Assembly (NCBI GenBank): GCA_029225085.1
Contig: JAQXVU010000002.1
Location: 1 to 64,000 of the forward strand
Direction of reading: 5' to 3'
DNA length: 64,000 nt
DNA from: Eggerthellales bacterium
Lineage (GTDB): Bacteria > Actinomycetota > Coriobacteriia > Coriobacteriales > Eggerthellaceae
Positions 1-64,000 of the stretch are shown here, piece after piece; positions within the stretch are counted from its first letter, which is position 1; every line of letters begins with the position of its first letter. A program made the translations under genes and the position numbers. The notes beneath the pieces were generated by a model, which worked only from the letters and a program-made list of their open reading frames with translations, had not been told where the DNA came from and ran no database searches.

Positions 1-173
1 AACAGGCCGAACCGTTGGAAGTTGCCCTCCAGGGGCATGTGGGGCTTCTGCATGAGCTCCACGGTGCTGGTGGCGAAATGCTCGATGCCTCGGGAATCCA
101 AGTACTCGGTGAGCTGGTCGCAAGCGGCAAAGGCCTTGGCGCTTTCGTTGTTGCAGACGATGAGGACGCGCAT
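1..173 (-). CDS. Probable NAD kinase, N-terminal fragment
   Basis: Only the first 57 codons are present; the gene runs leftwards off the window. The start ATG is at 171-173 on the minus strand, after a weak purine-rich stretch. The peptide opens MRVLIVCNNESAKAF and continues with a helix ending YLDSRGIEHF. This is the beta-alpha opening seen in the N-terminal domain of NAD kinases (NADP synthesis), just before the GGDGT motif, which would lie outside the window. That motif cannot be checked here, so the assignment is by resemblance only. Another Rossmann-like protein is possible. Confidence 0.45.
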   Translation of the reverse strand, partial: MRVLIVCNNESAKAFAACDQLTEYLDSRGIEHFATSTVELMQKPHMPLEGNFQRFGL

Positions 174-302
174 GAGTCGGCTTTCTCTCGTGGACAGGTA
201 GCTGTATGGTACCGCAACAGCCTGATGGGGCGTCGGCTCCGATGGCCGCCGAGCCGATGGGATGGCTCGCGCGGTGCTCAGACGATGGTACCGCAAGGGG
301 CC

Positions 303-1100
303 CTACGCAAGGGCCACGTCTAATGCCATCATGAGGGTGAATCCTGCGGCGAAGGCTATGACCGCCCAGTTGGTGTGCTCGCCTTCGCTCATCTCGGGAA
401 TGAGCTCCTCCACCACCACGTACAACATGGCGCCGGCGGCAAGGCTCAGGAAGTAGGGGAGCAGCCCCCCGGCGATTCCCACGGTCAGGATGGCGATGCA
501 GGCGCCTAGGGGCTCCACGGCTCCGGAGAGCACGCCGCCGATGAAGGAACGCAGCTTCGAGCGGCCTTCGCCTCGAAGCTGGGTGGAGATGATGGTGCCT
601 TCGGGAATGTTCTGGATGGCCATGCCCACGGACAGGGCCAGGGCCGCCGCCAGGGTGATGCCTCCGTTCCCGGAAAGCATGCCGGCGAACACCATGCCGG
701 TAGCCATGCCCTCGGGGATGTTATGGAGGGTTACCGCCAGCACCATGAGCTGGGGACGAGCCAAGTTGGTGTGAGGTCCTTCGGGCTCCTGATCGAGGGG
801 GCCCAAATGCAGGTGGGGAATGAGCCGATCCAGGGCCAGCAGCAGGGCGATTCCCAGCCAGAAGCCGATGAATGCGGGAAGGAACGCCAGCTTGCCCAGG
901 TCGCCGCTCATCTCCATGGAGGGTATCAGCAGGCTCCAGATGCTGGCAGCCACCATGACGCCGGCGGCGAATCCCATGAGAATGCGTTTGGGCAGGGGCT
1001 TGATGTCTCCCTTGAGCAGCAGCACCAGGGCGGAGCCCAGGATGGTGCCCAGGAAGGGAACGCCGATGCCTGCGACCATGGCAGGGTCGATAGCGGGCAT
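303..1100 (-). CDS. ZIP family divalent metal transporter
   Basis: A 265-residue polytopic membrane protein with about eight hydrophobic segments. It carries HNIPEG near residue 142 and a second NIPEG about 41 residues later, the paired metal-coordinating signatures of TM4 and TM5 in ZIP (ZupT-like) transporters that import Zn2+, Fe2+ or Mn2+. A short histidine-containing cytoplasmic loop (HLHLGPL) precedes TM4. The start at 1098-1100 was chosen because AGGAGG sits 7 nt upstream; the open frame continues further but with no initiation signal. It is transcribed towards the NAD kinase fragment and away from the CoA-transferase. Metal specificity cannot be read from sequence. Confidence 0.88.
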   Translation of the reverse strand: MPAIDPAMVAGIGVPFLGTILGSALVLLLKGDIKPLPKRILMGFAAGVMVAASIWSLLIPSMEMSGDLGKLAFLPAFIGFWLGIALLLALDRLIPHLHLGPLDQEPEGPHTNLARPQLMVLAVTLHNIPEGMATGMVFAGMLSGNGGITLAAALALSVGMAIQNIPEGTIISTQLRGEGRSKLRSFIGGVLSGAVEPLGACIAILTVGIAGGLLPYFLSLAAGAMLYVVVEELIPEMSEGEHTNWAVIAFAAGFTLMMALDVALA

Positions 1101-1364
1101 GCGGGCACCTCCTCTACAGTTCGTGCGGTTCCTTGCTGCGACGCTTCGCTGCGGGCTCTTTCCCGCGGTGTCGCACCTGACATGGTAGCACGAGCCATAG
1201 GATGCTGATCCCGCGTGCAGGAGGCTTCGGCGTCGAACCATGCAAGGGGAAGGTTTCTGGGTGCCGATTTCCGGCGATGGGCGAGCATCGGCGCCAGCTT
1301 CTGGCGACGGAAAATGCTGTATCTGGGGTCCGGCAAGGAAAAGGGAATCGTGGAATCGTGGTAG

Positions 1365-1402
1365 TTCGACAATTGACATCTATTGTCGAATGTAAACAAA
1401 AT
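1365..1402 (+). promoter_or_regulatory. Promoter overlapped by a perfect 26-bp palindrome
   Basis: TTCGACAAT (1365-1373) and ATTGTCGAA (1382-1390) form a perfect 9-bp inverted repeat with an 8-bp spacer. TTGACA, a consensus -35, lies at 1373-1378 inside it, and CAAAAT at 1397-1402 is an 18-bp-spaced -10 candidate. A dimeric regulator bound here would cover the -35 box, so repression of the downstream CoA-transferase gene is the simplest reading. No regulator gene is adjacent in the window. Confidence 0.6.
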
Positions 1403-1526
1403 CGCACGTCAAAGCCGAATTCTGAAGTACCATGGAATCATGACTCCCGGCCTGGAGAAGGCAATCGGGCTTCTTCTTCGACCAGGTTTCGCGTTCAAGG
1501 TTCTTCGAGAGAAAGAGAGCAACGCC

Positions 1527-2771
1527 ATGAAACCATTGAAGGGCATTAAGGTAGTGGACCTGACCACCTACATGGCAACCCCTGCCACCGGTCGCGTACT
1601 GGCCGATTGGGGCGCCGACGTCATCAAGGTGGAGGCCATGAAGGGCGATCCCTGCCGCGTTACCCAGGCAGCCGTGTTCAACATGCCCATGTCCGACGAG
1701 GAGAACTTGGCCTTCGACATGGTCAACCTGAACAAGCGCTTCGTCACCCTGAACCTCAAGAGCCCCATGGGCGCTGAGGTCATGGATAAGCTGCTTTCCG
1801 AAGCTGACGTGTTCATCACCAACACCCGCACCAAGTCCCTGAAGAAGATGGGCTTGGATTGGGAGACCCTCCATGCCAAGTATCCCAAGCTGATCATGGG
1901 CCATGGCCTGGGCTACGGCAAGCGCGGACCCGAGAAGGACGATCCCGGCTTCGACGTGACCTGCTACATGGCCCGCGGCGGTGTGTTCGGCACCACGGTC
2001 AACCGCGGCGACTCTCCCATGATTCCCACTAACGGCTACGGCGACATGCAAGCGTCCATGTTCCTGGCAGCTGGCGTGCTGGCGGCTCTGGTGGGACGCC
2101 AGAATAGTGGCCAGGGCGAATACGTCACCTGCGCGCTGCAGCATGCGGCCATCTACGCGCTGATGGTGGGCATGATCTCCGCTCAGTACGGCAACCCCTA
2201 TCCCAAGAGCCGCCTGGAGGTCATCTGCCCCTTCAACAACGTGTACACCTGCGGTGACGGCAAGGTTATCGCCATGTGCGACCCTGAGTACGATCGCGAC
2301 TACAACAAGATCATGACCCTCATCGGCAGGGAAGACCTGGTTGATGAGCCCCGTCTGAGCAACTGCGTGAAGATGAACGAGGCCGGCCTGAACCCCGAGG
2401 TGGTGGGCATCATGGACGCTGCCCTGGGCAAGATAACCGCCGCCGAGGCCTTGAAGCTGTTCAAGGACAACGGCATCCCCTGCGAGCTGTGCCAGACGCC
2501 GCTGGATGTGTACGAGGACCAGAACGCCCTGGAGAACGGCTATCTCACCAAGGTGGCCTATCCCGATGGCGGCCGCTGGGTGGCTACGCCTCCTTGCCAG
2601 TTCGACTCCGAGCCCGTTGACCCCGGCTACCAGCCCACGGGCATGGCCGGTTCCGCTACGGTGGAGGTTATGAAGGGCCTGGGCTACACCGACGAGCAGA
2701 TCGAGGCGGCCATCGCCTCCGGTGACGTGGAAGGTCCTGTGGGCCTCGAGACGCTGCAGGCTCGCTGGTAA
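1527..2771 (+). CDS. CaiB/BaiF family CoA-transferase (class III)
   Basis: A 414-residue family III CoA-transferase, which moves CoA between carboxylic acids through an aspartyl-CoA thioester. The N-terminus LKGIKVVDLTTYMATPATGR followed by LADWGADVIKVE is the hallmark Rossmann opening. The segment DDPGFDVTCYMARGG contains the probable catalytic Asp. Length is normal for the family. The set of features recalls 2-hydroxyacyl-type enzymes of amino-acid-fermenting anaerobes (HadA/FldA-like), but the substrate is not determined by sequence and no dehydratase genes are next to it. The start at 1527 was chosen over upstream in-frame codons because the conserved N-terminus begins there. It is a single-gene unit behind the palindromic promoter. 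Confidence 0.85.
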   Translation: MKPLKGIKVVDLTTYMATPATGRVLADWGADVIKVEAMKGDPCRVTQAAVFNMPMSDEENLAFDMVNLNKRFVTLNLKSPMGAEVMDKLLSEADVFITNTRTKSLKKMGLDWETLHAKYPKLIMGHGLGYGKRGPEKDDPGFDVTCYMARGGVFGTTVNRGDSPMIPTNGYGDMQASMFLAAGVLAALVGRQNSGQGEYVTCALQHAAIYALMVGMISAQYGNPYPKSRLEVICPFNNVYTCGDGKVIAMCDPEYDRDYNKIMTLIGREDLVDEPRLSNCVKMNEAGLNPEVVGIMDAALGKITAAEALKLFKDNGIPCELCQTPLDVYEDQNALENGYLTKVAYPDGGRWVATPPCQFDSEPVDPGYQPTGMAGSATVEVMKGLGYTDEQIEAAIASGDVEGPVGLETLQARW

Positions 2772-2914
2772 TTAGTATGGTCTGGTGATGGGGTCGCCCT
2801 TGTGGCGGCCCCGTTGCTGTAGAATTGCCCCGTCGCAGCTTTCCCGCGGGCTCCTTGCCGGGGAAGGCTCGATGCGAAGACCCCGAGCGGAAGACATTCC
2901 GAGGAACGAGCTCC

Positions 2915-4552
2915 ATGGCAAACCAACAGCACGAAGAAGCCATCGAAGAGAACACCACCAACGCCATCGGCGGTTCGGCTGCCCTCATCAGCGTATGCGT
3001 CATAACATCCCGCATCACGGGATTCGTTCGCACCTGGGCAATGGCTTGGGCTTTGGGCGCCACGTTCCTCGCCAGCTCCTATCAGGTGGCTAACAATCTC
3101 CCCAACATGCTCTATGAGCTGGCGGTGGGAGGCATGCTGGTGACGGCGTTTCTGCCGGTGTATGTCTCGGTGCGCAAGCGCTTGGGCAAGGAGGCGGGCA
3201 ATGCCTACGCGTCGAACCTGCTCTCCATCACCGTGGTGTTCCTGGGCATCATCGCCATTCTCTGCTCCGTCTTCTCTGCGCAGCTCATCTTCACTCAGAG
3301 CTTCATGAGCAACCAGGAGACCATGGACACCTCCGTGTTCTTCTTCAGGTTCTTCGCCATCCAGATCGTGTTCTATGGCGGATCGGCCATTCTCAGCGGC
3401 TTGCTGAACGCCAACCGTGACTACCTGTGGTCTTCCATCGCTCCCGCCTTCAACAACATCATCGTCATCATCACCTTCGTGGCCTACGCCCTGGTGGCTC
3501 CTTCCGATCCCTCTCTGGCACTGTGGATCATCGCCATCGGCAACCCTCTGGGCGTGTTGGTGCAGATGTGCATTCAGATTCCCGCACTGAAGCGTAACGG
3601 CATCAAGCTGACCTTCCGCATCAACTTCAAGGATCCGGCTCTGCGGGAGACCCTCTCTATCGGCATTCCCGCCCTGCTGGTGATGATCATGTCCTACTGC
3701 ATCGTCTCGGTGCAGAACGCCGTGGCGCTGGGCTGCGCGGACAACGGTCCCTCGGTCATGCTCTACGCTCGTCTGTGGTTCACCTTGCCCTATGCATTCC
3801 TGGCAACGCCCATCACCACCGCCATGTTCACGGAGCTGGCGGAGATGAATGCGGCCGAGGCGTCCGAGGACTTCCGTCGGGGCATTGCTGACGGAACCAG
3901 GCAGATTATCTTCCTGACCACGCCCTTCGTGCTGTACCTGGCAGTCTTCAGCCTTCCTCTGGTGACGCTGTACCACGCTGGCTCCTTCACCCAGGACAAC
4001 GTGGTGCAGGTGGCGCTGTACCTGGTGATGCTCAGTCTGTCGCTGCCTTTCTACAGCGTGAACACCTACCTGCAGAAGATCTTCTCGGCCCTCATGCAGA
4101 TGAAGCTCTTCGCGAAGATCAACTTCGTGTGCGCGGCGGTGCAGATTGGCTTCACCCTGCTCATGGGCGGCTTCCTGTTCGTGCACACCCAGATCGGTCT
4201 GGAATTCGTGGCCCTTGGTGAGCTGGTCTTCTATCTGTGCTCCGATGCCATCTGCTTTGCGTACCTGCGCAAGCGCTTCGGCAACTTAGAGCTCATGAAG
4301 ACTGGGCGCTCCTTGGTGCAGGGTCTGGGGCTGGGCGCTCTGGGCGCTGGCGTGGGTCTTGCCATCATGGCGGGCATCGCCTGGCTGTGGGGCGGCTTCA
4401 ACTTCACTATTCTGCAGGCTGTGGTCCTCATTGTTGCAGGCGGCATTCCCGCGCTGCTCATCACCTTCGGGCTGGCCATTAAGCTGAAAGTCCCCGGTGC
4501 CGACTTCATCGAGGGCTTGCTGGGGAAGGTACTGGCGAAGCTGGGTCGCTAA
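2915..4552 (+). CDS. murJ: MurJ/MviN lipid II flippase
   Basis: A 545-residue MATE/MOP-superfamily membrane protein with about 14 predicted helices, beginning after a short charged N-terminal tail. The helix-1 region SRITGFVRTWAMAWALG and the following NLPNMLYELAVGGMLV match the conserved arginine-bearing first helix and loop of MurJ, which flips undecaprenyl-linked lipid II across the cytoplasmic membrane for peptidoglycan synthesis. The ATG at 2915 is preceded by GAGGAACGAG as a ribosome site. The gene is separate from the dcw cluster but functionally belongs with it. Length and topology are ordinary for the family. Confidence 0.92.
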   Translation: MANQQHEEAIEENTTNAIGGSAALISVCVITSRITGFVRTWAMAWALGATFLASSYQVANNLPNMLYELAVGGMLVTAFLPVYVSVRKRLGKEAGNAYASNLLSITVVFLGIIAILCSVFSAQLIFTQSFMSNQETMDTSVFFFRFFAIQIVFYGGSAILSGLLNANRDYLWSSIAPAFNNIIVIITFVAYALVAPSDPSLALWIIAIGNPLGVLVQMCIQIPALKRNGIKLTFRINFKDPALRETLSIGIPALLVMIMSYCIVSVQNAVALGCADNGPSVMLYARLWFTLPYAFLATPITTAMFTELAEMNAAEASEDFRRGIADGTRQIIFLTTPFVLYLAVFSLPLVTLYHAGSFTQDNVVQVALYLVMLSLSLPFYSVNTYLQKIFSALMQMKLFAKINFVCAAVQIGFTLLMGGFLFVHTQIGLEFVALGELVFYLCSDAICFAYLRKRFGNLELMKTGRSLVQGLGLGALGAGVGLAIMAGIAWLWGGFNFTILQAVVLIVAGGIPALLITFGLAIKLKVPGADFIEGLLGKVLAKLGR

Positions 4553-4659
4553 GCTGCAACGTTGGCTGGGCCGCTGGGCTGCGGCACTGGTGAGCTCGAG
4601 GACGAGTTGGCGGCAAGCCAGGCGGCGAGCCCACAGCTGCAATGTTGGCCATGCGCCTA

Positions 4660-4690
4660 CGTTTCCATTTTGTTTCATACCCTGCCGGTT
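4660..4690 (+). promoter_or_regulatory. Candidate pyrG promoter
   Basis: TTGTTT followed after 17 bp by CATAAC is a weak but correctly spaced -35/-10 pair (about 4667-4695). The start of transcription would lie just before a GGGGG run, upstream of a terminator-like hairpin and then pyrG. The boxes are degenerate, so this is tentative. Confidence 0.3.
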
Positions 4691-4722
4691 TACATAACCG
4701 AAATACGGGGGAAATAGCATAA

Positions 4723-4761
4723 AGAAGCGTTGGAACGCCTTGGGCGTCTGGCGCTTTTTTA
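4723..4761 (+). terminator. Intrinsic terminator or attenuator before pyrG
   Basis: An imperfect GC-rich hairpin (AAGCGTTGGAACGCC against GGGCGTCTGGCGCTT) is followed by a TTTTTT run at about 4755-4760. It lies 160 nt after murJ and 55 nt before pyrG. It can end murJ transcription or, if transcription starts at the candidate promoter upstream, attenuate pyrG. Confidence 0.6.
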
Positions 4762-4815
4762 TTGCGAGCGAGTCGCGTGGTCAGCGGCTCGGTGGGGGTA
4801 GCGTTAGGAGAATCG

Positions 4816-6426
4816 ATGGCTAAGCATATTTTCGTGACCGGCGGCGTGGTTTCCTCTTTGGGAAAGGGAATCACCGCAGCATCTCTGGGACACCTTCTGA
4901 AGGCCCGTGGCTACAAAGTGACCATGCAGAAGATGGATCCGTACTTGAATGTCGATCCCGGCACCATGAGCCCCTTCCAGCATGGCGAGGTCTTCGTCAC
5001 CGAAGATGGCCATGAGGGCGACCTCGACCTGGGCCATTACGAGCGCTTCATCGATGAGAACCTGACCCGTGAGTCTAACTTCACCCAGGGCTCCATTTAC
5101 CAGAGCCTCATCGCCCGTGAGCGACGCGGCGACTTCCTGGGCGGAACGGTGCAGGTCATTCCCCATGTAACCGAGGCCATTAAGGAGCGTCTCCGTCGCA
5201 TTGCCGACCAGAGCAACGCCGACTTCGTCATCTCTGAGATCGGCGGCACTATCGGCGACATCGAGAGTCAGCCCTTCATCGAGGCTGCTCGCCAGTTCCG
5301 CATCGAGCGGGGCGTCGAGAACGTGGCCTTCGTGCACGTTACCTTGGTTCCCTACATTGCCGCAGCTCATGAAGTGAAGACCAAGCCCACCCAGCATTCC
5401 GTGAAGGAGCTGCGCTCTATCGGCGTGCAGCCTGACTTCATCGTTTGCCGCTCCGACCACGATTTCTCCGACAGCGTTCGTGAGAAGATCGCCCTGTTCT
5501 GCGATGTGTCTCCTGATGCGGTGCTGAAGTGCATCGATGCTCCCTCTATCTACGAGGTGCCTTTGGCCCTTCGCGAGCAGAACTTCGACATCAAGATCCT
5601 CGACCGTTTGAAGATGGATCATCGCGAGATCGACCTGACCCCTATGAAGAACTTCCTGGAGGCTTCCGCCAACTGCTCCGGCGAGGTGGAAATCGCCGTA
5701 GTGGGCAAGTACACCAGCCTGCCCGACGCCTACCTTTCCATCATCGAGGCCATTAACCATGCCGGCGTGTATGACGGCGTACATGCCAAGGCCCGCCTGG
5801 TAGATGGCGAGGAGCTCACCGAGGAGAACGTGGACGAGATCCTGGGTTCTGCGGATGGCATCCTCATTCCCGGCGGCTTCGGTCAGCGCGCCTTCGAGGG
5901 CAAGATCCTCGCTGCCAAGTACGCCCGCGAGAACAAGGTTCCCTTCCTGGGCATCTGCCTGGGTCTGCAGGCGGCGGTGTGCGAGTTCGCCCGCAATGTG
6001 GCCGGTCTTGCCGGCGCTACGTCTGCCGAGTTCCTTGAGGAGGGCGCTGATCGCCATGCTCCTCGCGTCATCGACCTCATGCCCGAGCAGGAAGATGTGG
6101 AAGACAAGGGCGGCACCATGCGTCTGGGCGCCTACCCCTGCAAGCTCGACCCTGACAGCAAGGCCTTCCAGGCCTATGGCGAGCCCATTATCTACGAGCG
6201 TCATCGTCATCGCTTCGAGGTGAACAACGCCTATCGCGACTGCCTGACCAAGGCCGGCCTGAAGATTTCCGGCCTGTCTCCCGATGAGCGTCTGGTAGAG
6301 ATGGTCGAGATTCCCGATCATCCTTGGTTCGTGGCGAGCCAGGGACACCCGGAGTTCAAGAGCCGCCCCACCAGGCCCCACCCTCTGTTCCGCGAGTTCG
6401 TTAAGGCTGCGATCAAGAATAAGTAG
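4816..6426 (+). CDS. pyrG: CTP synthase
   Basis: A 536-residue two-domain enzyme that aminates UTP to CTP with glutamine and ATP. The N-terminal synthetase domain opens [20 protein letters not shown], containing the P-loop. The C-terminal class I glutamine amidotransferase domain has the catalytic cysteine in GICLGLQ (Cys381) and the GHPE histidine/glutamate pair near residue 511. Length is standard. TTAGGAG precedes the ATG at 4816; the open frame extends upstream but the family N-terminus starts here. xerD follows after 83 bp. CTP-sensing attenuation of pyrG is known in Firmicutes, and the G-run plus hairpin upstream makes a comparable control possible here. Confidence 0.97.
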
Positions 6427-6509
6427 GCTGCTTGGGGAGCTTAGTGCGCTACCCTTGTTTCAGCGGAGGTTGCGAGCATGAGTCTCGCAGGATCTGAAAG
6501 GTTTCACGT

Positions 6510-7463
6510 ATGGCAAAGGCGACGTTCTTGCAAAGCGCTGCGGAGGAGTACCTGACGTACTTGTCCGTCGAGCGCGGTTCGTCGCCTCTCACGGTGTCCG
6601 CCTACCGTAAGGACTTGGCTGACTACCAGCGCTTTCTAGAAACCCAGCCCGTTACCTGTCTCGATGACATCACCCGTGAAACCGTCGTTGCCTTCGAAGA
6701 GTACCTGCAGAGCTGGGAGTACGACCCCGAGGGCAAGCCGGGGGTGACCTATTCCCAGGCCACCATTCAGCGGCATATCTCTATGCTGAAGGGCTTCCAT
6801 CGCTTCTGCGTGCGAGAGGGCTTGGCCAAGGGCGATCCCACTTCTACGGTGAAGCTGGCCAAGAAGGATCAGCGTCTCCCCGACGTGCTCAGCGTCGATC
6901 AGGTAGATGAGATGCTCAGTCGCTTCTCCTCGGATGCCAAGGGTGCTCGCGGCAAGCGGGATTGCGCCATTTTGGAAGTGCTGTACGGTTGCGGCTTGCG
7001 TGTCAGCGAGCTGGTGGGTCTCGATGTGGACAACGTGCACCTGGGGGAGGGCTATCTTCTGGTTATGGGTAAGGGCTCGAAGAGCCGCATCGCCCCTCTG
7101 TCCGGCATGGCGGCCAAGGCCCTCGCCGACTATCTGCAGCATGCTCGTGATGAGCTGGTGCAGGCCTACTCCGAACCCACGTCTGCGGTGTTCCTGAACG
7201 CGCGGGGCGGACGTCTCACCCGTCAGAGCGTGCATTCCCTGGTGGCCAAGGCCGGTCGCTACATAGGCATCGACAACCTGCACCCCCATACCCTGCGCCA
7301 TTCCTTCGCTACCCACATGCTGGAAGGCGGCGCTGATCTCAGGGTCATTCAGGAGATTTTGGGCCACAGCGACATCTCTACCACGCAGATCTACACCCAC
7401 GTGCAGCGCCAGCATATTCGCGAGGAGTATCTGGCCGCCCATCCTCGCGCCCATCAGCAGTAG
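6510..7463 (+). CDS. xerD: XerD-type tyrosine recombinase
   Basis: A 317-residue site-specific recombinase with the N-terminal SAM-like core-binding domain (residues about 7-115) and the C-terminal catalytic domain. The active-site set is complete: Arg164 in GLRVSELVGL, a beta-hairpin Lys in MGKGSKSR, His260 and Arg263 in HTLRHSF, His286 in GHSD and the nucleophile Tyr295 in IYTHV. Length and motifs fit the XerC/XerD proteins that resolve chromosome dimers at dif. Whether it is XerD alone or a single Xer cannot be told from this window. Its position ahead of the division cluster fits a role late in the cell cycle. No dif-like site was recognised nearby. Confidence 0.9.
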   Translation: MAKATFLQSAAEEYLTYLSVERGSSPLTVSAYRKDLADYQRFLETQPVTCLDDITRETVVAFEEYLQSWEYDPEGKPGVTYSQATIQRHISMLKGFHRFCVREGLAKGDPTSTVKLAKKDQRLPDVLSVDQVDEMLSRFSSDAKGARGKRDCAILEVLYGCGLRVSELVGLDVDNVHLGEGYLLVMGKGSKSRIAPLSGMAAKALADYLQHARDELVQAYSEPTSAVFLNARGGRLTRQSVHSLVAKAGRYIGIDNLHPHTLRHSFATHMLEGGADLRVIQEILGHSDISTTQIYTHVQRQHIREEYLAAHPRAHQQ

Positions 7464-7474
7464 GGGCGCGGCTT

Positions 7475-7515
7475 GCGAGGTGGGAGATGCGCTTTTTCGC
7501 ATCGCCTCGTTCTTA
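7475..7515 (+). terminator. Hairpin after xerD, probable terminator
   Basis: GCGAGG (7475-7480) and GATGCG (7486-7491) pair with CGCATC (7498-7503) and CCTCG (7505-7509), leaving a small bulge and a T-rich loop, followed by TTCTT. The U-tract is short, so efficiency is uncertain. It marks the end of the pyrG-xerD unit. Confidence 0.45.
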
Positions 7516-7550
7516 AGGTTCGGGGAGTTCTTTCGCCTCGCCGGCTTTCG

Positions 7551-7665
7551 TCCCACGGCCTCCCACCTCTTATCCCACCGCATCCCCCACGGCTTCCCAC
7601 TTGGCGCCCCACCGCGCCCCACAACCCCTCCCACCACGTCCCCCAACCCCTCCCACCGCACCCCA
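7551..7665 (-). promoter_or_regulatory. Array of eleven TGGG boxes on the minus strand
   Basis: On the minus strand TGGG occurs with its T at 7665, 7655, 7645, 7633, 7621, 7611, 7599, 7589, 7577, 7565 and 7555. Every step is 10 or 12 bp, so all boxes fall on roughly the same face of the helix. E. coli MraZ is known to bind direct TGGGN repeats with a 10-bp period upstream of mraZ. This array lies about 300-420 bp upstream of mraZ but points away from it. Calling it an MraZ-binding array is inference from motif, phasing and location. Confidence 0.6.
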
Positions 7666-7806
7666 TAACGTTCCTTTTGGCCTTAAATCAGGCCCGTTTC
7701 TCAGCTTTCTTCAGTTTCTTTTGGCTCCCGTTCACATTTTCCACATCGCCCATGGTCTTGTGCTGACCCCCTTCGTTCATCTACATCTTGTGCCTTTCTT
7801 GTATCT

Positions 7807-7834
7807 GCGCCCCATTATTTGGGGCGCTTTTGTT
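7807..7834 (+). terminator. Strong intrinsic terminator between the two box arrays
   Basis: GCGCCCC (7807-7813) pairs perfectly with GGGGCGC (7821-7827) across a 7-nt loop and is followed by TTTTGTTT. It stops rightward transcription before the mraZ promoter. It lies 340 bp past xerD and well beyond the xerD-proximal hairpin, so either read-through or an unidentified short transcript from 7666-7806 is being ended here. Confidence 0.8.
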
Positions 7835-7840
7835 TGCTGA

Positions 7841-7897
7841 TGGGGGAAGTGGGGGAGTGGTGGGGTGTCAAAGGGGGCGAGGTGGGATGAAAGTGGG
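7841..7897 (+). promoter_or_regulatory. Array of TGGG boxes before mraZ, 11-bp period
   Basis: TGGG starts at 7841, 7850, 7861, 7883 and 7894, with an AGGG variant at 7872, giving steps of 9, 11, 11, 11 and 11 bp. The last box ends 9 bp before the -35 of the mraZ promoter. The motif and tandem phasing match known MraZ operators (TGGGN direct repeats), so autoregulation of the dcw cluster by MraZ is likely. The period here is one base longer than in E. coli. Confidence 0.7.
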
Positions 7898-7905
7898 ATG
7901 AAATG

Positions 7906-7934
7906 TTGCAAAATCGCATGTCGTGGGATAATAT
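7906..7934 (+). promoter_or_regulatory. mraZ / dcw cluster promoter
   Basis: TTGCAA (7906-7911) and TAATAT (7929-7934) are separated by 17 bp; a GATAAT reading at 7927-7932 is also possible. An extra TGGG at 7924 overlaps the spacer end and -10. Transcription would start near 7941, about 30 nt before the mraZ ATG. No other clear promoter follows until the ftsZ upstream region. Confidence 0.6.
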
Positions 7935-7970
7935 CTCAACCATCGGAAGACCAGGGAAGAGAGGTGGAAC

Positions 7971-8408
7971 ATGGCATACTTGACCGATTGTTTCCGCCAC
8001 AAGGTGGACGACAAGGGTCGTGTGTCCTTTCCCGCTTCTTTTCGTAAGGTCCTCCCATCCGAGCTCAAGGTGATTCCTTCCCTGCAGAAGGACTGCTTGT
8101 GGGTATTCGAGCCCTCTGAGTACGAGAAGTGGATCGACTCCATCTTCGAGGCCAAGGGCGGCTTCAAGGCCGACAGCCTGCAGCATCAGAACTGGATGCG
8201 CGGACTCAGCTCCCGCACCGCTGATGTAGAGATCGACAAGGCTGGTCGTATCGGTTTGAAGCCCGAGTTCCGCAAGTTCGCCGGCATCACCGGCGAAGTG
8301 GTCCTGGTGGGCGTGAAGAACCACGTTGAGATCTGGGATGCGCAACGTTGGGACGATGCCAACAGTTTCGATGGCTTCGACGACCTCGATGGCCTCATGG
8401 TTGGCTAG
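7971..8408 (+). CDS. mraZ: Transcriptional regulator MraZ
   Basis: A 145-residue protein made of two SpoVT/AbrB-like DXXXR repeats: VDDKGRVSFPASFR near residues 12-25 and IDKAGRIGLKPEFR near residues 86-99. MraZ forms ring-shaped oligomers and binds tandem TGGGN repeats before its own operon, tuning the division cluster. GAGGTGGA precedes the ATG. It is the first gene of the dcw cluster, with rsmH starting 14 bp after it. The acidic C-terminal tail DGFDDLDG is a small lineage-specific addition. Confidence 0.95.
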   Translation: MAYLTDCFRHKVDDKGRVSFPASFRKVLPSELKVIPSLQKDCLWVFEPSEYEKWIDSIFEAKGGFKADSLQHQNWMRGLSSRTADVEIDKAGRIGLKPEFRKFAGITGEVVLVGVKNHVEIWDAQRWDDANSFDGFDDLDGLMVG

Positions 8409-8422
8409 TTCGGACGTGAACT

Positions 8423-9382
8423 ATGACAAGTGAATTTCGGCATATCCCGGTCATGCTCCCCGAGTGTCTCGAATACCTGCAGCTAGAAACACACCACACA
8501 TTCGTAGACGGAACCCTCGGGGGAGCTGGCCACTCCTTAGAAGTTGCCAAGCGACTCGGCAAGGACGGAACCCTCATCGGTATCGACCAGGACCAGGTGG
8601 CTCTCGCTGCGGCGAGGGAGCGCCTCGAGGCCCTGCCGGAGGATGAGCGTCCCACCTTGAAGCTTCTGCACGGCAACTTCGGGGACATGGATGATCTGCT
8701 CCTTCAGGCGGAGGTGCCGTGGGTTGACAGGTTCCTGTTCGACCTAGGCGTTTCCTCGGTGCAGATTGACACGCCGTCTCGAGGCTTCTCCTTCAAGGAG
8801 AACGGCCCTCTTGATATGCGGATGGATCCGGGTACTCAAACCTTAACCGCAGCAGAGATCGTCAACACCTATAACGCAGCAGATCTCGCTCGGATCTTCC
8901 GTACCTACGCGGACGAGAAGTGGGCCAGCAGAATCGCAGACTTCATCTGCGACTTCCGAGAGAGGGAGCCGATCACCGAGAGCGAGCAGCTGGTGGAAGT
9001 CATTAAGGCGGCCATCCCCGCTTCCGCACGACGGAACGGCGGTCACCCTGCCAAGCGCACCTTCCAGGCCCTGCGCATCGAGGTGAACAGCGAGCTGAGC
9101 GTGTTGAAGGACGCCCTGGAAGCAGCTATTCGCTGGCTTCCCGTGGGGGGACGGATCGTCGTGCTGAGCTATCACTCCATCGAGGACCGGGTGGTGAAGG
9201 AGGTCTTCGCCGATGCGGCGAAGGGCTGCATCTGCCCACCGGAGCTTCCGATTTGCGCCTGCGGAAGGGTCCCCATCGTGAAACAGGTGCTGAAGAAACC
9301 TCTGCCTCCCACGGCGGAGGAGATAGAGAGAAATCCTCGCGCTCGCAGCGCAAAGCTGAGAGCCGTTGAACGCATTAATTAG
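8423..9382 (+). CDS. rsmH: 16S rRNA m4C1402 methyltransferase RsmH
   Basis: A 319-residue SAM-dependent methyltransferase that N4-methylates C1402 of 16S rRNA. The opening HIPVMLPECLEYL, the SAM-binding FVDGTLGGAGHS (about residues 27-38) and the later FDLGVSSVQID and GPLDMRMDP blocks are the conserved RsmH signatures. The C-terminal RNPRARSAKLRA is also typical. It follows mraZ directly, as in almost all dcw clusters. Length is standard. No unusual feature was seen in the coding sequence. Confidence 0.96.
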   Translation: MTSEFRHIPVMLPECLEYLQLETHHTFVDGTLGGAGHSLEVAKRLGKDGTLIGIDQDQVALAAARERLEALPEDERPTLKLLHGNFGDMDDLLLQAEVPWVDRFLFDLGVSSVQIDTPSRGFSFKENGPLDMRMDPGTQTLTAAEIVNTYNAADLARIFRTYADEKWASRIADFICDFREREPITESEQLVEVIKAAIPASARRNGGHPAKRTFQALRIEVNSELSVLKDALEAAIRWLPVGGRIVVLSYHSIEDRVVKEVFADAAKGCICPPELPICACGRVPIVKQVLKKPLPPTAEEIERNPRARSAKLRAVERIN

Positions 9383-9407
9383 CGAGTACGCATAGGCAAC
9401 ACGAGGA

Positions 9408-9443
9408 GGCGGATCATCGAATCGAAATCGATCGATGTCCGCC
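9408..9443 (+). terminator. Hairpin between rsmH and ftsL
   Basis: GGCGGA (9408-9413) with CATCGA pairs with TCGATG and TCCGCC (9438-9443), giving a two-part stem with a one-base bulge. The downstream sequence TTATGTTTTC is only moderately T-rich. It may attenuate transcription between the mraZ-rsmH pair and the ftsL-ftsI genes, or it may be only an mRNA stability hairpin. Confidence 0.4.
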
Positions 9444-9478
9444 TTATGTTTTCACTAGAGAAGGAGAGGAGGTAGACG

Positions 9479-9934
9479 ATGTCGGCGCAACCTGCATATC
9501 GCTACGATCATGCATATCGCCATGAAGCGCAGCCCGTCTCCTCTCCCGATTTTCGGGTGGTGCCCGGCCGCAGGTCTGAAGGGGTCGATCCCCTCATCCT
9601 CCGCGGTCTTCGCATTGCCCTGGCTCTCGTCATCGCCTTTACCGCCCTGGGCTGCGTTCGTATCGCCTTCGCTTCGGCAACGGTGTCCGCTTCCATAGAG
9701 GGATCCCAGATTTCCGCAGACATCGAGTCCGCTCGCTCTACGGGCAACTCTCTGGAAGTGAAGGAGACCACCCTTTCGAGCACCCAGAACCTGAAGGACT
9801 ACGCCAAGAAGAACCTGGATATGGTGGCGCCTGCCAGCGTTGAGAGCCTGGTGCTCTCCGCTGACGTGGTGGCCACGGATGAGGCGGGCAACCTGTCCCT
9901 CTCTAAGAGCTTGAGCGTCGTGGCAGGTGAATAG
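9479..9934 (+). CDS. ftsL: FtsL-like bitopic division protein
   Basis: A 151-residue protein with a 45-residue cytoplasmic N-terminus, one transmembrane helix (about residues 45-66, from LRIALALVIAFTALG) and an extracytoplasmic part whose region 75-110 could form the short coiled coil typical of FtsL. Sequence similarity to known FtsL cannot be judged by eye, and the call rests mainly on topology, size and the invariant position between rsmH and ftsI. FtsL joins FtsB and FtsQ to activate FtsWI. GGAGG lies 7 nt before the ATG. Its stop overlaps the GTG start of ftsI. Confidence 0.7.
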   Translation: MSAQPAYRYDHAYRHEAQPVSSPDFRVVPGRRSEGVDPLILRGLRIALALVIAFTALGCVRIAFASATVSASIEGSQISADIESARSTGNSLEVKETTLSSTQNLKDYAKKNLDMVAPASVESLVLSADVVATDEAGNLSLSKSLSVVAGE

Positions 9935-11726
9935 TCGGGTGCCTTCTCGCAACGAAAGAGGGCAGCGTTCCTCGCGGCAAGGCAGGCCCTCCCAGGGAAG
10001 GTCTTCCCGAGGGGAATCCCCCCGAAGCTCATCTCCCACCTCTTTGGTGCGGGATAGGATCACCGGCAACGGCGAGCTTTCCGGACGCACGGCCATCATC
10101 TTGCTGGTGTTCCTGGTCATCGCCCTCATCTTCGTCGTGCGCCTTGTAGATCTTCACATCGTGAAGCATGGGGAGTACACCCAGGATGCCGAGCTGTCCC
10201 GCACGGTCGATGTTGAGCTCTCTCCCAAGCGCGGCACCATCTACGACCGCAACGGCAACGTGTTGGCCACCGATGTGGAAGCCAGCACCATCTACTGCAA
10301 CCCCAACGAGATCAAGGATCCCGAGGGCGTGTCTGCGCAGCTGGCTGCTATCTTGGGCGGCGATAAGGGTGACTACGTGACGGCTCTGTCTCGCCCCGAC
10401 ACCTCCTTCAGCTACATCGAGCGCAAGGCCGACCTCGACAAGGCCGACAAGGTGCGAGCCCTCGAGATTCCCGGCATCTACTTCCTCAGCGACACGAAGC
10501 GCGAGTACCCCTACGGTGAGGTGGGCGGCCAGATCATCGGCCTGGTAGACATCGATGGCAACGGTCTGACGGGCCTGGAGCTGTACTATGACGAGGTCCT
10601 GTCCGGCACCGTGGGCCATCTGTATATGGAACAGGGCGTTGGCGGTATGCTCATTGCCGGTACTTCCGAAAGGGAGGAGGCGGTGAACGGCCAGGACATC
10701 GTCATCTCCATCGATATCGAGATGCAGGAGCAGGTAGAGAAGCAGATGAAGGACGCCGCCAAGCGCATGGGCGGCGACTCCGGTCAGTGCATTCTCCTCG
10801 ATGGCTCTAACGGCGACATCATCGCAGCGTGCTCTACGCCGCTGCTGAATCTGAACAACACGGCGAAGATCAAGACCGGCGCTACGGAGCTGCAGTGCGT
10901 GACCTCCGCCTTCGAGCCTGGATCCATCTTCAAACCGGTGACTATGCTGGCGGCTCTCGAAGAGGGCGTGGTAGAACCTTCCACCAAGATCTACTGTCCT
11001 GCAAAGTTGAAGGCTGACGAATACTACGTTAGCGATGCTCATGAGCGCAGCAGCCAGACCTTCTCCGTGAGCACCATCATGGCTCAGTCCTCTAACGTGG
11101 GTCTGTCCCTCATCGGCAAGAAGCTGGGATTCGAGACCCTGTACAACAAGATCGGCGCCTATCATCTCGACGAGGAGCTCACCGGCATCGATTACCCCGG
11201 CGAGGCGGCGGGCTATCTTTCTAACGTGGCCGATTGGTCGACCATTCAGGCCTACAACGTCACCTTCGGTCAGGGCATGTCCGTGACGCCGCTGCAGATC
11301 TGCAGGTTCTACAGCGCTTTGGTGAACGAGGGCAACATCTGCTCGCCTCACTTCCTCATCTCGAAGCCTCAGGACGGCGGCGAGGTGACCTATGAGACCA
11401 CCTCTATTACCGACAATCAGAAGGCCATTAAGAAGTTGAACAAGATGCTCATCGGCGTCGTGAAGAACGGTACCGGTGCCAGCGCCGCTATCGATGGGTT
11501 CGATGTCGCGGGCAAGACCGGCACGGCTGAGTATGCTGACGAGGAGTCCGGTGGCTATGTGGAAGGGTCCTATAACCTGAGCTTCGTGGGCTATCTGCCC
11601 AACAGCGATTCGGACCTGGTGTGTTTTGTGGGCGTTACGCACGTTCCCACCGATTCGACAACCACTGCTATCTTTAAGGATATAATGACCTATGCAATAG
11701 GGCGCTATAACATCAACCAACAGTGA
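9927..11726 (+). CDS. ftsI: Division transpeptidase FtsI (class B PBP)
   Basis: A 599-residue penicillin-binding protein that cross-links septal peptidoglycan. A 45-residue cytoplasmic tail rich in Arg, Ser and Gly precedes a single TM helix (about residues 53-72). The PBP dimerisation domain begins at SPKRGTIYDRNGNVLA. The transpeptidase domain has Ser333 in the SIFK tetrad, SSN at 388-390 and KTGT from Lys530. The start is GTG at 9927, overlapping ftsL by 8 nt; translational coupling is likely because no clear ribosome site is present. No PASTA repeats are seen at the C-terminus, unlike many Gram-positive homologues. Confidence 0.93.
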   Translation: MNSRVPSRNERGQRSSRQGRPSQGRSSRGESPRSSSPTSLVRDRITGNGELSGRTAIILLVFLVIALIFVVRLVDLHIVKHGEYTQDAELSRTVDVELSPKRGTIYDRNGNVLATDVEASTIYCNPNEIKDPEGVSAQLAAILGGDKGDYVTALSRPDTSFSYIERKADLDKADKVRALEIPGIYFLSDTKREYPYGEVGGQIIGLVDIDGNGLTGLELYYDEVLSGTVGHLYMEQGVGGMLIAGTSEREEAVNGQDIVISIDIEMQEQVEKQMKDAAKRMGGDSGQCILLDGSNGDIIAACSTPLLNLNNTAKIKTGATELQCVTSAFEPGSIFKPVTMLAALEEGVVEPSTKIYCPAKLKADEYYVSDAHERSSQTFSVSTIMAQSSNVGLSLIGKKLGFETLYNKIGAYHLDEELTGIDYPGEAAGYLSNVADWSTIQAYNVTFGQGMSVTPLQICRFYSALVNEGNICSPHFLISKPQDGGEVTYETTSITDNQKAIKKLNKMLIGVVKNGTGASAAIDGFDVAGKTGTAEYADEESGGYVEGSYNLSFVGYLPNSDSDLVCFVGVTHVPTDSTTTAIFKDIMTYAIGRYNINQQ

Positions 11727-11734
11727 GGGTGATT

Positions 11735-13213
11735 ATGAGCAAAACGGTTAAGGAGCTTTTCTCCGGCATACAGTGCACGATTATCGGTAACGAGAACGAA
11801 GAGGTATCCGGGGTAGCTTTCAATAGCCGTGATGTTAAGCCCGGAGACATCTTCTTTTGCATCGTGGGACTGAAGGCCGATGGCCACACCTACGCTCAGG
11901 ACGCCATCGATCGCGGTGCGAAGGTTCTGGTGTGCGAGCGCAGCCTTTCCACTGCCGATACCTCTGATGTGACCCTGGTCATGGTGGGGGATTCCCGCCG
12001 CGCCATGGCCCGTATCGCCTCTCGCTATTACGACACCCCCTCCGAGCACTTTAAGCTGGTGGGCATCACCGGCACCAACGGCAAGACCACCACTACCTAT
12101 CTGGTCGAGCACATCGCTCAGATGGCCAGCATGAAGACCGCTGTGGTGGGCACGGTGGGCATCCGCATTGGCGATGAGACCCTGAAGAGCTCCCATACCA
12201 CCCCCGAATCCGTCGATCTGCAGAAGCTGTTCTGCAAGATGGACAAGGAGTGCTGCGACGTGGTGGCCATCGAGGTCTCCTCTCATGCCCTCGACCTCGA
12301 CAGGGTTTGGGCGTCCCGCTTCGCCGTGACCGCCTTCACCAACCTGACTCAGGACCACCTCGACTACCACAAGACCTTCGAGAGCTACTTCGAGGCCAAG
12401 GCCCGCCTCTTCAGCCCTGATTATCCTGCCAAGCGCGTTATCTGCATCGACGACAAGTGGGGCAAGGAGTTGCTGCGCCGTTGCTCTGGTCAGGGCGATG
12501 ACGTCATCACCACCGGCTTTACCACTGCTGCCCAGATTCACCCCATCAATGTGGAATATCTCTCTGACCGCACCCGTATGCTGGTAGAGGTTCGCGGCGC
12601 TCAGTATCAGTTCGATTACCCTCTGGTGGGCAAGTTCAACGTATCCAATATCATGACGGCTCTGGGCATCGGCATTCAGCTGGGCATCCCCGCAGACGTG
12701 GTGGTGTCCGCTCTGAACGACGCCCCACAGATTCCCGGTCGTCTGCAGCGCGTTCCCTCTAAGGCAGACTGCGGCTTCTCCGTATACGTCGATTACGCCC
12801 ACACTCCCGATGCCCTCGAGAAGGCTCTCGGCGCGGTGAAGGCCATCACCACCGGTCGTACCATCGTGGTCTTCGGCTGCGGTGGCGATCGCGATACCAC
12901 CAAGCGACCCATCATGGGCTCGGTGGCTCTGGGCGCTGACTACGCAATCGTCACCTCCGACAACCCTCGCACCGAGGATCCCGCCGCCATCGTCGATGAC
13001 ATCTTGGCGGGCATGACCGGCCATGAGGACCGTTACGAGGTGCACGTCGATCGTCGCGAGGGCATCGCCGCTGCCATTGCCGTTGCCAAGCCAGGGGACA
13101 GCATCCTCATCGCTGGCAAGGGACACGAGGACTATCAGCTGGTGGGCGACCAGGTCCTGTCCTTCGATGACGTGAAGGTGGCAGAAGAAGAGCTGAATCG
13201 CGCCTTCTGCTAA
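11735..13213 (+). CDS. murE: UDP-MurNAc-tripeptide synthetase MurE, meso-DAP type
   Basis: A 492-residue Mur ligase that adds the third stem residue to UDP-MurNAc-L-Ala-D-Glu. The ATP loop GITGTNGKTTTTYL lies near residue 110, and the DHLDYH block follows the central domain. Asp409-Asn410-Pro411-Arg412 is the DNPR motif that selects meso-diaminopimelate instead of lysine, so this organism should build DAP-type peptidoglycan. The ATG at 11735 follows GAGGGTGAT; an in-frame GTG at 11723 overlaps ftsI but lacks a site. murF follows after 20 bp. Confidence 0.95.
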   Translation: MSKTVKELFSGIQCTIIGNENEEVSGVAFNSRDVKPGDIFFCIVGLKADGHTYAQDAIDRGAKVLVCERSLSTADTSDVTLVMVGDSRRAMARIASRYYDTPSEHFKLVGITGTNGKTTTTYLVEHIAQMASMKTAVVGTVGIRIGDETLKSSHTTPESVDLQKLFCKMDKECCDVVAIEVSSHALDLDRVWASRFAVTAFTNLTQDHLDYHKTFESYFEAKARLFSPDYPAKRVICIDDKWGKELLRRCSGQGDDVITTGFTTAAQIHPINVEYLSDRTRMLVEVRGAQYQFDYPLVGKFNVSNIMTALGIGIQLGIPADVVVSALNDAPQIPGRLQRVPSKADCGFSVYVDYAHTPDALEKALGAVKAITTGRTIVVFGCGGDRDTTKRPIMGSVALGADYAIVTSDNPRTEDPAAIVDDILAGMTGHEDRYEVHVDRREGIAAAIAVAKPGDSILIAGKGHEDYQLVGDQVLSFDDVKVAEEELNRAFC

Positions 13214-13233
13214 TCGTCTCTTCGAGGTTACCT

Positions 13234-14676
13234 ATGAAACTTAACATTGCACTCATGGCGCAGTACTGCGCCGGTGAACTTGTTGTCTCCGGACCGGAGG
13301 GAGCACAGGCTTCCTCTCCGGTATGGGATTCCCGTGAGGTGAGCGAGGGCTGCACCTTCGTTGCCCTGGTGGGCGAGCGGGTAGACGGCCACGACTTCCT
13401 CCCTCAGGTCATAGAGGCGGGCGCTGCCTGCGTCATCATCTCCCATGAGGTTCCCGACTCCGTGTTGCAGTTGGCCCGGGAGAAGGGTTGCGCGGTCCTG
13501 TGGGTCTCCGGTTCCGGCGAGCAGGCCATCACCGATCTTGCTCGGGGTTGGCGCAAGCATCTTTCGGGAACTGTGGTGGCGGTAACCGGATCGAGCGGCA
13601 AGACCACTACCAAGAACCTCATCGCCACGGTGCTCTCTGCTGGTATGTCTACGGTGGCAACCTTGGCCAACCAGAACAACGAGCTGGGCGTCCCCCGCAC
13701 CCTTCTGCGCGCCGAGGGCGACACTCGTGCTGTAGTGGTAGAGATGGGTATGCGCGGTTTGGGACAGCTCGAGGAGCTCTGCCGGTTCGTTGCTCCCGAC
13801 ATGGGCGTCATCACCAATGTGGGAGAGAGCCACATCGAGCTCTTGGGCAGCAGGGAGAACATCGCCCGCGCCAAGTGCGAGGTGCTGCAGTCCCTTCCTG
13901 TGGGTGGCCGTGCGTTCCTGAATGTGAACAACCCCTACGCCCTGCAGCTTATGGAATGGGCTGACGCCCGGGAAAAAGACTTGGAGCTCACCCTCTTCGG
14001 CCGCAAGGATGCCGCCTGCGAGCATTTGCCGGAAGCTGACGAGATGGTCCTCGCCACCGAGGTGAGCCTCGACGAGCAGGGCATGCCCTCCTTCGTGCTG
14101 AACGCTGGGGGAGAGACTCGCACCTGCACCCTGGCCATGGCCGGTTTGCACAACGTCGATAACGCCCTCTGCGCCGCTGCGGTGGGATTGAGCTTGGGCA
14201 TGGGCATCGATGAGGTGGTTTCCGCCCTTACGTCTGCTGAAAGCGTCGCCGGTCGCCAGCAGGTGCACAGGCTTGCTTCCGGCGTTACGGTGGTAGACGA
14301 CGCCTATAATGCCAACCCGGATTCCATGACCGCTTCCCTCACCACCTTTGCCGCCATGCAGGCTGCCGGTCGCCATGTGGCCGTCCTCGGCGATATGGGA
14401 GAGTTGGGGAGTTTTGCCCGCGAGGGCCATGAGCGCATAGGCTCTTTGGTAGCATCTTTGGGCGTAGATGCCCTGGTTTGCGTTGGCGACCTTTCAAAGC
14501 ATCTTGCTTCTGCTGCTCTCGCTTCGGGCATGGCGGCCGATGCTATCACCTCGGTCTCCGATTGGTCGGAGGCCCTTGCGGTGACTAAAGATATGATTCG
14601 CCCTGGGGATGTGGTGCTGGTGAAGGCATCTCATTCCATGGCGCTTGACAATGTAGTTAAAGGATTGATCTCGTAA
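13234..14676 (+). CDS. murF: UDP-MurNAc-pentapeptide synthetase MurF
   Basis: A 480-residue Mur ligase that attaches D-Ala-D-Ala to the UDP-MurNAc-tripeptide. The ATP-binding loop VTGSSGKTTTKNL is near residues 117-129, followed by the MurF-typical NQNNELGVPRTLL block and the C-terminal VDDAYNANPDSM segment. Length is standard. It sits between murE and mraY, with the stop codon overlapping the mraY start in TAATG. No anomalies were seen. Confidence 0.95.
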   Translation: MKLNIALMAQYCAGELVVSGPEGAQASSPVWDSREVSEGCTFVALVGERVDGHDFLPQVIEAGAACVIISHEVPDSVLQLAREKGCAVLWVSGSGEQAITDLARGWRKHLSGTVVAVTGSSGKTTTKNLIATVLSAGMSTVATLANQNNELGVPRTLLRAEGDTRAVVVEMGMRGLGQLEELCRFVAPDMGVITNVGESHIELLGSRENIARAKCEVLQSLPVGGRAFLNVNNPYALQLMEWADAREKDLELTLFGRKDAACEHLPEADEMVLATEVSLDEQGMPSFVLNAGGETRTCTLAMAGLHNVDNALCAAAVGLSLGMGIDEVVSALTSAESVAGRQQVHRLASGVTVVDDAYNANPDSMTASLTTFAAMQAAGRHVAVLGDMGELGSFAREGHERIGSLVASLGVDALVCVGDLSKHLASAALASGMAADAITSVSDWSEALAVTKDMIRPGDVVLVKASHSMALDNVVKGLIS

Positions 14677-15704
14677 TGCTCATGCACGCTTTCCAATACC
14701 CAACCTTCGTCGTTTTTGTGGCCCTGGCCTTGGCGGTGGTCCTGGTTATGGTTCTCACCCCCGGCTTCATCAAGATCCTGCAGCGACGTCATATCGGCCA
14801 GCAGGTTCGCGCTGATGGCCCTCAGAGCCATCTGGTGAAGCAGGGCACGCCCACCATGGGCGGCGTGGTCATGCTGGTGGCCCTGGTTATCGTGGTGCTG
14901 CTGGTGGGCGACCTGAGCCCTGAGATGCTGCTTCTGCTGGGCTGCACCCTTCTCACCGGCCTGCTGGGTCTGGTAGACGACGCTTCGAAGGTCATTAAGG
15001 AGCGCTCCCTGGGTCTGACCCCTAAGGCCAAGCTCATTGGTCAGTTCACCATCGTGGCGGTGTTCTGCCTGTGCGCGGTGAACATCTGCGGCATCGAGCC
15101 TACGGTGACCATTCCCTTCGTATATACCTTCGACCTGGGCATTCTCACCACCACCATCGGTGGCGTGGCTATTCCCTGGCTGTACCTGATCTTCGTCGAG
15201 CTGCTTATCGCCGGCTTCAGCAATGCGGTGAACCTCACCGACGGCCTCGACGGCCTGGCTGGCGGCACGGTCATGGTGGTTATGCTGGTCATGGGCGCTA
15301 TCGCCTTCAGCATGGGTAGCCTCGACGGCGCCATCTTCGCTGCGGCCATCGCCGGTACCTGCATCGGCTTCCTGTGGTTCAACTCCTATCCTGCCGACAT
15401 CTTCATGGGTGATACTGGCTCCCTTGCCTTGGGTGCTGCCCTGGGATGCCTGGCTGTCCTCACCAAGACCGAGGCACTGTCCCTGCTCATCGGCGGCTTG
15501 TTCATCGCTGAGGCCGTATCCGTCATCCTGCAGGTGCTGCACTACAAGCGCACCCATGAGCGCCTGTTCCTCATGGCTCCTCTGCACCATCATTTCGAGC
15601 GCAAGGGCTGGAGCGAGGTGAAGGTGGTCATCCGCTTCTGGATCGTCTCCGGTGTTCTGGCTGCCCTGGGCTTCGTGGTGTACTTCGCATCGACCTTGGT
15701 GTAA
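14676..15704 (+). CDS. mraY: Phospho-MurNAc-pentapeptide translocase MraY
   Basis: A 342-residue polytopic enzyme that transfers phospho-MurNAc-pentapeptide to undecaprenyl phosphate, giving lipid I. About ten hydrophobic segments are present. Conserved blocks include GTPTMGG near residue 55, LVDDASKV near residue 102, NAVNLTDGLDGLAGG near residue 182, GDTGSLALG and the cytoplasmic APLHHHFE loop. It starts by TAATG overlap with murF, so the two are translationally coupled. Confidence 0.96.
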   Translation: MLMHAFQYPTFVVFVALALAVVLVMVLTPGFIKILQRRHIGQQVRADGPQSHLVKQGTPTMGGVVMLVALVIVVLLVGDLSPEMLLLLGCTLLTGLLGLVDDASKVIKERSLGLTPKAKLIGQFTIVAVFCLCAVNICGIEPTVTIPFVYTFDLGILTTTIGGVAIPWLYLIFVELLIAGFSNAVNLTDGLDGLAGGTVMVVMLVMGAIAFSMGSLDGAIFAAAIAGTCIGFLWFNSYPADIFMGDTGSLALGAALGCLAVLTKTEALSLLIGGLFIAEAVSVILQVLHYKRTHERLFLMAPLHHHFERKGWSEVKVVIRFWIVSGVLAALGFVVYFASTLV

Positions 15705-15719
15705 CGGGAGGGGGACCTG

Positions 15720-17180
15720 GTGATCGAAGGCAAGAAATATGCCCCAGCTTGCTTGGGGGACGTTCTCGTTCTCGGATTGGGCGCCAGCGGCAAGGCTGCG
15801 GTGCGCTATCTGGTTGACCAGCCTGAGGGCCGCGTTAGCTCTCTGACGGTGTACGGCGGCACCTTCTCTCAGGCAAACGCCGATTTCATGAGTCAGTGGG
15901 CCGATGAGGACGTTGCCGTAGTCTTCGATTCCGAGGATGTGCAGGGCGCCTACGATCTGTGCATCGCAAGCCCTGGCATCTCTATGTTCGAGCCCTTCTA
16001 TCAGAGCGCTCAGAAGGCCAGCGCCGAGGTGATCAGCGAGGTGGAGTTTGCCTGGCGCGAGAGCGACGCGGATGCGGTGTGGGTTGCCATCACCGGTACC
16101 AACGGCAAGACCACCACCACGTCTTTGGCCGCCCATCTTGCCTGTGCCTGCGGCATGAACGCTGCGGCGGTGGGCAACATCGGCGACACTTGTCTTGGGG
16201 CCGTTGCCGGCGGCAAGGTGAACGTGTACGTGGCCGAGGTCTCTTCCTACCAGCTGGCCAGCACATCGCGATTTGCCCCTCAGGTTGCGGTGCTCACCAA
16301 CATCACCCCCGATCACCTTCATTGGCATAAGAGCCATGAGGCCTATGCTGAGGCAAAGGCCAAGGTCTTCGCCAATCTTTCCCAGGTCCCTGGCGCTTTG
16401 GCGGTCATCGACGCCACCGATGACGAGGCTCGCGGTGTGGTTCGCACCATGAAGGCTGCCGGCGCTGATCTGGGCTACGACTATCTTCCCGTTGGCACCG
16501 CTTCCGGCCTTGCTTCCGACATGCGCCAGAAGTGCGGTTCCGCCAACAGCGCCTTCCTGTCTGCAGAGGGTCATCTCACGGTCTGCTTCGGCGACCAAGA
16601 GGCAGACCTGGGTCCTGCTGCGAACCTGCAGATCAAGGGCGCTCACAACGTTTCCAACGCGCTTATGGCTTTGGCAGCCATCCTTCGCATCGGGGGAGAC
16701 CCTGAGGCATGCGCTGCCGCTCTCGCCACCTTCGCGCCCCTCGAGCATCGCATCGAGCCCTGCGGCAGCGTCCGGGGCATTGCCTGCTACAACGATTCCA
16801 AGGCCACCAATGTCGACGCCACCCTGGTGGCGCTTCCCGCCTTTGCGCCTGCAAAGCCCGTGGTGCTTTTGGGCGGTGACGACAAGGGCACCGATCTGGC
16901 GCCCCTGGTGCAGAAGTGCTGCGAGTATGCTCGCGCAGTCGTGTGCTTCGGCGATGCCAAGGACCGATTCCTGGCGGCGTTTGACCAGTGCGGTATCCCG
17001 GTGCATGAGGCCCCTCATATGGCCGAGGCTTTCGATGTGGCCCTGCAGGTGGCGACTCCCGAGGATGTGATCCTCCTGTCTCCTGCATGCGCCTCCTTCG
17101 ATGAGTTCCACTCCTTCGAGGAACGAGGCACGGTGTTCAAGAGCTTGGTTGCCGCGTACGGCGGAGACGAGGTGCAATAG
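15720..17180 (+). CDS. murD: UDP-MurNAc-L-Ala:D-Glu ligase MurD
   Basis: A 486-residue ligase that adds D-glutamate to UDP-MurNAc-L-Ala. The N-terminal Rossmann domain opens VLVLGLGASGKAAVRYL. The ATP loop ITGTNGKTTTTSL is near residue 125, NITPDHLHWH near residue 197, and NDSKATNVDA begins the C-terminal domain. GTG at 15720 is preceded by GGGAGGGGG. It is slightly longer than E. coli MurD, with a short N-terminal extension. ftsW begins 4 nt after the stop. Confidence 0.95.
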   Translation: MIEGKKYAPACLGDVLVLGLGASGKAAVRYLVDQPEGRVSSLTVYGGTFSQANADFMSQWADEDVAVVFDSEDVQGAYDLCIASPGISMFEPFYQSAQKASAEVISEVEFAWRESDADAVWVAITGTNGKTTTTSLAAHLACACGMNAAAVGNIGDTCLGAVAGGKVNVYVAEVSSYQLASTSRFAPQVAVLTNITPDHLHWHKSHEAYAEAKAKVFANLSQVPGALAVIDATDDEARGVVRTMKAAGADLGYDYLPVGTASGLASDMRQKCGSANSAFLSAEGHLTVCFGDQEADLGPAANLQIKGAHNVSNALMALAAILRIGGDPEACAAALATFAPLEHRIEPCGSVRGIACYNDSKATNVDATLVALPAFAPAKPVVLLGGDDKGTDLAPLVQKCCEYARAVVCFGDAKDRFLAAFDQCGIPVHEAPHMAEAFDVALQVATPEDVILLSPACASFDEFHSFEERGTVFKSLVAAYGGDEVQ

Positions 17181-17184
17181 GCTC

Positions 17185-18843
17185 ATGATTCCTGCGGCGC
17201 TTTCATCGAAGTTCAAACACACCAGCGCGCCCTCGCAGAACAGAAGCTCAGTTCCCGCTCAGATCATGATCCCCCGGCTCATGGTCCTGTTCAGCGTCAT
17301 CGCCTTGTTGGCCATCGGCTTGGTCATGGTGTATTCGGCTGGTTCCATCAAGGGCATCAGCAGCGAGAATGGTGCGGAGTACTACCTGATCAGGCAGGTG
17401 GGCTTCGTGGCCTTTGGCGCGTTTGTCGCCTTCATCGTTGCTCGCGTGTTCAATTACCATATGTGGCTGGGCCGCTGGCTGATCGTGGCCTGGCTTGCCT
17501 CTACCGCTTTGCTGCTGTGCGTTCCCGTTTTCGGCACCGAGGCTTTGGGTGCAAAGCGCTGGGTGTTCGGCATTCAGCCCTCGGAGTTCTCGAAGATCGT
17601 GTTCCTGTTGGTGACGGCGAAGTTCCTCTTCGATTGGCAACAGGGGAGGCGAGACGGCCGCGCTACGGCTGGCTGCATTTTCGCCGCCGTCATCGCTCCC
17701 TTGCTCTTCCTGTACAAGACTCAGTCCGACTTGGGCACCACCATGATTTGCATCGTGGGCATCCTGGCTCTGCTGTGGCTGGCGGAGGTTCCCACGCGGA
17801 TCGTGGTGGGCATTGTGACAGTGGTGGTGGCCTTCGGATTGTTCTCTATCTTCGGCACGGGCTATCGCTCCGACCGCCTGATCTTCCTGAACCCCTTTGC
17901 CGACCCCTATGGTGATGGCTACCAGCTCATCCACTCCTTCTATGCTTTCGCCCAAGGCGGCATTCTGGGCAAGGGATTGGGAAACTCGGCGGAGAAGTAC
18001 CTGTACCTGCCCGAGGCTCAGACCGACTTCGTGTTCTCGATCCTCGGTGAGGAGCTAGGCCTTATCGGCACCCTCGGTGTGATCGCCCTGTTCCTGGTGT
18101 TTATGGTGGGCGGCCTGCGCATCGCTCAGAACGCGTCGGATTCCCATGGTCAGATGATCGCGGGGTCCTTCACGGTGATCATCGTCTTCCAGGCATTCCT
18201 GAACATGGCCTGCGTCATGGGCTTGTTCCCCACCACCGGTAAGCCCTTGCCCTTCCTGTCCTACGGCGGTTCCTCGGTGATCTCGTCCATCATCATGGTG
18301 GGCCTCATTCTGTCGGTGTCCTTCTCCTCCGATGACTCGAAGGTGTACCAGAAGCGCAGGGAGGACCTGCGACTCATCACCTCTGACAGGTCTGGTGCCT
18401 CAGGTGACCAGGGTGAGAGGTTGCCTCAGGATTCCGGAAGGCCCTTTGGCTTCGGAGGCGGTCGCGCCTCGGGTTCCGGAAGGGGCCGCTCGTCACGCTC
18501 TTCCGGCAGCGGATCTCCTCGTTCCGGAAGCGGTCGGGCTTCAGGTTCCGGAAGAGATCGCTCTGCTCGCAGCGGAAGCGACCGTACTAGGCGTTCCGAG
18601 GGCAATGCCCCATCTCGCTCTGGTGGGCCTCGCGTCGTTTCCCGCGGGGACGCTCTTTCCATGAGCGGCGCTCGCAGCTCCTCACGTTCTTCTGGGGGCC
18701 GAGGGGGTTCTCGCGGCGCATCAGTTGCGTATCATGAGAGGGATACCGAATCGCAAAATCGCAGTGCTCGGTCCTCCAGCCAGCCTCGGGGCGCTTCCCA
18801 GCTGCATCTGGTGACCAGTTATCGTGGTAACGGAAGGGGATAG
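17185..18843 (+). CDS. ftsW: SEDS peptidoglycan polymerase FtsW with long basic tail
   Basis: A 552-residue protein whose first 390 residues are a ten-helix SEDS glycosyltransferase. GIQPSEFSKI, GRAT-type loops and KGLGNSAEKYLYLPEAQTDF are conserved markers of FtsW/RodA, and the division-cluster position favours FtsW. The remaining roughly 160 residues (from about residue 393) are a low-complexity, Ser/Gly/Arg-rich cytoplasmic tail with repeated SGRGR, GSGR and RSGS strings. Such a tail is much longer than in E. coli and probably disordered. The ATG at 17185 lies 4 nt past murD; an upstream in-frame ATG inside murD is less likely. FtsW polymerises septal glycan with FtsI. Confidence 0.92.
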   Translation: MIPAALSSKFKHTSAPSQNRSSVPAQIMIPRLMVLFSVIALLAIGLVMVYSAGSIKGISSENGAEYYLIRQVGFVAFGAFVAFIVARVFNYHMWLGRWLIVAWLASTALLLCVPVFGTEALGAKRWVFGIQPSEFSKIVFLLVTAKFLFDWQQGRRDGRATAGCIFAAVIAPLLFLYKTQSDLGTTMICIVGILALLWLAEVPTRIVVGIVTVVVAFGLFSIFGTGYRSDRLIFLNPFADPYGDGYQLIHSFYAFAQGGILGKGLGNSAEKYLYLPEAQTDFVFSILGEELGLIGTLGVIALFLVFMVGGLRIAQNASDSHGQMIAGSFTVIIVFQAFLNMACVMGLFPTTGKPLPFLSYGGSSVISSIIMVGLILSVSFSSDDSKVYQKRREDLRLITSDRSGASGDQGERLPQDSGRPFGFGGGRASGSGRGRSSRSSGSGSPRSGSGRASGSGRDRSARSGSDRTRRSEGNAPSRSGGPRVVSRGDALSMSGARSSSRSSGGRGGSRGASVAYHERDTESQNRSARSSSQPRGASQLHLVTSYRGNGRG

Positions 18844-18846
18844 CTC

Positions 18847-19947
18847 ATGCTGTTCGTTCTTTCTGGCGGTGGCACCGCCGGTCATATCAACCCTGCCCTG
18901 GCCTTGGCTGAGGAGCTGACGTCTCGCGGTCACGAGGTGCAGTTCGCCGGCACCCCTGGCGGCATCGAGAGCCGCTTGGTCCCGCAGGCAGGCATTCCCT
19001 TTACCGCTTTCGAGGCGGCCGGTTTCGACCGCAGCCATCCCCTCACCCTTCCCAAGGGCGTCTACAAGATTATGCGGAGCCTGGGCAAGGCGAAGAAGTG
19101 GCTCCGGGACATCGGCGCAGACGGCGTTGTCTGCTTCGGTGGCTACGTCTGCATCCCTGTGGGCATGGCCGCAGAGTCTCTGGGCATTCCCGTGGTGGTG
19201 CATGAGCAGAACTCCGTTATGGGCATGGCCAACAAGCAGCTTTCTAAGAAGGCCGCTTCGGTTGCCCTGACCTACCAGGTGGCGGGGGAGTCCGTGGCTG
19301 ATAAGGGCAAGCTGGTTCTCACCGGCAACCCCGTGCGCAAGTCCTTCGCTTCCGCTACCCGCGCCGAGGGCCGCGAGTTTTTGGGCATCCCCGCTGACGC
19401 CCGCATGCTGCTGGTGTTCGGCGGCAGCCTGGGCGCTCGTCACATCAACACGGCGGTGTGCGCACTGAAGGACGAACTCCTGTCCCACCCTGATCTGTAC
19501 GTGGTGCACGTCACCGGCAAGAAGGAGTATGAGGCCGTCTGCCAGCAGCTGGCCCTCACCCCTGAGGAGGAGCGCCGCTGGAAGGTCATGGACTACAACG
19601 ATCAGATGGCCCTCACCATGGCCGCCGCCGATGCAGTGGTGTCCCGCGCTGGTGCAACCTCCCTTGCTGAGATCTCCCTGCGTGCGGTTCCCGCCCTGCT
19701 GGTGCCCTTCCCCTTCGCCACCGCCGATCACCAGACGGTGAACGCCAAGGAATATGTGGAAGCTGGCGCTGCCTATATGGTTGCCGATGACGCGGTAGAG
19801 ACCGACGCCTTCACTGAGCCCCTGCTACGCCTGGTAGATGATGAGGCCGTTCGCGCGCAGATGCACGAGAGGGCCTTGGCGCTGGAGACGGTAAACGCTG
19901 CCGCGAAATTGGCAGATGTTGTGATTGCCGCTGCCCAAGGAAAGTAA
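18847..19947 (+). CDS. murG: UDP-GlcNAc:lipid I GlcNAc transferase MurG
   Basis: A 366-residue GT28-family enzyme that converts lipid I to lipid II on the cytoplasmic membrane face. The N-terminal loop GGGTAGHINPALALAEEL, the central HEQNSVMG segment, the second loop FGGSLGARHIN and the C-terminal SRAGATSLAEI donor-binding motif are all present. Start ATG lies 3 nt after ftsW. murC follows after 63 bp that include AGGAGG. Confidence 0.96.
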   Translation: MLFVLSGGGTAGHINPALALAEELTSRGHEVQFAGTPGGIESRLVPQAGIPFTAFEAAGFDRSHPLTLPKGVYKIMRSLGKAKKWLRDIGADGVVCFGGYVCIPVGMAAESLGIPVVVHEQNSVMGMANKQLSKKAASVALTYQVAGESVADKGKLVLTGNPVRKSFASATRAEGREFLGIPADARMLLVFGGSLGARHINTAVCALKDELLSHPDLYVVHVTGKKEYEAVCQQLALTPEEERRWKVMDYNDQMALTMAAADAVVSRAGATSLAEISLRAVPALLVPFPFATADHQTVNAKEYVEAGAAYMVADDAVETDAFTEPLLRLVDDEAVRAQMHERALALETVNAAAKLADVVIAAAQGK

Positions 19948-20010
19948 GCGGTACAATAAGAGGTCCGAATAACGCAGGAGGCCTTTGGCCCTGAGATAGA
20001 AGTTGGTTCC

Positions 20011-21432
20011 ATGGAAGCAAAGAACGATATCACCACTGTGCATTTCATCGGTATCGGAGGAGTTGGCATGAGCGGCATCGCTCGCGTTGCCCACGACCAA
20101 GGCCTGACGGTCTCCGGCTCCGATCTGAAGGCCAGCCGCTACACCGAGCAGCTGGTAGAAGCCGGCATTCAGGTGTTCATCGGCCACGATGCATCCAATC
20201 TGCCTGCTGACGACAACGCCGTCGTGGTGGTTTCCACCGCCATTCTGCAGAACAATCCCGAGCTGAAGGCTGCCCACGAGCGGGGCATGGCCATCTGGCA
20301 CCGCGCTCAGATGCTGGCGTTCCTCGGTCGCGACAAGCAGACGCTGGCAGTAGCGGGCACCCATGGCAAGACCACGTCCTCCTCTATGCTGGCATCCGTT
20401 CTCGACGCTCTGGGTACGGAGCCAAGCTTCCTCATCGGCGGCATCGTGCGCACCTATGGCACCAATGCCCACTCCGGCAAGGGCCCCTTCTATGTGGTAG
20501 AAGCCGACGAGAGCGACAAGTCCTTCACCTACCTGCATCCCCATGCCGTCATGGTCACCAATGTGGAAGCCGACCATCTCGATCACTACAAGGACGTGCA
20601 GGAGATTCACGAGCTCTTCTCCGAGTTCATGGGTCAGGTAGATCCCGATGGCGTGCTGGTGGTCTGCGGCGATGACGCTGCCCTGTCCGCTATCGCTCAG
20701 AAGATCGATCGCAAGGTCATCACCTACGGCACCGGCGCTGATTGCGACGTGGTGGTCAGCTCCTATGAGCCACGAGGTGTGGGAAGCGCCTACGAGGTTA
20801 CTTTCCCCGATGGCCGCGTGGTGTCTGGCACCATCAAGCAGAATCCCGGCATCCATAACGTGCTGAATGCCGCAGGCGTTCTGACCACCGTTGCCCAGCT
20901 GGGCTACGACCCTCAGGAAGCTGCCGATGCCCTGGCCAACTTCGCCGGCGTGCATCGCCGCTTCGAGCTGGTGGGAGAGGCTGACGGCGTGACGGTGGTA
21001 GACGATTACGCGCATCATCCCACGGAGATCGCCGCCACCATCGAAGCCGCCTCTAAGCTGGGCTTCAAGAAGGTGCACGTCATCTTCCAGCCTCATCGCT
21101 ACTCTCGCGTCGGCCTGTTCACCGAGGTTCTCCGCGATGACTTCGCCAAGGCCTTCGACCAGTGCGATACCGTTACGTTCATGGATGTCTACGCTGCAGG
21201 CGAGACCCCTGTGCCCGGCGTGTCCGGCAAGACCTTCATGGATGTGCTCCTGGAAAGCCCCAATCATCCTGAGCTTACCTATCTGCCTCGCCGCCTAGAA
21301 CTGGTGAGCCAGTTCATCGACCGTTTGGCCCCTGGCGACCTGGTCATCACCATGGGCGCTGGCGACGTGACCAGCGTCGGTGGCGAGCTGGTTGCCGCTC
21401 TGCAGGAGCGCGCTGACGCATCCCAGGCATAG
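20011..21432 (+). CDS. murC: UDP-MurNAc:L-Ala ligase MurC
   Basis: A 473-residue first Mur ligase of the stem peptide pathway. The N-terminal FIGIGGVGMSGIARVAHDQG binds UDP-MurNAc, GTHGKTTSSSML (about residue 115) is the ATP loop, and VDDYAHHPTEI and FQPHRYSR mark the C-terminal half. Order murG-murC-murB is common in Actinobacteria and Firmicutes. There is no fusion to MurB. Length is ordinary. Confidence 0.96.
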   Translation: MEAKNDITTVHFIGIGGVGMSGIARVAHDQGLTVSGSDLKASRYTEQLVEAGIQVFIGHDASNLPADDNAVVVVSTAILQNNPELKAAHERGMAIWHRAQMLAFLGRDKQTLAVAGTHGKTTSSSMLASVLDALGTEPSFLIGGIVRTYGTNAHSGKGPFYVVEADESDKSFTYLHPHAVMVTNVEADHLDHYKDVQEIHELFSEFMGQVDPDGVLVVCGDDAALSAIAQKIDRKVITYGTGADCDVVVSSYEPRGVGSAYEVTFPDGRVVSGTIKQNPGIHNVLNAAGVLTTVAQLGYDPQEAADALANFAGVHRRFELVGEADGVTVVDDYAHHPTEIAATIEAASKLGFKKVHVIFQPHRYSRVGLFTEVLRDDFAKAFDQCDTVTFMDVYAAGETPVPGVSGKTFMDVLLESPNHPELTYLPRRLELVSQFIDRLAPGDLVITMGAGDVTSVGGELVAALQERADASQA

Positions 21433-21447
21433 GGCGGGAGACGGTCC

Positions 21448-22377
21448 ATGGCTCGCTTTCTGGGAAAGCATTCTAAATCTCTGTTCAATTTCGGCCCCTC
21501 CTTCGAAGGGGACGTTCGTCGTGACGAGCCCATGTCTCGCCACACCACCTACCGTATCGGCGGCCCTGCCCGCTATTACGTCACCGTGCTCTCCGTAAGC
21601 GCCCTGAACATGGCTCTGGCGGAGTGTCGCGACAACCAGCTTCCCTGGACGGTGGTGGGGCAGGGGTCGAACCTGCTGGTGGCCGACGAGGGCTACCCCG
21701 GTGCGGTTCTCACCTTGGCCGGCGACTTCAAGGCCTGGAAGTACGATCCCGAGCGCATGCGCTTCACGGTGGGTGCGGGCATGTCCCTGTCCCGTATCGT
21801 GCAGGAGGCCTTCCACCTCGGGGTTAGCGGATTGGAATTCGCCGTGGGTACCCCGGGTACGGTGGGCGGCGCTTTGCGCATGAACGCTGGCACTAAGACC
21901 GAATGGCTCAGCAAGCAGGTGGCCACGGTCACCACCTTCTCGCCAGAAGGCGGCCTGAAGCGCTATCACGGCTCTGACTTGGCCTGGGGCTATCGCATGA
22001 GCTCCCTTCCCGCTGACGAGGTCATTGTGGAATGCGAGCTGAACGCCCAGCGGGGCGCCGACATGTTCATTCGCGGCAAGATGGAAGGGGCCCTTGCTCG
22101 TCGCAAGAAGTCCCAGCCCCTGAACCACCCGTCCTGTGGCAGCGTGTTCCGCAACCCCGAGGGGGACAGCGCGGGCAGGCTCATCGAGGAGCTGGGCATG
22201 AAGGGGTACACCATTGGCGGTGCTCAGATCTCTGAGAAGCACGCGAACTTCATCGTGAACGTGAACGGCGCTACCGCAGCTGATGTGGCGAGCCTCATAA
22301 AGCTTGCCCACGATAGGGTTCTGGAAGCGTACGGTATCGATCTCGTTCCGGAGGTCAGGTTCCTTGGCTTCGCGTAA
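21448..22377 (+). CDS. murB: UDP-N-acetylenolpyruvoylglucosamine reductase MurB
   Basis: A 309-residue FAD enzyme that reduces the enolpyruvyl group to make UDP-MurNAc. The FAD-binding stretch MSRHTTYRIGGPARYY, GQGSNLLVADEGYPG and FAVGTPGTVGGALRMNAG are conserved, and HPSCGSVFRNP contains the proton-donating serine. A C-terminal EKHANFIVN identifies the type IIa-like short form. MurC-MurB-FtsQ are packed: the ftsQ start lies inside the last codons of murB. Confidence 0.95.
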   Translation: MARFLGKHSKSLFNFGPSFEGDVRRDEPMSRHTTYRIGGPARYYVTVLSVSALNMALAECRDNQLPWTVVGQGSNLLVADEGYPGAVLTLAGDFKAWKYDPERMRFTVGAGMSLSRIVQEAFHLGVSGLEFAVGTPGTVGGALRMNAGTKTEWLSKQVATVTTFSPEGGLKRYHGSDLAWGYRMSSLPADEVIVECELNAQRGADMFIRGKMEGALARRKKSQPLNHPSCGSVFRNPEGDSAGRLIEELGMKGYTIGGAQISEKHANFIVNVNGATAADVASLIKLAHDRVLEAYGIDLVPEVRFLGFA

Positions 22378-23596
22378 TTCAAGAAACAACTTGTTCTCAT
22401 CGGGTCCCTCCCGCTCCTCGCGGCCCTCGCGGCCTCGAGGCGGTCAGTACGTGGGGAAGTCCGGGTCCGGCTTGTCTATGGGAAATCGCCGTGAGGCTCG
22501 CAGGCAGAGCAGCAGCACCGTGCGAAACGTCTCCTCCTACGGTGGCGGCCCTTCGTCTCGTCGCGGCTCTTCCCGCCCTGCCTCGTCCTATCCCGGTTCT
22601 TCCCGCTCTTCTCGTACTGGCTCCTCGCAGCGGGGCGGTTACGTGCACCAGCCCGTCGATCGCTCGGGACGCAACGTTCCTCCTGCTCGCTCTTCTCGGG
22701 GCGCCTCTCGCGGCACCGCTCGGTCCGCTTCGTCTGCAGGCAGGAATTCCGTTTCCGGCACCCAGTCGGTTCGTCTGGGCGACATCGGTCGTCAGGAGCG
22801 CAGGCAGCGGGCATCGGCCTTGTCGTCCTCCCTCTTCAAGAAGTTGCTGATCGTCGTGGCGGTTCTGGCCATATTCGCCGGTGCCTATGCGGGCCTGTAT
22901 TATTCGGGCCTGTTCAAGGTTGAATCGGTGACGGTGGCAGGCGCTGATCACCTTACCGAGGAAGCTGTGGTCGACCTGGCGGATGTACCTAAGGATGCCA
23001 GCATGCTGACGGTGGATACCAACGCCATTCGCCAGAACGTCCTGACCAACGGCTGGGTGCAGGATGTGCAAGTGAACAAGGTGCTGCCTTCTACCTTGCA
23101 GCTGCAGGTGACCGAGCGCACCATTCAGGCTGTGGTGGAAGTCACCTCGAAGGATGCCGAGAGCACGGAGCTCTGGGGCGTCTCTACCGATGGCGTGTGG
23201 CTCATGAAGATTCCTGACAAGGACTCCGAGGAGGCTGCTGGCCTTAGCGAGAAGGTGTACGAGGATGCCGATGCGGTGCTGCATGTGGTTGACGTCCCCT
23301 ATGGCGTGGTGCCTGAGGAGGGTCAGCCCTGCACTGACGACAATGTGAACAACGCCCTTTCCATCATCGGCGGCATGACCACTGAGCTAGCTGACCAGGT
23401 GAAGGAGGTTTCCGCCGATGGCGCCGAGACTACCACGTTGATCTTGGATAGTGGTGTGGAAATCGCCTTTGGCTCCGCTGACGACATCCGCGACAAGGAG
23501 CGCATCTGCCTCGAGCTTCTGAAGGAGCATGAGGGAACCATTGCCTACATCAACGTGCGCGTTGTGAACCGCCCTACCTGGCGAGCTCTGGGCTAA
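22364..23596 (+). CDS. ftsQ: FtsQ-type division protein with long Ser/Arg-rich N-terminus
   Basis: A 410-residue bitopic protein. The first about 155 residues are a cytoplasmic Ser/Arg/Gly-rich low-complexity tail, then one TM helix (about 160-182), a POTRA domain starting FKVESVTVAGADHL and the FtsQ beta-domain. FtsQ recruits FtsL/FtsB to the septum. I chose TTG at 22364 as the start because GGAGG lies 9 nt before it; it overlaps the murB end by 14 nt. The frame is open to 22304 but without an initiation signal. The N-terminal tail is much longer than the roughly 25 residues of E. coli FtsQ. Confidence 0.88.
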   Translation: MASRNSRNNLFSSGPSRSSRPSRPRGGQYVGKSGSGLSMGNRREARRQSSSTVRNVSSYGGGPSSRRGSSRPASSYPGSSRSSRTGSSQRGGYVHQPVDRSGRNVPPARSSRGASRGTARSASSAGRNSVSGTQSVRLGDIGRQERRQRASALSSSLFKKLLIVVAVLAIFAGAYAGLYYSGLFKVESVTVAGADHLTEEAVVDLADVPKDASMLTVDTNAIRQNVLTNGWVQDVQVNKVLPSTLQLQVTERTIQAVVEVTSKDAESTELWGVSTDGVWLMKIPDKDSEEAAGLSEKVYEDADAVLHVVDVPYGVVPEEGQPCTDDNVNNALSIIGGMTTELADQVKEVSADGAETTTLILDSGVEIAFGSADDIRDKERICLELLKEHEGTIAYINVRVVNRPTWRALG

Positions 23597-23829
23597 GACC
23601 CTTCGCCTTGCAGGTTTCGGGCTCTGGGGGATAGGCGGCAGTCGCGTTGCCCCAGGCGAGCCCCGATTGGAAAACCCTTGGTCAGTGGGGTCGGAACCTA
23701 TGGAATGCGTGTCGTTTTTGAGTGCGCCCCTATTGCAAGGTAAATTCATTGTGTAAAATAAGCGAGATTATTAATATCTCCACGACATTAATAAACACAG
23801 ATTGAACATTGCATTCATGGAGGCCCTAC
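23597..23829 (+). promoter_or_regulatory. ftsZ upstream region with candidate promoter
   Basis: This 233-bp gap is the first substantial one within the division cluster and becomes AT-rich towards ftsZ. TTGCAA (23733-23738) and TAAAAT (23754-23759) form a 15-bp-spaced promoter candidate. A partly palindromic GAGATTATTAATATCTC follows at 23764-23780, and ATTAAT recurs at 23787. Independent expression of ftsZ is therefore likely. I saw no terminator here. Confidence 0.45.
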
Positions 23830-24954
23830 ATGGTACAAAATTACGGTTCTGATAACCCAGCCGTTATCAGGGTAGTAGGTGTTGGCGGCGGCGGCACCAA
23901 CGCAGTCAACCGCATGGTTGAGGCTGGCATCAAGGGTGTGGAGTACGTGGCCATCAACACGGACCGTCAGGCACTTCTCATGTCCGATGCGGACAAGACC
24001 ATTCATATCGGCGAGGATCTTACCCGTGGCCTTGGCGCTGGCGCCAACCCCGAGATCGGCGCTCAGGCTGCTGAGGAAAGCCGCAACGAGATCGCCGAGG
24101 CTCTGGCAGGCTCCGACATGGTATTCGTCACGGCAGGCGAGGGCGGCGGCACCGGTACCGGTGCGGCTCCTGTGGTAGCTGAGATCGCTCGTGAGGAGAT
24201 CGGCGCTCTGACCGTTGGTATCGTCACCAAGCCCTTCAGCTTCGAAGGCCGTCTCCGTCGTAACCAGGCAGAGCAGGGCATCGAGCTTCTCACTCAGAAG
24301 GTCGACACCCTCATCGTCATCCCCAACGATCGTCTGCTCGAGATCGTCGAGAAGAAGACCAGCATGCTCGATGCCTTCCGCATCTGCGACGACACCCTGC
24401 GTCAGGGCATTCAGGGCGTTACCGATCTGATCACCATTCCTGGCCTCATCAACCTCGACTTCGCCGACATCCGCACCGTCATGAAGCAGGCTGGCTCCGC
24501 TATGATGGGCATCGGCATCGCTTCCGGCGAGAACCGCGCTATCGATGCTGCTAACCAGGCTATCAACTCCAAGCTCCTCGAGCATTCCATCGCCGGCGCT
24601 TCCCGCGTTCTGTTCTCTATCGCTGGTTCTGCTGACCTGACCCTGTCCGAGGTAGACGAGGCAGCTCGCGTGGTAGAGTCCTGCGCCGACGAGAACGCCA
24701 ACATCATCTACGGCCAGATCATCGACGACAGCATGGGCGACGCTATCCGCATCACCGTTATCGCAACCGGCTTCAAGGCAGAGGCTCAGCAGCAGAACAG
24801 CTACAAGGATCTCTTCGCAGCTACCGCTCCTGCACCTGCTCCTGCACCTGCTCCCGCACCAGTTTCCATGCCTGCCCGCCAGCAGGTGTACGGTTCTTCC
24901 GAGGCTCGCTTCGCTGACGCGGACTACATCCCCGACTTCCTGAAGAGGCAGTAG
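23830..24954 (+). CDS. ftsZ: Cell division GTPase FtsZ
   Basis: A 374-residue tubulin homologue that forms the Z ring. The N-terminal [16 protein letters not shown], the tubulin signature [11 protein letters not shown] near residue 103 and the T7-loop region [11 protein letters not shown] near residue 205 are present. The linker is Ala/Pro-rich, and the conserved C-terminal peptide is [11 protein letters not shown], which normally binds FtsA, SepF or other anchors; SepF is encoded just downstream. The ATG at 23830 follows GGAGG with 7-nt spacing. An upstream in-frame ATG at 23809 is less suitable. Confidence 0.98.
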
Positions 24955-24963
24955 TCCCTGTTC

Positions 24964-25797
24964 ATGAAAGACGTGTCTACGGCCCTCAGACTTCCTGCCC
25001 CCAGGTTGTCCGAGGGCCTTTTTTCTTCCCTGACCTGCTATACCGATGAGGCGCTTTGGCAGGCGACGGGGGTGCGGGTTGCTTTCACTACCCGTACAGG
25101 GGGCGTGAGCGAGGTTCCGTATCAGGGGCTGAACCTAGGCGACCATGTGGGGGATGACCCTGCGGCGGTAGCTGAGAACCGTAAGCTGCTCATGGCGTCT
25201 TTGGGTTTTTCCGCGTGTACCATTGCCAACCCCAAGCAGGTGCATGGCGATGTGCTGGTGAGCCTCGATGACGAAGATGCGCTGCAGCAGGATATCGCCC
25301 TGTCCCGACAAGGCGCTGATGGCCTGGTGGTGAGCCTTCCAAACGTGGCGGCTCTGCTCTGTTACGCAGACTGCGTTCCGGTGATTATCGTTGCCCCTGA
25401 TGGGCGCTTTGCGGTGGTGCATGCCGGATGGCGGGGCGTGGTGAACGGCATTGCCGTTGCGGCCTTGCGGCAGCTCTCCGATCCGTTCGGTCCCGACCAA
25501 TGCAACATCTACCTGGGCCCCTATATTCATGGGGAGTGCTTCGAGACTGGCGACGATGTGCATCAGCGGTTTTTCGACCTCTTCGGGGCGGAATGCGTTT
25601 ACGATGATACCCACATAGACTTAGGAGCGGCCCTTCGGGTGTCTTTGGTGGCAGCCGGAGCGGACCCTGCTCGCATTGTCGAAGTGGGAGGTTGCACCAT
25701 GTGCCATCCCGAGCGTTGGTTCACCTACCGAGGTGAGGGCGGCGTTTGCGGACGTCATGGTGCTGTTGCGATTAGGAAAGAAGGCGATTTGTCGTGA
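24964..25797 (+). CDS. pgeF: Peptidoglycan editing factor PgeF (YfiH/laccase-domain)
   Basis: A 277-residue protein of the YfiH/DUF152 family, known in E. coli to hydrolyse misincorporated residues from UDP-MurNAc-peptides and also described as having purine nucleoside activity. FTTRTGGVSEVPYQGLNLG, ADCVPVII and HAGWRGVVNG carry the expected metal-binding histidine and cysteine residues. The start is uncertain. ATG 24964 lies 10 nt past ftsZ, and the stretch LTCYTDEALWQ that precedes the conserved core is family-like, favouring this start. But codons 6-21 also encode a strong intrinsic terminator hairpin. The stop overlaps the next gene's GTG. Confidence 0.85.
   Translation: MKDVSTALRLPAPRLSEGLFSSLTCYTDEALWQATGVRVAFTTRTGGVSEVPYQGLNLGDHVGDDPAAVAENRKLLMASLGFSACTIANPKQVHGDVLVSLDDEDALQQDIALSRQGADGLVVSLPNVAALLCYADCVPVIIVAPDGRFAVVHAGWRGVVNGIAVAALRQLSDPFGPDQCNIYLGPYIHGECFETGDDVHQRFFDLFGAECVYDDTHIDLGAALRVSLVAAGADPARIVEVGGCTMCHPERWFTYRGEGGVCGRHGAVAIRKEGDLS
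24981..25024 (+). terminator. Intrinsic terminator within the 5' end of pgeF
   Basis: GGCCCTC (24981-24987) pairs perfectly with GAGGGCC (25012-25018), directly followed by TTTTTT (25019-25024). The loop contains a smaller CCTG/CAGG stem. It ends the ftsZ transcript unless ribosomes translating pgeF, or another factor, disrupt it. Confidence 0.8.
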
Positions 25798-26489
25798 CGA
25801 GCGTCGCGCAACGATACGCTTCTGTACGTCAGCAGGTAGATGCCTGCTGCCTTGCCAACGGAAGGAACCCCGAGGAGGTGACCCTCATCGCGGTGTCTAA
25901 GACCGTGGGCACCCCTGAGGTGGCGGATGCTATGGCAGCGGGAGCTGACAGCTTCGGCGAGAATCGCCCTGATCAGATCCTTCTGAAGAGCGCGGCGTTT
26001 CCTGAGGCCAACTGGCACTTCATCGGCAACATACAGTCTCGCCGCATCGAGGACATCGTTTCCTGCGCATCCCTCATTCACTCCGTGTGCAAGACGGAGC
26101 ACTTCGCCAAGATAGACAGGGCCGCTAAGAGGCTCGGCAAGGTGCAGCGCATCTTGCTCGAAGTGAACGTGTCCGGGGAGGAGTCGAAGAGCGGCTTTTC
26201 TCCCGATGAGGTGAAAGACGCCCTGCTCGCTGCCGATCCCTATGAGAATCTGGTGGTGGAAGGCTTCATGACCATGGCCCCTCGGGGAAGCCGAGAGGTT
26301 GCCTGCGAGACCTTCGCCGGTCTTGCCGGGGTGCGAGATGCCGCCCGCCAGATCGAGCTGCCCCGACAGGGGAAGCTTGCCCTGCATGAGCTTTCTATGG
26401 GCATGAGCGAGGACTGGCAAGAGGCAATTGCCCAGGGCGCTACTATGGTACGTATTGGTCGAGCTGTATTCAGTGAGGAACAATTCTAA
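25794..26489 (+). CDS. YggS family PLP homeostasis protein
   Basis: A 231-residue PLP-binding protein of the YggS/PROSC family. LIAVSKTVG carries the PLP lysine (about residue 36), FGENRPDQ and WHFIGNIQSRR are family blocks, and SMGMSEDWQEAI forms the phosphate-binding C-terminal loop. These proteins maintain pyridoxal phosphate and amino-acid balance and are commonly encoded between ftsZ and sepF in Gram-positive bacteria. The GTG start overlaps the pgeF stop as GTGA, so the two are coupled. Confidence 0.92.
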   Translation: MTSVAQRYASVRQQVDACCLANGRNPEEVTLIAVSKTVGTPEVADAMAAGADSFGENRPDQILLKSAAFPEANWHFIGNIQSRRIEDIVSCASLIHSVCKTEHFAKIDRAAKRLGKVQRILLEVNVSGEESKSGFSPDEVKDALLAADPYENLVVEGFMTMAPRGSREVACETFAGLAGVRDAARQIELPRQGKLALHELSMGMSEDWQEAIAQGATMVRIGRAVFSEEQF

Positions 26490-27481
26490 TGGATATTCGA
26501 GACATGGCATCTGACCTGTCTTCCCGCGCCGGCGGTGCAATCTCCGGCCTGAAGGACAGGTTCTCTGGCAACTCCCGAAACAACTACGACGATGGCTACG
26601 ATGAGTATGGGTACGACGAGTACGGATACGATGACAGCTATCAGGACTCGGGCTACAGCCCCTATGACAACCCCTACGATGAGTACTCCTACGATTACGA
26701 GCGCGATGCCCCTGAGAGCGGCAGGTCTCGTTCGGGTTCTCGCGTGAGCTATCCTTCCCTGGTGAGCGCTGACGACATCAAGGCCAGCACCCAGGCGACG
26801 GAGCGAGCTCGTCGTGAGGGCACCACGGAGAGGTCCCGCAGCTCCTATTCTTCCAATCGCGTTTCCGTAGGCTACGCAGATTCCCCCGAGGACCTTCCCC
26901 GCACAGAGGCGGGACGCTCTCGGGGCTATGACTCCCTGTTCACCCCATCCTCCTCGGCGACGGTGTCTTCTTCCACCCCTCTTGAAGAGGTGGCGGTGAG
27001 CTCCCGTCCCGCGGGTTACGCTTCCACAACGGTGACCCCCTCCCAGGCCTATGTTGCACAGGCTCGCGAGGGTCAGTCTCCCGCGTCCGTCGCTTCCGCT
27101 GCCACGACGGCATCTGCCGCCTCTGCAGCGACGGCCTCCTCGACGGCGTCTGCCTCCTCCTTCGATCCGTACGCGGCCTATCAGGGCCAGGGCGTATCTT
27201 CCTACACCTCTACCCGCAGTCTGAAGGTCATCGCTCCTAAGGTTTACGGCGAGGTGGAAAACGTCTCTCGCAGCCTGAAGGCTGGGGATGTGGTGGTGCT
27301 GAACCTGTCTGCCACCGATGGCGACCTGTCGAAGCGCATCCTCGACTTCTCCTTCGGCGTGGCCTCGGCCCTTGATGCACGGGTCGACTGCATTGCCGAC
27401 AAGGTATTCGTCATCGCCAAGGGCGCTGCTCTTTCCAATGACGAGACCGAGAAGCTGAAGACCATGGGGGTGCTTAAGTAA
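26489..27481 (+). CDS. sepF: SepF, Z-ring membrane anchor
   Basis: A 330-residue protein with an N-terminal helix (MDIRDMASDLSSRAGG, plausibly membrane-binding), a linker of about 200 residues that is first Tyr/Asp-rich and then Ser/Ala/Thr-rich, and a C-terminal SepF (DUF552) core from about residue 243. The core contains LKAGDVVVLNLSATD and RILDFSFGVASALDA. SepF tethers FtsZ to the membrane, which matters in this cluster because no ftsA is seen. The linker is unusually long; typical SepF proteins are 130-220 residues. It overlaps the yggS-like gene by one base. Confidence 0.92.
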   Translation: MDIRDMASDLSSRAGGAISGLKDRFSGNSRNNYDDGYDEYGYDEYGYDDSYQDSGYSPYDNPYDEYSYDYERDAPESGRSRSGSRVSYPSLVSADDIKASTQATERARREGTTERSRSSYSSNRVSVGYADSPEDLPRTEAGRSRGYDSLFTPSSSATVSSSTPLEEVAVSSRPAGYASTTVTPSQAYVAQAREGQSPASVASAATTASAASAATASSTASASSFDPYAAYQGQGVSSYTSTRSLKVIAPKVYGEVENVSRSLKAGDVVVLNLSATDGDLSKRILDFSFGVASALDARVDCIADKVFVIAKGAALSNDETEKLKTMGVLK

Positions 27482-28317
27482 TGGCTCATGATGCACTGAC
27501 CTCTGTCGCCCTGGTTGGCGGCGGCAAGATGGGGGAGGCCATTATGGCCGGTTGGCTGCAGGCCACCGAGGGTCCTGCAGCCGAGCTTTCCCCTGCAAGC
27601 TTTCAGGTGGCGAACCCTGGCGCTGAACGTCAGCAGTATCTGCGTGACACCTACGGGGTCGCCTGCGTCGATGACGCCTCCTGCCTGAGCGCTGCCCAGA
27701 TCGTGGTTCTGGCGGTGAAGCCCCAGGTTCTTCCCGAGGTTCTTCCCGTGGTCGCCCAGCTGCCTTTCCTGGCGGATTCCCTGGTGGTGAGCATCGCTGC
27801 CGGATACACCACCAGCCGCATCGAGTCCTTCCTGCCCGAGGGAACCCACGTGGTCAGGGTCATGCCCAACACGCCGCTTATGGTGGGCTCTGGCGCCTCC
27901 TGCCTGTGCGCCGGTTCCTGTGCGACCAGCGAAGAGCTGCACCTGGCTGAGAAGCTCTTCTGCAGCTTGGGCAAGGCTTGGGTGGTAGAAGAGTCTGCCC
28001 TCGATGCCGTCTGCGCGGTCAGCGGTTCGGGCCCTGCCTATGTTGCGGCCCTTATCGAGGCTATGGCTGAAGGCGCTGTGAGGGCCGGCCTGCCCCGAGA
28101 GTTCGGCGAGGCTCTGGCAACTCAGACCGCCTACGGAACCGCAAAGCTCATGCTTGTGAGGGAGCAGGGCGCGGAAAAGACTCGCGTAGATGTCTGCAGC
28201 CCCGGAGGAACCACTCTGGCGGGACTTGACGCCATGAACGCCGCGGGCTTCGGTGAGGCTGTGGCCAAGGGCGTGGTGGCAGCCTATGAGCGATCTATCG
28301 AGCTGGGAAAGGCGTAA
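27481..28317 (+). CDS. proC: Pyrroline-5-carboxylate reductase
   Basis: A 278-residue enzyme for the last step of proline synthesis. The NAD(P)-binding opening is [32 protein letters not shown] follows, and the C-terminal domain carries [17 protein letters not shown] and [11 protein letters not shown], which bind substrate. Length is normal. It sits in the ftsZ-divIVA neighbourhood, a frequent position for proC in Gram-positives, with a one-base overlap to sepF. Confidence 0.94.
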
Positions 28318-28322
28318 CGGCA

Positions 28323-28583
28323 ATGAGCTGGCAATACATTCTTATCGAGGTCACGAACCTCTACTGCTTCATCCTGATGGTGTACATCCTCATGTCCTGG
28401 TTCCCCGTCACCCCTGGCGGAATCGTCTATGACATTCAGCAGTTCTTGGCGAAGATCTGCGAGCCCTTCTTGGCTCCCTTCAGGAAAATCATTCCCCCTA
28501 TTGGAGGAATGCTGGATATCAGTCCGATTATCGCCTTCGTTGTATTAGAATTTGCTGTACGGCTGATTGTTACCATTTTCTAA
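28323..28583 (+). CDS. YggT family membrane protein
   Basis: An 86-residue protein with two transmembrane helices flanking a loop. SWFPVTPGG and [24 protein letters not shown] are hallmark YggT sequences. The family is linked to division and osmotic resistance by conserved position between proC/sepF and divIVA; its biochemical role is unknown. It starts 5 nt after proC. Confidence 0.9.
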
Positions 28584-28648
28584 TAAAGCACCTGAGAAAC
28601 ATGCAACTGCGCCATTGAGGGATTGGCGCCGATCGAAAGGGATTCTTC

Positions 28649-29506
28649 ATGGCAATCACTTCTGCTGACATCGAGAATCAGAGCTTCTCTAACGATTTCC
28701 GCGGCTACAACGTCGACGAGGTAGACGAGTTCTTGGAGTTCGTCGCCAACGAGATCGACATTCTGAACGGCCGCGTTGCCGAGCTGGAAGGCGAGCTGGC
28801 CGATGCTCTGGCCCAGGCTGCCGCTGCTCCTGCACCCGTCTTCGCTTCCGAGCCCACTGCCTACATCGCTCCTGAGCCTGTGGAAGAGGAGGTTGAGGAG
28901 GTCCTCGACGAGATCGAGGAGTCCGAGGCCGACGACCGCGATGCCCGCATTGCCGAGCTGGAAGCTCAGCTGGCCGAGAAGACCGCTGACGGTTCCGCTA
29001 TCGCTGAGGCCCTTATTGTTGCCCAGCGTGCTGCCGACGAGATCATTTCCAAGGCTAAGGCCTCTGCTGTGAACACTCAGAACGACGCCGAGGAGGAGGC
29101 CCGTCACATTATCGACAAGGCCAACGCCGAGAAGCAGCGCATCCTCGACACCATCTCTACCCTGCAGGTAGAGCGCGAGGAGGCTCGCTCCTCCTACCAG
29201 AAGCTGCTGAGGGACTTCATCGAGGACGCTTCTCAGAAGCTGGTGGGCCTTGGTGGCGAGCGCACCGTTTCCGCTTCGAGCGTTACCGCTGCCAACCCTG
29301 TCATCGCCGATGAACCTGAGGCTCCCGCTGAGAACACCATTCCCGCTCTCGACCTCGAGACCATCACCGCTACCTACACCACGCCTCAGATGAACTTGGG
29401 TGCTTCCGCTCCTGCAGCTGCTCCCAAGCCATCTCGCATTGCCGGCAAGGATCTGTCTGGCTACGGTGACGCCATCGACGACTTCGGCTTCGACGACCTC
29501 GACTAG
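28649..29506 (+). CDS. divIVA: DivIVA/Wag31-type polar coiled-coil protein
   Basis: A 285-residue protein with the N-terminal DivIVA lipid-binding domain: ITSADIENQSFSNDFRGYN then VDEVDEFLEFVANEI. The acidic, Pro/Glu-rich middle (about residues 60-100) separates it from a long coiled coil (about 105-215). A short tail ends DDFGFDDLD. In Actinobacteria this protein marks curved membrane and directs pole growth and septation. GAAAGGGATTC precedes the ATG. A hairpin with a weak T-tract follows. Confidence 0.93.
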   Translation: MAITSADIENQSFSNDFRGYNVDEVDEFLEFVANEIDILNGRVAELEGELADALAQAAAAPAPVFASEPTAYIAPEPVEEEVEEVLDEIEESEADDRDARIAELEAQLAEKTADGSAIAEALIVAQRAADEIISKAKASAVNTQNDAEEEARHIIDKANAEKQRILDTISTLQVEREEARSSYQKLLRDFIEDASQKLVGLGGERTVSASSVTAANPVIADEPEAPAENTIPALDLETITATYTTPQMNLGASAPAAAPKPSRIAGKDLSGYGDAIDDFGFDDLD

Positions 29507-29526
29507 TCTTTGCGCTTGTTTGTTCG

Positions 29527-29569
29527 GAGGGCTTCCGCTGCCTTAGGGTAACGGGAGCCCTCTTCGTTT
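29527..29569 (+). terminator. Probable terminator after divIVA
   Basis: GAGGGCT (29527-29533) and AGCCCTC (29556-29562) form a 7-bp stem around a long loop, followed by TTCGTTTC. The loop size and broken T-tract make it weaker than other terminators in the window. Confidence 0.5.
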
Positions 29570-29584
29570 CTGTAAGGAGGATGC

Positions 29585-29872
29585 ATGGCCCAACTGGCAT
29601 GCAAGGTGACGCCTCGGTCGGGTAAGGACCAGGTGATGGGGGTGCAGGTTGCCTCAGATGGCTCTCGCGAGGTCGCCCTGCGGGTGACGGCTCCTCCCGA
29701 TAAGGGCAAGGCCAACAAGGCGGTTTGCAAACTTATCGCCTCTGAGCTGGGGGTTCCTAAGAGCGGGGTAGAGGTGAAGCGCGGGGATACCAGCCACCAT
29801 AAGATCCTGCAGATCGCCTGCGATCAGGGCGTTGTCGATGCTTGGATGCAGTCGTTGGAGGTTCTGGCCTAG
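29585..29872 (+). CDS. DUF167/YggU family protein
   Basis: A 95-residue protein with the conserved DUF167 pattern: CKVTPRSGKDQV, LRVTAPPDKGKANKAV and the final VEVKRGDTSHHKI. The fold is a small alpha/beta domain of unknown function. It is well preceded by AAGGAGG. It is the last gene of the rightward run before RNase P RNA on the opposite strand. Confidence 0.88.
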   Translation: MAQLACKVTPRSGKDQVMGVQVASDGSREVALRVTAPPDKGKANKAVCKLIASELGVPKSGVEVKRGDTSHHKILQIACDQGVVDAWMQSLEVLA

Positions 29873-29951
29873 GACGCAGCCTTGAGGCTTTCGATGTGAG
29901 TCGTTTGTCGGATGATCTGGTGCGGCAGTCCCTGTGGGGAATTCGGCGTAA

Positions 29952-30302
29952 GAAAAGGGAGCGGGTCTGTAAGCCGGGTTCTGTCGTTTAAGACAATCAT
30001 TTATCTACTGCGTGCGTCACCGCACGCCTCTAGCACGCAACCCGAACGCGAACCAGGGCTCAAGTTCATGGCGTTCCTATTTGCGCTTGCTCCGGATGGG
30101 GTTTACCAAGCCATGCTGTTACCAGCATGCTGGTGCGCTCTTACCGCACCGTTTCAGCTTTTCTCCTGACAAGCAGGGGAGTCTTCTTTTCTGTGGCACT
30201 TTCCATCGGGTTGCCCCGCCCAGCCGTTAGCTGGCATCCTGCCCTGAGGAGCCCGGACTTTCCTCATGCGCTGATGCGCCCGCGATTGTCCGACCCGCTC
30301 CT
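29952..30302 (-). ncRNA. rnpB: RNase P RNA, class A
   Basis: Read on the minus strand, the RNA shows the universal blocks of bacterial RNase P RNA: GAGGAAAGTCCGGGCTCC near its 5' end, AACGGCTGGGC and AGTGCCACAGAAA, and AGATAAATGATTG then ACAGAACCCGGCTTA near the 3' end. The P1 stem GGAGCGGGTC pairs with GACCCGCTCC, and CCCTTTTCTT follows as the terminator. Total length about 350 nt. It processes the 5' ends of tRNAs. An extended -10 (TGCTAGAGT on the minus strand, covering 30308-30316) lies just upstream. Confidence 0.97.
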
Positions 30303-30350
30303 GTGGTACTCTAGCACAAAACCAGCCCGTACCCTTCAGAAAGGCCCGCC

Positions 30351-30992
30351 TTGTCTACCTTTGCCCTCGTGGGGCCCGTTTCCCCCAATCTCACCCATTT
30401 CTCCCAGCATGACTTCGACGAGGTGGTGGCAGTAGACGGTGGCTATCAGCATCTGGTAGATGCAGGGCTGACCTGCGATTTCTGCGTGGGCGATTTCGAT
30501 TCCCTGGGCTATGTCCCCGCTGATGTACCCCTGGTGCGCCTTCCCACCCACAAGGATCAGACCGACACCGAGGAGGCCCTGTGCTATTGCATGAGCAAGG
30601 GGGCTGATGAGGTGTATGTGTACGGAACCCTTGGCGGGCGCATCGATCACACCCTGGCCTTCCTGCAGCTGCTGGGAGAGTTCGGGGCTCGCGGTCTGAG
30701 GGTCACCGCCATCGGCGACGACCAGGCCATCATCCCCCTATGGGGTGAGGGACGGCGCCAGGTCTTTGTGAAGGGGGAGCCCCAGGGCACCTTCTCCCTG
30801 CTGGCCCTTTCCGATGTGGTTGCCGGCGTGTGGGAAGAGGGTGTGGAATACGAGCTCGAAGACGCTCAGCTCTTCAACGCTTGCCCTCTGGGCATTTCCA
30901 ACGAGTTCTTGGGCAAGCCCGCCCGCATCGCCCTGTCCCGAGGATCGGCCCTGCTCTTCGTGCCCCTGCACGTTCTGGGTTCCGTGTCGTAG
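30351..30992 (+). CDS. thiN: Thiamine diphosphokinase
   Basis: A 213-residue enzyme that pyrophosphorylates thiamine to TPP. VAVDGGYQHL, CVGDFDSLG, HKDQTDTEEAL and GTLGGRIDHTLA are the ordered catalytic and Mg-ATP binding motifs. The start is TTG at 30351, with AGAAAGG upstream; no ATG fits the conserved N-terminus. It lies upstream of, and outside, the TPP riboswitch, so the kinase is not under that switch while thiC-thiD are. Confidence 0.92.
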   Translation: MSTFALVGPVSPNLTHFSQHDFDEVVAVDGGYQHLVDAGLTCDFCVGDFDSLGYVPADVPLVRLPTHKDQTDTEEALCYCMSKGADEVYVYGTLGGRIDHTLAFLQLLGEFGARGLRVTAIGDDQAIIPLWGEGRRQVFVKGEPQGTFSLLALSDVVAGVWEEGVEYELEDAQLFNACPLGISNEFLGKPARIALSRGSALLFVPLHVLGSVS

Positions 30993-31144
30993 CTCCTGGC
31001 TTCTTGCTGGGCGTTTGGCTGGCGCACCTTTGCTGCGCTGGCTAGCTTGTGCCATGAAGCTGCGGACATCGTTTCAGGTGGGAGCCGCCAGCCTTCCAAA
31101 TCTTCCTGAATCGTTCCTTCTGGGACGAGCTGGGGGAAGGTGGC

Positions 31145-31150
31145 TATAAT
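31145..31150 (+). promoter_or_regulatory. -10 element of the thiC promoter
   Basis: A perfect TATAAT lies a few bases before the riboswitch. No good -35 is visible at normal spacing; preceding TGGC does not form an extended -10 exactly. Confidence 0.55.
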
Positions 31151-31155
31151 GGGGC

Positions 31156-31253
31156 GAGCGCGGGGAGCTTGCGCCAAGGCAGGCTGAGAGGGGACAACGA
31201 GGGCTGTCCTGACCCGTTGAACCTGTATGGGTAATGCCAACGAAGGGAGATAG
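31156..31253 (+). ncRNA. TPP riboswitch (THI element)
   Basis: The conserved THI-box order is complete: CGGGGAGC, GGCTGAGAGGG, a variable P3 arm, CCTGACCCGTTGAACCTG and GGGTAATGCCAACGAAGGGA. These are the pyrimidine-sensing and pyrophosphate-sensing helices. The final GAAGGGAGATAGC runs into the thiC start, so the ribosome site AAGGGAG is part of or next to the aptamer. Control is therefore probably at translation initiation. No terminator stem is seen between aptamer and gene. Confidence 0.95.
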
Positions 31254-31254
31254 C

Positions 31255-32556
31255 ATGACGCAGATCGATGCTGCTCGGGCAGGTGTCATCACCCCCGAGA
31301 TGAAGATAGTCGCTGAGAAGGAGGGCCTGAGCCCCGAGTGGGTCAGGAGCCGCGTGGCCGAGGGCCAGATCGCCATCCCTGCCAACATCAACCATAAGAG
31401 CCTTTCCCCCTGGGGCGTGGGAGACGGCCTTTCCATCAAGATCAATGTGAACCTGGGCATCTCCGGCGACTTGGCTGACGAGGCCGAGGAGTGGAAGAAG
31501 GTGCAGATTGCCGAGGAGCTGGGCGCTGAGGCCATTATGGATCTCTCCAATTCCGGCAAGACCCAGGAGTTCCGCCGCAAGCTCATCGAGCACACCCCCT
31601 GCATGGTGGGCACCGTCCCTATGTACGACGCCATCGGCTACCTTGAAAAGGGCCTGATGGACATCACCGTCGATGACTTTCTGGAAGTGGTCCGCCGCCA
31701 CGCAGAGGACGGCGTCGACTTCATGACCATTCACGCTGGCATGAACCGCCGCGTGATCGAGAGCTTCAAGGAAACGGGACGCCTCACCAACATCGTGTCT
31801 CGCGGTGGCTCCCTGATCTTCGCCTGGATGGAAGCCCACAACGCCGAGAACCCCTTCTACGAGTACTACGACGAGTTCCTGGATATCCTGCACGAGTACG
31901 ACGTGACCATTTCGATCGGTGACGCCATGCGTCCCGGCAGCAACTACGACGCTTCCGACGCCGGTCAGATCGGCGAGCTCATCGAGATCGGCAAGCTCAC
32001 CAAGCGCGCCTGGGAGAAGGGCGTGCAGGTTATGGTGGAAGGCCCTGGTCACATGGTGGCCGACGAGATCGCTGCCAACATGAAGATGGAGAAGCGCCTG
32101 TGCCATGGCGCCCCCTTCTACGTGCTGGGCCCCCTGGTTACCGACATCGCACCCGGCTACGACCACATCACCTCCGCTATCGGCGGCACCATTGCCGCTA
32201 TGAACGGCGCCAACTTCCTGTGCTACGTGACCCCCGCTGAGCATTTGCGCCTGCCTCGCGCCGAGGACGTGCGTGAGGGCGTGGTGGCTGCCAAGATCGC
32301 AGCACACGCTGCCGACCTGGCCAACCATGTGCCCGGTGCTCGCAACAGGGACAACAAGATGAGCGAGGCCCGTCGTCGCTTCGACTGGGACACCATGTTC
32401 AACACGGCCATCGACCCGGTTCGCCCTCGCGAGTTCTTTGAGAGCGCTCCTCCTTCCAACGAGGATTCCTGCACTATGTGCGGCAAGATGTGCGCCATGA
32501 AGACCGTCAACGCCATCATGGACGGTCTCACCGTCGACTTAGACTACGAGGAGTAA
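31255..32556 (+). CDS. thiC: Phosphomethylpyrimidine synthase ThiC
   Basis: A 433-residue radical-SAM-superfamily enzyme that rearranges aminoimidazole ribotide into HMP-P. Conserved blocks include [15 protein letters not shown] near residue 42, [24 protein letters not shown] and [11 protein letters not shown]. The [4Fe-4S] ligands are Cys406, Cys409 and Cys413 (CX2CX3C), the spacing of the shorter ThiC type; E. coli has CX2CX4C. The ATG at 31255 sits just after the riboswitch. It is followed 1 nt later by thiD. Confidence 0.96.
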
Positions 32557-32557
32557 C

Positions 32558-33352
32558 ATGGCCATTCCCTCGGTGCTCTCTATTGCCGGCTCCGATTCCT
32601 GCGGAGGGGCCGGCTTGCAGGCAGATGTGAAGACCGCAACGGCCCTGGGGGTGTATGCCCAGACGGCCGTGACGGCCCTCACCGCCCAGAACACCTTCGG
32701 GGTGCAGGGCATTTTCTCGGTTCCCCCTTCCTTTGTGGAAGAGCAGATTGACGCTGTCTTCGCCGATATGAGGCCCGATGGGGTGAAGGTGGGCATGGTG
32801 GGGTCGCCCGAGGTGGTTTGCACCATTGCCCAGCGCCTTTCCGCTCACGACGCGAAAAACGTGGTGGTCGACCCGGTGCTAGTGGCCACGGCTGGCGATG
32901 CCTTGGCTACCGATGGCGTCGCAGATGCTCTGGTGCGCCACTTGTTCCCCTTAGCTTCCGTCATCACCCCCAACATTCCCGAGGCTCAGGTCCTCACTGG
33001 TCAGACCATTGCGAGCAAAGAGGACATGGTACGTTGCGCCCAAAGGCTCGCTGAGCTCACGGCGGGGGCGGTGCTTCTGAAGGGCGGGCATCTGACGGGC
33101 TCTGCCGATGACTTGCTGGTAGACGCCGCAGGACGCCAGTGGTGGTTCACCGGGCAGCTCTATGACACCCCTAATACCCACGGCACTGGCTGCACGTTGT
33201 CTACGGCGGTGGCCTGCGGGCTTGCTGCGGGCAAGGACCTGCCTGATGCGGTGGCAGCGGCTAAGGACTACGTGGCGGGCGCTATCGCCCATAACCCCAA
33301 CATGGGTCAGGGCGTAACGGGCCCTCTGAACCACATGTGGATGCAGGGGTAG
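32558..33352 (+). CDS. thiD: HMP/HMP-P kinase ThiD
   Basis: A 264-residue ribokinase-fold enzyme that phosphorylates hydroxymethylpyrimidine to its pyrophosphate. SIAGSDSCGGAGLQADVKT, VKVGMVGS, DPVLVATAG and NTHGTGCTLSTAVAC are the substrate, Mg and ATP motifs. With thiC it forms a pyrimidine-branch operon under the TPP riboswitch. No thiazole-branch genes are in the window. Confidence 0.95.
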   Translation: MAIPSVLSIAGSDSCGGAGLQADVKTATALGVYAQTAVTALTAQNTFGVQGIFSVPPSFVEEQIDAVFADMRPDGVKVGMVGSPEVVCTIAQRLSAHDAKNVVVDPVLVATAGDALATDGVADALVRHLFPLASVITPNIPEAQVLTGQTIASKEDMVRCAQRLAELTAGAVLLKGGHLTGSADDLLVDAAGRQWWFTGQLYDTPNTHGTGCTLSTAVACGLAAGKDLPDAVAAAKDYVAGAIAHNPNMGQGVTGPLNHMWMQG

Positions 33353-33445
33353 TCGCCCTTCGGGTTTCGCGGGTGAATGCAGGATAACCCTTCGCAGGTG
33401 CGGCATCGGGTGTCTGGTTGCTGTTTCGCAGACGCGCAATGGGCG

Positions 33446-33458
33446 TATACTGGGGGCA
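33446..33458 (+). promoter_or_regulatory. -10 element giving a probable leaderless start
   Basis: TATACT (33446-33451) is separated by only 6 nt from the ATG at 33458, so the transcript should begin at or next to the A of the start codon. A TTTCGC 16 bp upstream is a weak -35. Confidence 0.5.
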
Positions 33459-33946
33459 TGAAGAAGCCTCTGACGAAAAAGACCCTGATCCTGCATGGTG
33501 GCTATCCGGTGAGCCTGGTAGTCGCCCTGGTCATCATGGTGGTAGGCGTGTACGTTGCCTACTTTGGCGCGGTTCGCACCCTGCAGTCGTTCTCCCTGTT
33601 CTCCCTCGAGGCCATCGTGGCTCTGGTGCTGCTTCTGGGAGTCCTTGTCATAGTGGGCGTTCGCGCTGGGCTTCTAGCTGCTATCGACTCGGTGCGCATC
33701 ATGGTCAGAATCTCTGCTGGCCGCTATGAGCTACGGGAATCTGCGGTGAGCGACACGGGGGAGTGCCGTTCGTGCTGCGGCGGCGCTACCGGAACGGGCA
33801 TGTCGCTTCACGATGGCTCGGTGTATGTCGACAACAGCGGCCGAGACGTTTCCTATGAGCCCGATGATGCCGTGTATCTGCTGTATCTGGAAGGGGAGAC
33901 CCTTCCCCTCGACGTGTTTAAGGTCTCCGACTTTCAGCTGGTGTAG
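33458..33946 (+). CDS. Unrecognised small membrane protein with two TM helices
   Basis: A 162-residue protein that I do not recognise. Two hydrophobic helices (about residues 17-38 and 49-72, the second from AIVALVLLLGVLVIVGV) are followed by a hydrophilic, probably cytoplasmic domain with a CRSCCGG cluster near residue 107 that could bind metal or form disulfides. The tail ends DVFKVSDFQLV. A TATACT immediately upstream suggests a leaderless mRNA. Its final codons form the first unit of a degenerate 29-bp repeat continuing past the stop. The flanking thiamine and transaldolase genes give no functional clue. Confidence 0.7.
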   Translation: MKKPLTKKTLILHGGYPVSLVVALVIMVVGVYVAYFGAVRTLQSFSLFSLEAIVALVLLLGVLVIVGVRAGLLAAIDSVRIMVRISAGRYELRESAVSDTGECRSCCGGATGTGMSLHDGSVYVDNSGRDVSYEPDDAVYLLYLEGETLPLDVFKVSDFQLV

Positions 33947-34017
33947 CTCGGCTATCTGACTTCTAGCTGGCGCAGTGCGATTCTCTAGCTTTCAGCTGGT
34001 GCAGCTTGGTTGCCCGG
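33931..34017 (+). repeat. Three degenerate 29-bp tandem repeats
   Basis: Units begin CTTTCAGCTGGTGTAGCT at 33931, CTTCTAGCTGGCGCAGTG at 33960 and CTTTCAGCTGGTGCAGCT at 33989. The starts are exactly 29 bp apart. The first unit includes the stop codon of the preceding gene. The outer copies are closest to each other. Confidence 0.75.
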
Positions 34018-34041
34018 TCGTTGAGCCTGTTCATTTTCTTC

Positions 34042-34071
34042 TTGCCTAGTTCGGCCCCTTGGGTCTAAGAT
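34042..34071 (+). promoter_or_regulatory. Promoter for the transaldolase-rho unit
   Basis: TTGCCT (34042-34047), an 18-bp spacer and TAAGAT (34066-34071) form a good promoter. The expected leader is about 110 nt. I saw no riboswitch or terminator in it. Confidence 0.55.
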
Positions 34072-34185
34072 ATTTGCGTATTCAGGGGGCCTCGTTCTGA
34101 GGTTTTCTCCCCTCATTCCACTTCTACTTATCCCCGTCGCTATACCTGTGTCCTGCACGGGGGATAGTCCGTTGAAGGAGGACTC

Positions 34186-34872
34186 GTGAAGTTTTTTCTC
34201 GACACCGCAGATCTGAAGGAGATCGAAGAGGCTGCTAGCTGGGGTTGCCTTGCTGGCGTGACCACCAATCCGTCCCTGTACGCCAAGATCGGAGGCAAGC
34301 TTAGCGACTTCGAGAACCACATCAAGCGTATCTGCGACATCGTGGGCCCAGATTGCCCCGTCTCCGCTGAGAGCGTGGCTATGACCCGCGACGAGATTAT
34401 CGCCGACGGTCGTCGTCTGGCTAAGATCGCCCCTAACGTTGTTGTGAAGATCCCTACCATGGTAGAAGGTCTCGCTGCAACCAAGGTCCTCGCATCCGAG
34501 GGCATTCCCGTGAACATGACCCTGTGCTTCAGCGTGCCTCAGGCCATTCTGGCTGCACGCGCCGGCGCTCGTTACATCAGCCCCTTCATCGGTCGCTTCG
34601 ATGACATTTCCGAGGACGGCCTCGATCAGGTAGAGAACATCGTTGCCGCTATCTCTAACTACGATTTCTCTGATGCCACCTGCAATCATGAGCAGGTAGA
34701 GATCATCGCTGCTTCCGTGCGCAGCGCTAACCACGTGACCCAGTGTGCACTGATGGGCGCTGACATTGCCACGGTTCCTTTCCCTGTTCTGAAGAAGCTG
34801 GTTCAGCATCCTCTCACCGACCGTGGTCTCGAGAGCTTCATGGCCGATTGGGAGAAAGTTAAGAACGCATGA
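34186..34872 (+). CDS. Fructose-6-phosphate aldolase / transaldolase-like protein
   Basis: A 228-residue small transaldolase-family TIM barrel. MKFFLDTADLKEIEE, GVTTNPSLYAK and VKIPTMVEGLAA (Schiff-base lysine in VVVKIP, about residue 87) match the TalB/FSA subfamily of short transaldolases. Substrate is either sedoheptulose-7-P plus GAP or F6P cleavage; the sequence alone does not decide. GTG start at 34186 follows GAAGGAGG. Its stop overlaps the rho ATG in ATGA, so it is cotranscribed with rho. Confidence 0.9.
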   Translation: MKFFLDTADLKEIEEAASWGCLAGVTTNPSLYAKIGGKLSDFENHIKRICDIVGPDCPVSAESVAMTRDEIIADGRRLAKIAPNVVVKIPTMVEGLAATKVLASEGIPVNMTLCFSVPQAILAARAGARYISPFIGRFDDISEDGLDQVENIVAAISNYDFSDATCNHEQVEIIAASVRSANHVTQCALMGADIATVPFPVLKKLVQHPLTDRGLESFMADWEKVKNA

Positions 34873-37028
34873 GTTCCGAAGAGAACGTTGTAGAGCCTCA
34901 GCAGCCCGCCGTGGTTGCTGAGGCTTCCTCTGAAGAGGCTGCCCCTAAGCCCAAGCGCACCCGTACCCGCAAGCCCAAGGCCACCGCTGCCGAGGCTTCC
35001 GGCGACGCCCCTGCTAAGGATGCTCCCGCTAAGGACGAGGCTAAGGGTGAGGCCAAGGCCAAGGCCAAGGACGCCTTCGATGCCAAGACCCCTGCCGAGC
35101 CTTCCGACAAGGAGGCTCCCGTAAAGAAGGCCCCTGCCAGGAGGAGGTCCTCTAAGGCTGCATCCGCAGATCAGCCTGAGGCTTCCGCCGAGACGGCAGA
35201 GGAAAAACCTGCTCCCAAGAAGCGCGCTCCTCGCAAGAAGAAGACGGTGGAAGGGGAGTCCCCTGCCGCAGCTTCCGGTGATGTCCCTGTTAAGGATGCT
35301 CCTGCCAAGGACGAGGCTAAGGGTGAGGCCAAGGACGCTTCCGATGCCAAGACTTCTGCCGAGTCTGCCGATATGAAGGCTCCTGCAGAGGCTTCTTCCA
35401 AAGAGAATCCTTCCGTTGCTCAGGAAACCGGCGAGGTCTCCGAGGGTAAGGCTGGTGACAAGGCCGATGCCAAGACTTCTGCCGAGTCCGGTGACAAGGC
35501 CGATGCCAAAGCTGGCGAGTCCGGTGACAAGGCTGACGTCAAGTCCGGCGAGGCTGGCAAGTCTGGCGACAAGTCTGACGGGAAGCCCGAGGGCTCCGGC
35601 AAGTCCGGTTCCCAGAAGCGCCGTGAGAACAACCGCGATCGGGACAACAATCGCGATAGGGATCGCCGTGAGTCCCGCAACCAGCGCAGGAAGCGCGGTC
35701 GCGACCGCGATCGGGACCGGGACCGTCGTGAACCCGCCGTTCCTCAGACCAAGAAGGAAGACCTGGCCGCTCTGAAGGTGGCCGAGCTTCGTCAGAAGGC
35801 CGCAGAACTCGAGATCGACACCAAGGGCCTGCTGAAGGCCGACCTGGTAGAGGCCGTGTATGCCGCCCTGGTGAAGAGGGAGGGCTTCCAGGATGTCGAG
35901 GGCGTTCTCGATGTCATGCCCGATGGCTACGGCTTCCTTCGCTCCAAGGGCTACCTGCCCGGCGAGAAGGACGCCTATCTGAACGCTTCCATGATTCGTC
36001 GCAACGGACTGCGCAAGGGCGACTACATCGTTGGCCAGGCACGCCCCGTGCGCCCCAACGAGAAGTTCCCCGCCGTGCAGCGCATCTCTACCGTGAACGG
36101 CACCCCCGTCGAGGAGCTGGGAAAGCGCGTGAAGTTCTCTGACCTCACCCCCGTCTTCCCCGATGAGCGTCTGGTTATGGAACACGGCAAGAACTCCATC
36201 ACCGCTCGCGTCATCGACCTGACCGCCCCTATCGGCAAGGGTCAGCGCGGCCTGATCGTGTCCCCACCTAAGGCTGGTAAGACCACCATCCTGAAGGATA
36301 TCGCGGCGGCCATCACCGCCAACAACCCCGAGGTGCATCTCATGTGCCTGCTCGTTGATGAGCGTCCTGAAGAGGTAACGGACATGGAGCGCTCCGTGAA
36401 GGGCGAGGTCATCGCCTCTACCTTCGACATGCCCGCAGAGAACCACATCGCGGTAGCGGAGATGGTCATCGAGCGTGCGAAGCGTTTGGTAGAGAACGGC
36501 GAGGACGTGGTGATCCTCCTCGATTCCATCACTCGCTTGGCCCGTGCCTATAACCTTGCGCAGCCTGCTTCGGGAAGAATCCTTTCCGGCGGCGTCGATT
36601 CCACCGCTCTGTACCCACCCAAGCGGTTCCTGGGCGCTGCTCGCAACATTGAGAACGGCGGAAGCCTCACCATCCTGGCCTCTGCCCTCATCGATACCGG
36701 CTCGAAGATGGACGAGGTCATCTTCGAGGAGTTCAAGGGCACCGGCAACATGGAGCTGAAGCTCGATAGGAATTTGGCCGACAGGCGCATCTTCCCCGCT
36801 ATCGACGCAGTTGCTTCCGGCACCCGCAAGGAGGACCTGCTCATGAATCCTCAGGAGGCTCCGCTGATCTGGGGCGTTCGCAGGGTCCTCGCCAACCTGA
36901 ACAACACTGAACGCGCAACGGACATGCTCATCAAGTCCCTGCGCAAGACCGATACCAACCAGGAGTTCCTCATCCGCATGGCCAAGAAGATGCAGGGCCG
37001 TATGGGTGACGAGATCTCCGAGCTGTAA
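34869..37028 (+). CDS. rho: Transcription termination factor Rho with long N-terminal extension
   Basis: A 719-residue Rho, against 419 in E. coli. The first about 290 residues are low complexity: Lys/Ala/Glu/Pro-rich with repeated [14 protein letters not shown] blocks, then an Asp/Arg/Asn-rich basic stretch. The Rho N-domain starts at [16 protein letters not shown], followed by the cold-shock-like RNA-binding domain ([12 protein letters not shown]). The ATPase core has the P-loop PPKAGKTT (about residues 466-473), Walker [17 protein letters not shown] and the [14 protein letters not shown] segment. Inserted disordered N-termini are known in high-GC Actinobacteria; this one is among the longer types. 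Coupled to the transaldolase gene. Confidence 0.96.
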
Positions 37029-37052
37029 GACCGTTTGTAGGAGACCATAGTC

Positions 37053-39098
37053 ATGGCAGAGAAGAATGTGAGGGGTCAGAGCGCTGAGCGACCCCAGTGG
37101 CCGAAGCGAGCCGTCGTCACCGCGGGCATGCCCTACGGTAACAAGGCGCTGCACTTCGGTCATGTTGGCGGCGTGTTCGTGCCCGCCGACTGCTACGCCC
37201 GCTTCCTGAAGGACAGGATTGGGGCGGACAATGTGCTCTTCATTTCGGGCACCGATTGCTTCGGATCCCCTATTAACGAGGGATACCGCAAAGAGGTGGA
37301 AGCCGGGCAGTTCGAGGGCACCCTCTCTGACTACGTGCGTCGCAACCACGATAGGCAGAAGGCCACCCTCGACGCCTTCGATGTGGAACTGTCGGTGTTC
37401 GAGGGCAGCGGTCTCGATCTGTGCGGTGAGAAGCATCAGGAGTTCACCACCCAGTTCATCACCCGTCTGTACGAGAACGGCTTCCTGCAGAAGCGCGAGA
37501 GCCTGCAGTTCTATGACCCTGAGCGCGAGACCTTCCTGAACGGCCGTCAGGTGCTGGGCCATTGCCCCGTGCAGGGCTGTAAGTCCGAGAAGGCCTATGC
37601 CGATGAGTGCGACCTGGGTCACCAGTTCGCACCTGAGGAGCTCATCAACCCCGTATCCACCTTGTCCGGCAAGGCTCCCGAGCTGCGTCCTGTCGCTAAC
37701 TGGTACTTCGATCTGCCAGCATTCAAGGATCAGATCTCGGAGTATGTAGACGAGTGCGAGGCCAGGGGAGACCGTCCCATCGTGGCCCAGACCATCAGGG
37801 AGTTCCTGGGCGCCCCCATCATCTTCGTGAACACCCGCGACGATGCCTATGAGCGCTACCTTGCTCTGGCTGACAAGCTCCCCGCCCATCAGTATCGCGA
37901 GCCCTCTAAGGGCAAGCAGAGCTTCGAGCTGGAATTCGCCACCATCGACGATCGCGATGTGGCCCGCGATATCCTCATGGCTGAGGGCATTCGCATTCGT
38001 ACCGGTAAGACCCTGGTGCCCTTCCGCATTACCGGCAACATCGAGTGGGGCGTGAAGGCTCCTGATCTGGACGGTCAGACCGAGGGCCTGACCGTGTGGT
38101 GCTGGCCCGAGTCCCTGTGGGCTCCCATCAGCTTCACCCAGGCCGCTTGCAGCTATGCCGGCAAGGATGACGAGAGCTATCGAGCATTCTGGGAGGACCC
38201 CGAGGCTCAGGTGTACCAGTTCATCGGCCAGGACAACCTGTATTTCTACGGCGTTGCCCAGCCCGCTCTCTGGATAGCCGCTCAGAATCACGACGATTCC
38301 GCTGAGAATCCTCGTCCTGGCGTTCTGTGCCAGAGCAAGCTCATCGCCAACTACCACCTGCTCTTCGGCAATACCAAGGCTTCCTCCTCTGGTGCGGTGA
38401 AGCCTCCTTCTGCCGACGAGCTGCTGAACTACTATACTGCCGAGCAGCTCAGGGCCCACTTCCTGGCTTTGGCCCTCGACCAGAAGTCCGTGGGCTTCAA
38501 GCCCAAGCCCTTCGACCCCGATGAGAGCGTTCGCACCAACCCTCGCGTAGCCGATCCAGTGCTGAAGGAAGGCTCCCTGCTCACCAAGGTGTTCAACCGC
38601 CTTGCTCGCAGCTGCCTGTATGAGGCCAAGAACCACTTCGACTGCACCATGCCCCTGGGCCCTGTTTCCCCTGAGCTGGTAAGCCAGGTGCAGAAGGTCA
38701 TGGCCAAGTACGAGCAGACCATGGCCAAGGTGGAACTCCATTCCATCATGACCATCATGGATGACTTCATCCGCAAGGCCAACAAGTACTGGAGCGATGG
38801 CGCCAAGCGCGTTGCCAATGAGGATCCCGATGTCGACCGCAGGCGGCTTCTGGTAGACAGCTTCTACCTGCTGCGTGTTGCCACGCTGCTCATGCACCCT
38901 GTGGTGCCTCGTGGCTGCAAGAAGATCTGCGACTATCTGCAGTTCAGCCCCGAGCGCTTCTTCTCCTGGGAAGGGGAGTTCGCCTCTCTCGAGGAGCTCT
39001 GCACTCCCGAGGAAGTAGCCGCCGGGTCTCACGTCGTGAAGGAGCTTCCTCCTCGCACGGACTTCTTCGAGGCTCATCCCAGCCAGTTCAAGAAGTAG
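37053..39098 (+). CDS. metG: Atypical methionyl-tRNA synthetase (class I aaRS)
   Basis: A 681-residue class I aminoacyl-tRNA synthetase most like MetRS. TAGMPYGNKALHFGHVGG holds the HIGH-equivalent HFGH (His34, His37), a CPVQGC...CDLGH segment replaces the MetRS zinc knuckle, and ELRPVANWYFDLPAF matches the connective peptide. Where KMSKS is expected the sequence is KASSS at 442-446, so the second lysine is missing. Before that, WCWPESLWAPISF and IGQDNLYFYGVAQPALW resemble but diverge from the MetRS core. It lacks the C-terminal tRNA-binding EMAP domain. Whether it is the housekeeping MetRS cannot be decided here. Confidence 0.75.
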   Translation: MAEKNVRGQSAERPQWPKRAVVTAGMPYGNKALHFGHVGGVFVPADCYARFLKDRIGADNVLFISGTDCFGSPINEGYRKEVEAGQFEGTLSDYVRRNHDRQKATLDAFDVELSVFEGSGLDLCGEKHQEFTTQFITRLYENGFLQKRESLQFYDPERETFLNGRQVLGHCPVQGCKSEKAYADECDLGHQFAPEELINPVSTLSGKAPELRPVANWYFDLPAFKDQISEYVDECEARGDRPIVAQTIREFLGAPIIFVNTRDDAYERYLALADKLPAHQYREPSKGKQSFELEFATIDDRDVARDILMAEGIRIRTGKTLVPFRITGNIEWGVKAPDLDGQTEGLTVWCWPESLWAPISFTQAACSYAGKDDESYRAFWEDPEAQVYQFIGQDNLYFYGVAQPALWIAAQNHDDSAENPRPGVLCQSKLIANYHLLFGNTKASSSGAVKPPSADELLNYYTAEQLRAHFLALALDQKSVGFKPKPFDPDESVRTNPRVADPVLKEGSLLTKVFNRLARSCLYEAKNHFDCTMPLGPVSPELVSQVQKVMAKYEQTMAKVELHSIMTIMDDFIRKANKYWSDGAKRVANEDPDVDRRRLLVDSFYLLRVATLLMHPVVPRGCKKICDYLQFSPERFFSWEGEFASLEELCTPEEVAAGSHVVKELPPRTDFFEAHPSQFKK

Positions 39099-39103
39099 AG
39101 ACG

Positions 39104-39131
39104 TTGCGTTCTGAGTGAAACGTGCTATACT
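39104..39131 (+). promoter_or_regulatory. Promoter of rpmE
   Basis: TTGCGT (39104-39109), a 16-bp spacer and TATACT (39126-39131) form a strong promoter starting inside the metG 3' flank. It gives a leader of about 50 nt. Confidence 0.65.
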
Positions 39132-39144
39132 TCAACAGTTCGTC

Positions 39145-39169
39145 TTTCCGCCTTGGTCGGAAACCAAGG
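39145..39169 (+). promoter_or_regulatory. Leader hairpin of the L31 mRNA
   Basis: CCTTGGT (39151-39157) and ACCAAGG (39163-39169) make a perfect 7-bp stem. TTTCC (39145-39149) with GGAAA (39159-39163) would be an alternative, incompatible pairing. L31 leaders that mediate autogenous control are known in Actinobacteria; whether this is one is inference. AAGGAG follows 9 nt later. Confidence 0.4.
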
Positions 39170-39188
39170 CACCTATAAGGAGAAACCA

Positions 39189-39626
39189 ATGAGGAACGAT
39201 ATCCATCCAGATTACGTGGAGTGCACTGTTCGCTGCTCTTGCGGCAACACCTTCACCACCCGCTCTACTAAGCCAGAGCTGCGCATCGACATCTGCAACG
39301 AGTGCCACCCCTTCTACACTGGCCAGCAGAAGTTCATCGATACTGGCGGACGCGTACAGCGCTTCCAGGATAAGTTCGGTGCTGCTTCCGCTGCTCTGAA
39401 GGCTGCTCAGGAGGCAAAGGCTGCTAAGGCTGAGGCTTCCCTCGCTGCCGAGGCTGCCAAGAAGGCTGAGCGTGAGGCAAAGGCTGCTGCTAAGGCCGAG
39501 CGTGCTGCTAAGTATGCTGCTGAGGCTGCCAAGAAGGCTGCCGAGGCTCCTGCAGAGGAGGTCGCCGAGGCTGCTGCTGAGGAGGCTCCTGCTGAGGAGG
39601 CACCTGCTGAGGAGTCCGCTGAGTAG
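39189..39626 (+). CDS. rpmE: Ribosomal protein L31 with Ala/Lys/Glu tail
   Basis: A 145-residue protein. The first about 68 residues are a complete zinc-type L31: [19 protein letters not shown], then [25 protein letters not shown], with both Cys pairs (C+ form). A tail of about 77 residues, rich in Ala, Lys and then Glu/Pro, follows; ordinary L31 is 66-80 residues. The tail is predicted helical, then acidic and disordered. ATAAGGAG precedes the ATG at 39189. It lies under its own promoter and a strong terminator, so it is monocistronic. Confidence 0.93.
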
Positions 39627-39650
39627 TCAGCGTTTTTCACAGCGAATGGT

Positions 39651-39683
39651 AAGTGGGCGAGCACCGTGCTCGCCCACTTTTTT
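39651..39683 (+). terminator. Terminator of rpmE
   Basis: A perfect 12-bp stem, GTGGGCGAGCAC against GTGCTCGCCCAC, is directly followed by seven T residues. It is the strongest intrinsic terminator in the window. Confidence 0.95.
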
Positions 39684-40046
39684 GCCCTTAGGGGGCTTGC
39701 AAGAGCGGGGCTGCCGCGCTGAGAGGATGCGAGATATGCGTTGCCCGGCAGGGGGTTTACCAGTTGCTTGCCGGAGGCTTACGTGCAGCTCATCGAGAGC
39801 TCACTTGTTGCATGAATCTGCCTTGCAGCTTGCAGAACTCCTGTTCATACGTGGAGAACTGGTAGAGAAGTAATAGAGACTTTCCCCGCTCGCCACTGAC
39901 AGGGATTAACCTCGCTACTGTGTAGCATGGTGCGTGTTGCGCCCTAGGTACCGTGTGCGCCTTCCACGTGCGGATACGCGGCACCTTAACAGGCTCCGAA
40001 GTGCGGTACGGCAACGACTTCGGGGGATCGGATAGAAGGGATAGCC
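39684..40046. other. 363-bp intergenic region, little recognised
   Basis: I saw no gene, tRNA or known riboswitch here. Small inverted repeats occur (AGCTC...GAGCT near 39788), and CTTGCAG is repeated near 39822-39834. A weak TACTGT -10 lies near 39915. The sequence before the glycosyltransferase contains GAAGGGA at about 40035 as its ribosome site. Confidence 0.5.
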
Positions 40047-41360
40047 GTGGGTCAGTTCTTTGCAGAGATGTCTTTCGTAGATATTTTCAATCTCTCTATT
40101 CTGCTGGTGTTCACCTGCTGCTATGCCTACCAGATCTTCTACGTGCTGGTGGTTCTGAAGAACCCTACGCCTCGAAAGATCGCCAAGAAGAACCATCGCT
40201 ACGCGGTGCTCATTTCCGCGCGCAATGAGAGCGCGGTTATCGGGGACCTCATCCACAGCATCAAGGTGCAGAACTACCCCCAGGAGCTCATCGACATCTT
40301 CGTCATTGCCGATAACTGCACGGACAACACGGCTGCGGTGGCTCAGGAAGCCGGCGCCATCGTGTTCCCTCGCTTCAACAAGGAGTACATCGGCAAGGGC
40401 TATGCTCTCACCTATGGCTTTAAGTGCATCAAGCAGAACTACTCTGAGAACGAGTACGAGGCCTATTTCGTATTCGATGCCGACAATGTCCTCGACGTGA
40501 ACTACTTCCGCGAGATGAACGCCGTGTTCGACTCTGGTGCCAAGGCCTCGACCAGCTATCGCAATTCCAAGAACTTCGATTCGAACTGGATCTCCGCTGG
40601 CTATGCCCTGTGGTTCCTCCGTGAGGCGAAGTATCTGAGCCAGGCCCGCCTCCTCCTTGACACCAGCTGCGCCATCTCCGGCACTGGCTGGTTCGTTTCC
40701 GCCGAGCTTATTGATAAGGCTGGCGGATGGCAGTGGCACCTGCTCACCGAGGACATTGAGTTCTCGGCGGCGACCATTTGCAAGGGAGAGCGCATCAGCT
40801 TCTGTCCTACGGCGGTGCTCTACGACGAGCAGCCCGTCACCTTCAAGGACTCCTGGAACCAGCGCTTCCGCTGGGCCAAGGGCTTCTACCAGGTGTTCTG
40901 GCACTACGGCTTCAAGCTGCTGAAGGGCATCTTCACCAATAAGAAGGGCTATCGCTTCGCCTGCTACGACATGCTCATGACCATTGCCCCTGGCATGCTG
41001 CTTTCCATCATCACCATCTTCTTCAACCTGGCTGTGGTGGTGCTCGCCGTGAGCGGCATCATGTCTACCGGTATCGCTGTGGCTACCAGCCTTTCCTCAG
41101 TGTTCTTCTGCCTGTTCAACTACACCGTGGTCATGTTCCTCTTCGGCGCTCTGACCACCTTCACCGAATGGGACAACATCCTTGCTTCTACCTCTATGAA
41201 GATCAGGTCGATGTTCACCTTCCCGCTGTTCATGCTCACCTATATCCCCATTGCTCTGGTGGCGCTGGTGAAGAAGGCCACGTGGAAGCCCATCAAGCAC
41301 AACATAAGCGTTAACGTAGACGAATTCGCCACCGCAACGGACAACGTGTCTCGCGCTTAG
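40047..41360 (+). CDS. Membrane-embedded family 2 glycosyltransferase
   Basis: A 437-residue processive-type GT2 enzyme. One N-terminal TM helix precedes the catalytic domain: LISARNESAVIGDL binds the nucleotide, VIADNCTDNTA follows, FVFDADNVLD holds the DXD-like metal site, LLTEDIEF contains the TED catalytic Asp, and QRFRWAKG is the QxxRW acceptor motif. Three or four C-terminal TM helices follow. The set matches hyaluronan/poly-GlcNAc/cellulose synthase-like enzymes, so an extracellular polysaccharide is the likely product; the sugar is unknown. GTG start at 40047 follows GAAGGGA. It stands alone, without other polysaccharide genes beside it. Confidence 0.88.
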   Translation: MGQFFAEMSFVDIFNLSILLVFTCCYAYQIFYVLVVLKNPTPRKIAKKNHRYAVLISARNESAVIGDLIHSIKVQNYPQELIDIFVIADNCTDNTAAVAQEAGAIVFPRFNKEYIGKGYALTYGFKCIKQNYSENEYEAYFVFDADNVLDVNYFREMNAVFDSGAKASTSYRNSKNFDSNWISAGYALWFLREAKYLSQARLLLDTSCAISGTGWFVSAELIDKAGGWQWHLLTEDIEFSAATICKGERISFCPTAVLYDEQPVTFKDSWNQRFRWAKGFYQVFWHYGFKLLKGIFTNKKGYRFACYDMLMTIAPGMLLSIITIFFNLAVVVLAVSGIMSTGIAVATSLSSVFFCLFNYTVVMFLFGALTTFTEWDNILASTSMKIRSMFTFPLFMLTYIPIALVALVKKATWKPIKHNISVNVDEFATATDNVSRA

Positions 41361-41462
41361 GCTGAAATCGGCCGCATTTGCCGCGTTTGCACTGCTCCGT
41401 CGCCCCTCATTCGCAACGTTCGTTGATCCTGCCCCTCCTGTGCTGAGGCGGCGGTTGGGCCC

Positions 41463-42227
41463 TTAGGGAACCCGGGCGAAGGTAAGCCCGTAGACCTGCT
41501 GTGCACCTTGCTCCTTCAGGGCTTCTGCCGCGGCAAAGAGGGTCGCTCCTGTGGTGAGCACGTCGTCTATGAGGAGGACCGAAGGGTATACGGAGTCCTT
41601 CCACTCTTCTCGCACCCTTAGCACCTTGCGCATATTGTCGAAGCGCCCTGCGCGATCGAGCTTTCGCTGATCTTTGCTTTCGGGGGCAAGGAAAGGCTCG
41701 AAACGGGGGAGCCCCGTTTGCCGGGAAACTCTTTCCGCGACCAGTTGCATGTGGTCGAATCCGCGTTTCGCCAAGGATTTGCGAGAGGTGGGGATGGCGA
41801 CGATGGCGGGGTTCTCCCGCAGCCAGCGCGGTTCGATGCAGTTCACCATCAGCTCGCTGATGGTTTCCGCTAGCTGCTGTTGCCCTTGGTCTTTGTAGGC
41901 TCTGACCAGCTTTTTGCCCGATTCCTTGTAGAGAACCGCGTTTCTGCACTCGTCGAAGGGCACCGACGTCCTGCCCATTCGGTGCAGGGTGAAGGTGTTG
42001 CATTCGGTGCAGACGGTGCCGCCCCAGGGTGCACCGCAGATTTCGCAGGCGGACCATCGGTCGAGATAGGGGAGGGACCTGCGGCAGGTGTCGCAGAGGA
42101 TTTTCCCTGGTGTGTCGCAGATAACGCAGCGGGTTGGCCAGAAGAGCTCGGCGATGAGCTCTTGTTCTACTGAAAGATAGGATTCTGCTGTTTTCGCAAG
42201 ATCCGTAAGGAGCGACCGTTTCGCCAT
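41463..42227 (-). CDS. comFC: ComFC-type phosphoribosyltransferase-fold protein
   Basis: A 254-residue ComF-family protein on the minus strand. The N-terminal zinc ribbon uses RCVICDTPGKILCDTC and CEICGAPW. The C-terminal PRTase domain has AIPTSRKSLAKRGFDHM and the PRPP loop VLLIDDVLTTGATL. ComFC acts in natural transformation, where it helps handle incoming single-stranded DNA at the membrane. No comFA is adjacent. GTGAGG lies before the ATG, and just upstream a long hairpin would sit in the mRNA leader. Confidence 0.9.
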   Translation of the reverse strand: MAKRSLLTDLAKTAESYLSVEQELIAELFWPTRCVICDTPGKILCDTCRRSLPYLDRWSACEICGAPWGGTVCTECNTFTLHRMGRTSVPFDECRNAVLYKESGKKLVRAYKDQGQQQLAETISELMVNCIEPRWLRENPAIVAIPTSRKSLAKRGFDHMQLVAERVSRQTGLPRFEPFLAPESKDQRKLDRAGRFDNMRKVLRVREEWKDSVYPSVLLIDDVLTTGATLFAAAEALKEQGAQQVYGLTFARVP

Positions 42228-42242
42228 GGCACCTCACCGCAG

Positions 42243-42289
42243 GGTCGGGAGCTTCCCCTTCGCCCACATTTCGTGCATAGCTCCCGACC
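42243..42289 (-). promoter_or_regulatory. 11-bp perfect inverted repeat in the comFC leader
   Basis: GGTCGGGAGCT (42243-42253) and AGCTCCCGACC (42279-42289) are exact inverted copies 25 bp apart. In the comFC message the hairpin would end 15 nt before the start codon, next to the ribosome site. No T-tract follows in either direction, so it is not an ordinary terminator. Confidence 0.65.
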
Positions 42290-42317
42290 TGGTCTTATTC
42301 TCCTCAACGCGCTTCAC

Positions 42318-42540
42318 GGATTCCTTGCTGGTTTCTCTTCGAAAGCTTCGCGAAATGTCACGGAATCCTGAGGGGAATCTTACGGGCGCGTAATCAGAGC
42401 TTCACTCGCCTTTGAACGAGGCCTCACGCGCCTTCAACCGTCATTTCGCCTCGTGAATCGGGTTTCTGCCGTCGCGGGACAGGACGCCGAAGGACGGATG
42501 AGACGTCGTAAGAGAGGCAATGCCTCGCCCCAGGTCTCTC
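42318..42540. other. Hairpin-rich spacer between comFC and the structured RNA
   Basis: No gene is recognised. Inverted repeats are frequent: GGATTCC (42318-42324) with GGAATCC (42362-42368), ACGAGGC (42416-42422) with GCCTCGT (42448-42454), and AAGAGAG with CTCTCTT near 42512-42542. These could be operators, attenuators or folded RNA. Confidence 0.45.
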
Positions 42541-42587
42541 TTCCGCCTTGTAACAGAAGAGATAGCGGCAGAGAGGGTCATATCTGG

Positions 42588-42593
42588 TACACT
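42588..42593 (+). promoter_or_regulatory. -10 element before the structured RNA
   Basis: TACACT, preceded by TGG, ends 8 nt before the outer stem of the predicted RNA, so a transcript starting here would begin almost exactly at that stem. No convincing -35 is seen. Confidence 0.4.
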
Positions 42594-42601
42594 TTCCACA
42601 A

Positions 42602-42836
42602 ACCGTCTTCGGGTCTGTAGTTGCGGGTCGGCAAGGTGCCGGCCTTAGTTCATGGCAGACGCGGTCAAAAGGATCCACGTAAGCACGTTTGTGCGATCAT
42701 GGCGCGTCCTAGAAGTAAGTCGTGCCGCCTGTTCTACTTAGCAGCATGGGGCTGCGCAGGCGAGAGGGTTGCGGTCGAGAGGCTTCGCCCCAGCATGCGA
42801 GTGTGGGGTCAAAGACTAGGTCAGCCGAAGGACGGT
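42602..42836 (+). ncRNA. Candidate multibranched structured RNA, about 235 nt
   Basis: ACCGTC-TTCGG (42602-42612) pairs with CCGAA-GACGGT (42825-42836, one bulged G), closing the whole element. Inside are several hairpins: GTCTG/CAGAC enclosing GGTCGGC/GCCGGCC (42613-42660), GATC and GCAC/GTGC (42672-42698), TAAGT/ACTTA (42716-42740) and GCAGC/GCTGC (42741-42755). A T-G pair in the second stem forms only on the + strand. It does not match tmRNA, 6S, 4.5S or RNase P. Size, branching and proximity to comFC are reminiscent of raiA-motif RNAs; this is a hypothesis. Confidence 0.5.
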
Positions 42837-42874
42837 TGCGTTACGAAAAGATACGGTAGAAGGATTGAGCACCT

Positions 42875-43777
42875 ATGAAGCGATCTGCAGGTAAGATTGC
42901 AGCTTTGGCCCTGGTGGCCTGTCTGGCATGCGCCCTGTGCGGCTGCGCCAGCGAACCCTATGTTCCCGCAAAGAAGGATTCGACGGTCGATCCGTCGGCT
43001 CTCATCACCGCAGATGTTCTGACGGTGGGCGTGAACGCCAACAGCGCTCCTTTCGCTATGGAATCTGACGGATCTATCGTGGGCATCGATGTCGATGTGG
43101 CTGCCTCTATCGCTGATGAGATGGGCCTGAGCCTGGAAGTGGTTGATGTGGGAACTGATGCCACTGGCGCTCTCGAGAACGGCACCGTCGATATGGTCAT
43201 GGGACTCGATTCCGCTGACAACAGCCTCGATTGTTGGGTATCCGATCCTTACATGAATTCCTGCGTGGCCCTGTTCTCCCATAACTCCAATTCCACCATT
43301 CCCACGAAGAAGAGCAAGCCCTCTATCTGCGCCGATTCCGCATCTATGAGCGCGTGGGTGGTAACCGATCAGTACGGCTCCTCCGCTCTCGATCCTCAGG
43401 ACCTCTCCTCCTCCTTCGAGAAGCTGAATGCCGGTGAAACCGATTACGTGGCTGCCGATGCGGTGGTGGGCACCTATGCGACCTACGCCTCTTACTACGA
43501 TGCCCATATCGTCGCCCTGATGGAGAAGCTCAGCGGTTACTGCCTGGGCGCTTCTTCTACGAATACCGCCCTGCAATCTGCGCTGCAGTCTGCCCTCGCC
43601 TCCTTTAACGAGCAGGGCGTTCTGTCCGTCATCGAGAACCGTTGGCTGGGCATGAGCATCGATTACGATTCCATCTCCTATACCTCTGGCGCTAAGGATG
43701 CTAAAGCCTCCTCTTCTACTCAGACTGAGTCCTCCGAGGGTGTCAGCGGCGTTGGCTCTAACGCGGTGACCTTCTAG
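42875..43777 (+). CDS. Orphan solute-binding lipoprotein, family 3
   Basis: A 300-residue secreted lipoprotein. A signal peptide ends in the lipobox LCGC, with Cys26 the likely lipidated residue. Residues about 45-265 form a family 3 (amino-acid type) periplasmic-binding fold: LTVGVNANSAPFAMESDG, then GIDVDVAASIADEMGL and a lobe-2 region with AGETDYVAADAVVGTY. The C-terminal 35 residues are Ser/Ala-rich. No ABC permease or ATPase is adjacent, so it may serve a distant transporter or act as a sensor. GAAGGATTGAG precedes the ATG. It is 38 nt past the candidate RNA. Confidence 0.85.
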   Translation: MKRSAGKIAALALVACLACALCGCASEPYVPAKKDSTVDPSALITADVLTVGVNANSAPFAMESDGSIVGIDVDVAASIADEMGLSLEVVDVGTDATGALENGTVDMVMGLDSADNSLDCWVSDPYMNSCVALFSHNSNSTIPTKKSKPSICADSASMSAWVVTDQYGSSALDPQDLSSSFEKLNAGETDYVAADAVVGTYATYASYYDAHIVALMEKLSGYCLGASSTNTALQSALQSALASFNEQGVLSVIENRWLGMSIDYDSISYTSGAKDAKASSSTQTESSEGVSGVGSNAVTF

Positions 43778-43785
43778 GAGGCATC

Positions 43786-44241
43786 ATGGCTGACTCTTCC
43801 GACTTCAAGCTGATATCGGTGCATGCCGCCGAGTCTTCGACGCCTGCTGAAGAGGTGCGCCCCGAAGAGGTGCGCTCTGGTGTGACTGCAGTATCGGAAG
43901 AGAAGGCCCAGGTCGCTTCGTCGTTGGGGGACGATCCCCAAGCTGTCGCGGAGCCGGTAGCGGAGCCTCGCTCTGATGCGGAGCCCCAGGCCGTTTCCGC
44001 ATCTGAAGTATTCTATGAGCCCATGCAGGAGTTCTCTCCTGCCGAAGAGGACCCCCAGGAGAAGGCCGCTCGCCTTCGCAGGGAGCGCCTTGCCAAGCAG
44101 GCTGAGGAGCTGCAGCGCCAGGAGGAGAATCTGGGCACGGGCAAGGTTCCCCTGTCCGGCGTGCGCACGGCCCTTGTGGTGGTGGGCGTTCTGGTGCTCG
44201 TTGCCTTCGCCGTGCTGTATTCCGGTGTCATTCCTTGGTAG
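43786..44241 (+). CDS. Unrecognised tail-anchored acidic protein
   Basis: A 151-residue protein I do not recognise. Residues 1-85 are Glu/Pro/Ala/Ser-rich and probably disordered. About 86-115 is a charged helix (KAARLRRERLAKQAEELQRQ) likely to form a coiled coil. A single C-terminal TM helix (about 127-147, TALVVVGVLVLVAFAVLY) ends only four residues before the stop. GGAGG precedes the ATG. It starts 8 nt after the lipoprotein gene, so the two are probably cotranslated. Confidence 0.75.
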   Translation: MADSSDFKLISVHAAESSTPAEEVRPEEVRSGVTAVSEEKAQVASSLGDDPQAVAEPVAEPRSDAEPQAVSASEVFYEPMQEFSPAEEDPQEKAARLRRERLAKQAEELQRQEENLGTGKVPLSGVRTALVVVGVLVLVAFAVLYSGVIPW

Positions 44242-44263
44242 GTCGCGAAGGGTTCTGAAGTTC

Positions 44264-45001
44264 GTGGCCGGTTCTCAGCGTTTCACTTCCACTTTGGTGG
44301 CCAAGCTGTGCCTTGTCGCGCTTGTCGCCTTGGCGGTTCTTGCGGTGGTGCTCGGTGCTCGTATGGCTCAGATCGTCACGGAGCTCTCCTACGCACAGAC
44401 ATCGAATATGGTCCTTTCCCAGGCAGATAGCTCGAAGGTGTTTCGGGCCACCTCCGAAGTCCCCGATCTTGTCTCGCTGAAGGGCATGACGGAGTCCGAG
44501 GCTCTTGCAGCCTGTGGACGAGGTCCCTCTCTTATGGAAGAAGAGGCTGCGGATGAAAGCGGGGTTCGCACCTGCACGTACGCGCTCACCCATGACAAGG
44601 TGAAGGCCGAGGATGGGGAAGTGCGGCTTGTCCTTTCCTTCGACGATGAGGGCAAGGTGGTTATGGCGGGCTTCCGGGCGCCTTTCTCTTGTTTGGGCTT
44701 CGGTTCTCTGAGCATGTCTGAAGCGGTGGAAGAGTATCGGGTGCTGCAGACCATGCTCGAAGACGGCGGCGTTACGGTGAACGATGATGACCTCGTGCTT
44801 CCAGAGGATCCTCAGAGCTATTCGACCTATGAATCTGATCGGGTGACGGTGATAAGCCAGCTGTGCACCTTCAGGGGACAGTGCGTTGGCGGCGGGGATG
44901 TTTCTTGGCAGGGGACCCTCAGCTATGATTACGATAAGGCCAATGAGACGCGAAACCTGGCCTACACGAAAAGATGGGCAGAAATTCGCCTCTATTTCTA
45001 A
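44264..45001 (+). CDS. Unrecognised membrane-anchored protein
   Basis: An approximately 245-residue protein of unknown family. One TM helix near the N-terminus (about residues 12-35, LVAKLCLVALVALAVLAVVL) is followed by an extracytoplasmic domain rich in beta-prone and acidic sequence, with four cysteines (ACGRG, TCTYA, LCTFRGQC) that could pair. The start is uncertain: GTG 44264 is chosen, but CTG 44255 with GAAGGG is also possible; no ATG precedes the TM helix. It is the third gene of a unit with the lipoprotein and the tail-anchored protein. Confidence 0.65.
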   Translation: MAGSQRFTSTLVAKLCLVALVALAVLAVVLGARMAQIVTELSYAQTSNMVLSQADSSKVFRATSEVPDLVSLKGMTESEALAACGRGPSLMEEEAADESGVRTCTYALTHDKVKAEDGEVRLVLSFDDEGKVVMAGFRAPFSCLGFGSLSMSEAVEEYRVLQTMLEDGGVTVNDDDLVLPEDPQSYSTYESDRVTVISQLCTFRGQCVGGGDVSWQGTLSYDYDKANETRNLAYTKRWAEIRLYF

Positions 45002-45010
45002 TGTTGAGTC

Positions 45011-45038
45011 TTGCCAAGGTCGTACCGGATGCTATACT
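45011..45038 (+). promoter_or_regulatory. Promoter of the infC operon
   Basis: TTGCCA (45011-45016), a 16-bp spacer and TATACT (45033-45038) form a strong promoter. It gives a leader of about 190 nt before infC. Confidence 0.7.
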
Positions 45039-45044
45039 TACGAA

Positions 45045-45140
45045 GTTATCGCAACAAGCGAGGGTAATCCTCCACCTGGTTCGGCGCTTATGGTAGCTGA
45101 TGGGTACACTGAATAGATGGTACTGACCTCTACTGAGTTG
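45045..45140 (+). promoter_or_regulatory. infC leader RNA with short reading frame
   Basis: The leader contains an ACCTGG copy (45074-45079) that can compete with the terminator's 5' arm for CCAGGT, giving an alternative structure. An eight-codon frame (MVADGYTE, 45090-45116) is present but has no ribosome site. Leaders controlled by L20 are known before infC-rpmI-rplT operons. Confidence 0.5.
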
Positions 45141-45168
45141 AACCTGGTGCGAATGCCCAGGTTTTTTT
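45141..45168 (+). terminator. Attenuator terminator before infC
   Basis: AACCTGG (45141-45147) pairs perfectly with CCAGGTT (45157-45163), followed by TTTTT. It lies 65 nt before infC and downstream of the only strong promoter, so it must be read through for infC-rpmI-rplT expression. Confidence 0.85.
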
Positions 45169-45232
45169 GTTGCGTAAAATTCGGGCGGCGAAAGTCGCAT
45201 AGACGCGAAAGCGTAAGAAGGAGGTGGGCACA

Positions 45233-45805
45233 ATAGCTGCACAAGGTTTTCGTCTCAATGAGAAGATTAACGTTCCCGAGTGCCGTCTCATCAGCTACAA
45301 CGGTGAGCAGTTGGGCATTTACCCAATAGAGGCCGCTCGACGCATTGCATCTGATGCCGGAATGGATCTTGTGGAGATTGCTCCAAACTCTAATCCTCCT
45401 GTTTGCCGAATCATGGACTATGGCAAGTTCAAGTACGATCAGGCCATTAAGGCAAAGCAGGCCCGCAAGAAGCAGTCGAAGGTCGAGATCAAGGAGATGA
45501 AGTTCCGTCCCAAGATCGACGTCGGCGACTACAACACCAAGAAGAAGCACGTTCTTCGCTTCTTGGAGCAGGGTTGCAAGGTGAAGATCACCATCATGTT
45601 CCGTGGCCGCGAGATGGCTCATCCCGATCAGGGTCTGGGCATCCTCGAGCGTCTTGCTGAGGATCTGAAGGATATCGCGGTAATCGAGAGCAAGCCTAAG
45701 ATGGAAGGTCGCAACATGCACATGCTCATTGCACCTATTCAGGCTAGCGCTAAGAAAAAGCAGACGACTTCCGACAAGAAGTCCGAAGACCAAGGAAAGG
45801 AATAG
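45233..45805 (+). CDS. infC: Translation initiation factor IF-3, AUA start
   Basis: A 190-residue IF-3 with the N-terminal domain ([20 protein letters not shown]), the lysine-rich linker and the C-terminal domain ([32 protein letters not shown]). It blocks 50S joining and checks start codons. The start is assigned to ATA at 45233 because AAGGAGG ends exactly 8 nt upstream. The in-frame GTG at 45224 overlaps that same Shine-Dalgarno and cannot use it. Rare start codons on infC (AUU in E. coli) allow IF-3 to repress itself; AUA would serve the same purpose. A lysine/glutamate tail ends the protein. rpmI follows 5 nt later. Confidence 0.93.
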
Positions 45806-45810
45806 TTCAT

Positions 45811-46008
45811 ATGCCTAAGATGAAGACTCATCGCGGTACCGCAAAGCGTTTCCGTGTAACCGGTTCCGGCAAGATTATGCGTGGTAAGGCTTACAAGAGC
45901 CACATTCTGACCAAGAAGAGCCAGAAGCGTAAGCGCAACTTCCGTCATGAGGCCGAGCTGTCCACTGCCGACAACAAGGTAGTAGCTCGCAACCTGGGTC
46001 TCCGCTAA
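45811..46008 (+). CDS. rpmI: Ribosomal protein L35
   Basis: A 65-residue complete L35: [20 protein letters not shown], then the lysine/arginine-rich [15 protein letters not shown] and a C-terminal helix. It is a 50S protein in the conserved infC-rpmI-rplT order. AAGGAA lies before the ATG. Nothing unusual was seen. Confidence 0.97.
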
Positions 46009-46043
46009 TTCCGCTTTTAACCTCAACTAAGGAGTGATTGTTA

Positions 46044-46397
46044 ATGCCACGTGTAAAGCGTTCCATTTCCGCAAGGAAGAAGCGTCGCACCGTCCTTTCC
46101 CGTGCAAAGGGTTACTACGGCGCAAAGTCTCGTCAGTATCGTCCTGCTAAGGAGCAGGTACAGCACTCTTTGCAGTACCAGTACCGCGATCGCCGCAACA
46201 AGAAGCGCGAGATCCGTCGTCTCTGGATCACCCGCATCAACGCTGCTGCTCGTATCAACGGTATGAGCTACTCCACCTTCATGAACGGCCTGAAGAAGGC
46301 TGGCATCGCCCTCGACCGTAAGGTTCTCGCCGACATGGCTGTAAACGATGCCCCTGCTTTCGCTGCTCTCACCGAGCTGGCCAAGAAGGCCCTGTAA
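46044..46397 (+). CDS. rplT: Ribosomal protein L20
   Basis: A 117-residue complete L20: [37 protein letters not shown] and [20 protein letters not shown]. It is a primary 23S rRNA-binding assembly protein and, in several phyla, the autoregulator that binds the infC leader. The ATG at 46044 follows AAGGAG; an in-frame ATG at 46038 is too close to that site. Confidence 0.97.
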
Positions 46398-46431
46398 GCT
46401 TCGTTTCATTGCGAATGCCTTAAGCCGGTCC

Positions 46432-46453
46432 GAATATCGGGCCGGCTTTTTTC
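46432..46453 (+). terminator. Terminator after rplT
   Basis: AAGCCGG with CCGA, loop ATAT, then CGGGCCGGCTT and TTTTT make a strong hairpin-T-tract ending the infC operon. Confidence 0.9.
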
Positions 46454-46598
46454 GTTTATAGAAGGTGACGAACGGGGTATGCTGGCACGAAGGGGAATCC
46501 GGAGTTATAGGACAAAAGAGGGAATGAAAAAAGCCGCGATGCGGCTTACGTTCAGGTTGGTTGTAGCGGGTTTGCTGAGAAAAGGATCTCGTGAAATC

Positions 46599-46988
46599 CT
46601 ACTGGGGGAGGGTGACGTCGAGAGCGCCATCGAGGTAATCCATGGCGGCGTCGATGGCCTTGCCTGATGCGCCTCGTGCAATGGCGATGCCGCGGCTGGT
46701 GAAGTCGGCTGCCTGCTCCTCGTTGATATCGCTGACGACAACTACGTCTACGCCGAATTGGGAGAAGATCTCGGCAAAGCGAGCATCTACCTTGCCCTTG
46801 GCGGGAAGGTTCTGGGAGTTGATGATGGAGTAATCGCGGACGCGATAGTAATTGAAGTTAGTGCAGTACCCGGCATGAGGGGACACTTCGAGTCCTTCGC
46901 TGGCTACAACAATGAGCTCCGGGTCTGCCAAGCAGGCAGGCTCGTCCTCCCATTCATCATCTTCAAACATTTCAGAATCGAATTCTGT
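46599..46988 (-). CDS. NifX/NifB-C-domain-like protein
   Basis: A 129-residue protein resembling the dinitrogenase iron-molybdenum cofactor family (NifX, NifY, C-terminal NifB). After an acidic N-terminal segment, IVVASEGLEVSPHAGYCTNF gives the opening strand and glycine-histidine loop, and VDARFAEIFSQFGVDVVVVSDINEEQAADF with the final helix completes the RNase H-like fold. No nif genes are present, and such domains occur widely in non-fixing anaerobes. The start is assigned to TTG 46988 because AAAGGGAG lies 4 nt upstream; a GTG at 47018 is the alternative. It is transcribed alone, towards rplT. Confidence 0.7.
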   Translation of the reverse strand, partial: TEFDSEMFEDDEWEDEPACLADPELIVVASEGLEVSPHAGYCTNFNYYRVRDYSIINSQNLPAKGKVDARFAEIFSQFGVDVVVVSDINEEQAADFTSRGIAIARGASGKAIDAAMDYLDGALDVTLPQ

Positions 46989-47145
46989 CAACTTGCTCCC
47001 TTTCCCTGACGGATACACCTTAATTCCTGGGTGCTGGGAGCGTGGCCCCTATTCGTTGAAAGGCATGATTGGCGGTAAATACGGCGTTTGCTGTAACATT
47101 CTTTCCAATCAATTTATCTGTTTGAGGTAAAAAATCCGCTTTGTT

Positions 47146-47176
47146 GCTTGCGTCGAGGGAATTCATGGCGGATAAT
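47146..47176 (+). promoter_or_regulatory. Candidate tRNA-Glu promoter
   Basis: TTGCTT and GATAAT (47171-47176) are about 19 bp apart and end some 25 nt before the tRNA. Spacing is long, so this is tentative. Confidence 0.4.
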
Positions 47177-47202
47177 GGCAAAGCTGTTATTCGCAGTTGT
47201 CC

Positions 47203-47277
47203 GTCCCCATAGTCTAAAGGTTAGGACGCGGCCCTTTCAAGGCTGAGATACGGGTTCGATTCCCGTTGGGGGCACCA
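47203..47277 (+). tRNA. tRNA-Glu (TTC)
   Basis: The acceptor GTCCCCA pairs with TGGGGGC; the anticodon loop CTTTCAA reads TTC; the T-arm contains GGTTCGATTCC; and CCA is encoded. Length 75 nt including CCA. A terminator follows after 9 nt. Confidence 0.96.
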
Positions 47278-47286
47278 GAACCAACA

Positions 47287-47318
47287 GGTCAGTGGCGTAA
47301 GCTGCTGGCCTTTTTTAT
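47287..47318 (+). terminator. Terminator after tRNA-Glu
   Basis: GGTCAGTGGC pairs with GCTGCTGGCC (two G-T pairs) across a GTAA loop and is followed by TTTTTT. Confidence 0.88.
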
Positions 47319-47348
47319 TCGGTCGCTTCTAGAGCCGGCGGAGGTTTC

Positions 47349-47747
47349 ATGAAGAAGCTGATTCAACAGTTCATTAAGTTCGCAGGGGTCGGTGCGGTGG
47401 CCTTCGTCATCGACTACGGCTTTCTGGTCATCTTCACTGAGCTCTTCGGTATCAATTACCTCATCAGCGCCACGCTGTCCTTCACCATCTCGGTGATCTT
47501 CAACTACGTTGCCTCTATGCGTTACGTGTTCTCTCACAAGGAGGGCATGTCTCGGCGGCGAGAGTTCATCATCTTCGTCGTCCTGTCTGTTCTGGGATTG
47601 GGTCTGAACAACTTCTGCATGTACGCGGGCGTAGAGTTCTTCCATATTCATTACCTTGTCACCAAGATCGGTGCGACGGTTATCGTGGCGATCTTCAACT
47701 TCGTCACCAGGAAGATTTTCCTAGACGGAGGGGACAGTGCGGACTAG
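47349..47747 (+). CDS. GtrA family membrane protein
   Basis: A 132-residue protein with four TM helices. FIKFAGVGAVAFVIDYGFLV and the later FNYVASMRYVF are typical GtrA signatures, and the ending FNFVTRKIFLDG is also family-like. GtrA proteins are thought to translocate or handle polyprenyl-linked sugars during cell-surface glycan modification. The next gene is a GlfT2-like glycosyltransferase, supporting a role in that process. ATG at 47349 follows a GGAGG site. Confidence 0.88.
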   Translation: MKKLIQQFIKFAGVGAVAFVIDYGFLVIFTELFGINYLISATLSFTISVIFNYVASMRYVFSHKEGMSRRREFIIFVVLSVLGLGLNNFCMYAGVEFFHIHYLVTKIGATVIVAIFNFVTRKIFLDGGDSAD

Positions 47748-47783
47748 GCTGTAGGGAATCGCTGAAATGAAAGGAGGCGCGCG

Positions 47784-49673
47784 GTGGCGGTAAAGAGAAT
47801 CAAGCTGGCCAATTTGGTCTTCGACCCCGCGGGTTTCCTGTCCCATGCCTATGGTCTCTCCTTCCGGCCAGTGGGGAAGTCCTGGGGCAAGTACGATGCC
47901 GTTCATGACTGCCTCGTCGTGTCGGGCACCGTCGATTTCTCTACGTACTTCAACGCGCTTCCCGTGGCGAAATGGCGCCAGTACTGTCAGGTGAGGAGCG
48001 CCAGGCTGCACCTGAACCTGAAGGGCGCCCCCTGTAAGATTCGGGTTATGGCCTATGGCGAGAAGGGCGGCAGGGTCTCATCTACGTTGGTGGGCACCAA
48101 GAAGGTAGATGCGTCCGATGAGTTCCGCGACGTCGAGATAGACCTCTCCTTCGGCGACTCGGTGATGATCGGATTTCGCCTGGTATGCGAGGGCGTCTGC
48201 CAGGTTTCCCATTCCTATTACTACGCGCTGGTAGACGAGAACAGGCTTCGCTCTGTCCGCTTGGGGCTCTGCATGACCACTCACGACAAGGATGTGGCGG
48301 CCATCCCCAACCTGCATGTCATGGCTGAGGGCATCTTCAAGGCCTATGAGAATGCGGCCGATCACCTGAAGATCCTGCTGGTAGACCAGCGCCCTTCTGT
48401 TCCCATGCCCGAAACGGCCCATAGGAAGTCCCTTGAAGAGATGGTCGGCGAGCTCTCGCTGCCTGAAGGCGCGGTAGAGATTCTCCCTACGCCCGTCGTG
48501 GGATCGACGGGTTTCGTGGCGCGATCGATGATGCAGGCCCTTTCCCCTTCAGAGAACTTCACCCATCTGGTGATTGTGGGCAGGAACTACAAGATTCACC
48601 CTGAGACCATCAGTCGCCTGTACACCATGCTCGTCCTTTTGGCTCCCGAGCATGCCCTGTCGGTTGTTTGCGGCGGAACCTTCACCACCAAGAAGCCCTC
48701 AGTGCAGGTGGGCGATGTGTTCTGCGTGTCTCCCCAGACGGGCGCTCAGAAAGCGGTGAAGCAGCCCCTGAACCTCTCGCGCCTCGCTGACACGGTGATT
48801 AACGAAACCATCGATGTTAAGGAGAAGGGAGCCTATGCGCCATGGCGCCTGGCATGTCTGCCGGTGCCCCTCATTCGGGATCAAGGGTATCCCCTTCCAT
48901 TCTTCCTTCATTGCGATGATGTGGAATACGGCATGAGGTCGAACCCTGAATGCCTGGTGATGTCGGGCATTGGCTGCTGGGATGCCGATCGCGCCAGCAG
49001 GCTAGGGGAGTCGGTGAACTGCTATCAGTACGTCAGGAACATCCTGGTGGCCAATGCGGTGAACAACTCCTTCCGGGAGGACTTGTTCATGTTGGGCTAT
49101 TGGCGGCAGTTCCGCTCTTTCCTCAGGCGCTTCGACTACACGTCGGCGGAGCTCTGGCTCGATGGCCTTGAGGACTATCTGAAGGGTCCTCGCTTCCTCG
49201 CCACCGCTAACGGACGGGAGATCCTGCACCAAAAGAGCGACCGGGATGCCCGTCTCCTGCCTCTGTCCGAGCTGCCCTCGGGTATCGCGGACAAGGTGGC
49301 CGGACATGAGGAGTGGCTGCAGGACCGGGAGAGCCCCAGCGTTCTGAGCCTGCTGGTAGAGGCCATCCCCCATGACCCCCATTATCTGCCCGACTTCATC
49401 CTTCGCAAGAAGCCCGGTGTTGTGGGCCTTCATGGCAATGGCATGCCCATTTCGAAGATGATCTTCTGCAGCAGCTTGGTGGCCCTTGATGAGTCGGGAA
49501 CCCACGGGTGCCTGCGCAGCATGGACAGAGATCGCTACCATGAGATCTGGGAGCGAGCCGAAGAGCTCAGGTACCGATTCCGCAACAGCAGTCGCTATGT
49601 GGCTCAGCTGTATCAGGACCAGTGCCGCTCTCTGTGCTTTGGGGACTTTTGGCTCGACAATCTCGCTAAATAG
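47784..49673 (+). CDS. GlfT2-like family 2 glycosyltransferase with altered metal motif
   Basis: A 629-residue protein with the layout of galactofuranosyltransferase GlfT2: an N-terminal beta-sandwich (about 1-170), a GT-A domain (about 190-400) and a helical C-terminus. FFLHCDDVEYGMR (Asp378, Asp379, Glu381) matches the catalytic DDxE motif of that family. Where the DDD metal ligand is expected, the sequence reads IVGRNYKIHPETI (Gly266-Arg267-Asn268). It may be inactive, use another metal site, or have a different role. GTG start at 47784 follows AAAGGAGG. It probably acts with the adjacent GtrA protein on a surface polymer. Confidence 0.72.
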   Translation: MAVKRIKLANLVFDPAGFLSHAYGLSFRPVGKSWGKYDAVHDCLVVSGTVDFSTYFNALPVAKWRQYCQVRSARLHLNLKGAPCKIRVMAYGEKGGRVSSTLVGTKKVDASDEFRDVEIDLSFGDSVMIGFRLVCEGVCQVSHSYYYALVDENRLRSVRLGLCMTTHDKDVAAIPNLHVMAEGIFKAYENAADHLKILLVDQRPSVPMPETAHRKSLEEMVGELSLPEGAVEILPTPVVGSTGFVARSMMQALSPSENFTHLVIVGRNYKIHPETISRLYTMLVLLAPEHALSVVCGGTFTTKKPSVQVGDVFCVSPQTGAQKAVKQPLNLSRLADTVINETIDVKEKGAYAPWRLACLPVPLIRDQGYPLPFFLHCDDVEYGMRSNPECLVMSGIGCWDADRASRLGESVNCYQYVRNILVANAVNNSFREDLFMLGYWRQFRSFLRRFDYTSAELWLDGLEDYLKGPRFLATANGREILHQKSDRDARLLPLSELPSGIADKVAGHEEWLQDRESPSVLSLLVEAIPHDPHYLPDFILRKKPGVVGLHGNGMPISKMIFCSSLVALDESGTHGCLRSMDRDRYHEIWERAEELRYRFRNSSRYVAQLYQDQCRSLCFGDFWLDNLAK

Positions 49674-49698
49674 CTGCCCAGTCGCAAGCCCTGTGGGA

Positions 49699-49704
49699 TA
49701 CAAT
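49699..49704 (+). promoter_or_regulatory. -10 element before the L,D-transpeptidase
   Basis: TACAAT, preceded by TGGGA, lies 70 nt before the gene. No clear -35 accompanies it. Confidence 0.4.
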
Positions 49705-49773
49705 GAGTCAGTTACAGACAGACTCTGTGCTCTCGTTTGTCGGCACAGGTAGAACGGATGGAAAACCGAACGT

Positions 49774-51411
49774 ATGGCTTTGGGCAAGAAAAAAGGCAAG
49801 GGTAAGCATTCCGCTGGCGCAGCAACGTCTAACACGTGGAAGAAGACCGTCGATGACCCCGCTGTTGCAACGGGGAATGCCTTCGGTGTCGATTCTCCCA
49901 CCACTGGCTGGTCTGAATCTTCCTGGCAGACGCCTACCATGAGTCCGACTGAGGCAGCGAAGCAGAGTACCGAGGCGCTTATCGCCAAGAAGCGTCGCAA
50001 GAAGAAGGTGCGCAAGGTTCTGGGCATCATCGCTGCGGTGCTGGTGGCTTTGGTGGCTGCCGCGTATGCAGCGGGTTGCTGGTTCTTCTCCTGTCATTTC
50101 TACCCCAACTCCGATTTGGGTGGCATGGATGTCTCCCTGAAGTCCTCTTCCGAGGTTGCCGAGAACCTGGGCACCGCCTCCGAGGAGTATGTGCTCACGG
50201 TGGAAGGGGAGAACGGCTTCACCTTCACCTTTGCGCCTGAAGATGCAGCCCTCACCATCGACGCCGACGCTGTGGTGTCTGAGGCCCTGCAGATCTATCC
50301 TTGCTGGCAGTGGCCAGTGCAGCTTCAGAGCGACCATGACCTTTCCGCTGCAGTAGAGGCCACGTATGACAACGAGAAGACCCTCGAGTACGTGACCAAG
50401 AAGGTTAAGGCCTACAACAAGGATGCCGAGAAGCCCAAGAACGCCACCATCGGCTATGACGAAGATGCCGAAAAGATCGTGGTGATTCCTGAGGAGGCTG
50501 GTACCGCCTACGACGCGGAGGCCGTTGCCAAAGCGGTGGAAGGCGCCTGTTGCTGCATGAAGTCGACCCTGACCCTCACCGACGAGGAGCTGGTGCAGCC
50601 TGAGATCCTGAAGGACGATCCCCGCCTTGCGAAGGCGGCCGAGGAGGCCAACGGCTTCTTAGGCGCTGACCTGAAGCTCATGCTGGGGGACACCAAGGTT
50701 GCCACGGTGAACTCCAAGCTCATTTCCGAGTGGATCACCGTGAACAAGGAATTCAAAGCCACGCTCTCCCAGAAGAAGCTGACGGCATGGGTGGACGATC
50801 TGGCCACTCAGTGCGACACGGTGGGCACCAAGCGCACTTTCACCAACCCTAAGGACAAGACCTATAAGGTTTCCGGCGGCGACTACGGTTGGGAGATCGA
50901 TCACGCCGCGCTGATCTCCTCAGTGAAGAAGGCCGTGAAGAAGGCCCAGACCGGAAAGATCGACATCCCCTGCACATCCACTGCTGCCGCATACAACGGG
51001 GAAGGGAAGCCTGATTGGGGCGACCGCTACATCGAGGTGAACCTGACCAAGCAGAAGGCCTACTTCTTCGATGGCGACAAGATCATCTGGAAGGCCGACA
51101 TTGTGTCGGGAACTCCTGATGGCGTGCATGATACCCCTACCGGCGTCTACGACATCAATCTGAAGGCCAGCCCCCAGAAGCTCATCGGCTATGAGAATGG
51201 CAAGAAGATCTACGAGAGCAAGGTGACCTTCTGGATGCCCTTTGATGGTAACGCCATCGGCTTCCACGACGCTACCTGGCAGGCGGCCTTTGGCGGCACC
51301 CGCTACAAGAGCGGCTTCGGCTCCCATGGCTGCGTGAACCTGTCCTATTCCAAGGCTCAGGAACTCTACGGCATCATTCAGGTGGGCGACGTGGTGATCG
51401 TGCATAAGTAA
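49774..51411 (+). CDS. L,D-transpeptidase with PG-binding domain
   Basis: A 545-residue envelope enzyme. A basic cytoplasmic N-terminus of about 85 residues is followed by one TM helix (about 86-108), a long extracytoplasmic region with the 'peptidoglycan-binding 4' fold, and a YkuD catalytic domain from about residue 415. The catalytic motif is FGSHGCVNLSYSKAQELY (HGC cysteine), with preceding PFDGNAIGFHDA. Such enzymes make 3-3 cross-links or attach proteins to peptidoglycan. murI starts two bases after its stop, so the two are probably cotranscribed. Confidence 0.92.
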   Translation: MALGKKKGKGKHSAGAATSNTWKKTVDDPAVATGNAFGVDSPTTGWSESSWQTPTMSPTEAAKQSTEALIAKKRRKKKVRKVLGIIAAVLVALVAAAYAAGCWFFSCHFYPNSDLGGMDVSLKSSSEVAENLGTASEEYVLTVEGENGFTFTFAPEDAALTIDADAVVSEALQIYPCWQWPVQLQSDHDLSAAVEATYDNEKTLEYVTKKVKAYNKDAEKPKNATIGYDEDAEKIVVIPEEAGTAYDAEAVAKAVEGACCCMKSTLTLTDEELVQPEILKDDPRLAKAAEEANGFLGADLKLMLGDTKVATVNSKLISEWITVNKEFKATLSQKKLTAWVDDLATQCDTVGTKRTFTNPKDKTYKVSGGDYGWEIDHAALISSVKKAVKKAQTGKIDIPCTSTAAAYNGEGKPDWGDRYIEVNLTKQKAYFFDGDKIIWKADIVSGTPDGVHDTPTGVYDINLKASPQKLIGYENGKKIYESKVTFWMPFDGNAIGFHDATWQAAFGGTRYKSGFGSHGCVNLSYSKAQELYGIIQVGDVVIVHK

Positions 51412-51413
51412 CC

Positions 51414-52280
51414 ATGAGAGAAGAGCCATTTAACAACGCACCCATCGGCATCTTCGACTCCGGCTTCGGCGGCCTTACGGTGGCCCGCCAGGTCATGAAG
51501 ACCATGCCCGATGAGGACATCATCTACTTCGGCGATTCCGCCCGATGCCCCTATGGCCCCAGGTCCCAGAAAGAGGTCGATGGCTTCGTGCAGCAGATCT
51601 GCCGCTTCCTCCTCGAACGTCAGGTGAAGCTCATCCTCATCGCCTGCAACACGGCAACGGCGGCGGGCTTGCGCCATGCGCAGCAGACCTTCGACGTGCC
51701 CATTCTGGGCGTTATCGGTCCCGGTGCTCGTGCGGCGGTGCAAGCCACCACCAACCGACGGGTGGGCGTTATCGCCACCAAGGGCACGGTGGAGTCGGGA
51801 AGCTACACCAAGGCCATTCGCGGCCTCGACGCGGGCATCACCGTGTTCTCTGTGGCCACGCCCCGTTTCGTGGAAATTGCCGAGCAGGGCATTCGCATGG
51901 CGGATGGTCCCATCGAGAATTACACCTCTACTGCATCGAAGGTGTACGTGCGCCCGGAGTTTCAGGAGATCGCCCAGGATTACCTCGATCCTCTGCGACG
52001 TTGCGACATAGACACCCTTGTTTTGGGCTGCACCCATTTCCCCTTGCTAAAGGCGCTCATCGGGTCGGTGGCGGGTCGCAAGGTGACTCTCATCGACTCC
52101 GCAAAGGAAGCGGCCAGGGATGTGCATGAGACCCTGTCGCGCCGTGGGGATTTGGCGGAGCCCGGCAGGGAGCCCAATTACGAGTTCTTCACCACTGGGT
52201 CCGACCTCGATGAGTTCAGGCGCTTCGGATCCCGTGTTCTGCAGATGTCCATGACCTCGGTAAGTCATGTCGACCTGTAA
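51414..52280 (+). CDS. murI: Glutamate racemase
   Basis: A 288-residue enzyme that makes D-glutamate for MurD. IGIFDSGFGGLTVARQV and YFGDSARCPYG are near the N-terminus, the first catalytic cysteine is in IACNTATAAGL, and the second is in LVLGCTHFPLL. Length is slightly above the usual 265. It is coupled to the L,D-transpeptidase gene, grouping two wall-related functions. Confidence 0.95.
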   Translation: MREEPFNNAPIGIFDSGFGGLTVARQVMKTMPDEDIIYFGDSARCPYGPRSQKEVDGFVQQICRFLLERQVKLILIACNTATAAGLRHAQQTFDVPILGVIGPGARAAVQATTNRRVGVIATKGTVESGSYTKAIRGLDAGITVFSVATPRFVEIAEQGIRMADGPIENYTSTASKVYVRPEFQEIAQDYLDPLRRCDIDTLVLGCTHFPLLKALIGSVAGRKVTLIDSAKEAARDVHETLSRRGDLAEPGREPNYEFFTTGSDLDEFRRFGSRVLQMSMTSVSHVDL

Positions 52281-52428
52281 GTGTCCGTAGGTCATCGCCC
52301 ATGCCGGCGAAGCGGGGAAGGACAGAGAGGCCATTAAGTCCGCAACGGTTCAGCGAGGCTCCGGTTTGCCGATACCAGCGAAGACCGATATGAATAACGT
52401 ATCTAGCACCAACGGAAAGGAACCTCCC

Positions 52429-53025
52429 ATGCGCGTCATCATCGCAAGCAACAACGCTCACAAGGTGTCCGAGATCGAGAACGCCCTGAGCTTTCCCGAT
52501 TGGACATTCCAGACCCTGAAGGAGGCGGGCTTGCAGTCCGATCCCGCCGAGGACGCCGACTCCTTCGAGGGCAACGCTCGCATCAAGGCTCAAGCTGTTC
52601 GTGCTCTGGCTCCCGATGCCGCGGTACTTGCCGACGATTCCGGTTTGGAAGTTGACTACCTGCAGGGTGCGCCAGGCGTGTACTCCTCCCGCTATGCCGG
52701 CGAAGACGGAAACGATGAGGCCAACAACGCCAAGCTTCTCTCTGAGCTTGCGGGGGTTCCCGACGAGCAGCGCACCGCTCGCTTCGTGTGCACCTTGGTG
52801 TACATCTCGCCTGAGGGGGACGAACTGGTGGCGCGAGGCACTGTCGAGGGCAAGATCGGCTATGAGGAGCGGGGCCAGGAGGGCTTCGGCTACGATCCTC
52901 TTTTCTCCCCCGATGCTTTCGGGGGAGAAAAGACCTTCGCCGAGGTGTCTCAGGCGGAAAAATCCTCGCTATCTCATAGAGGAAATGCGCTTAGGGTATT
53001 GCGCGATAAGATTTCATCGTTATAA
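52429..53025 (+). CDS. rdgB: XTP/dITP pyrophosphatase (RdgB/HAM1)
   Basis: A 198-residue house-cleaning nucleotide pyrophosphatase acting on ITP, XTP and dITP. IIASNNAHKVSEIE, ADDSGLEVDYLQGAPGVYSS, GFGYDPLF and SHRGNAL are the conserved motifs in order. The ATG at 52429 follows GGAAAGGAAC. A perfect 15-bp inverted repeat lies within codons 157-169, at the GYDPLF segment. A cluster of tRNAs begins 18 nt after the stop. Confidence 0.95.
   Translation: MRVIIASNNAHKVSEIENALSFPDWTFQTLKEAGLQSDPAEDADSFEGNARIKAQAVRALAPDAAVLADDSGLEVDYLQGAPGVYSSRYAGEDGNDEANNAKLLSELAGVPDEQRTARFVCTLVYISPEGDELVARGTVEGKIGYEERGQEGFGYDPLFSPDAFGGEKTFAEVSQAEKSSLSHRGNALRVLRDKISSL
52899..52933. repeat. Perfect 15-bp inverted repeat within rdgB
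   Basis: TCTTTTCTCCCCCGA (52899-52913), a 5-nt loop and TCGGGGGAGAAAAGA (52919-52933) are exact inverted copies. The encoded residues remain those of a normal RdgB, so the hairpin is additional to, not instead of, the protein code. Confidence 0.95.
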
Positions 53026-53042
53026 TAGTTCGAGTCGCATGT

Positions 53043-53119
53043 CGGGATGTGGCGCAGTCTGGTAGCGCGCTTGCTTTGGGTGCAAGATGTCGCAGGTTCG
53101 AATCCTGTCATCCCGACCA
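53043..53119 (+). tRNA. tRNA-Pro (TGG)
   Basis: Acceptor CGGGATG pairs with CATCCCG; anticodon loop TTTGGGT reads TGG; T-arm GGTTCGAATCC; CCA encoded. Length 77 nt. The gene begins 17 nt after rdgB. Confidence 0.97.
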
Positions 53120-53160
53120 TCGCGACTCTTTTTGTTTTTGGCGCAAAGCCAAGCGAAAAC

Positions 53161-53234
53161 GCGGGTGTGGTTCAATGGTAGAACCTGAGCCTTCCAAGCT
53201 CATGACGCGGGTTCGATTCCCGTCACCCGCTCCA
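53161..53234 (+). tRNA. tRNA-Gly (TCC)
   Basis: Acceptor GCGGGTG pairs with CACCCGC; anticodon loop CTTCCAA reads TCC; T-arm GGTTCGATTCC; CCA encoded. Length 74 nt. It follows tRNA-Pro by 41 nt and is probably cotranscribed with it. Confidence 0.97.
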
Positions 53235-53244
53235 GGTATCTATG

Positions 53245-53268
53245 AAAGGCGCTTCGGGCGCCTTTTTT
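53245..53268 (+). terminator. Terminator after tRNA-Gly
   Basis: AAAGGCGC pairs with GCGCCTTT around a TTCGG loop, followed by more T residues, ending the tRNA transcript 10 nt after the tRNA. Confidence 0.9.
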
Positions 53269-53289
53269 GTTTCCCAAAGGAGCCTTGCC

Positions 53290-53748
53290 ATGCAGCAGAT
53301 TCGCATTCTCTTCGTGTGCCACGGCAATATCTGCCGTTCTCCCATGGCGGAGTTCGTCATGAAGGATCTGGTGAACAAGGCAGGCGTTGCCGATCACTTC
53401 TGCATAGAGAGCGCTGCCACCAGCTCAGAGGAGCTGGGCAACCCCGTGCACTGGGGAACCCAGGAGGTGCTGCAGGAGAACGGTATCCCCTTCACGCCTC
53501 GTAAGGCTCGCCGCCTGAACAAGTGGGACGCTTGCTCCTGGGATCTCATCATCGGCATGGATGACGCCAACGTCCGCAACATTCATCGCATGCTGGGATC
53601 CGATCTGTCCGCTCAGGTGTATAAGCTCATGGAATTCTGCGGCTCCGACGCCGATGTGGCTGATCCTTGGTACACCGGGGACTTCGAGACCACGTACTGC
53701 GATGTGATGGCCGGATGTCGAGCCCTTCTGGCCTCTCTGCGCCGATAG
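53290..53748 (+). CDS. Low-molecular-weight protein tyrosine phosphatase
   Basis: A 152-residue LMW-PTP. The P-loop is VCHGNICRSPMAEF (CX5R with Cys near residue 10 and Arg near 16), and the general acid is in VADPWYTGDFETTY (DPWY). These phosphatases often regulate bacterial tyrosine kinases of capsule synthesis, but no such kinase is in the window; arginine phosphatase activity is also known in the family. AAAGGAG precedes the ATG at 53290, only 22 nt beyond the tRNA terminator. Confidence 0.93.
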   Translation: MQQIRILFVCHGNICRSPMAEFVMKDLVNKAGVADHFCIESAATSSEELGNPVHWGTQEVLQENGIPFTPRKARRLNKWDACSWDLIIGMDDANVRNIHRMLGSDLSAQVYKLMEFCGSDADVADPWYTGDFETTYCDVMAGCRALLASLRR

Positions 53749-53838
53749 GGAAGGCCTCGTGTGATATTCCATTGCCTTTTCACCCTGGTTCGTTTCGGTC
53801 TGCTACAGTAGAGCCATTGTCGTTAGAGAGGAATGCCC

Positions 53839-54519
53839 ATGGACGTTCAGCTTCTGTACCATACTCCCGACCCGGAGCGGGCCATCGCTACCGCTGCCCG
53901 CCTGTGCTATGCGCCGGTAGGAGCTGCAGAGCTTATGGAGACCATGAGCGAGGAGCGCATGCATAGCGTTCTGAAGACCATCATGACCAGTGGTCACTTC
54001 TCTACCCTCGAGCATGCCAGCTACACCTTCGCCATCGACGGGGTGTCGCGCGCTCTCACCCATCAGCTGGTTCGCCATCGTCTTGCCAGCTACAACCAGC
54101 AGTCCCAGCGCTACGTGGCCTTTAAGGACGGGTTCCCTGCGGTGACGCCTCACACGGTCGCCGCCGATCCTGATTGCCAGAAGGTCTTCGACGAGACCCT
54201 CGCAGTCATCGCCGATGCCTATCAGAAGCTCCTCGATGCCGGCATTCCCGCAGAGGATGCGCGCTACCTGCTCCCCAATGCGGCGGAAACCAAGATCGCC
54301 GTGACTATGAACGTTCGTGAGCTGCTGCACTTCTTCAACCATCGCTGCTGCAACCGAGCCCAGTGGGAGATTCGTGAGCTGGCCAACCGCATGCTAGAGC
54401 TGGTTCGCCCCACCGCTCCCTACATCTTCCTAGATGCCGGCGCCCCCTGTGTGTCCGGCCCTTGCCCTGAGGGAAAGATGACCTGCGGCAAGCCCTATCC
54501 CAAGGTGGTGCGTGACTAG
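53839..54519 (+). CDS. thyX: FAD-dependent thymidylate synthase ThyX
   Basis: A 226-residue flavoenzyme that methylates dUMP with methylene-THF and NADPH. The ThyX motif RHRLASYNQQSQRY is present near residue 82, with HFSTLEHASYTF before it and LHFFNHRCCNRAQWEIR after. The start at 53839 has GAGAGG 7 nt upstream; the in-frame ATG at 53833 is too close to that site. A CGPCPEGKMTCG-like cysteine-containing C-terminus is seen. It is followed closely by the DUF1385 gene. Confidence 0.95.
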   Translation: MDVQLLYHTPDPERAIATAARLCYAPVGAAELMETMSEERMHSVLKTIMTSGHFSTLEHASYTFAIDGVSRALTHQLVRHRLASYNQQSQRYVAFKDGFPAVTPHTVAADPDCQKVFDETLAVIADAYQKLLDAGIPAEDARYLLPNAAETKIAVTMNVRELLHFFNHRCCNRAQWEIRELANRMLELVRPTAPYIFLDAGAPCVSGPCPEGKMTCGKPYPKVVRD

Positions 54520-54520
54520 C

Positions 54521-55516
54521 ATGGGCGACAAGGACGTGAGCCGCGCCATCTCCGAGGATGGCGAGAAGAAGACCCATATCGGCGGTCAGGCCCTTATCGA
54601 AGGTGTCATGATGCGAGGCCGCTACAACTGGGCGGTGGCGGTTCGGGAGCCTAACGGCAACATGTACACCGAGGAGGCCGACCTGGCCTCCGGCAAGGAC
54701 AAGAACAGCTGGCTGTACTGGCCCGTCATTCGCGGATGCACGTCTTTTGTAGAGTCCCTGGCCTTGGGATTCAAGGCTCTTACGGTGGCTGCCGACCACG
54801 CCTTTAACGATGAGGAGGCTGACGAGGAGGAAGAGTTCGGCACCGGCGAGATGGTGCTCTCTATGGTGCTGGGCATTGCCCTGGCCCTGGCCCTGTTCAT
54901 CGTGGTGCCCGCGGTGGTTACCAACCTCCTTGTGGGCGAGTACGATCAGGACACCCTGACCTGGAACATCGTCGATGGCGTCCTGCGCGTGGTGGTGTTC
55001 ATTTTCTACATCTGGCTCATTGGGCGCATGTCCGACATCAAGCGCATGTTCGCCTATCACGGTGCCGAGCATAAGACTATCCATTGCTTCGAGCACGGGC
55101 TGCCCCTAACTCCGGAGAATGCGCGGCAATTCCCCCGTCTGCACGTGCGGTGCGGTACGGCCTTCCTCATCACCGTCATGCTGATCGCCATCGTGGTGTA
55201 TACCGTGGTCCCTCTCGATGACCTGATCAGGGCCTGGGGCATCACCGACACGGTTCCCAAGCTGATTCTGGTCATGTTGGTGCGCGTTCTGCTGCTGCCC
55301 CTCATCGCCGGCTTCTCCTATGAGGTCACCGTGAAGTGGGCGGGCACCCATCCTGATAGCCCGCTGGTGAAGGTCATCCTCTGGCCTGGTCTGCAGATGC
55401 AGCGTCTTACTACCCATGAGCCCGATGACGATATGCTGGAATGCGCCATCGCTGCCATGAAGCTGGTCATCGCCCGCGAGGAACAGGAAGCTAAGAAGGC
55501 GCAAGCTGTCGGCTAA
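54521..55516 (+). CDS. DUF1385/YqhQ family membrane protein
   Basis: A 331-residue membrane protein. GGQALIEGVMMRGRYNWAVA at the N-terminus and FAYHGAEHKTIHCFEHG, then RLHVRCGTAFLITVML, are the diagnostic DUF1385 motifs. Four or five TM helices are visible. Function is unknown; the family commonly sits near prfA and other translation genes in Gram-positives. ATG 54521 is preferred over an overlapping GTG at 54512 because of spacing to AAGGTGG. Confidence 0.9.
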   Translation: MGDKDVSRAISEDGEKKTHIGGQALIEGVMMRGRYNWAVAVREPNGNMYTEEADLASGKDKNSWLYWPVIRGCTSFVESLALGFKALTVAADHAFNDEEADEEEEFGTGEMVLSMVLGIALALALFIVVPAVVTNLLVGEYDQDTLTWNIVDGVLRVVVFIFYIWLIGRMSDIKRMFAYHGAEHKTIHCFEHGLPLTPENARQFPRLHVRCGTAFLITVMLIAIVVYTVVPLDDLIRAWGITDTVPKLILVMLVRVLLLPLIAGFSYEVTVKWAGTHPDSPLVKVILWPGLQMQRLTTHEPDDDMLECAIAAMKLVIAREEQEAKKAQAVG

Positions 55517-55653
55517 TTCGGTCGCGAGCCTCTGTTGCTGCTCTCCGACTCCGGCTTTCAGCTCGTGAGACTCGGGGCCAATTCGGTTGCGGAATTTTTC
55601 ATCCCGCAGGTCTTGTTGCGGGAAAAAACGGTATGCTAGCAAAGTCTTTGTGC

Positions 55654-55674
55654 CTGCCCCGACAGTTGGGGCAG
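55654..55674 (+). promoter_or_regulatory. Hairpin in the topA leader
   Basis: CTGCCCC (55654-55660) and GGGGCAG (55668-55674) form a perfect 7-bp stem 37 nt before topA, without a T-tract. A TATGCT at 55632-55637, preceded by GG, could be the -10 of a topA promoter. Confidence 0.4.
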
Positions 55675-55710
55675 ATCCCCTCGCACGTAAAATCATGAAA
55701 GGGGTATCGT

Positions 55711-58305
55711 GTGAAGCTAGTAGTGACCGAGAAGAACATTGCGGCTCAGAAGATCGCTGAGCTGCTCGGCGTGGGAAAGCCCAAGAGCGACAAGGTGTAT
55801 TCAACGCCTGTGTACCGCTTCACCCGTGACGGTGAGGAATGGGTGACCATCGGCCTTCGTGGCCATATCCTCGCCCCCGACTTCGCTCCCAAGCTCGAGT
55901 ACAAGAAGCGTGGAGGATGGCGGGGCATCGGCGTCGACGGAGAGATTCTCCCCGCAAACATTCCCGCTGATCTTCCTAAACCACCCTACAAATATAAGCG
56001 CAAGCCCTACGCGCCCGACGGCATCGAGCTCACCAGTTGGAAGATGGAGGCTCTGCCGTATCTGGTGTACGCCCCCATTGAGAAGCTTCCCAAGGAGAAG
56101 GAGATTATCCGCTCCCTGAAGAATCTCGCCAAGAAGGCTGACAGCATCGTCATCGCCACGGACTTCGACCGTGAGGGCGAGCTCATCGGCATGGATGCCC
56201 TGGCTTGCGTGAAGCAGGTGAACGAGACGGCACCCGTGAGCCGCGCGCGCTATTCCGCCATCACCAAGGAAGAGATCACCCATGCCTTCGAGAACCTGGT
56301 CGATCTTGACATGGATCTCGCTCAGGCTGGCGCCTCCCGTCAGGACATCGACCTTATCTGGGGCGCGGTGCTCACGCGCTTCATGACCCTGGTGAAGTTC
56401 GCCGGCTATGGCAACGTGCGCTCCGCAGGCCGCGTGCAGACCCCGACCCTCGCCCTTATCGTGGCAAGGGAGCGAGAGCGCTTGGCCTTCGTCCCCGAGG
56501 ACTACTGGGTCATCAGGGGCGCCTTCAAGGTGGAAGGGGAGCAGCTCACCGTTCCTCACGCCACGGCCCGTTTCAAGGAGCTGGCCGCTGCTCAGGCTGT
56601 CATGGATGCGGTGGAGCCCGCAACCTCCGGCGTGGTCTCCGACATCGAGAAGAAGTCCCGCCGCGTGAACCCCCCGGTGCCCTTCAATACCACTAGCCTC
56701 ATGGCCGCCGCCTCTGCCGAGGGCCTGACTCCCGCCCGCACCATGCGCCTTGCGGAGAGCTTGTACATGAGCGGCTACATCTCTTATCCCCGTGTCGACA
56801 ACACGGTGTATCCTTCCAGCCTGAACCTGAAGGATATTGTGACCCGCATCTCCGGCAACCCTGCCTACCGTCCCTATTGCCAGAAGCTCCTCGCCGCAGG
56901 CAAGCTCACGGCAACGCGCGGCAAGACGGAGACCACGGACCATCCCCCCATCCATCCTACCAACATGGCCACCCCGGACGATCTGGGTCCTGCGGAGTAC
57001 AAGCTCTACAACCTCATCGCCCGCCGTTTCCTGGCCACTCTGTCCGGTCCCGCTACCGTAGAGGGCACCAAGGTCTCTATTGCGGTGGAAGGGGAGACCT
57101 TCGTGGCCAAGGGCGACGTGCTGGTGAACCCCGGTTTCCGCGAGATTTACCCCTATGGCCTGAAGAAGGACGAGCAGCTTCCCGCTATGGAGGTGGGCCA
57201 GCAGGTGGGCTTCGATGGCGCCACCATGGAAAAGAAGCAGACCGAGCCTCCTGCCCGCTATTCCCAGGGCAAGCTCATTCAGGAGATGGAACGTCTGGGC
57301 TTGGGTACCAAGTCGACCCGTCACTCCATCATCGAGCGTCTGTACGACGTGAAGTACGTGCAGAACAACCCCATCGAGCCTTCGGCTTTGGGCATGGCGG
57401 TGTGCGATGCCCTGGGTCAGTTCGCCCCTCATATCACCAGCTCTGACATGACCAGGGATCTGGAAGAGAAGATGACCAGCATCGCCAAGGGTGAGGCCAC
57501 CCGCACCGAGGTGGTAGATGTGTCCCGCGACCTGCTGGCAACCCAGTTGGCAGATCTCATGCCCCATACCGAGGAGATCAAGGACGATCTGGCCGACGCG
57601 GTGGCCGCCGATGCCTACGTGGGCAAGTGCCCCAAGTGCGGCAAGGATCTGCAGCTGCGAGCTTCTTCCAAAACCAAGAGCATGTTCATTGGCTGCGCCG
57701 GCTGGCCCGACTGCGACGTCACCTATCCGCTGCCCAAGGGAAAGATCGAGGCTCAGGAGGAGCCCTGTCCTACCTGCGGTATGCCTCAGGTGAAGGTCAC
57801 CGCTTTCCGCACGAAGCCTCGAGTTATCTGCATCGACCCCGAGTGCTCTACCAATAAGGAGCCCGATGTCGAGGTGGGCACCTGCCCGGTATGCGCCGAG
57901 CACGGAAAGACCATGAAGCTGGTGGCCCACAAGAACCCCCGCACTTTGAAGCGCTTCATTCGCTGCGAGAACTACGATGAGTGCCAGGTTGGCTACCCTC
58001 TGCCTCAGGTGGGCGCCATTACGGCAACGGGGGAGACTTGCGAGAGCTGTGGCGCTCCGCTGGTGATCGTCACCACCAATCGCGGTCCCTGGAAGCTGTG
58101 CCCCAACTTCAGCTGCCCCGCGAAGGAAGAGGCTAAGGCCGCAAAGGAGCAGAAGGCCGCCGAAAAGGCTGCCGCTAAGAAGGCTCCGGCAAAGAAGACC
58201 GCTGCCAAGAAGACTACGGCAAAGAAGACCGCCGCCAAGAAAACCACCACGCGAAAGACCGCTGCCAAGAAGACCGCCGAGGCTTCTGGCTCTGCGAACG
58301 AGTAG
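55711..58305 (+). CDS. topA: DNA topoisomerase I, archaeal-like core with lysine tail
   Basis: An 864-residue type IA topoisomerase that relaxes negative supercoils. TOPRIM domain: LVVTEKNIAAQKIAELL and IVIATDFDREGELIGMDA. The active-site segment is GYISYPRVDNTVYPSSL with nucleophile Tyr359 and Arg361; bacterial enzymes usually have YMRTDS-like sequence, and YPRTDNTVYP is the archaeal form, here with Thr changed to Val362. Three C-terminal zinc modules (CPKCG, CPTCG, CESCG) follow from about residue 640. The final 60 residues are histone-H1-like repeats of AKKT, as in actinobacterial topoisomerases. GTG start at 55711 follows AAAGGGG. Confidence 0.92.
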   Translation: MKLVVTEKNIAAQKIAELLGVGKPKSDKVYSTPVYRFTRDGEEWVTIGLRGHILAPDFAPKLEYKKRGGWRGIGVDGEILPANIPADLPKPPYKYKRKPYAPDGIELTSWKMEALPYLVYAPIEKLPKEKEIIRSLKNLAKKADSIVIATDFDREGELIGMDALACVKQVNETAPVSRARYSAITKEEITHAFENLVDLDMDLAQAGASRQDIDLIWGAVLTRFMTLVKFAGYGNVRSAGRVQTPTLALIVARERERLAFVPEDYWVIRGAFKVEGEQLTVPHATARFKELAAAQAVMDAVEPATSGVVSDIEKKSRRVNPPVPFNTTSLMAAASAEGLTPARTMRLAESLYMSGYISYPRVDNTVYPSSLNLKDIVTRISGNPAYRPYCQKLLAAGKLTATRGKTETTDHPPIHPTNMATPDDLGPAEYKLYNLIARRFLATLSGPATVEGTKVSIAVEGETFVAKGDVLVNPGFREIYPYGLKKDEQLPAMEVGQQVGFDGATMEKKQTEPPARYSQGKLIQEMERLGLGTKSTRHSIIERLYDVKYVQNNPIEPSALGMAVCDALGQFAPHITSSDMTRDLEEKMTSIAKGEATRTEVVDVSRDLLATQLADLMPHTEEIKDDLADAVAADAYVGKCPKCGKDLQLRASSKTKSMFIGCAGWPDCDVTYPLPKGKIEAQEEPCPTCGMPQVKVTAFRTKPRVICIDPECSTNKEPDVEVGTCPVCAEHGKTMKLVAHKNPRTLKRFIRCENYDECQVGYPLPQVGAITATGETCESCGAPLVIVTTNRGPWKLCPNFSCPAKEEAKAAKEQKAAEKAAAKKAPAKKTAAKKTTAKKTAAKKTTTRKTAAKKTAEASGSANE

Positions 58306-58307
58306 GC

Positions 58308-58392
58308 CGTTAGGCTGGTCTCGGGACGGTGGTCAGACGCCTCCCCGGGCGGGCAGATAAGCAAGCCCAAGGACAGGTCGTTAGGCTGGTCT
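58308..58392 (+). repeat. 14-bp direct repeat flanking 57 bp after topA
   Basis: CGTTAGGCTGGTCT occurs exactly at 58308-58321 and 58379-58392. The sequence between the copies is GC-rich and non-coding. Confidence 0.8.
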
Positions 58393-58417
58393 TAGACTAC
58401 GGCGCCTTCCTTCGTCC

Positions 58418-58423
58418 TATAAT
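58418..58423 (+). promoter_or_regulatory. -10 element of the mdh-fumarase unit
   Basis: A perfect TATAAT lies 41 nt before the dehydrogenase gene. No good -35 is visible at 16-18 bp. Confidence 0.55.
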
Positions 58424-58463
58424 CAAGCAAGATACGTTCATTCAGATAAGGATGTGAACCAAC

Positions 58464-59585
58464 ATGGCCCATATGTATTTCCCCGTCGACCTTCTGAATC
58501 GCTTCTGCAACGATGCCTTCGAGAAGTTCGGCTTCACCGCTGACGAGGCACAGGTCATCACCGACGTGCTGCTGCTCTCCGATAAGTACGGCATCGAGTC
58601 CCATGGCATGCAGCGCCTGAGCCGTTACCACAAGGGCATCGAGAAGGGCATGATCAAGCCTGAGGCCAAGCCCGAGGTGGTCTTCGAGAGCCCTGTTTCC
58701 GCGGTGATCGATGGTCATGACGGCATGGGCCAGCTCATCGGCAAGTTCGCCATGGAAAAGTGCATCGAGAAGGCCAAGACCACCGGCATGGCCGTGGTGT
58801 CCGTGCGCAATTCCAACCACTACGGCATCGCTGGTTACTACGCCAAGATGGCCGTCGATCAGGGCCTCATCGGCATGTCCTTCACCAACTCCGAGGCCAT
58901 CATGGTTCCCACCTTCGGCTCTAAGGCCATGCTGGGCTCTAACCCCATCGCCCTGGCCGTTCCCGCCGACCCCCATCCCTTCATCTACGATGCTTCCACC
59001 ACGGTGGTAACCCGCGGCAAGCTCGAGATGTACCGCAAGGCCGAGAAGCCCCTGCCCGATGGCTGGGCTCTCGACAAGAACGGTCGTCCCTCCAACGACG
59101 CCGAGGACGTGCTGAAGAACATCCTGGCCAAGGCTGGCGGCGGCATTATGCCCCTGGGCGCCTCCGAGGAGATCACCGGCTCCCACAAGGGCTTCGGCTA
59201 CGGTATGATCTGCGAGATCTTCTGCTCTATCCTGTCCCAGGGCCTCACCTCTAACCATACGCACACCGACGGCAAGGGCGGCACCTGCCATGGCTTCGTG
59301 GCCATCGACCCCGCTGCCTTCGGCGACCCCGATCAGATCAAGGCTCACTTCTCCGTGTTCCTGCAGGAGCTCCGTGACGCTCCTAAGGCTGAGGGCCATG
59401 ACCGCATCTACTGCGCAGGCGACAAGGAGGTCGAGGCGCTCGATCGCGCTCTGACCGAGGGCATCGCCGTCGACGTGAAGACCGTTATCGAGATGAAGCA
59501 GATGTGTGAGTACCTGGGCCTCGACTTCACCGCCTACTTCGGCGATGTGAAACTTGACGAGAGCGGCTTCACCACTCTGTACTAG
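58464..59585 (+). CDS. LDH2/MDH2 family NAD(P)-dependent malate/lactate dehydrogenase
   Basis: A 373-residue enzyme of the LDH2/MDH2 oxidoreductase family, unrelated to Rossmann-type MDH. DKYGIESHGMQRLSRY, NSNHYGIAGYYA, FTNSEAIMVPTFGSKAMLGSNPIA and GFGYGMICEIFCSIL are characteristic. Malate, lactate, ureidoglycolate and sulfolactate are known substrates; the two fumarase genes directly downstream make malate/oxaloacetate the likely pair. GATGTGAACC precedes the ATG. It may feed the reductive TCA branch of an anaerobe. Confidence 0.88.
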   Translation: MAHMYFPVDLLNRFCNDAFEKFGFTADEAQVITDVLLLSDKYGIESHGMQRLSRYHKGIEKGMIKPEAKPEVVFESPVSAVIDGHDGMGQLIGKFAMEKCIEKAKTTGMAVVSVRNSNHYGIAGYYAKMAVDQGLIGMSFTNSEAIMVPTFGSKAMLGSNPIALAVPADPHPFIYDASTTVVTRGKLEMYRKAEKPLPDGWALDKNGRPSNDAEDVLKNILAKAGGGIMPLGASEEITGSHKGFGYGMICEIFCSILSQGLTSNHTHTDGKGGTCHGFVAIDPAAFGDPDQIKAHFSVFLQELRDAPKAEGHDRIYCAGDKEVEALDRALTEGIAVDVKTVIEMKQMCEYLGLDFTAYFGDVKLDESGFTTLY

Positions 59586-59593
59586 GAGGAACC

Positions 59594-60439
59594 ATGCGGA
59601 CACTCGACCCCAAGCAGATCGGGGAGGTGGTGTATCAGGCCATCCCCAAGCTGGCCTGTGAGCTGCCTGACGATATCCTCGCTGGCCTTCAGAGCGCCTA
59701 CGAAGCGGAAGACAATCCTCGCGGCAGGGAGATCCTCTCCCTGCTGACGCGCAACGCTCAGATCGCCAAGGACGACCAGGTTCCCCTGTGCCAGGACACC
59801 GGTACGGTATGGGTGTGCCTCGAGGCCGGCCCCGATGTGCTGATTCCCGGCGACATCTTCAGCTGCGTGAACTCTGCGGTGGCTAAGGCCTACACCGAGG
59901 CAAAGCTGCGCAAGTCCCTGTTGCGCGACGCCTTCTTCGATCGCACCAACACCCAGGACAACACCCCTGCGTTCTGCGAGATTCATCTGGTAGATGAGCC
60001 CGGGGTTGCTAGGCTGCACATCATGCTGAAGGGCGGCGGCTCCGACAACGCCAGCCGCGTGGTGATGCTGGCCCCTGGCGCTGGTAAGCAGGGCATCATC
60101 GACGAGTTGCTGGATTGCCTCGACCACAAGGCCGCCAACGCCTGCCCTCCGCTGATCATTGGCATCGGCATCGGCGCCACCTTCGACAAGGTGGGCGGTT
60201 TGGCCAAGCGTGCCCTCACTCGTCCGGTGAACCAGGTGCATCCCGACCCTCAGGTGGCCGCCTTCGAGGCCGAGCTCCTTTCCATCGTGAACGGAACCGG
60301 CATCGGCCCAGGGGCGCTGGGAGGAAAGACCACCGCTCTGGGCGTGAAGGTGAACACGGCACCCTGCCATATCGCCGCACTGCCTCTGGCCATCAACATG
60401 GGCTGTTCTGCCATGAGGAGGGGCACCTATGAACTGTAA
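59594..60439 (+). CDS. Class I fumarase / tartrate dehydratase alpha subunit
   Basis: A 281-residue Fe-S hydro-lyase alpha subunit. VPLCQDTGTVWV provides the first cysteine ligand, GGGSDNASRVVMLAPG and IGIGIGATFDKVGGLAKRAL are conserved, and GLGGKTTALGVKV-type sequence precedes the C-terminal CHIAALP. It forms a heteromer with the next gene's product and hydrates fumarate to malate; the [4Fe-4S] cluster is oxygen-labile. AGGAGG precedes the ATG, 8 nt after the dehydrogenase stop. Confidence 0.92.
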   Translation: MRTLDPKQIGEVVYQAIPKLACELPDDILAGLQSAYEAEDNPRGREILSLLTRNAQIAKDDQVPLCQDTGTVWVCLEAGPDVLIPGDIFSCVNSAVAKAYTEAKLRKSLLRDAFFDRTNTQDNTPAFCEIHLVDEPGVARLHIMLKGGGSDNASRVVMLAPGAGKQGIIDELLDCLDHKAANACPPLIIGIGIGATFDKVGGLAKRALTRPVNQVHPDPQVAAFEAELLSIVNGTGIGPGALGGKTTALGVKVNTAPCHIAALPLAINMGCSAMRRGTYEL

Positions 60440-60959
60440 GCATCTGACGCTGCCTCTAACTAAGGAGGCTCTGGCCGACCTGCAGGCAGGGGACTACTGC
60501 CTGCTCACGGGCCCTCTGTACACCCTGCGCGACGCTGGCCATGTGCGCCTTATGGCGGAATTGGCTGAGCAGGGGAGCCTTCCCTATGATCTGGAAGGAC
60601 AGACCATCTTCTACGCCGGCCCCACTCCTGAGGCTGCGGGTCGTCCCTTCGGTGCGGTGGGCCCCACCACGTCTTCCCGCATGGATTTCGCCGCACCCGC
60701 CTTGCATCGTGCGGGCATCGTCGCCACGTTGGGCAAGGGCAAGCGCAGCGCCGAGGTGCACGAGGCCTGCAAGGAGACGGGCTCGGTGTACCTCATCGCA
60801 TGTGGAGGAGCTGCGGCTTTTCTGGCCAAGTGCGTGGTAAGTTCCACTACCGTGGCTTATGATGATTTGGGGACTGAGGCCCTTCGGCGTATCTGGGTAG
60901 AGGATATGCCGGCGTTCGTCGCTATCGACACCCAGGGCCGCGACATTTACGAAAACTAG
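60429..60959 (+). CDS. Class I fumarase / tartrate dehydratase beta subunit
   Basis: A 176-residue beta subunit. FYAGPTPEAAGRPFGAVGPTTSSRMD is the substrate-binding core, and GKGKRSAEVHEACKETGSVYL follows, typical of FumB/TtdB C-domains. It overlaps the alpha subunit gene by 11 nt, so they are translationally coupled. Together they are a split version of E. coli FumA. Fumarase and tartrate dehydratase cannot be separated by motif; the malate dehydrogenase neighbour favours fumarase. Confidence 0.92.
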   Translation: MNCKHLTLPLTKEALADLQAGDYCLLTGPLYTLRDAGHVRLMAELAEQGSLPYDLEGQTIFYAGPTPEAAGRPFGAVGPTTSSRMDFAAPALHRAGIVATLGKGKRSAEVHEACKETGSVYLIACGGAAAFLAKCVVSSTTVAYDDLGTEALRRIWVEDMPAFVAIDTQGRDIYEN

Positions 60960-60988
60960 CGCATCTGCGCTTTCCTTAGGACAAGCAT

Positions 60989-61726
60989 ATGGATCAAACT
61001 CAGGGCACGGGCCCGGGAATCTTCATAACCTTCGAAGGCGGCGACGGAGCCGGTAAGACCACCCATATCAATTTCCTGGCAGGATGCCTGCGGGATCTGG
61101 GCTATGAGGTGGTCTGCCTTCGCGAGCCAGGGGGAACCGTCATCGGCGAGTCCCTCCGTCAGGTGGTGCTCGACGCCGACAACTCCATGATGTGCGACGA
61201 GGCGGAGCTTCTCATCTATGAGGCCGCCCGCGCCCAGGTGGTGAAGGAGGTCATCATTCCCGCCCTCGCTCAGGGCAAGGTGATTCTCTGCGATCGGTTC
61301 TATGATTCCACCGTTGCCTATCAGCACTACGGCAGGGGCCTTCCCCTGGCCTTCGTGCGCCAGGCCAACGCTTTCGCCTGCCAGGGAGTGCATCCCTGCA
61401 GGACCATTCTGCTTTCCACGGGCTCCTCGGTAGAGGAGAGCCTTACCCGCGCGACTCACCACGGTCAGGCCGACCGCCTCGAGCAGGCGGGCGCTACCTT
61501 CCACGGCAATGTGAACGAGGCCTTCCTGGCCATTGCCGCTGAGAACCCCGAGCGCATTCGCGTGGTGTCTTCCTCGACCCCGAAGGACGTGACGGCACGG
61601 CAGATCTTCTCCGAGCTGGCCGATGTGTTCGGCTGGGATGTCGATGAGCAGTTCCCCCTGTCCTTCTTCGAGCCCATTCTGCAGATGGACACTTCAGCTA
61701 AGGCAGTTATCGAGCAGGGGGCCTAA
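60989..61726 (+). CDS. tmk: Thymidylate kinase
   Basis: A 245-residue dTMP kinase, longer than the usual 205-215. ITFEGGDGAGKTTHINFL is the P-loop, LREPGGTVIGE contains the DRX-like dTMP-binding region, and CDRFYDSTVAYQHYGRGL carries the DRY/F-type motif. The lid and C-terminus ERIRVVSSSTPKDVTARQIF are normal. The gene precedes holB, an order common in Gram-positives. The last 30 residues (FPLSFFEPILQM...) extend beyond the family core. Confidence 0.93.
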   Translation: MDQTQGTGPGIFITFEGGDGAGKTTHINFLAGCLRDLGYEVVCLREPGGTVIGESLRQVVLDADNSMMCDEAELLIYEAARAQVVKEVIIPALAQGKVILCDRFYDSTVAYQHYGRGLPLAFVRQANAFACQGVHPCRTILLSTGSSVEESLTRATHHGQADRLEQAGATFHGNVNEAFLAIAAENPERIRVVSSSTPKDVTARQIFSELADVFGWDVDEQFPLSFFEPILQMDTSAKAVIEQGA

Positions 61727-61727
61727 G

Positions 61728-62858
61728 GTGGCCGATGTCTTTGACAGCGTGTACGGTCAGCCCCTTGTCCGTCAGTATCTGAGGGCCTGTATCGCCAATC
61801 ATCAGGTGGGGCAGGGCTATCTCTTCACGGGTTTGGCTGGTTCTAACAAGACCCAGGCCGCCTATGCCTTCGCGCAGGCCATTCTTTGCGAGAAGGATGG
61901 ATGCGGCCAGTGCGATGACTGCGTCAGGGTCATGCGCAGGAAGCACCCTGATGTGCACTTCTTGTCTCCTGGCGGCGCTTCGGGCTATCTCATCGAGCAG
62001 ATTCGCCAGGTGGTGGCTGAGATCGGTCTGGCTCCCATCCGCGCCAAGAAGAAGGTCTACATCTTCGATCGCGCCGACCTTTTGGGCACCTACGCGGCCA
62101 ACGCCTTCCTGAAGACCCTCGAGGAGCCTCCTGACGATGTGGTCATCATCCTCTTGGGCCGTACGGCTGAGAGCATTCTTCCCACCATCGTGTCCCGTTG
62201 TCAGGTGGTGCCCTTCAGGCACATTCCCGCTTCCGAGGCGGCGGGCATCGTGGTGCAGAACACCGGTGTCTCCGAGCAGCGGGCGGTCTATGCCATAGAA
62301 GCGTGCGGTGGGTCTATCTCCGAGGCAGTGTCCTTCGTGAAGGATACCGAGCGCCTGGCGTTTCGCACCCGGGTGCTGGCCATCATGGGCTCTTTGGCGG
62401 ATGCCGACGACATGCAGGTTCTGAAATGCGCCAGCGAACTCGTACTGAAGGCCAAGGCTCCCCTCGATGCGGTGCGGGTCGCCCAGCAGGCCGAGCTCGA
62501 GGCCAACGCCGACTTCCTGGCCAATTCCGCCATCAGGCGCATCGAAGCCCAGAATAAGAACGCCCTGGCCCGTAAGGCCTCTTTGTACCTGCGGCAGACC
62601 ACGGCCATCATCTCCTCCTGGCTGCGGGATGTACTCATGGTGTGCTCGGGAACCGCTGATCGCATCATCAACGTCGATGTGACCGATTCTGTAGCTGCTG
62701 CCGCTGCGCGCACCGACATTTCCCGGGTTTCCCGCGCTTTGCGAGAGGTGGAGGATTGCGATAGGGCCATCGCTTATAATGTATCCCCTGAAACTTGTAT
62801 CGATGTACTCCTCCTGAATATCCGAGAGGTTCTCTATGACACTAGTAGCGCCTATTAG
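61728..62858 (+). CDS. holB: DNA polymerase III delta' subunit
   Basis: A 376-residue clamp-loader subunit. VYGQPLVRQYLRACI and GYLFTGLAGSNKTQAAYAFA open the AAA+ domain, with a non-canonical P-loop (GSNKT instead of GxGKT) consistent with delta' not hydrolysing ATP. CGQCDDC is the zinc module, IFDRADLLGTYAANAFLKTLEEP holds Walker B and sensor, and IVSRCQ is the SRC motif supplying the arginine finger. GTG at 61728 follows AGGGGG, and the open frame upstream overlaps tmk without a site. It overlaps the next gene by 23 nt. Confidence 0.92.
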   Translation: MADVFDSVYGQPLVRQYLRACIANHQVGQGYLFTGLAGSNKTQAAYAFAQAILCEKDGCGQCDDCVRVMRRKHPDVHFLSPGGASGYLIEQIRQVVAEIGLAPIRAKKKVYIFDRADLLGTYAANAFLKTLEEPPDDVVIILLGRTAESILPTIVSRCQVVPFRHIPASEAAGIVVQNTGVSEQRAVYAIEACGGSISEAVSFVKDTERLAFRTRVLAIMGSLADADDMQVLKCASELVLKAKAPLDAVRVAQQAELEANADFLANSAIRRIEAQNKNALARKASLYLRQTTAIISSWLRDVLMVCSGTADRIINVDVTDSVAAAAARTDISRVSRALREVEDCDRAIAYNVSPETCIDVLLLNIREVLYDTSSAY

Positions 62859-64000
62859 GCTGCAATATGACCCTAAGATCCTGTGGTTCGATCCGGCGGG
62901 TCTCGACATAAAGTCCGATGACCCCGTTATCGTCGAAACGGCACGGGGCCTCGAATACGGCACGGCGGCAGGAAACCTCACCGAGGTGGAAGATGACGTC
63001 ATCGCCGAGCTGAAGAGCCCTCTGAAGCCGGTGCTGCGCATCGCCACCGAAGAGGATGAGATTCAGCGCCTCGAGATGCGCCGTCTCTCCTATGAGGCTC
63101 TGCCCATCTTCAAGGAGATCGCCGCCGAGACCAACGAGAGCATGCACCCGGTGATGGTGGAATATCTCTTCGATGGCAGCAAGGCCATCTTCCTGTTCGA
63201 ATCCGAGGAGCGCAACGACTTCCGCGAGCTGGTGCGCCGCCTCACCGCCAAGCTACATATTCGCGTGGATATGCGCCAGATCGGCGTGCGCGATGGCGCC
63301 CGTATCATCGGCGGTCTGGGTCACTGCGGTCAGGAGCTGTGCTGCTGTAGGCTCGGCGGAGAGTTCTGCCCGGTCTCTATCCGCATGGCGAAGGCCCAGG
63401 ACCTGTCCCTGAACCCTCAGCAGATCAGCGGCGTCTGCGGCCGCCTTATGTGCTGCCTGCGCTACGAATACGACACCTATAAGGACTTCAAGAGCCGCGC
63501 CCCTAAGCAGAACGCCCTCATCGACACCCCTGAGGGCCCTATGCGCGTCTGTGAGCTCGACACCCCTCATGAGCAGGTCGTCCTTCGCACGGAAGAGGGC
63601 AAGCGCATTCGCATCCCCCTGTCTGAGTTCGATCCCCCTGAGGAGGGCATGAACCGTCCCAAGAGCATCGGCGACGCCTTCTTCACCTACGCCAACCAGG
63701 ACAACCAGCAGGTGAGCACCGCATCTCTTGGCGATATCTCCGCCTTCACGGTGCAGGACAAGCTTGCTGAGGGCGGTCAGATTCACCATAACAAGGTGCG
63801 CAGGGAACAGTCCCACGGAGCCGAGGAGTCCCAGGATAAGCGCCCCGGCGCCTCCTTCCGTCGCCGCCGCCGTTCCTCCGCCTCTCAGAAGCAGGAGGGC
63901 ACCAACAGCGCTTCTGAGACCAGGACGCAGAAGTCCCCTGAGACCGCAAAGCAGCCCAAGCCCGCTAAGTCCCAGCAGGGCAAGGACGGCAAGGATCGGG
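62836..64000 (+). CDS. PSP1-domain protein (RicT/YaaT family), 3' end outside window
   Basis: At least 388 codons; the frame remains open at the window end. The PSP1 C-terminal domain is recognised by KPVLRIATEEDE, HIRVDMRQIGVRDGARIIGG, the cysteine clusters GHCGQELCCCRLGGEFCP and ISGVCGRLMCCLRYEYDTYKD. RicT homologues carry Fe-S clusters and act with RicA and RicF in RNase Y-dependent mRNA processing in Bacillus. From about residue 320 a basic, Ser/Gln/Lys-rich disordered tail begins. It follows holB as in Bacillus (holB-yaaT). Confidence 0.9.
   Translation, partial: MTLVAPIRLQYDPKILWFDPAGLDIKSDDPVIVETARGLEYGTAAGNLTEVEDDVIAELKSPLKPVLRIATEEDEIQRLEMRRLSYEALPIFKEIAAETNESMHPVMVEYLFDGSKAIFLFESEERNDFRELVRRLTAKLHIRVDMRQIGVRDGARIIGGLGHCGQELCCCRLGGEFCPVSIRMAKAQDLSLNPQQISGVCGRLMCCLRYEYDTYKDFKSRAPKQNALIDTPEGPMRVCELDTPHEQVVLRTEEGKRIRIPLSEFDPPEEGMNRPKSIGDAFFTYANQDNQQVSTASLGDISAFTVQDKLAEGGQIHHNKVRREQSHGAEESQDKRPGASFRRRRRSSASQKQEGTNSASETRTQKSPETAKQPKPAKSQQGKDGKDR

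Follow-up and report, generated by a model that had tools for sequence, protein, structure and literature searches.

In the 64,000-nucleotide stretch of Eggerthellaceae DNA that we analysed (the window), a full-length RNA element with its own putative promoter lies between a divergent comFC gene and a solute-binding lipoprotein gene. The coordinates of the features are collected in Table 1. The start of comFC is located 376 nt upstream of the element, on the opposite strand, and the ATG of the lipoprotein gene 40 nt downstream of it, that is 38 nt past 42836, where the original prediction had placed it. The next open reading frame, 43786-44241, has no match to a Pfam family, which argues that no transporter gene adjoins the lipoprotein gene. 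The hpf (raiA) gene is found elsewhere in the genome, on contig C10.

We searched the whole window with covariance models and obtained a match to the raiA RNA family of Rfam at 138.9 bits (E 3e-34), against a gathering cut-off of 101.3 bits. The match is untruncated and spans positions 1-209 of the 209 in the model. The original prediction, made from the letters of the sequence, had suggested membership in the raiA motif and had named this search as the way to check it, and the suggestion proved right. Judged by this homology, the stretch next to comFC encodes a copy of the described bacterial raiA/ModT RNA, and the match excludes the new RNA class that had been offered as an alternative. The window copy is of variant 2, the larger P6-P8 form. 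Published work already describes the family and its fold, as well as its association with comFC and with genes for periplasmic-binding proteins, and the place of the raiA RNA in this genome is an ordinary, expected one.

Table 1. Features of the raiA RNA locus (positions in the window).
Feature	Position	Strand	Evidence or remark
comFC, divergent	41463..42227	-	TIGR00201 comF E 3e-27, below its own cut-off; DZR_2 and Pribosyltran domains
Extended -10 TCTGGTACACT (TGnTAnnnT)	42583..42593	+	conserved upstream of the RNA
raiA (ModT) RNA, full length	42604..42834	+	RF03072, 138.9 bits
P1a/P1b/P1c 5' strand (outer stem)	42604..42622	+	pairs with 42814-42834, covariation
P2 hairpin	42626..42644	+	7/7 pairs covary
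pk1 5' half AGACGCG	42657..42663	+	pairs with 42703-42709
P5 hairpin	42683..42694	+	4/4 pairs covary, 84.1% of cells paired
pk2 5' half (U, G)	42700..42701	+	with 42810-42811 (C, A); placed from cryo-EM description (PMC11751092)
pk1 3' half CGCGTCC	42703..42709	+	pairs with 42657-42663
P6	42721-42725 with 42793-42797	+	100% of cells paired, compensatory changes; encloses P7 and P8
P7 hairpin	42726..42762	+	96.4% of cells paired, compensatory changes
P8 hairpin	42766..42790	+	95.5% of cells paired, compensatory changes
P1c/P1b/P1a 3' strand	42814..42834	+	pairs with 42604..42622
Solute-binding lipoprotein gene, family 3 (SBP_bac_3)	42875..43777	+	Pfam PF00497 E 2e-18

Promoter and other RNA elements in the window

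The TACACT hexamer at 42588-42593, which had been proposed as the -10 box, is confirmed as part of the conserved extended -10 element, and a -35 box is not recognisable upstream of the RNA in the window. The pattern TGnTAnnnT occurs within 30 nt on the 5' side of the RNA at 64 of the 70 family loci; outside the family, 34 of 35 loci in other orders of the class and 23 of 34 in other families of the order have it, compared with a background of 0.6% of control windows. At most family loci the extended -10 precedes the RNA by approximately 8-11 nt. Imperfect inverted repeats are present at 42507-42576, just 5' of this promoter and between it and comFC.

Other RNA elements were matched elsewhere in the window. 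A TPP riboswitch match on the + strand (31161-31248; E 4e-9) scores just below its cut-off (50.8 against 54.3 bits); it lies directly before thiC and overlaps the listed ATG of that gene at 31234, and translation of thiC probably begins further downstream. An L31-Coriobacteria ribosomal protein leader precedes rpmE (39150-39182, + strand; 44.8 bits, cut-off 33), and a bacterial class A RNase P RNA is encoded on the - strand (29954-30301; 303 bits).

Structure and covariation of the RNA

The 11-bp stem that had been described as closing the 235-nt stretch is present, with all its coordinates (42602-42612 paired with 42825-42836), and a single G bulges out of its 3' arm. By itself this stem is at chance level and provides no evidence for an RNA: a search of the rest of the window for 11-bp stems of this kind, with G-T pairs and one bulge allowed and a distance of 185-235 nt between the arms, gives about 2.6 per 600-nt segment. 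The folding energy is weak evidence as well, being modestly low for the stretch (z = -1.8 relative to shuffles) and closer to the shuffles when the flanks are included (z = -1.1). The fold computed with flanks is restricted to nested pairs and leaves out pseudoknots, and for this reason some segments of the RNA are paired with the spacer in it. A dyad finder reported only the repeats upstream of the promoter and missed P1 because of the bulge. The outer stem is raised above chance by homology, in the form of the 138.9-bit match, and by covariation.

For the covariation analysis, a kind of check that the original prediction had advised, 58 sequences, mainly one per genus, were aligned with MAFFT. 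The scored structure combined the Rfam consensus with the cryo-EM description (PMC11751092), with pk2 left out of the covariation count. Compensatory changes were found in 40 of 51 pairs (27.8 in shuffled alignments), and standard pairs in 93.9% of the cells (80.7% shuffled); the covariation score was 0.443, compared with 0.209 after shuffling, and slid versions reached no more than 0.130. A lack of compensatory changes in the outer stem had been set beforehand as an observation that would speak against an RNA, and the opposite was found, with all nine P1a pairs varying on both sides. Paired cells amount to 94.6% in P1a/b and 99.3% in P1c. The view that the locus holds chance inverted repeats between genes, and no RNA, could appeal to the outer stem taken by itself and to the near-chance folding energy, but it is already refuted by the E-value of 3e-34 for an RNA family and by covariation far above the shuffled and slid controls, and we give it practically no weight.

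The interior of the element holds at least the four hairpins that had been predicted, which are real and correspond to P2, P5, P7 and P8. P2 is optional in the family and absent, for example, from the aligned loci L004 and L151; in the window copy it interrupts the discontinuous GNRA-like turn. Pseudoknot pk1, a mark of family membership, is present in shortened form: six of its seven pairs are standard in the window, the outermost is non-standard here as in 50 of the 58 sequences, and four of the seven change on both sides across the alignment. Pseudoknot pk2 of the raiA RNA consists of U82-A182 and G83-C181; the corresponding letters are in place, and they are mostly conserved. The assignment to the + strand was correct, and is also given by the Rfam match, although not on the strength of a single G-T pair, as had been stated, since several G-U pairs favour that strand (42622/42814, 42628/42642, 42722/42796 and 42769/42787).

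Distribution and gene order in Coriobacteriia

The genome from which the window comes has one copy of the raiA RNA. Within Eggerthellaceae it was detected in 128 of 138 genomes, with one match each, and in 91 of 92 when good assemblies are considered. A family-level pattern of the RNA was matched in named relatives, namely Ellagibacter and Gordonibacter of the Eggerthellaceae, and Collinsella. The class Coriobacteriia has it in 238 of 248 genomes, and an even draw across the phylum in 58 of 149. Two class genomes, G241 and G295, have two matches each, for which contamination or a strain mixture is possible. Two of the genomes in which the RNA was not detected, G265 and G223, have the solute-binding protein gene at the end of a contig, and incomplete assembly is the probable reason for the absence; in G042 and G183, the RNA and close copies of the gene are both missing.

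The neighbourhood that characterizes the family is seen in the window, where comFC and the solute-binding protein gene flank the RNA. The lipoprotein gene follows downstream on the same strand at all 71 family loci. Outside the family, the figures are 35 of 35 for other orders of the class (705 nt away at L127) and 31 of 35 for other families of the order. The gap that separates the RNA from the start codon is about 34 nt across the class (median 31-35 nt) and usually contains a clear Shine-Dalgarno sequence. The solute-binding protein gene is in turn followed by hpf in most of the order. At L123, L133 and L135, from other orders of the class, the open reading frame after this gene resembles another such gene when the translations are read by eye, so that the RNA may be followed by two consecutive solute-binding protein genes. 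At the phylum loci outside Coriobacteriia, the solute-binding protein gene was not found beside the RNA, which usually has hpf next to it.

Four genomes of the order (L087, L091, L106 and L107) and loci in other classes of the phylum have the RNA but not the lipoprotein gene beside it; two of the four have no detectable homologue of the gene anywhere. In the few genomes without a detectable RNA, close copies of the gene were seen only at contig ends. The dependence between the two looks one-sided in the genomes compared, in that the gene in close form was not found without the RNA, and the RNA occurs without the gene. Gene order, as distinct from a tree, suggests that the ancestral arrangement was likely comFC, RNA, hpf, and that the solute-binding protein gene entered the locus, directly after the RNA, at the origin of Coriobacteriia; later, comFC likely flipped and hpf moved away in most Eggerthellaceae. 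The fixed place of the RNA before a solute-binding protein gene in Coriobacteriia is a useful detail, and the class offers a natural experiment, with the RNA next to hpf, to the solute-binding protein gene, to both, or to hpf alone. These varied neighbours argue that the main job of the RNA is independent of its neighbour.

Mode of action and relation to known raiA RNAs

We hypothesize that the element is a trans-acting RNA of the ModT type, the promoter of which also drives the lipoprotein gene, and not a riboswitch; on balance of the analysis we consider this probable. Transcription from an extended -10 of its own, expected to begin near 42600, would yield an RNA of about 235 nt with a compact P1-P8 fold that includes two pseudoknots. 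If clostridia are a guide, this RNA would be abundant and stable, act in trans and help to time the switch from growth to stationary phase. Because no terminator separates the RNA from the lipoprotein gene, co-transcription is likely and the promoter probably also supplies the lipoprotein mRNA; the mature 3' end would then arise close beside P1, through processing or through termination of part of the transcripts.

Complementation in trans has been published for ModT of C. difficile and, as cited in the C. difficile work, was obtained for the raiA RNA of C. acetobutylicum, and in clostridia it excludes a cis-acting role. An abundant, stable RNA of 210-260 nt that acts in trans is known from clostridia only. 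The clostridial phenotypes (sporulation, aggregation and toxin) may not carry over to Eggerthellaceae, the members of which are, to our knowledge, non-spore-forming. The family, in which the RNA is near-universal and single-copy, is a place to test its function outside spore-forming clostridia.

The near-inseparability of RNA and lipoprotein gene in the class fits a cis role at least as well, and in that respect counts against action in trans. In Coriobacteriia the RNA could have become, or could still be, a cis-acting leader or riboswitch that controls the downstream gene, as the original prediction had also considered. The same-strand position of the gene at the loci described above, the short spacer with its Shine-Dalgarno sequence, and the lack of close gene copies in RNA-less genomes other than at contig ends speak for such control, and Rfam types RF03072 as a cis-regulatory riboswitch. 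We nevertheless regard it as unlikely. A scan of the RNA strand of the window detected no intrinsic terminator in the spacer, and runs of at least five T are present in the spacer at 4 of 133 loci. The whole RNA pairs with its own Shine-Dalgarno region no better than with that of permuted partners (-13.97 versus -13.81 +/- 0.17), that is, the region does as well with the RNA of other species. A riboswitch with a terminator or a Shine-Dalgarno platform was thus rejected. Moreover, a riboswitch is expected only before the gene that it controls, and this RNA persists in the absence of the solute-binding protein gene in the four genomes named above and in other classes, while the cis role is excluded in clostridia.

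We speculate, with limited confidence, that one transcript could have two jobs in Coriobacteriia: the raiA RNA would be released as a stand-alone regulator, and as a conserved leader it would couple the solute-binding lipoprotein, a possible nutrient sensor without an adjacent transporter, to the growth phase. It is also conceivable, but quite improbable in our view, that the RNA works in trans as a ribozyme or as a component of an RNA-processing ribonucleoprotein, affecting for instance tRNA or rRNA levels. The compact, highly conserved fold is compatible with this, and tRNA and 5S RNA are raised in the C. difficile mutant, for which the authors speculate on processing; against it, the raiA/ModT literature surveyed reports no catalytic activity.

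The trans-acting ModT-type RNA that we favour can be compared with described members of the family. The window copy shares with the raiA RNA of RF03072 its sequence and structure over the full model, the variant 2 form and places for both pseudoknots, and it is likewise a single copy that adjoins comFC. It differs in having the optional P2 hairpin, in the orientation of comFC, which is divergent instead of upstream on the same strand, and in being followed by a solute-binding protein gene, with hpf elsewhere; a neighbour of this kind has already been mentioned for the family (PMC11477304). ModT of C. difficile (PMC11706538) belongs to the same family, adjoins a comFC-like gene and has its own promoter upstream, but that promoter is described with -35 and -10 boxes, in contrast to the extended -10 here, and an intrinsic terminator there yields a long isoform, whereas the window copy has none before the next gene. 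In the raiA RNA of C. acetobutylicum, characterized by cryo-EM (PMC11751092, PMC12286853), pk1 has 7 bp and connects the P3 loop with the pk-loop, compared with six standard pairs in the window copy. P1, P4-P8, pk1 and pk2 of that structure can all be placed on the window sequence, into which P2 is inserted after P1c.
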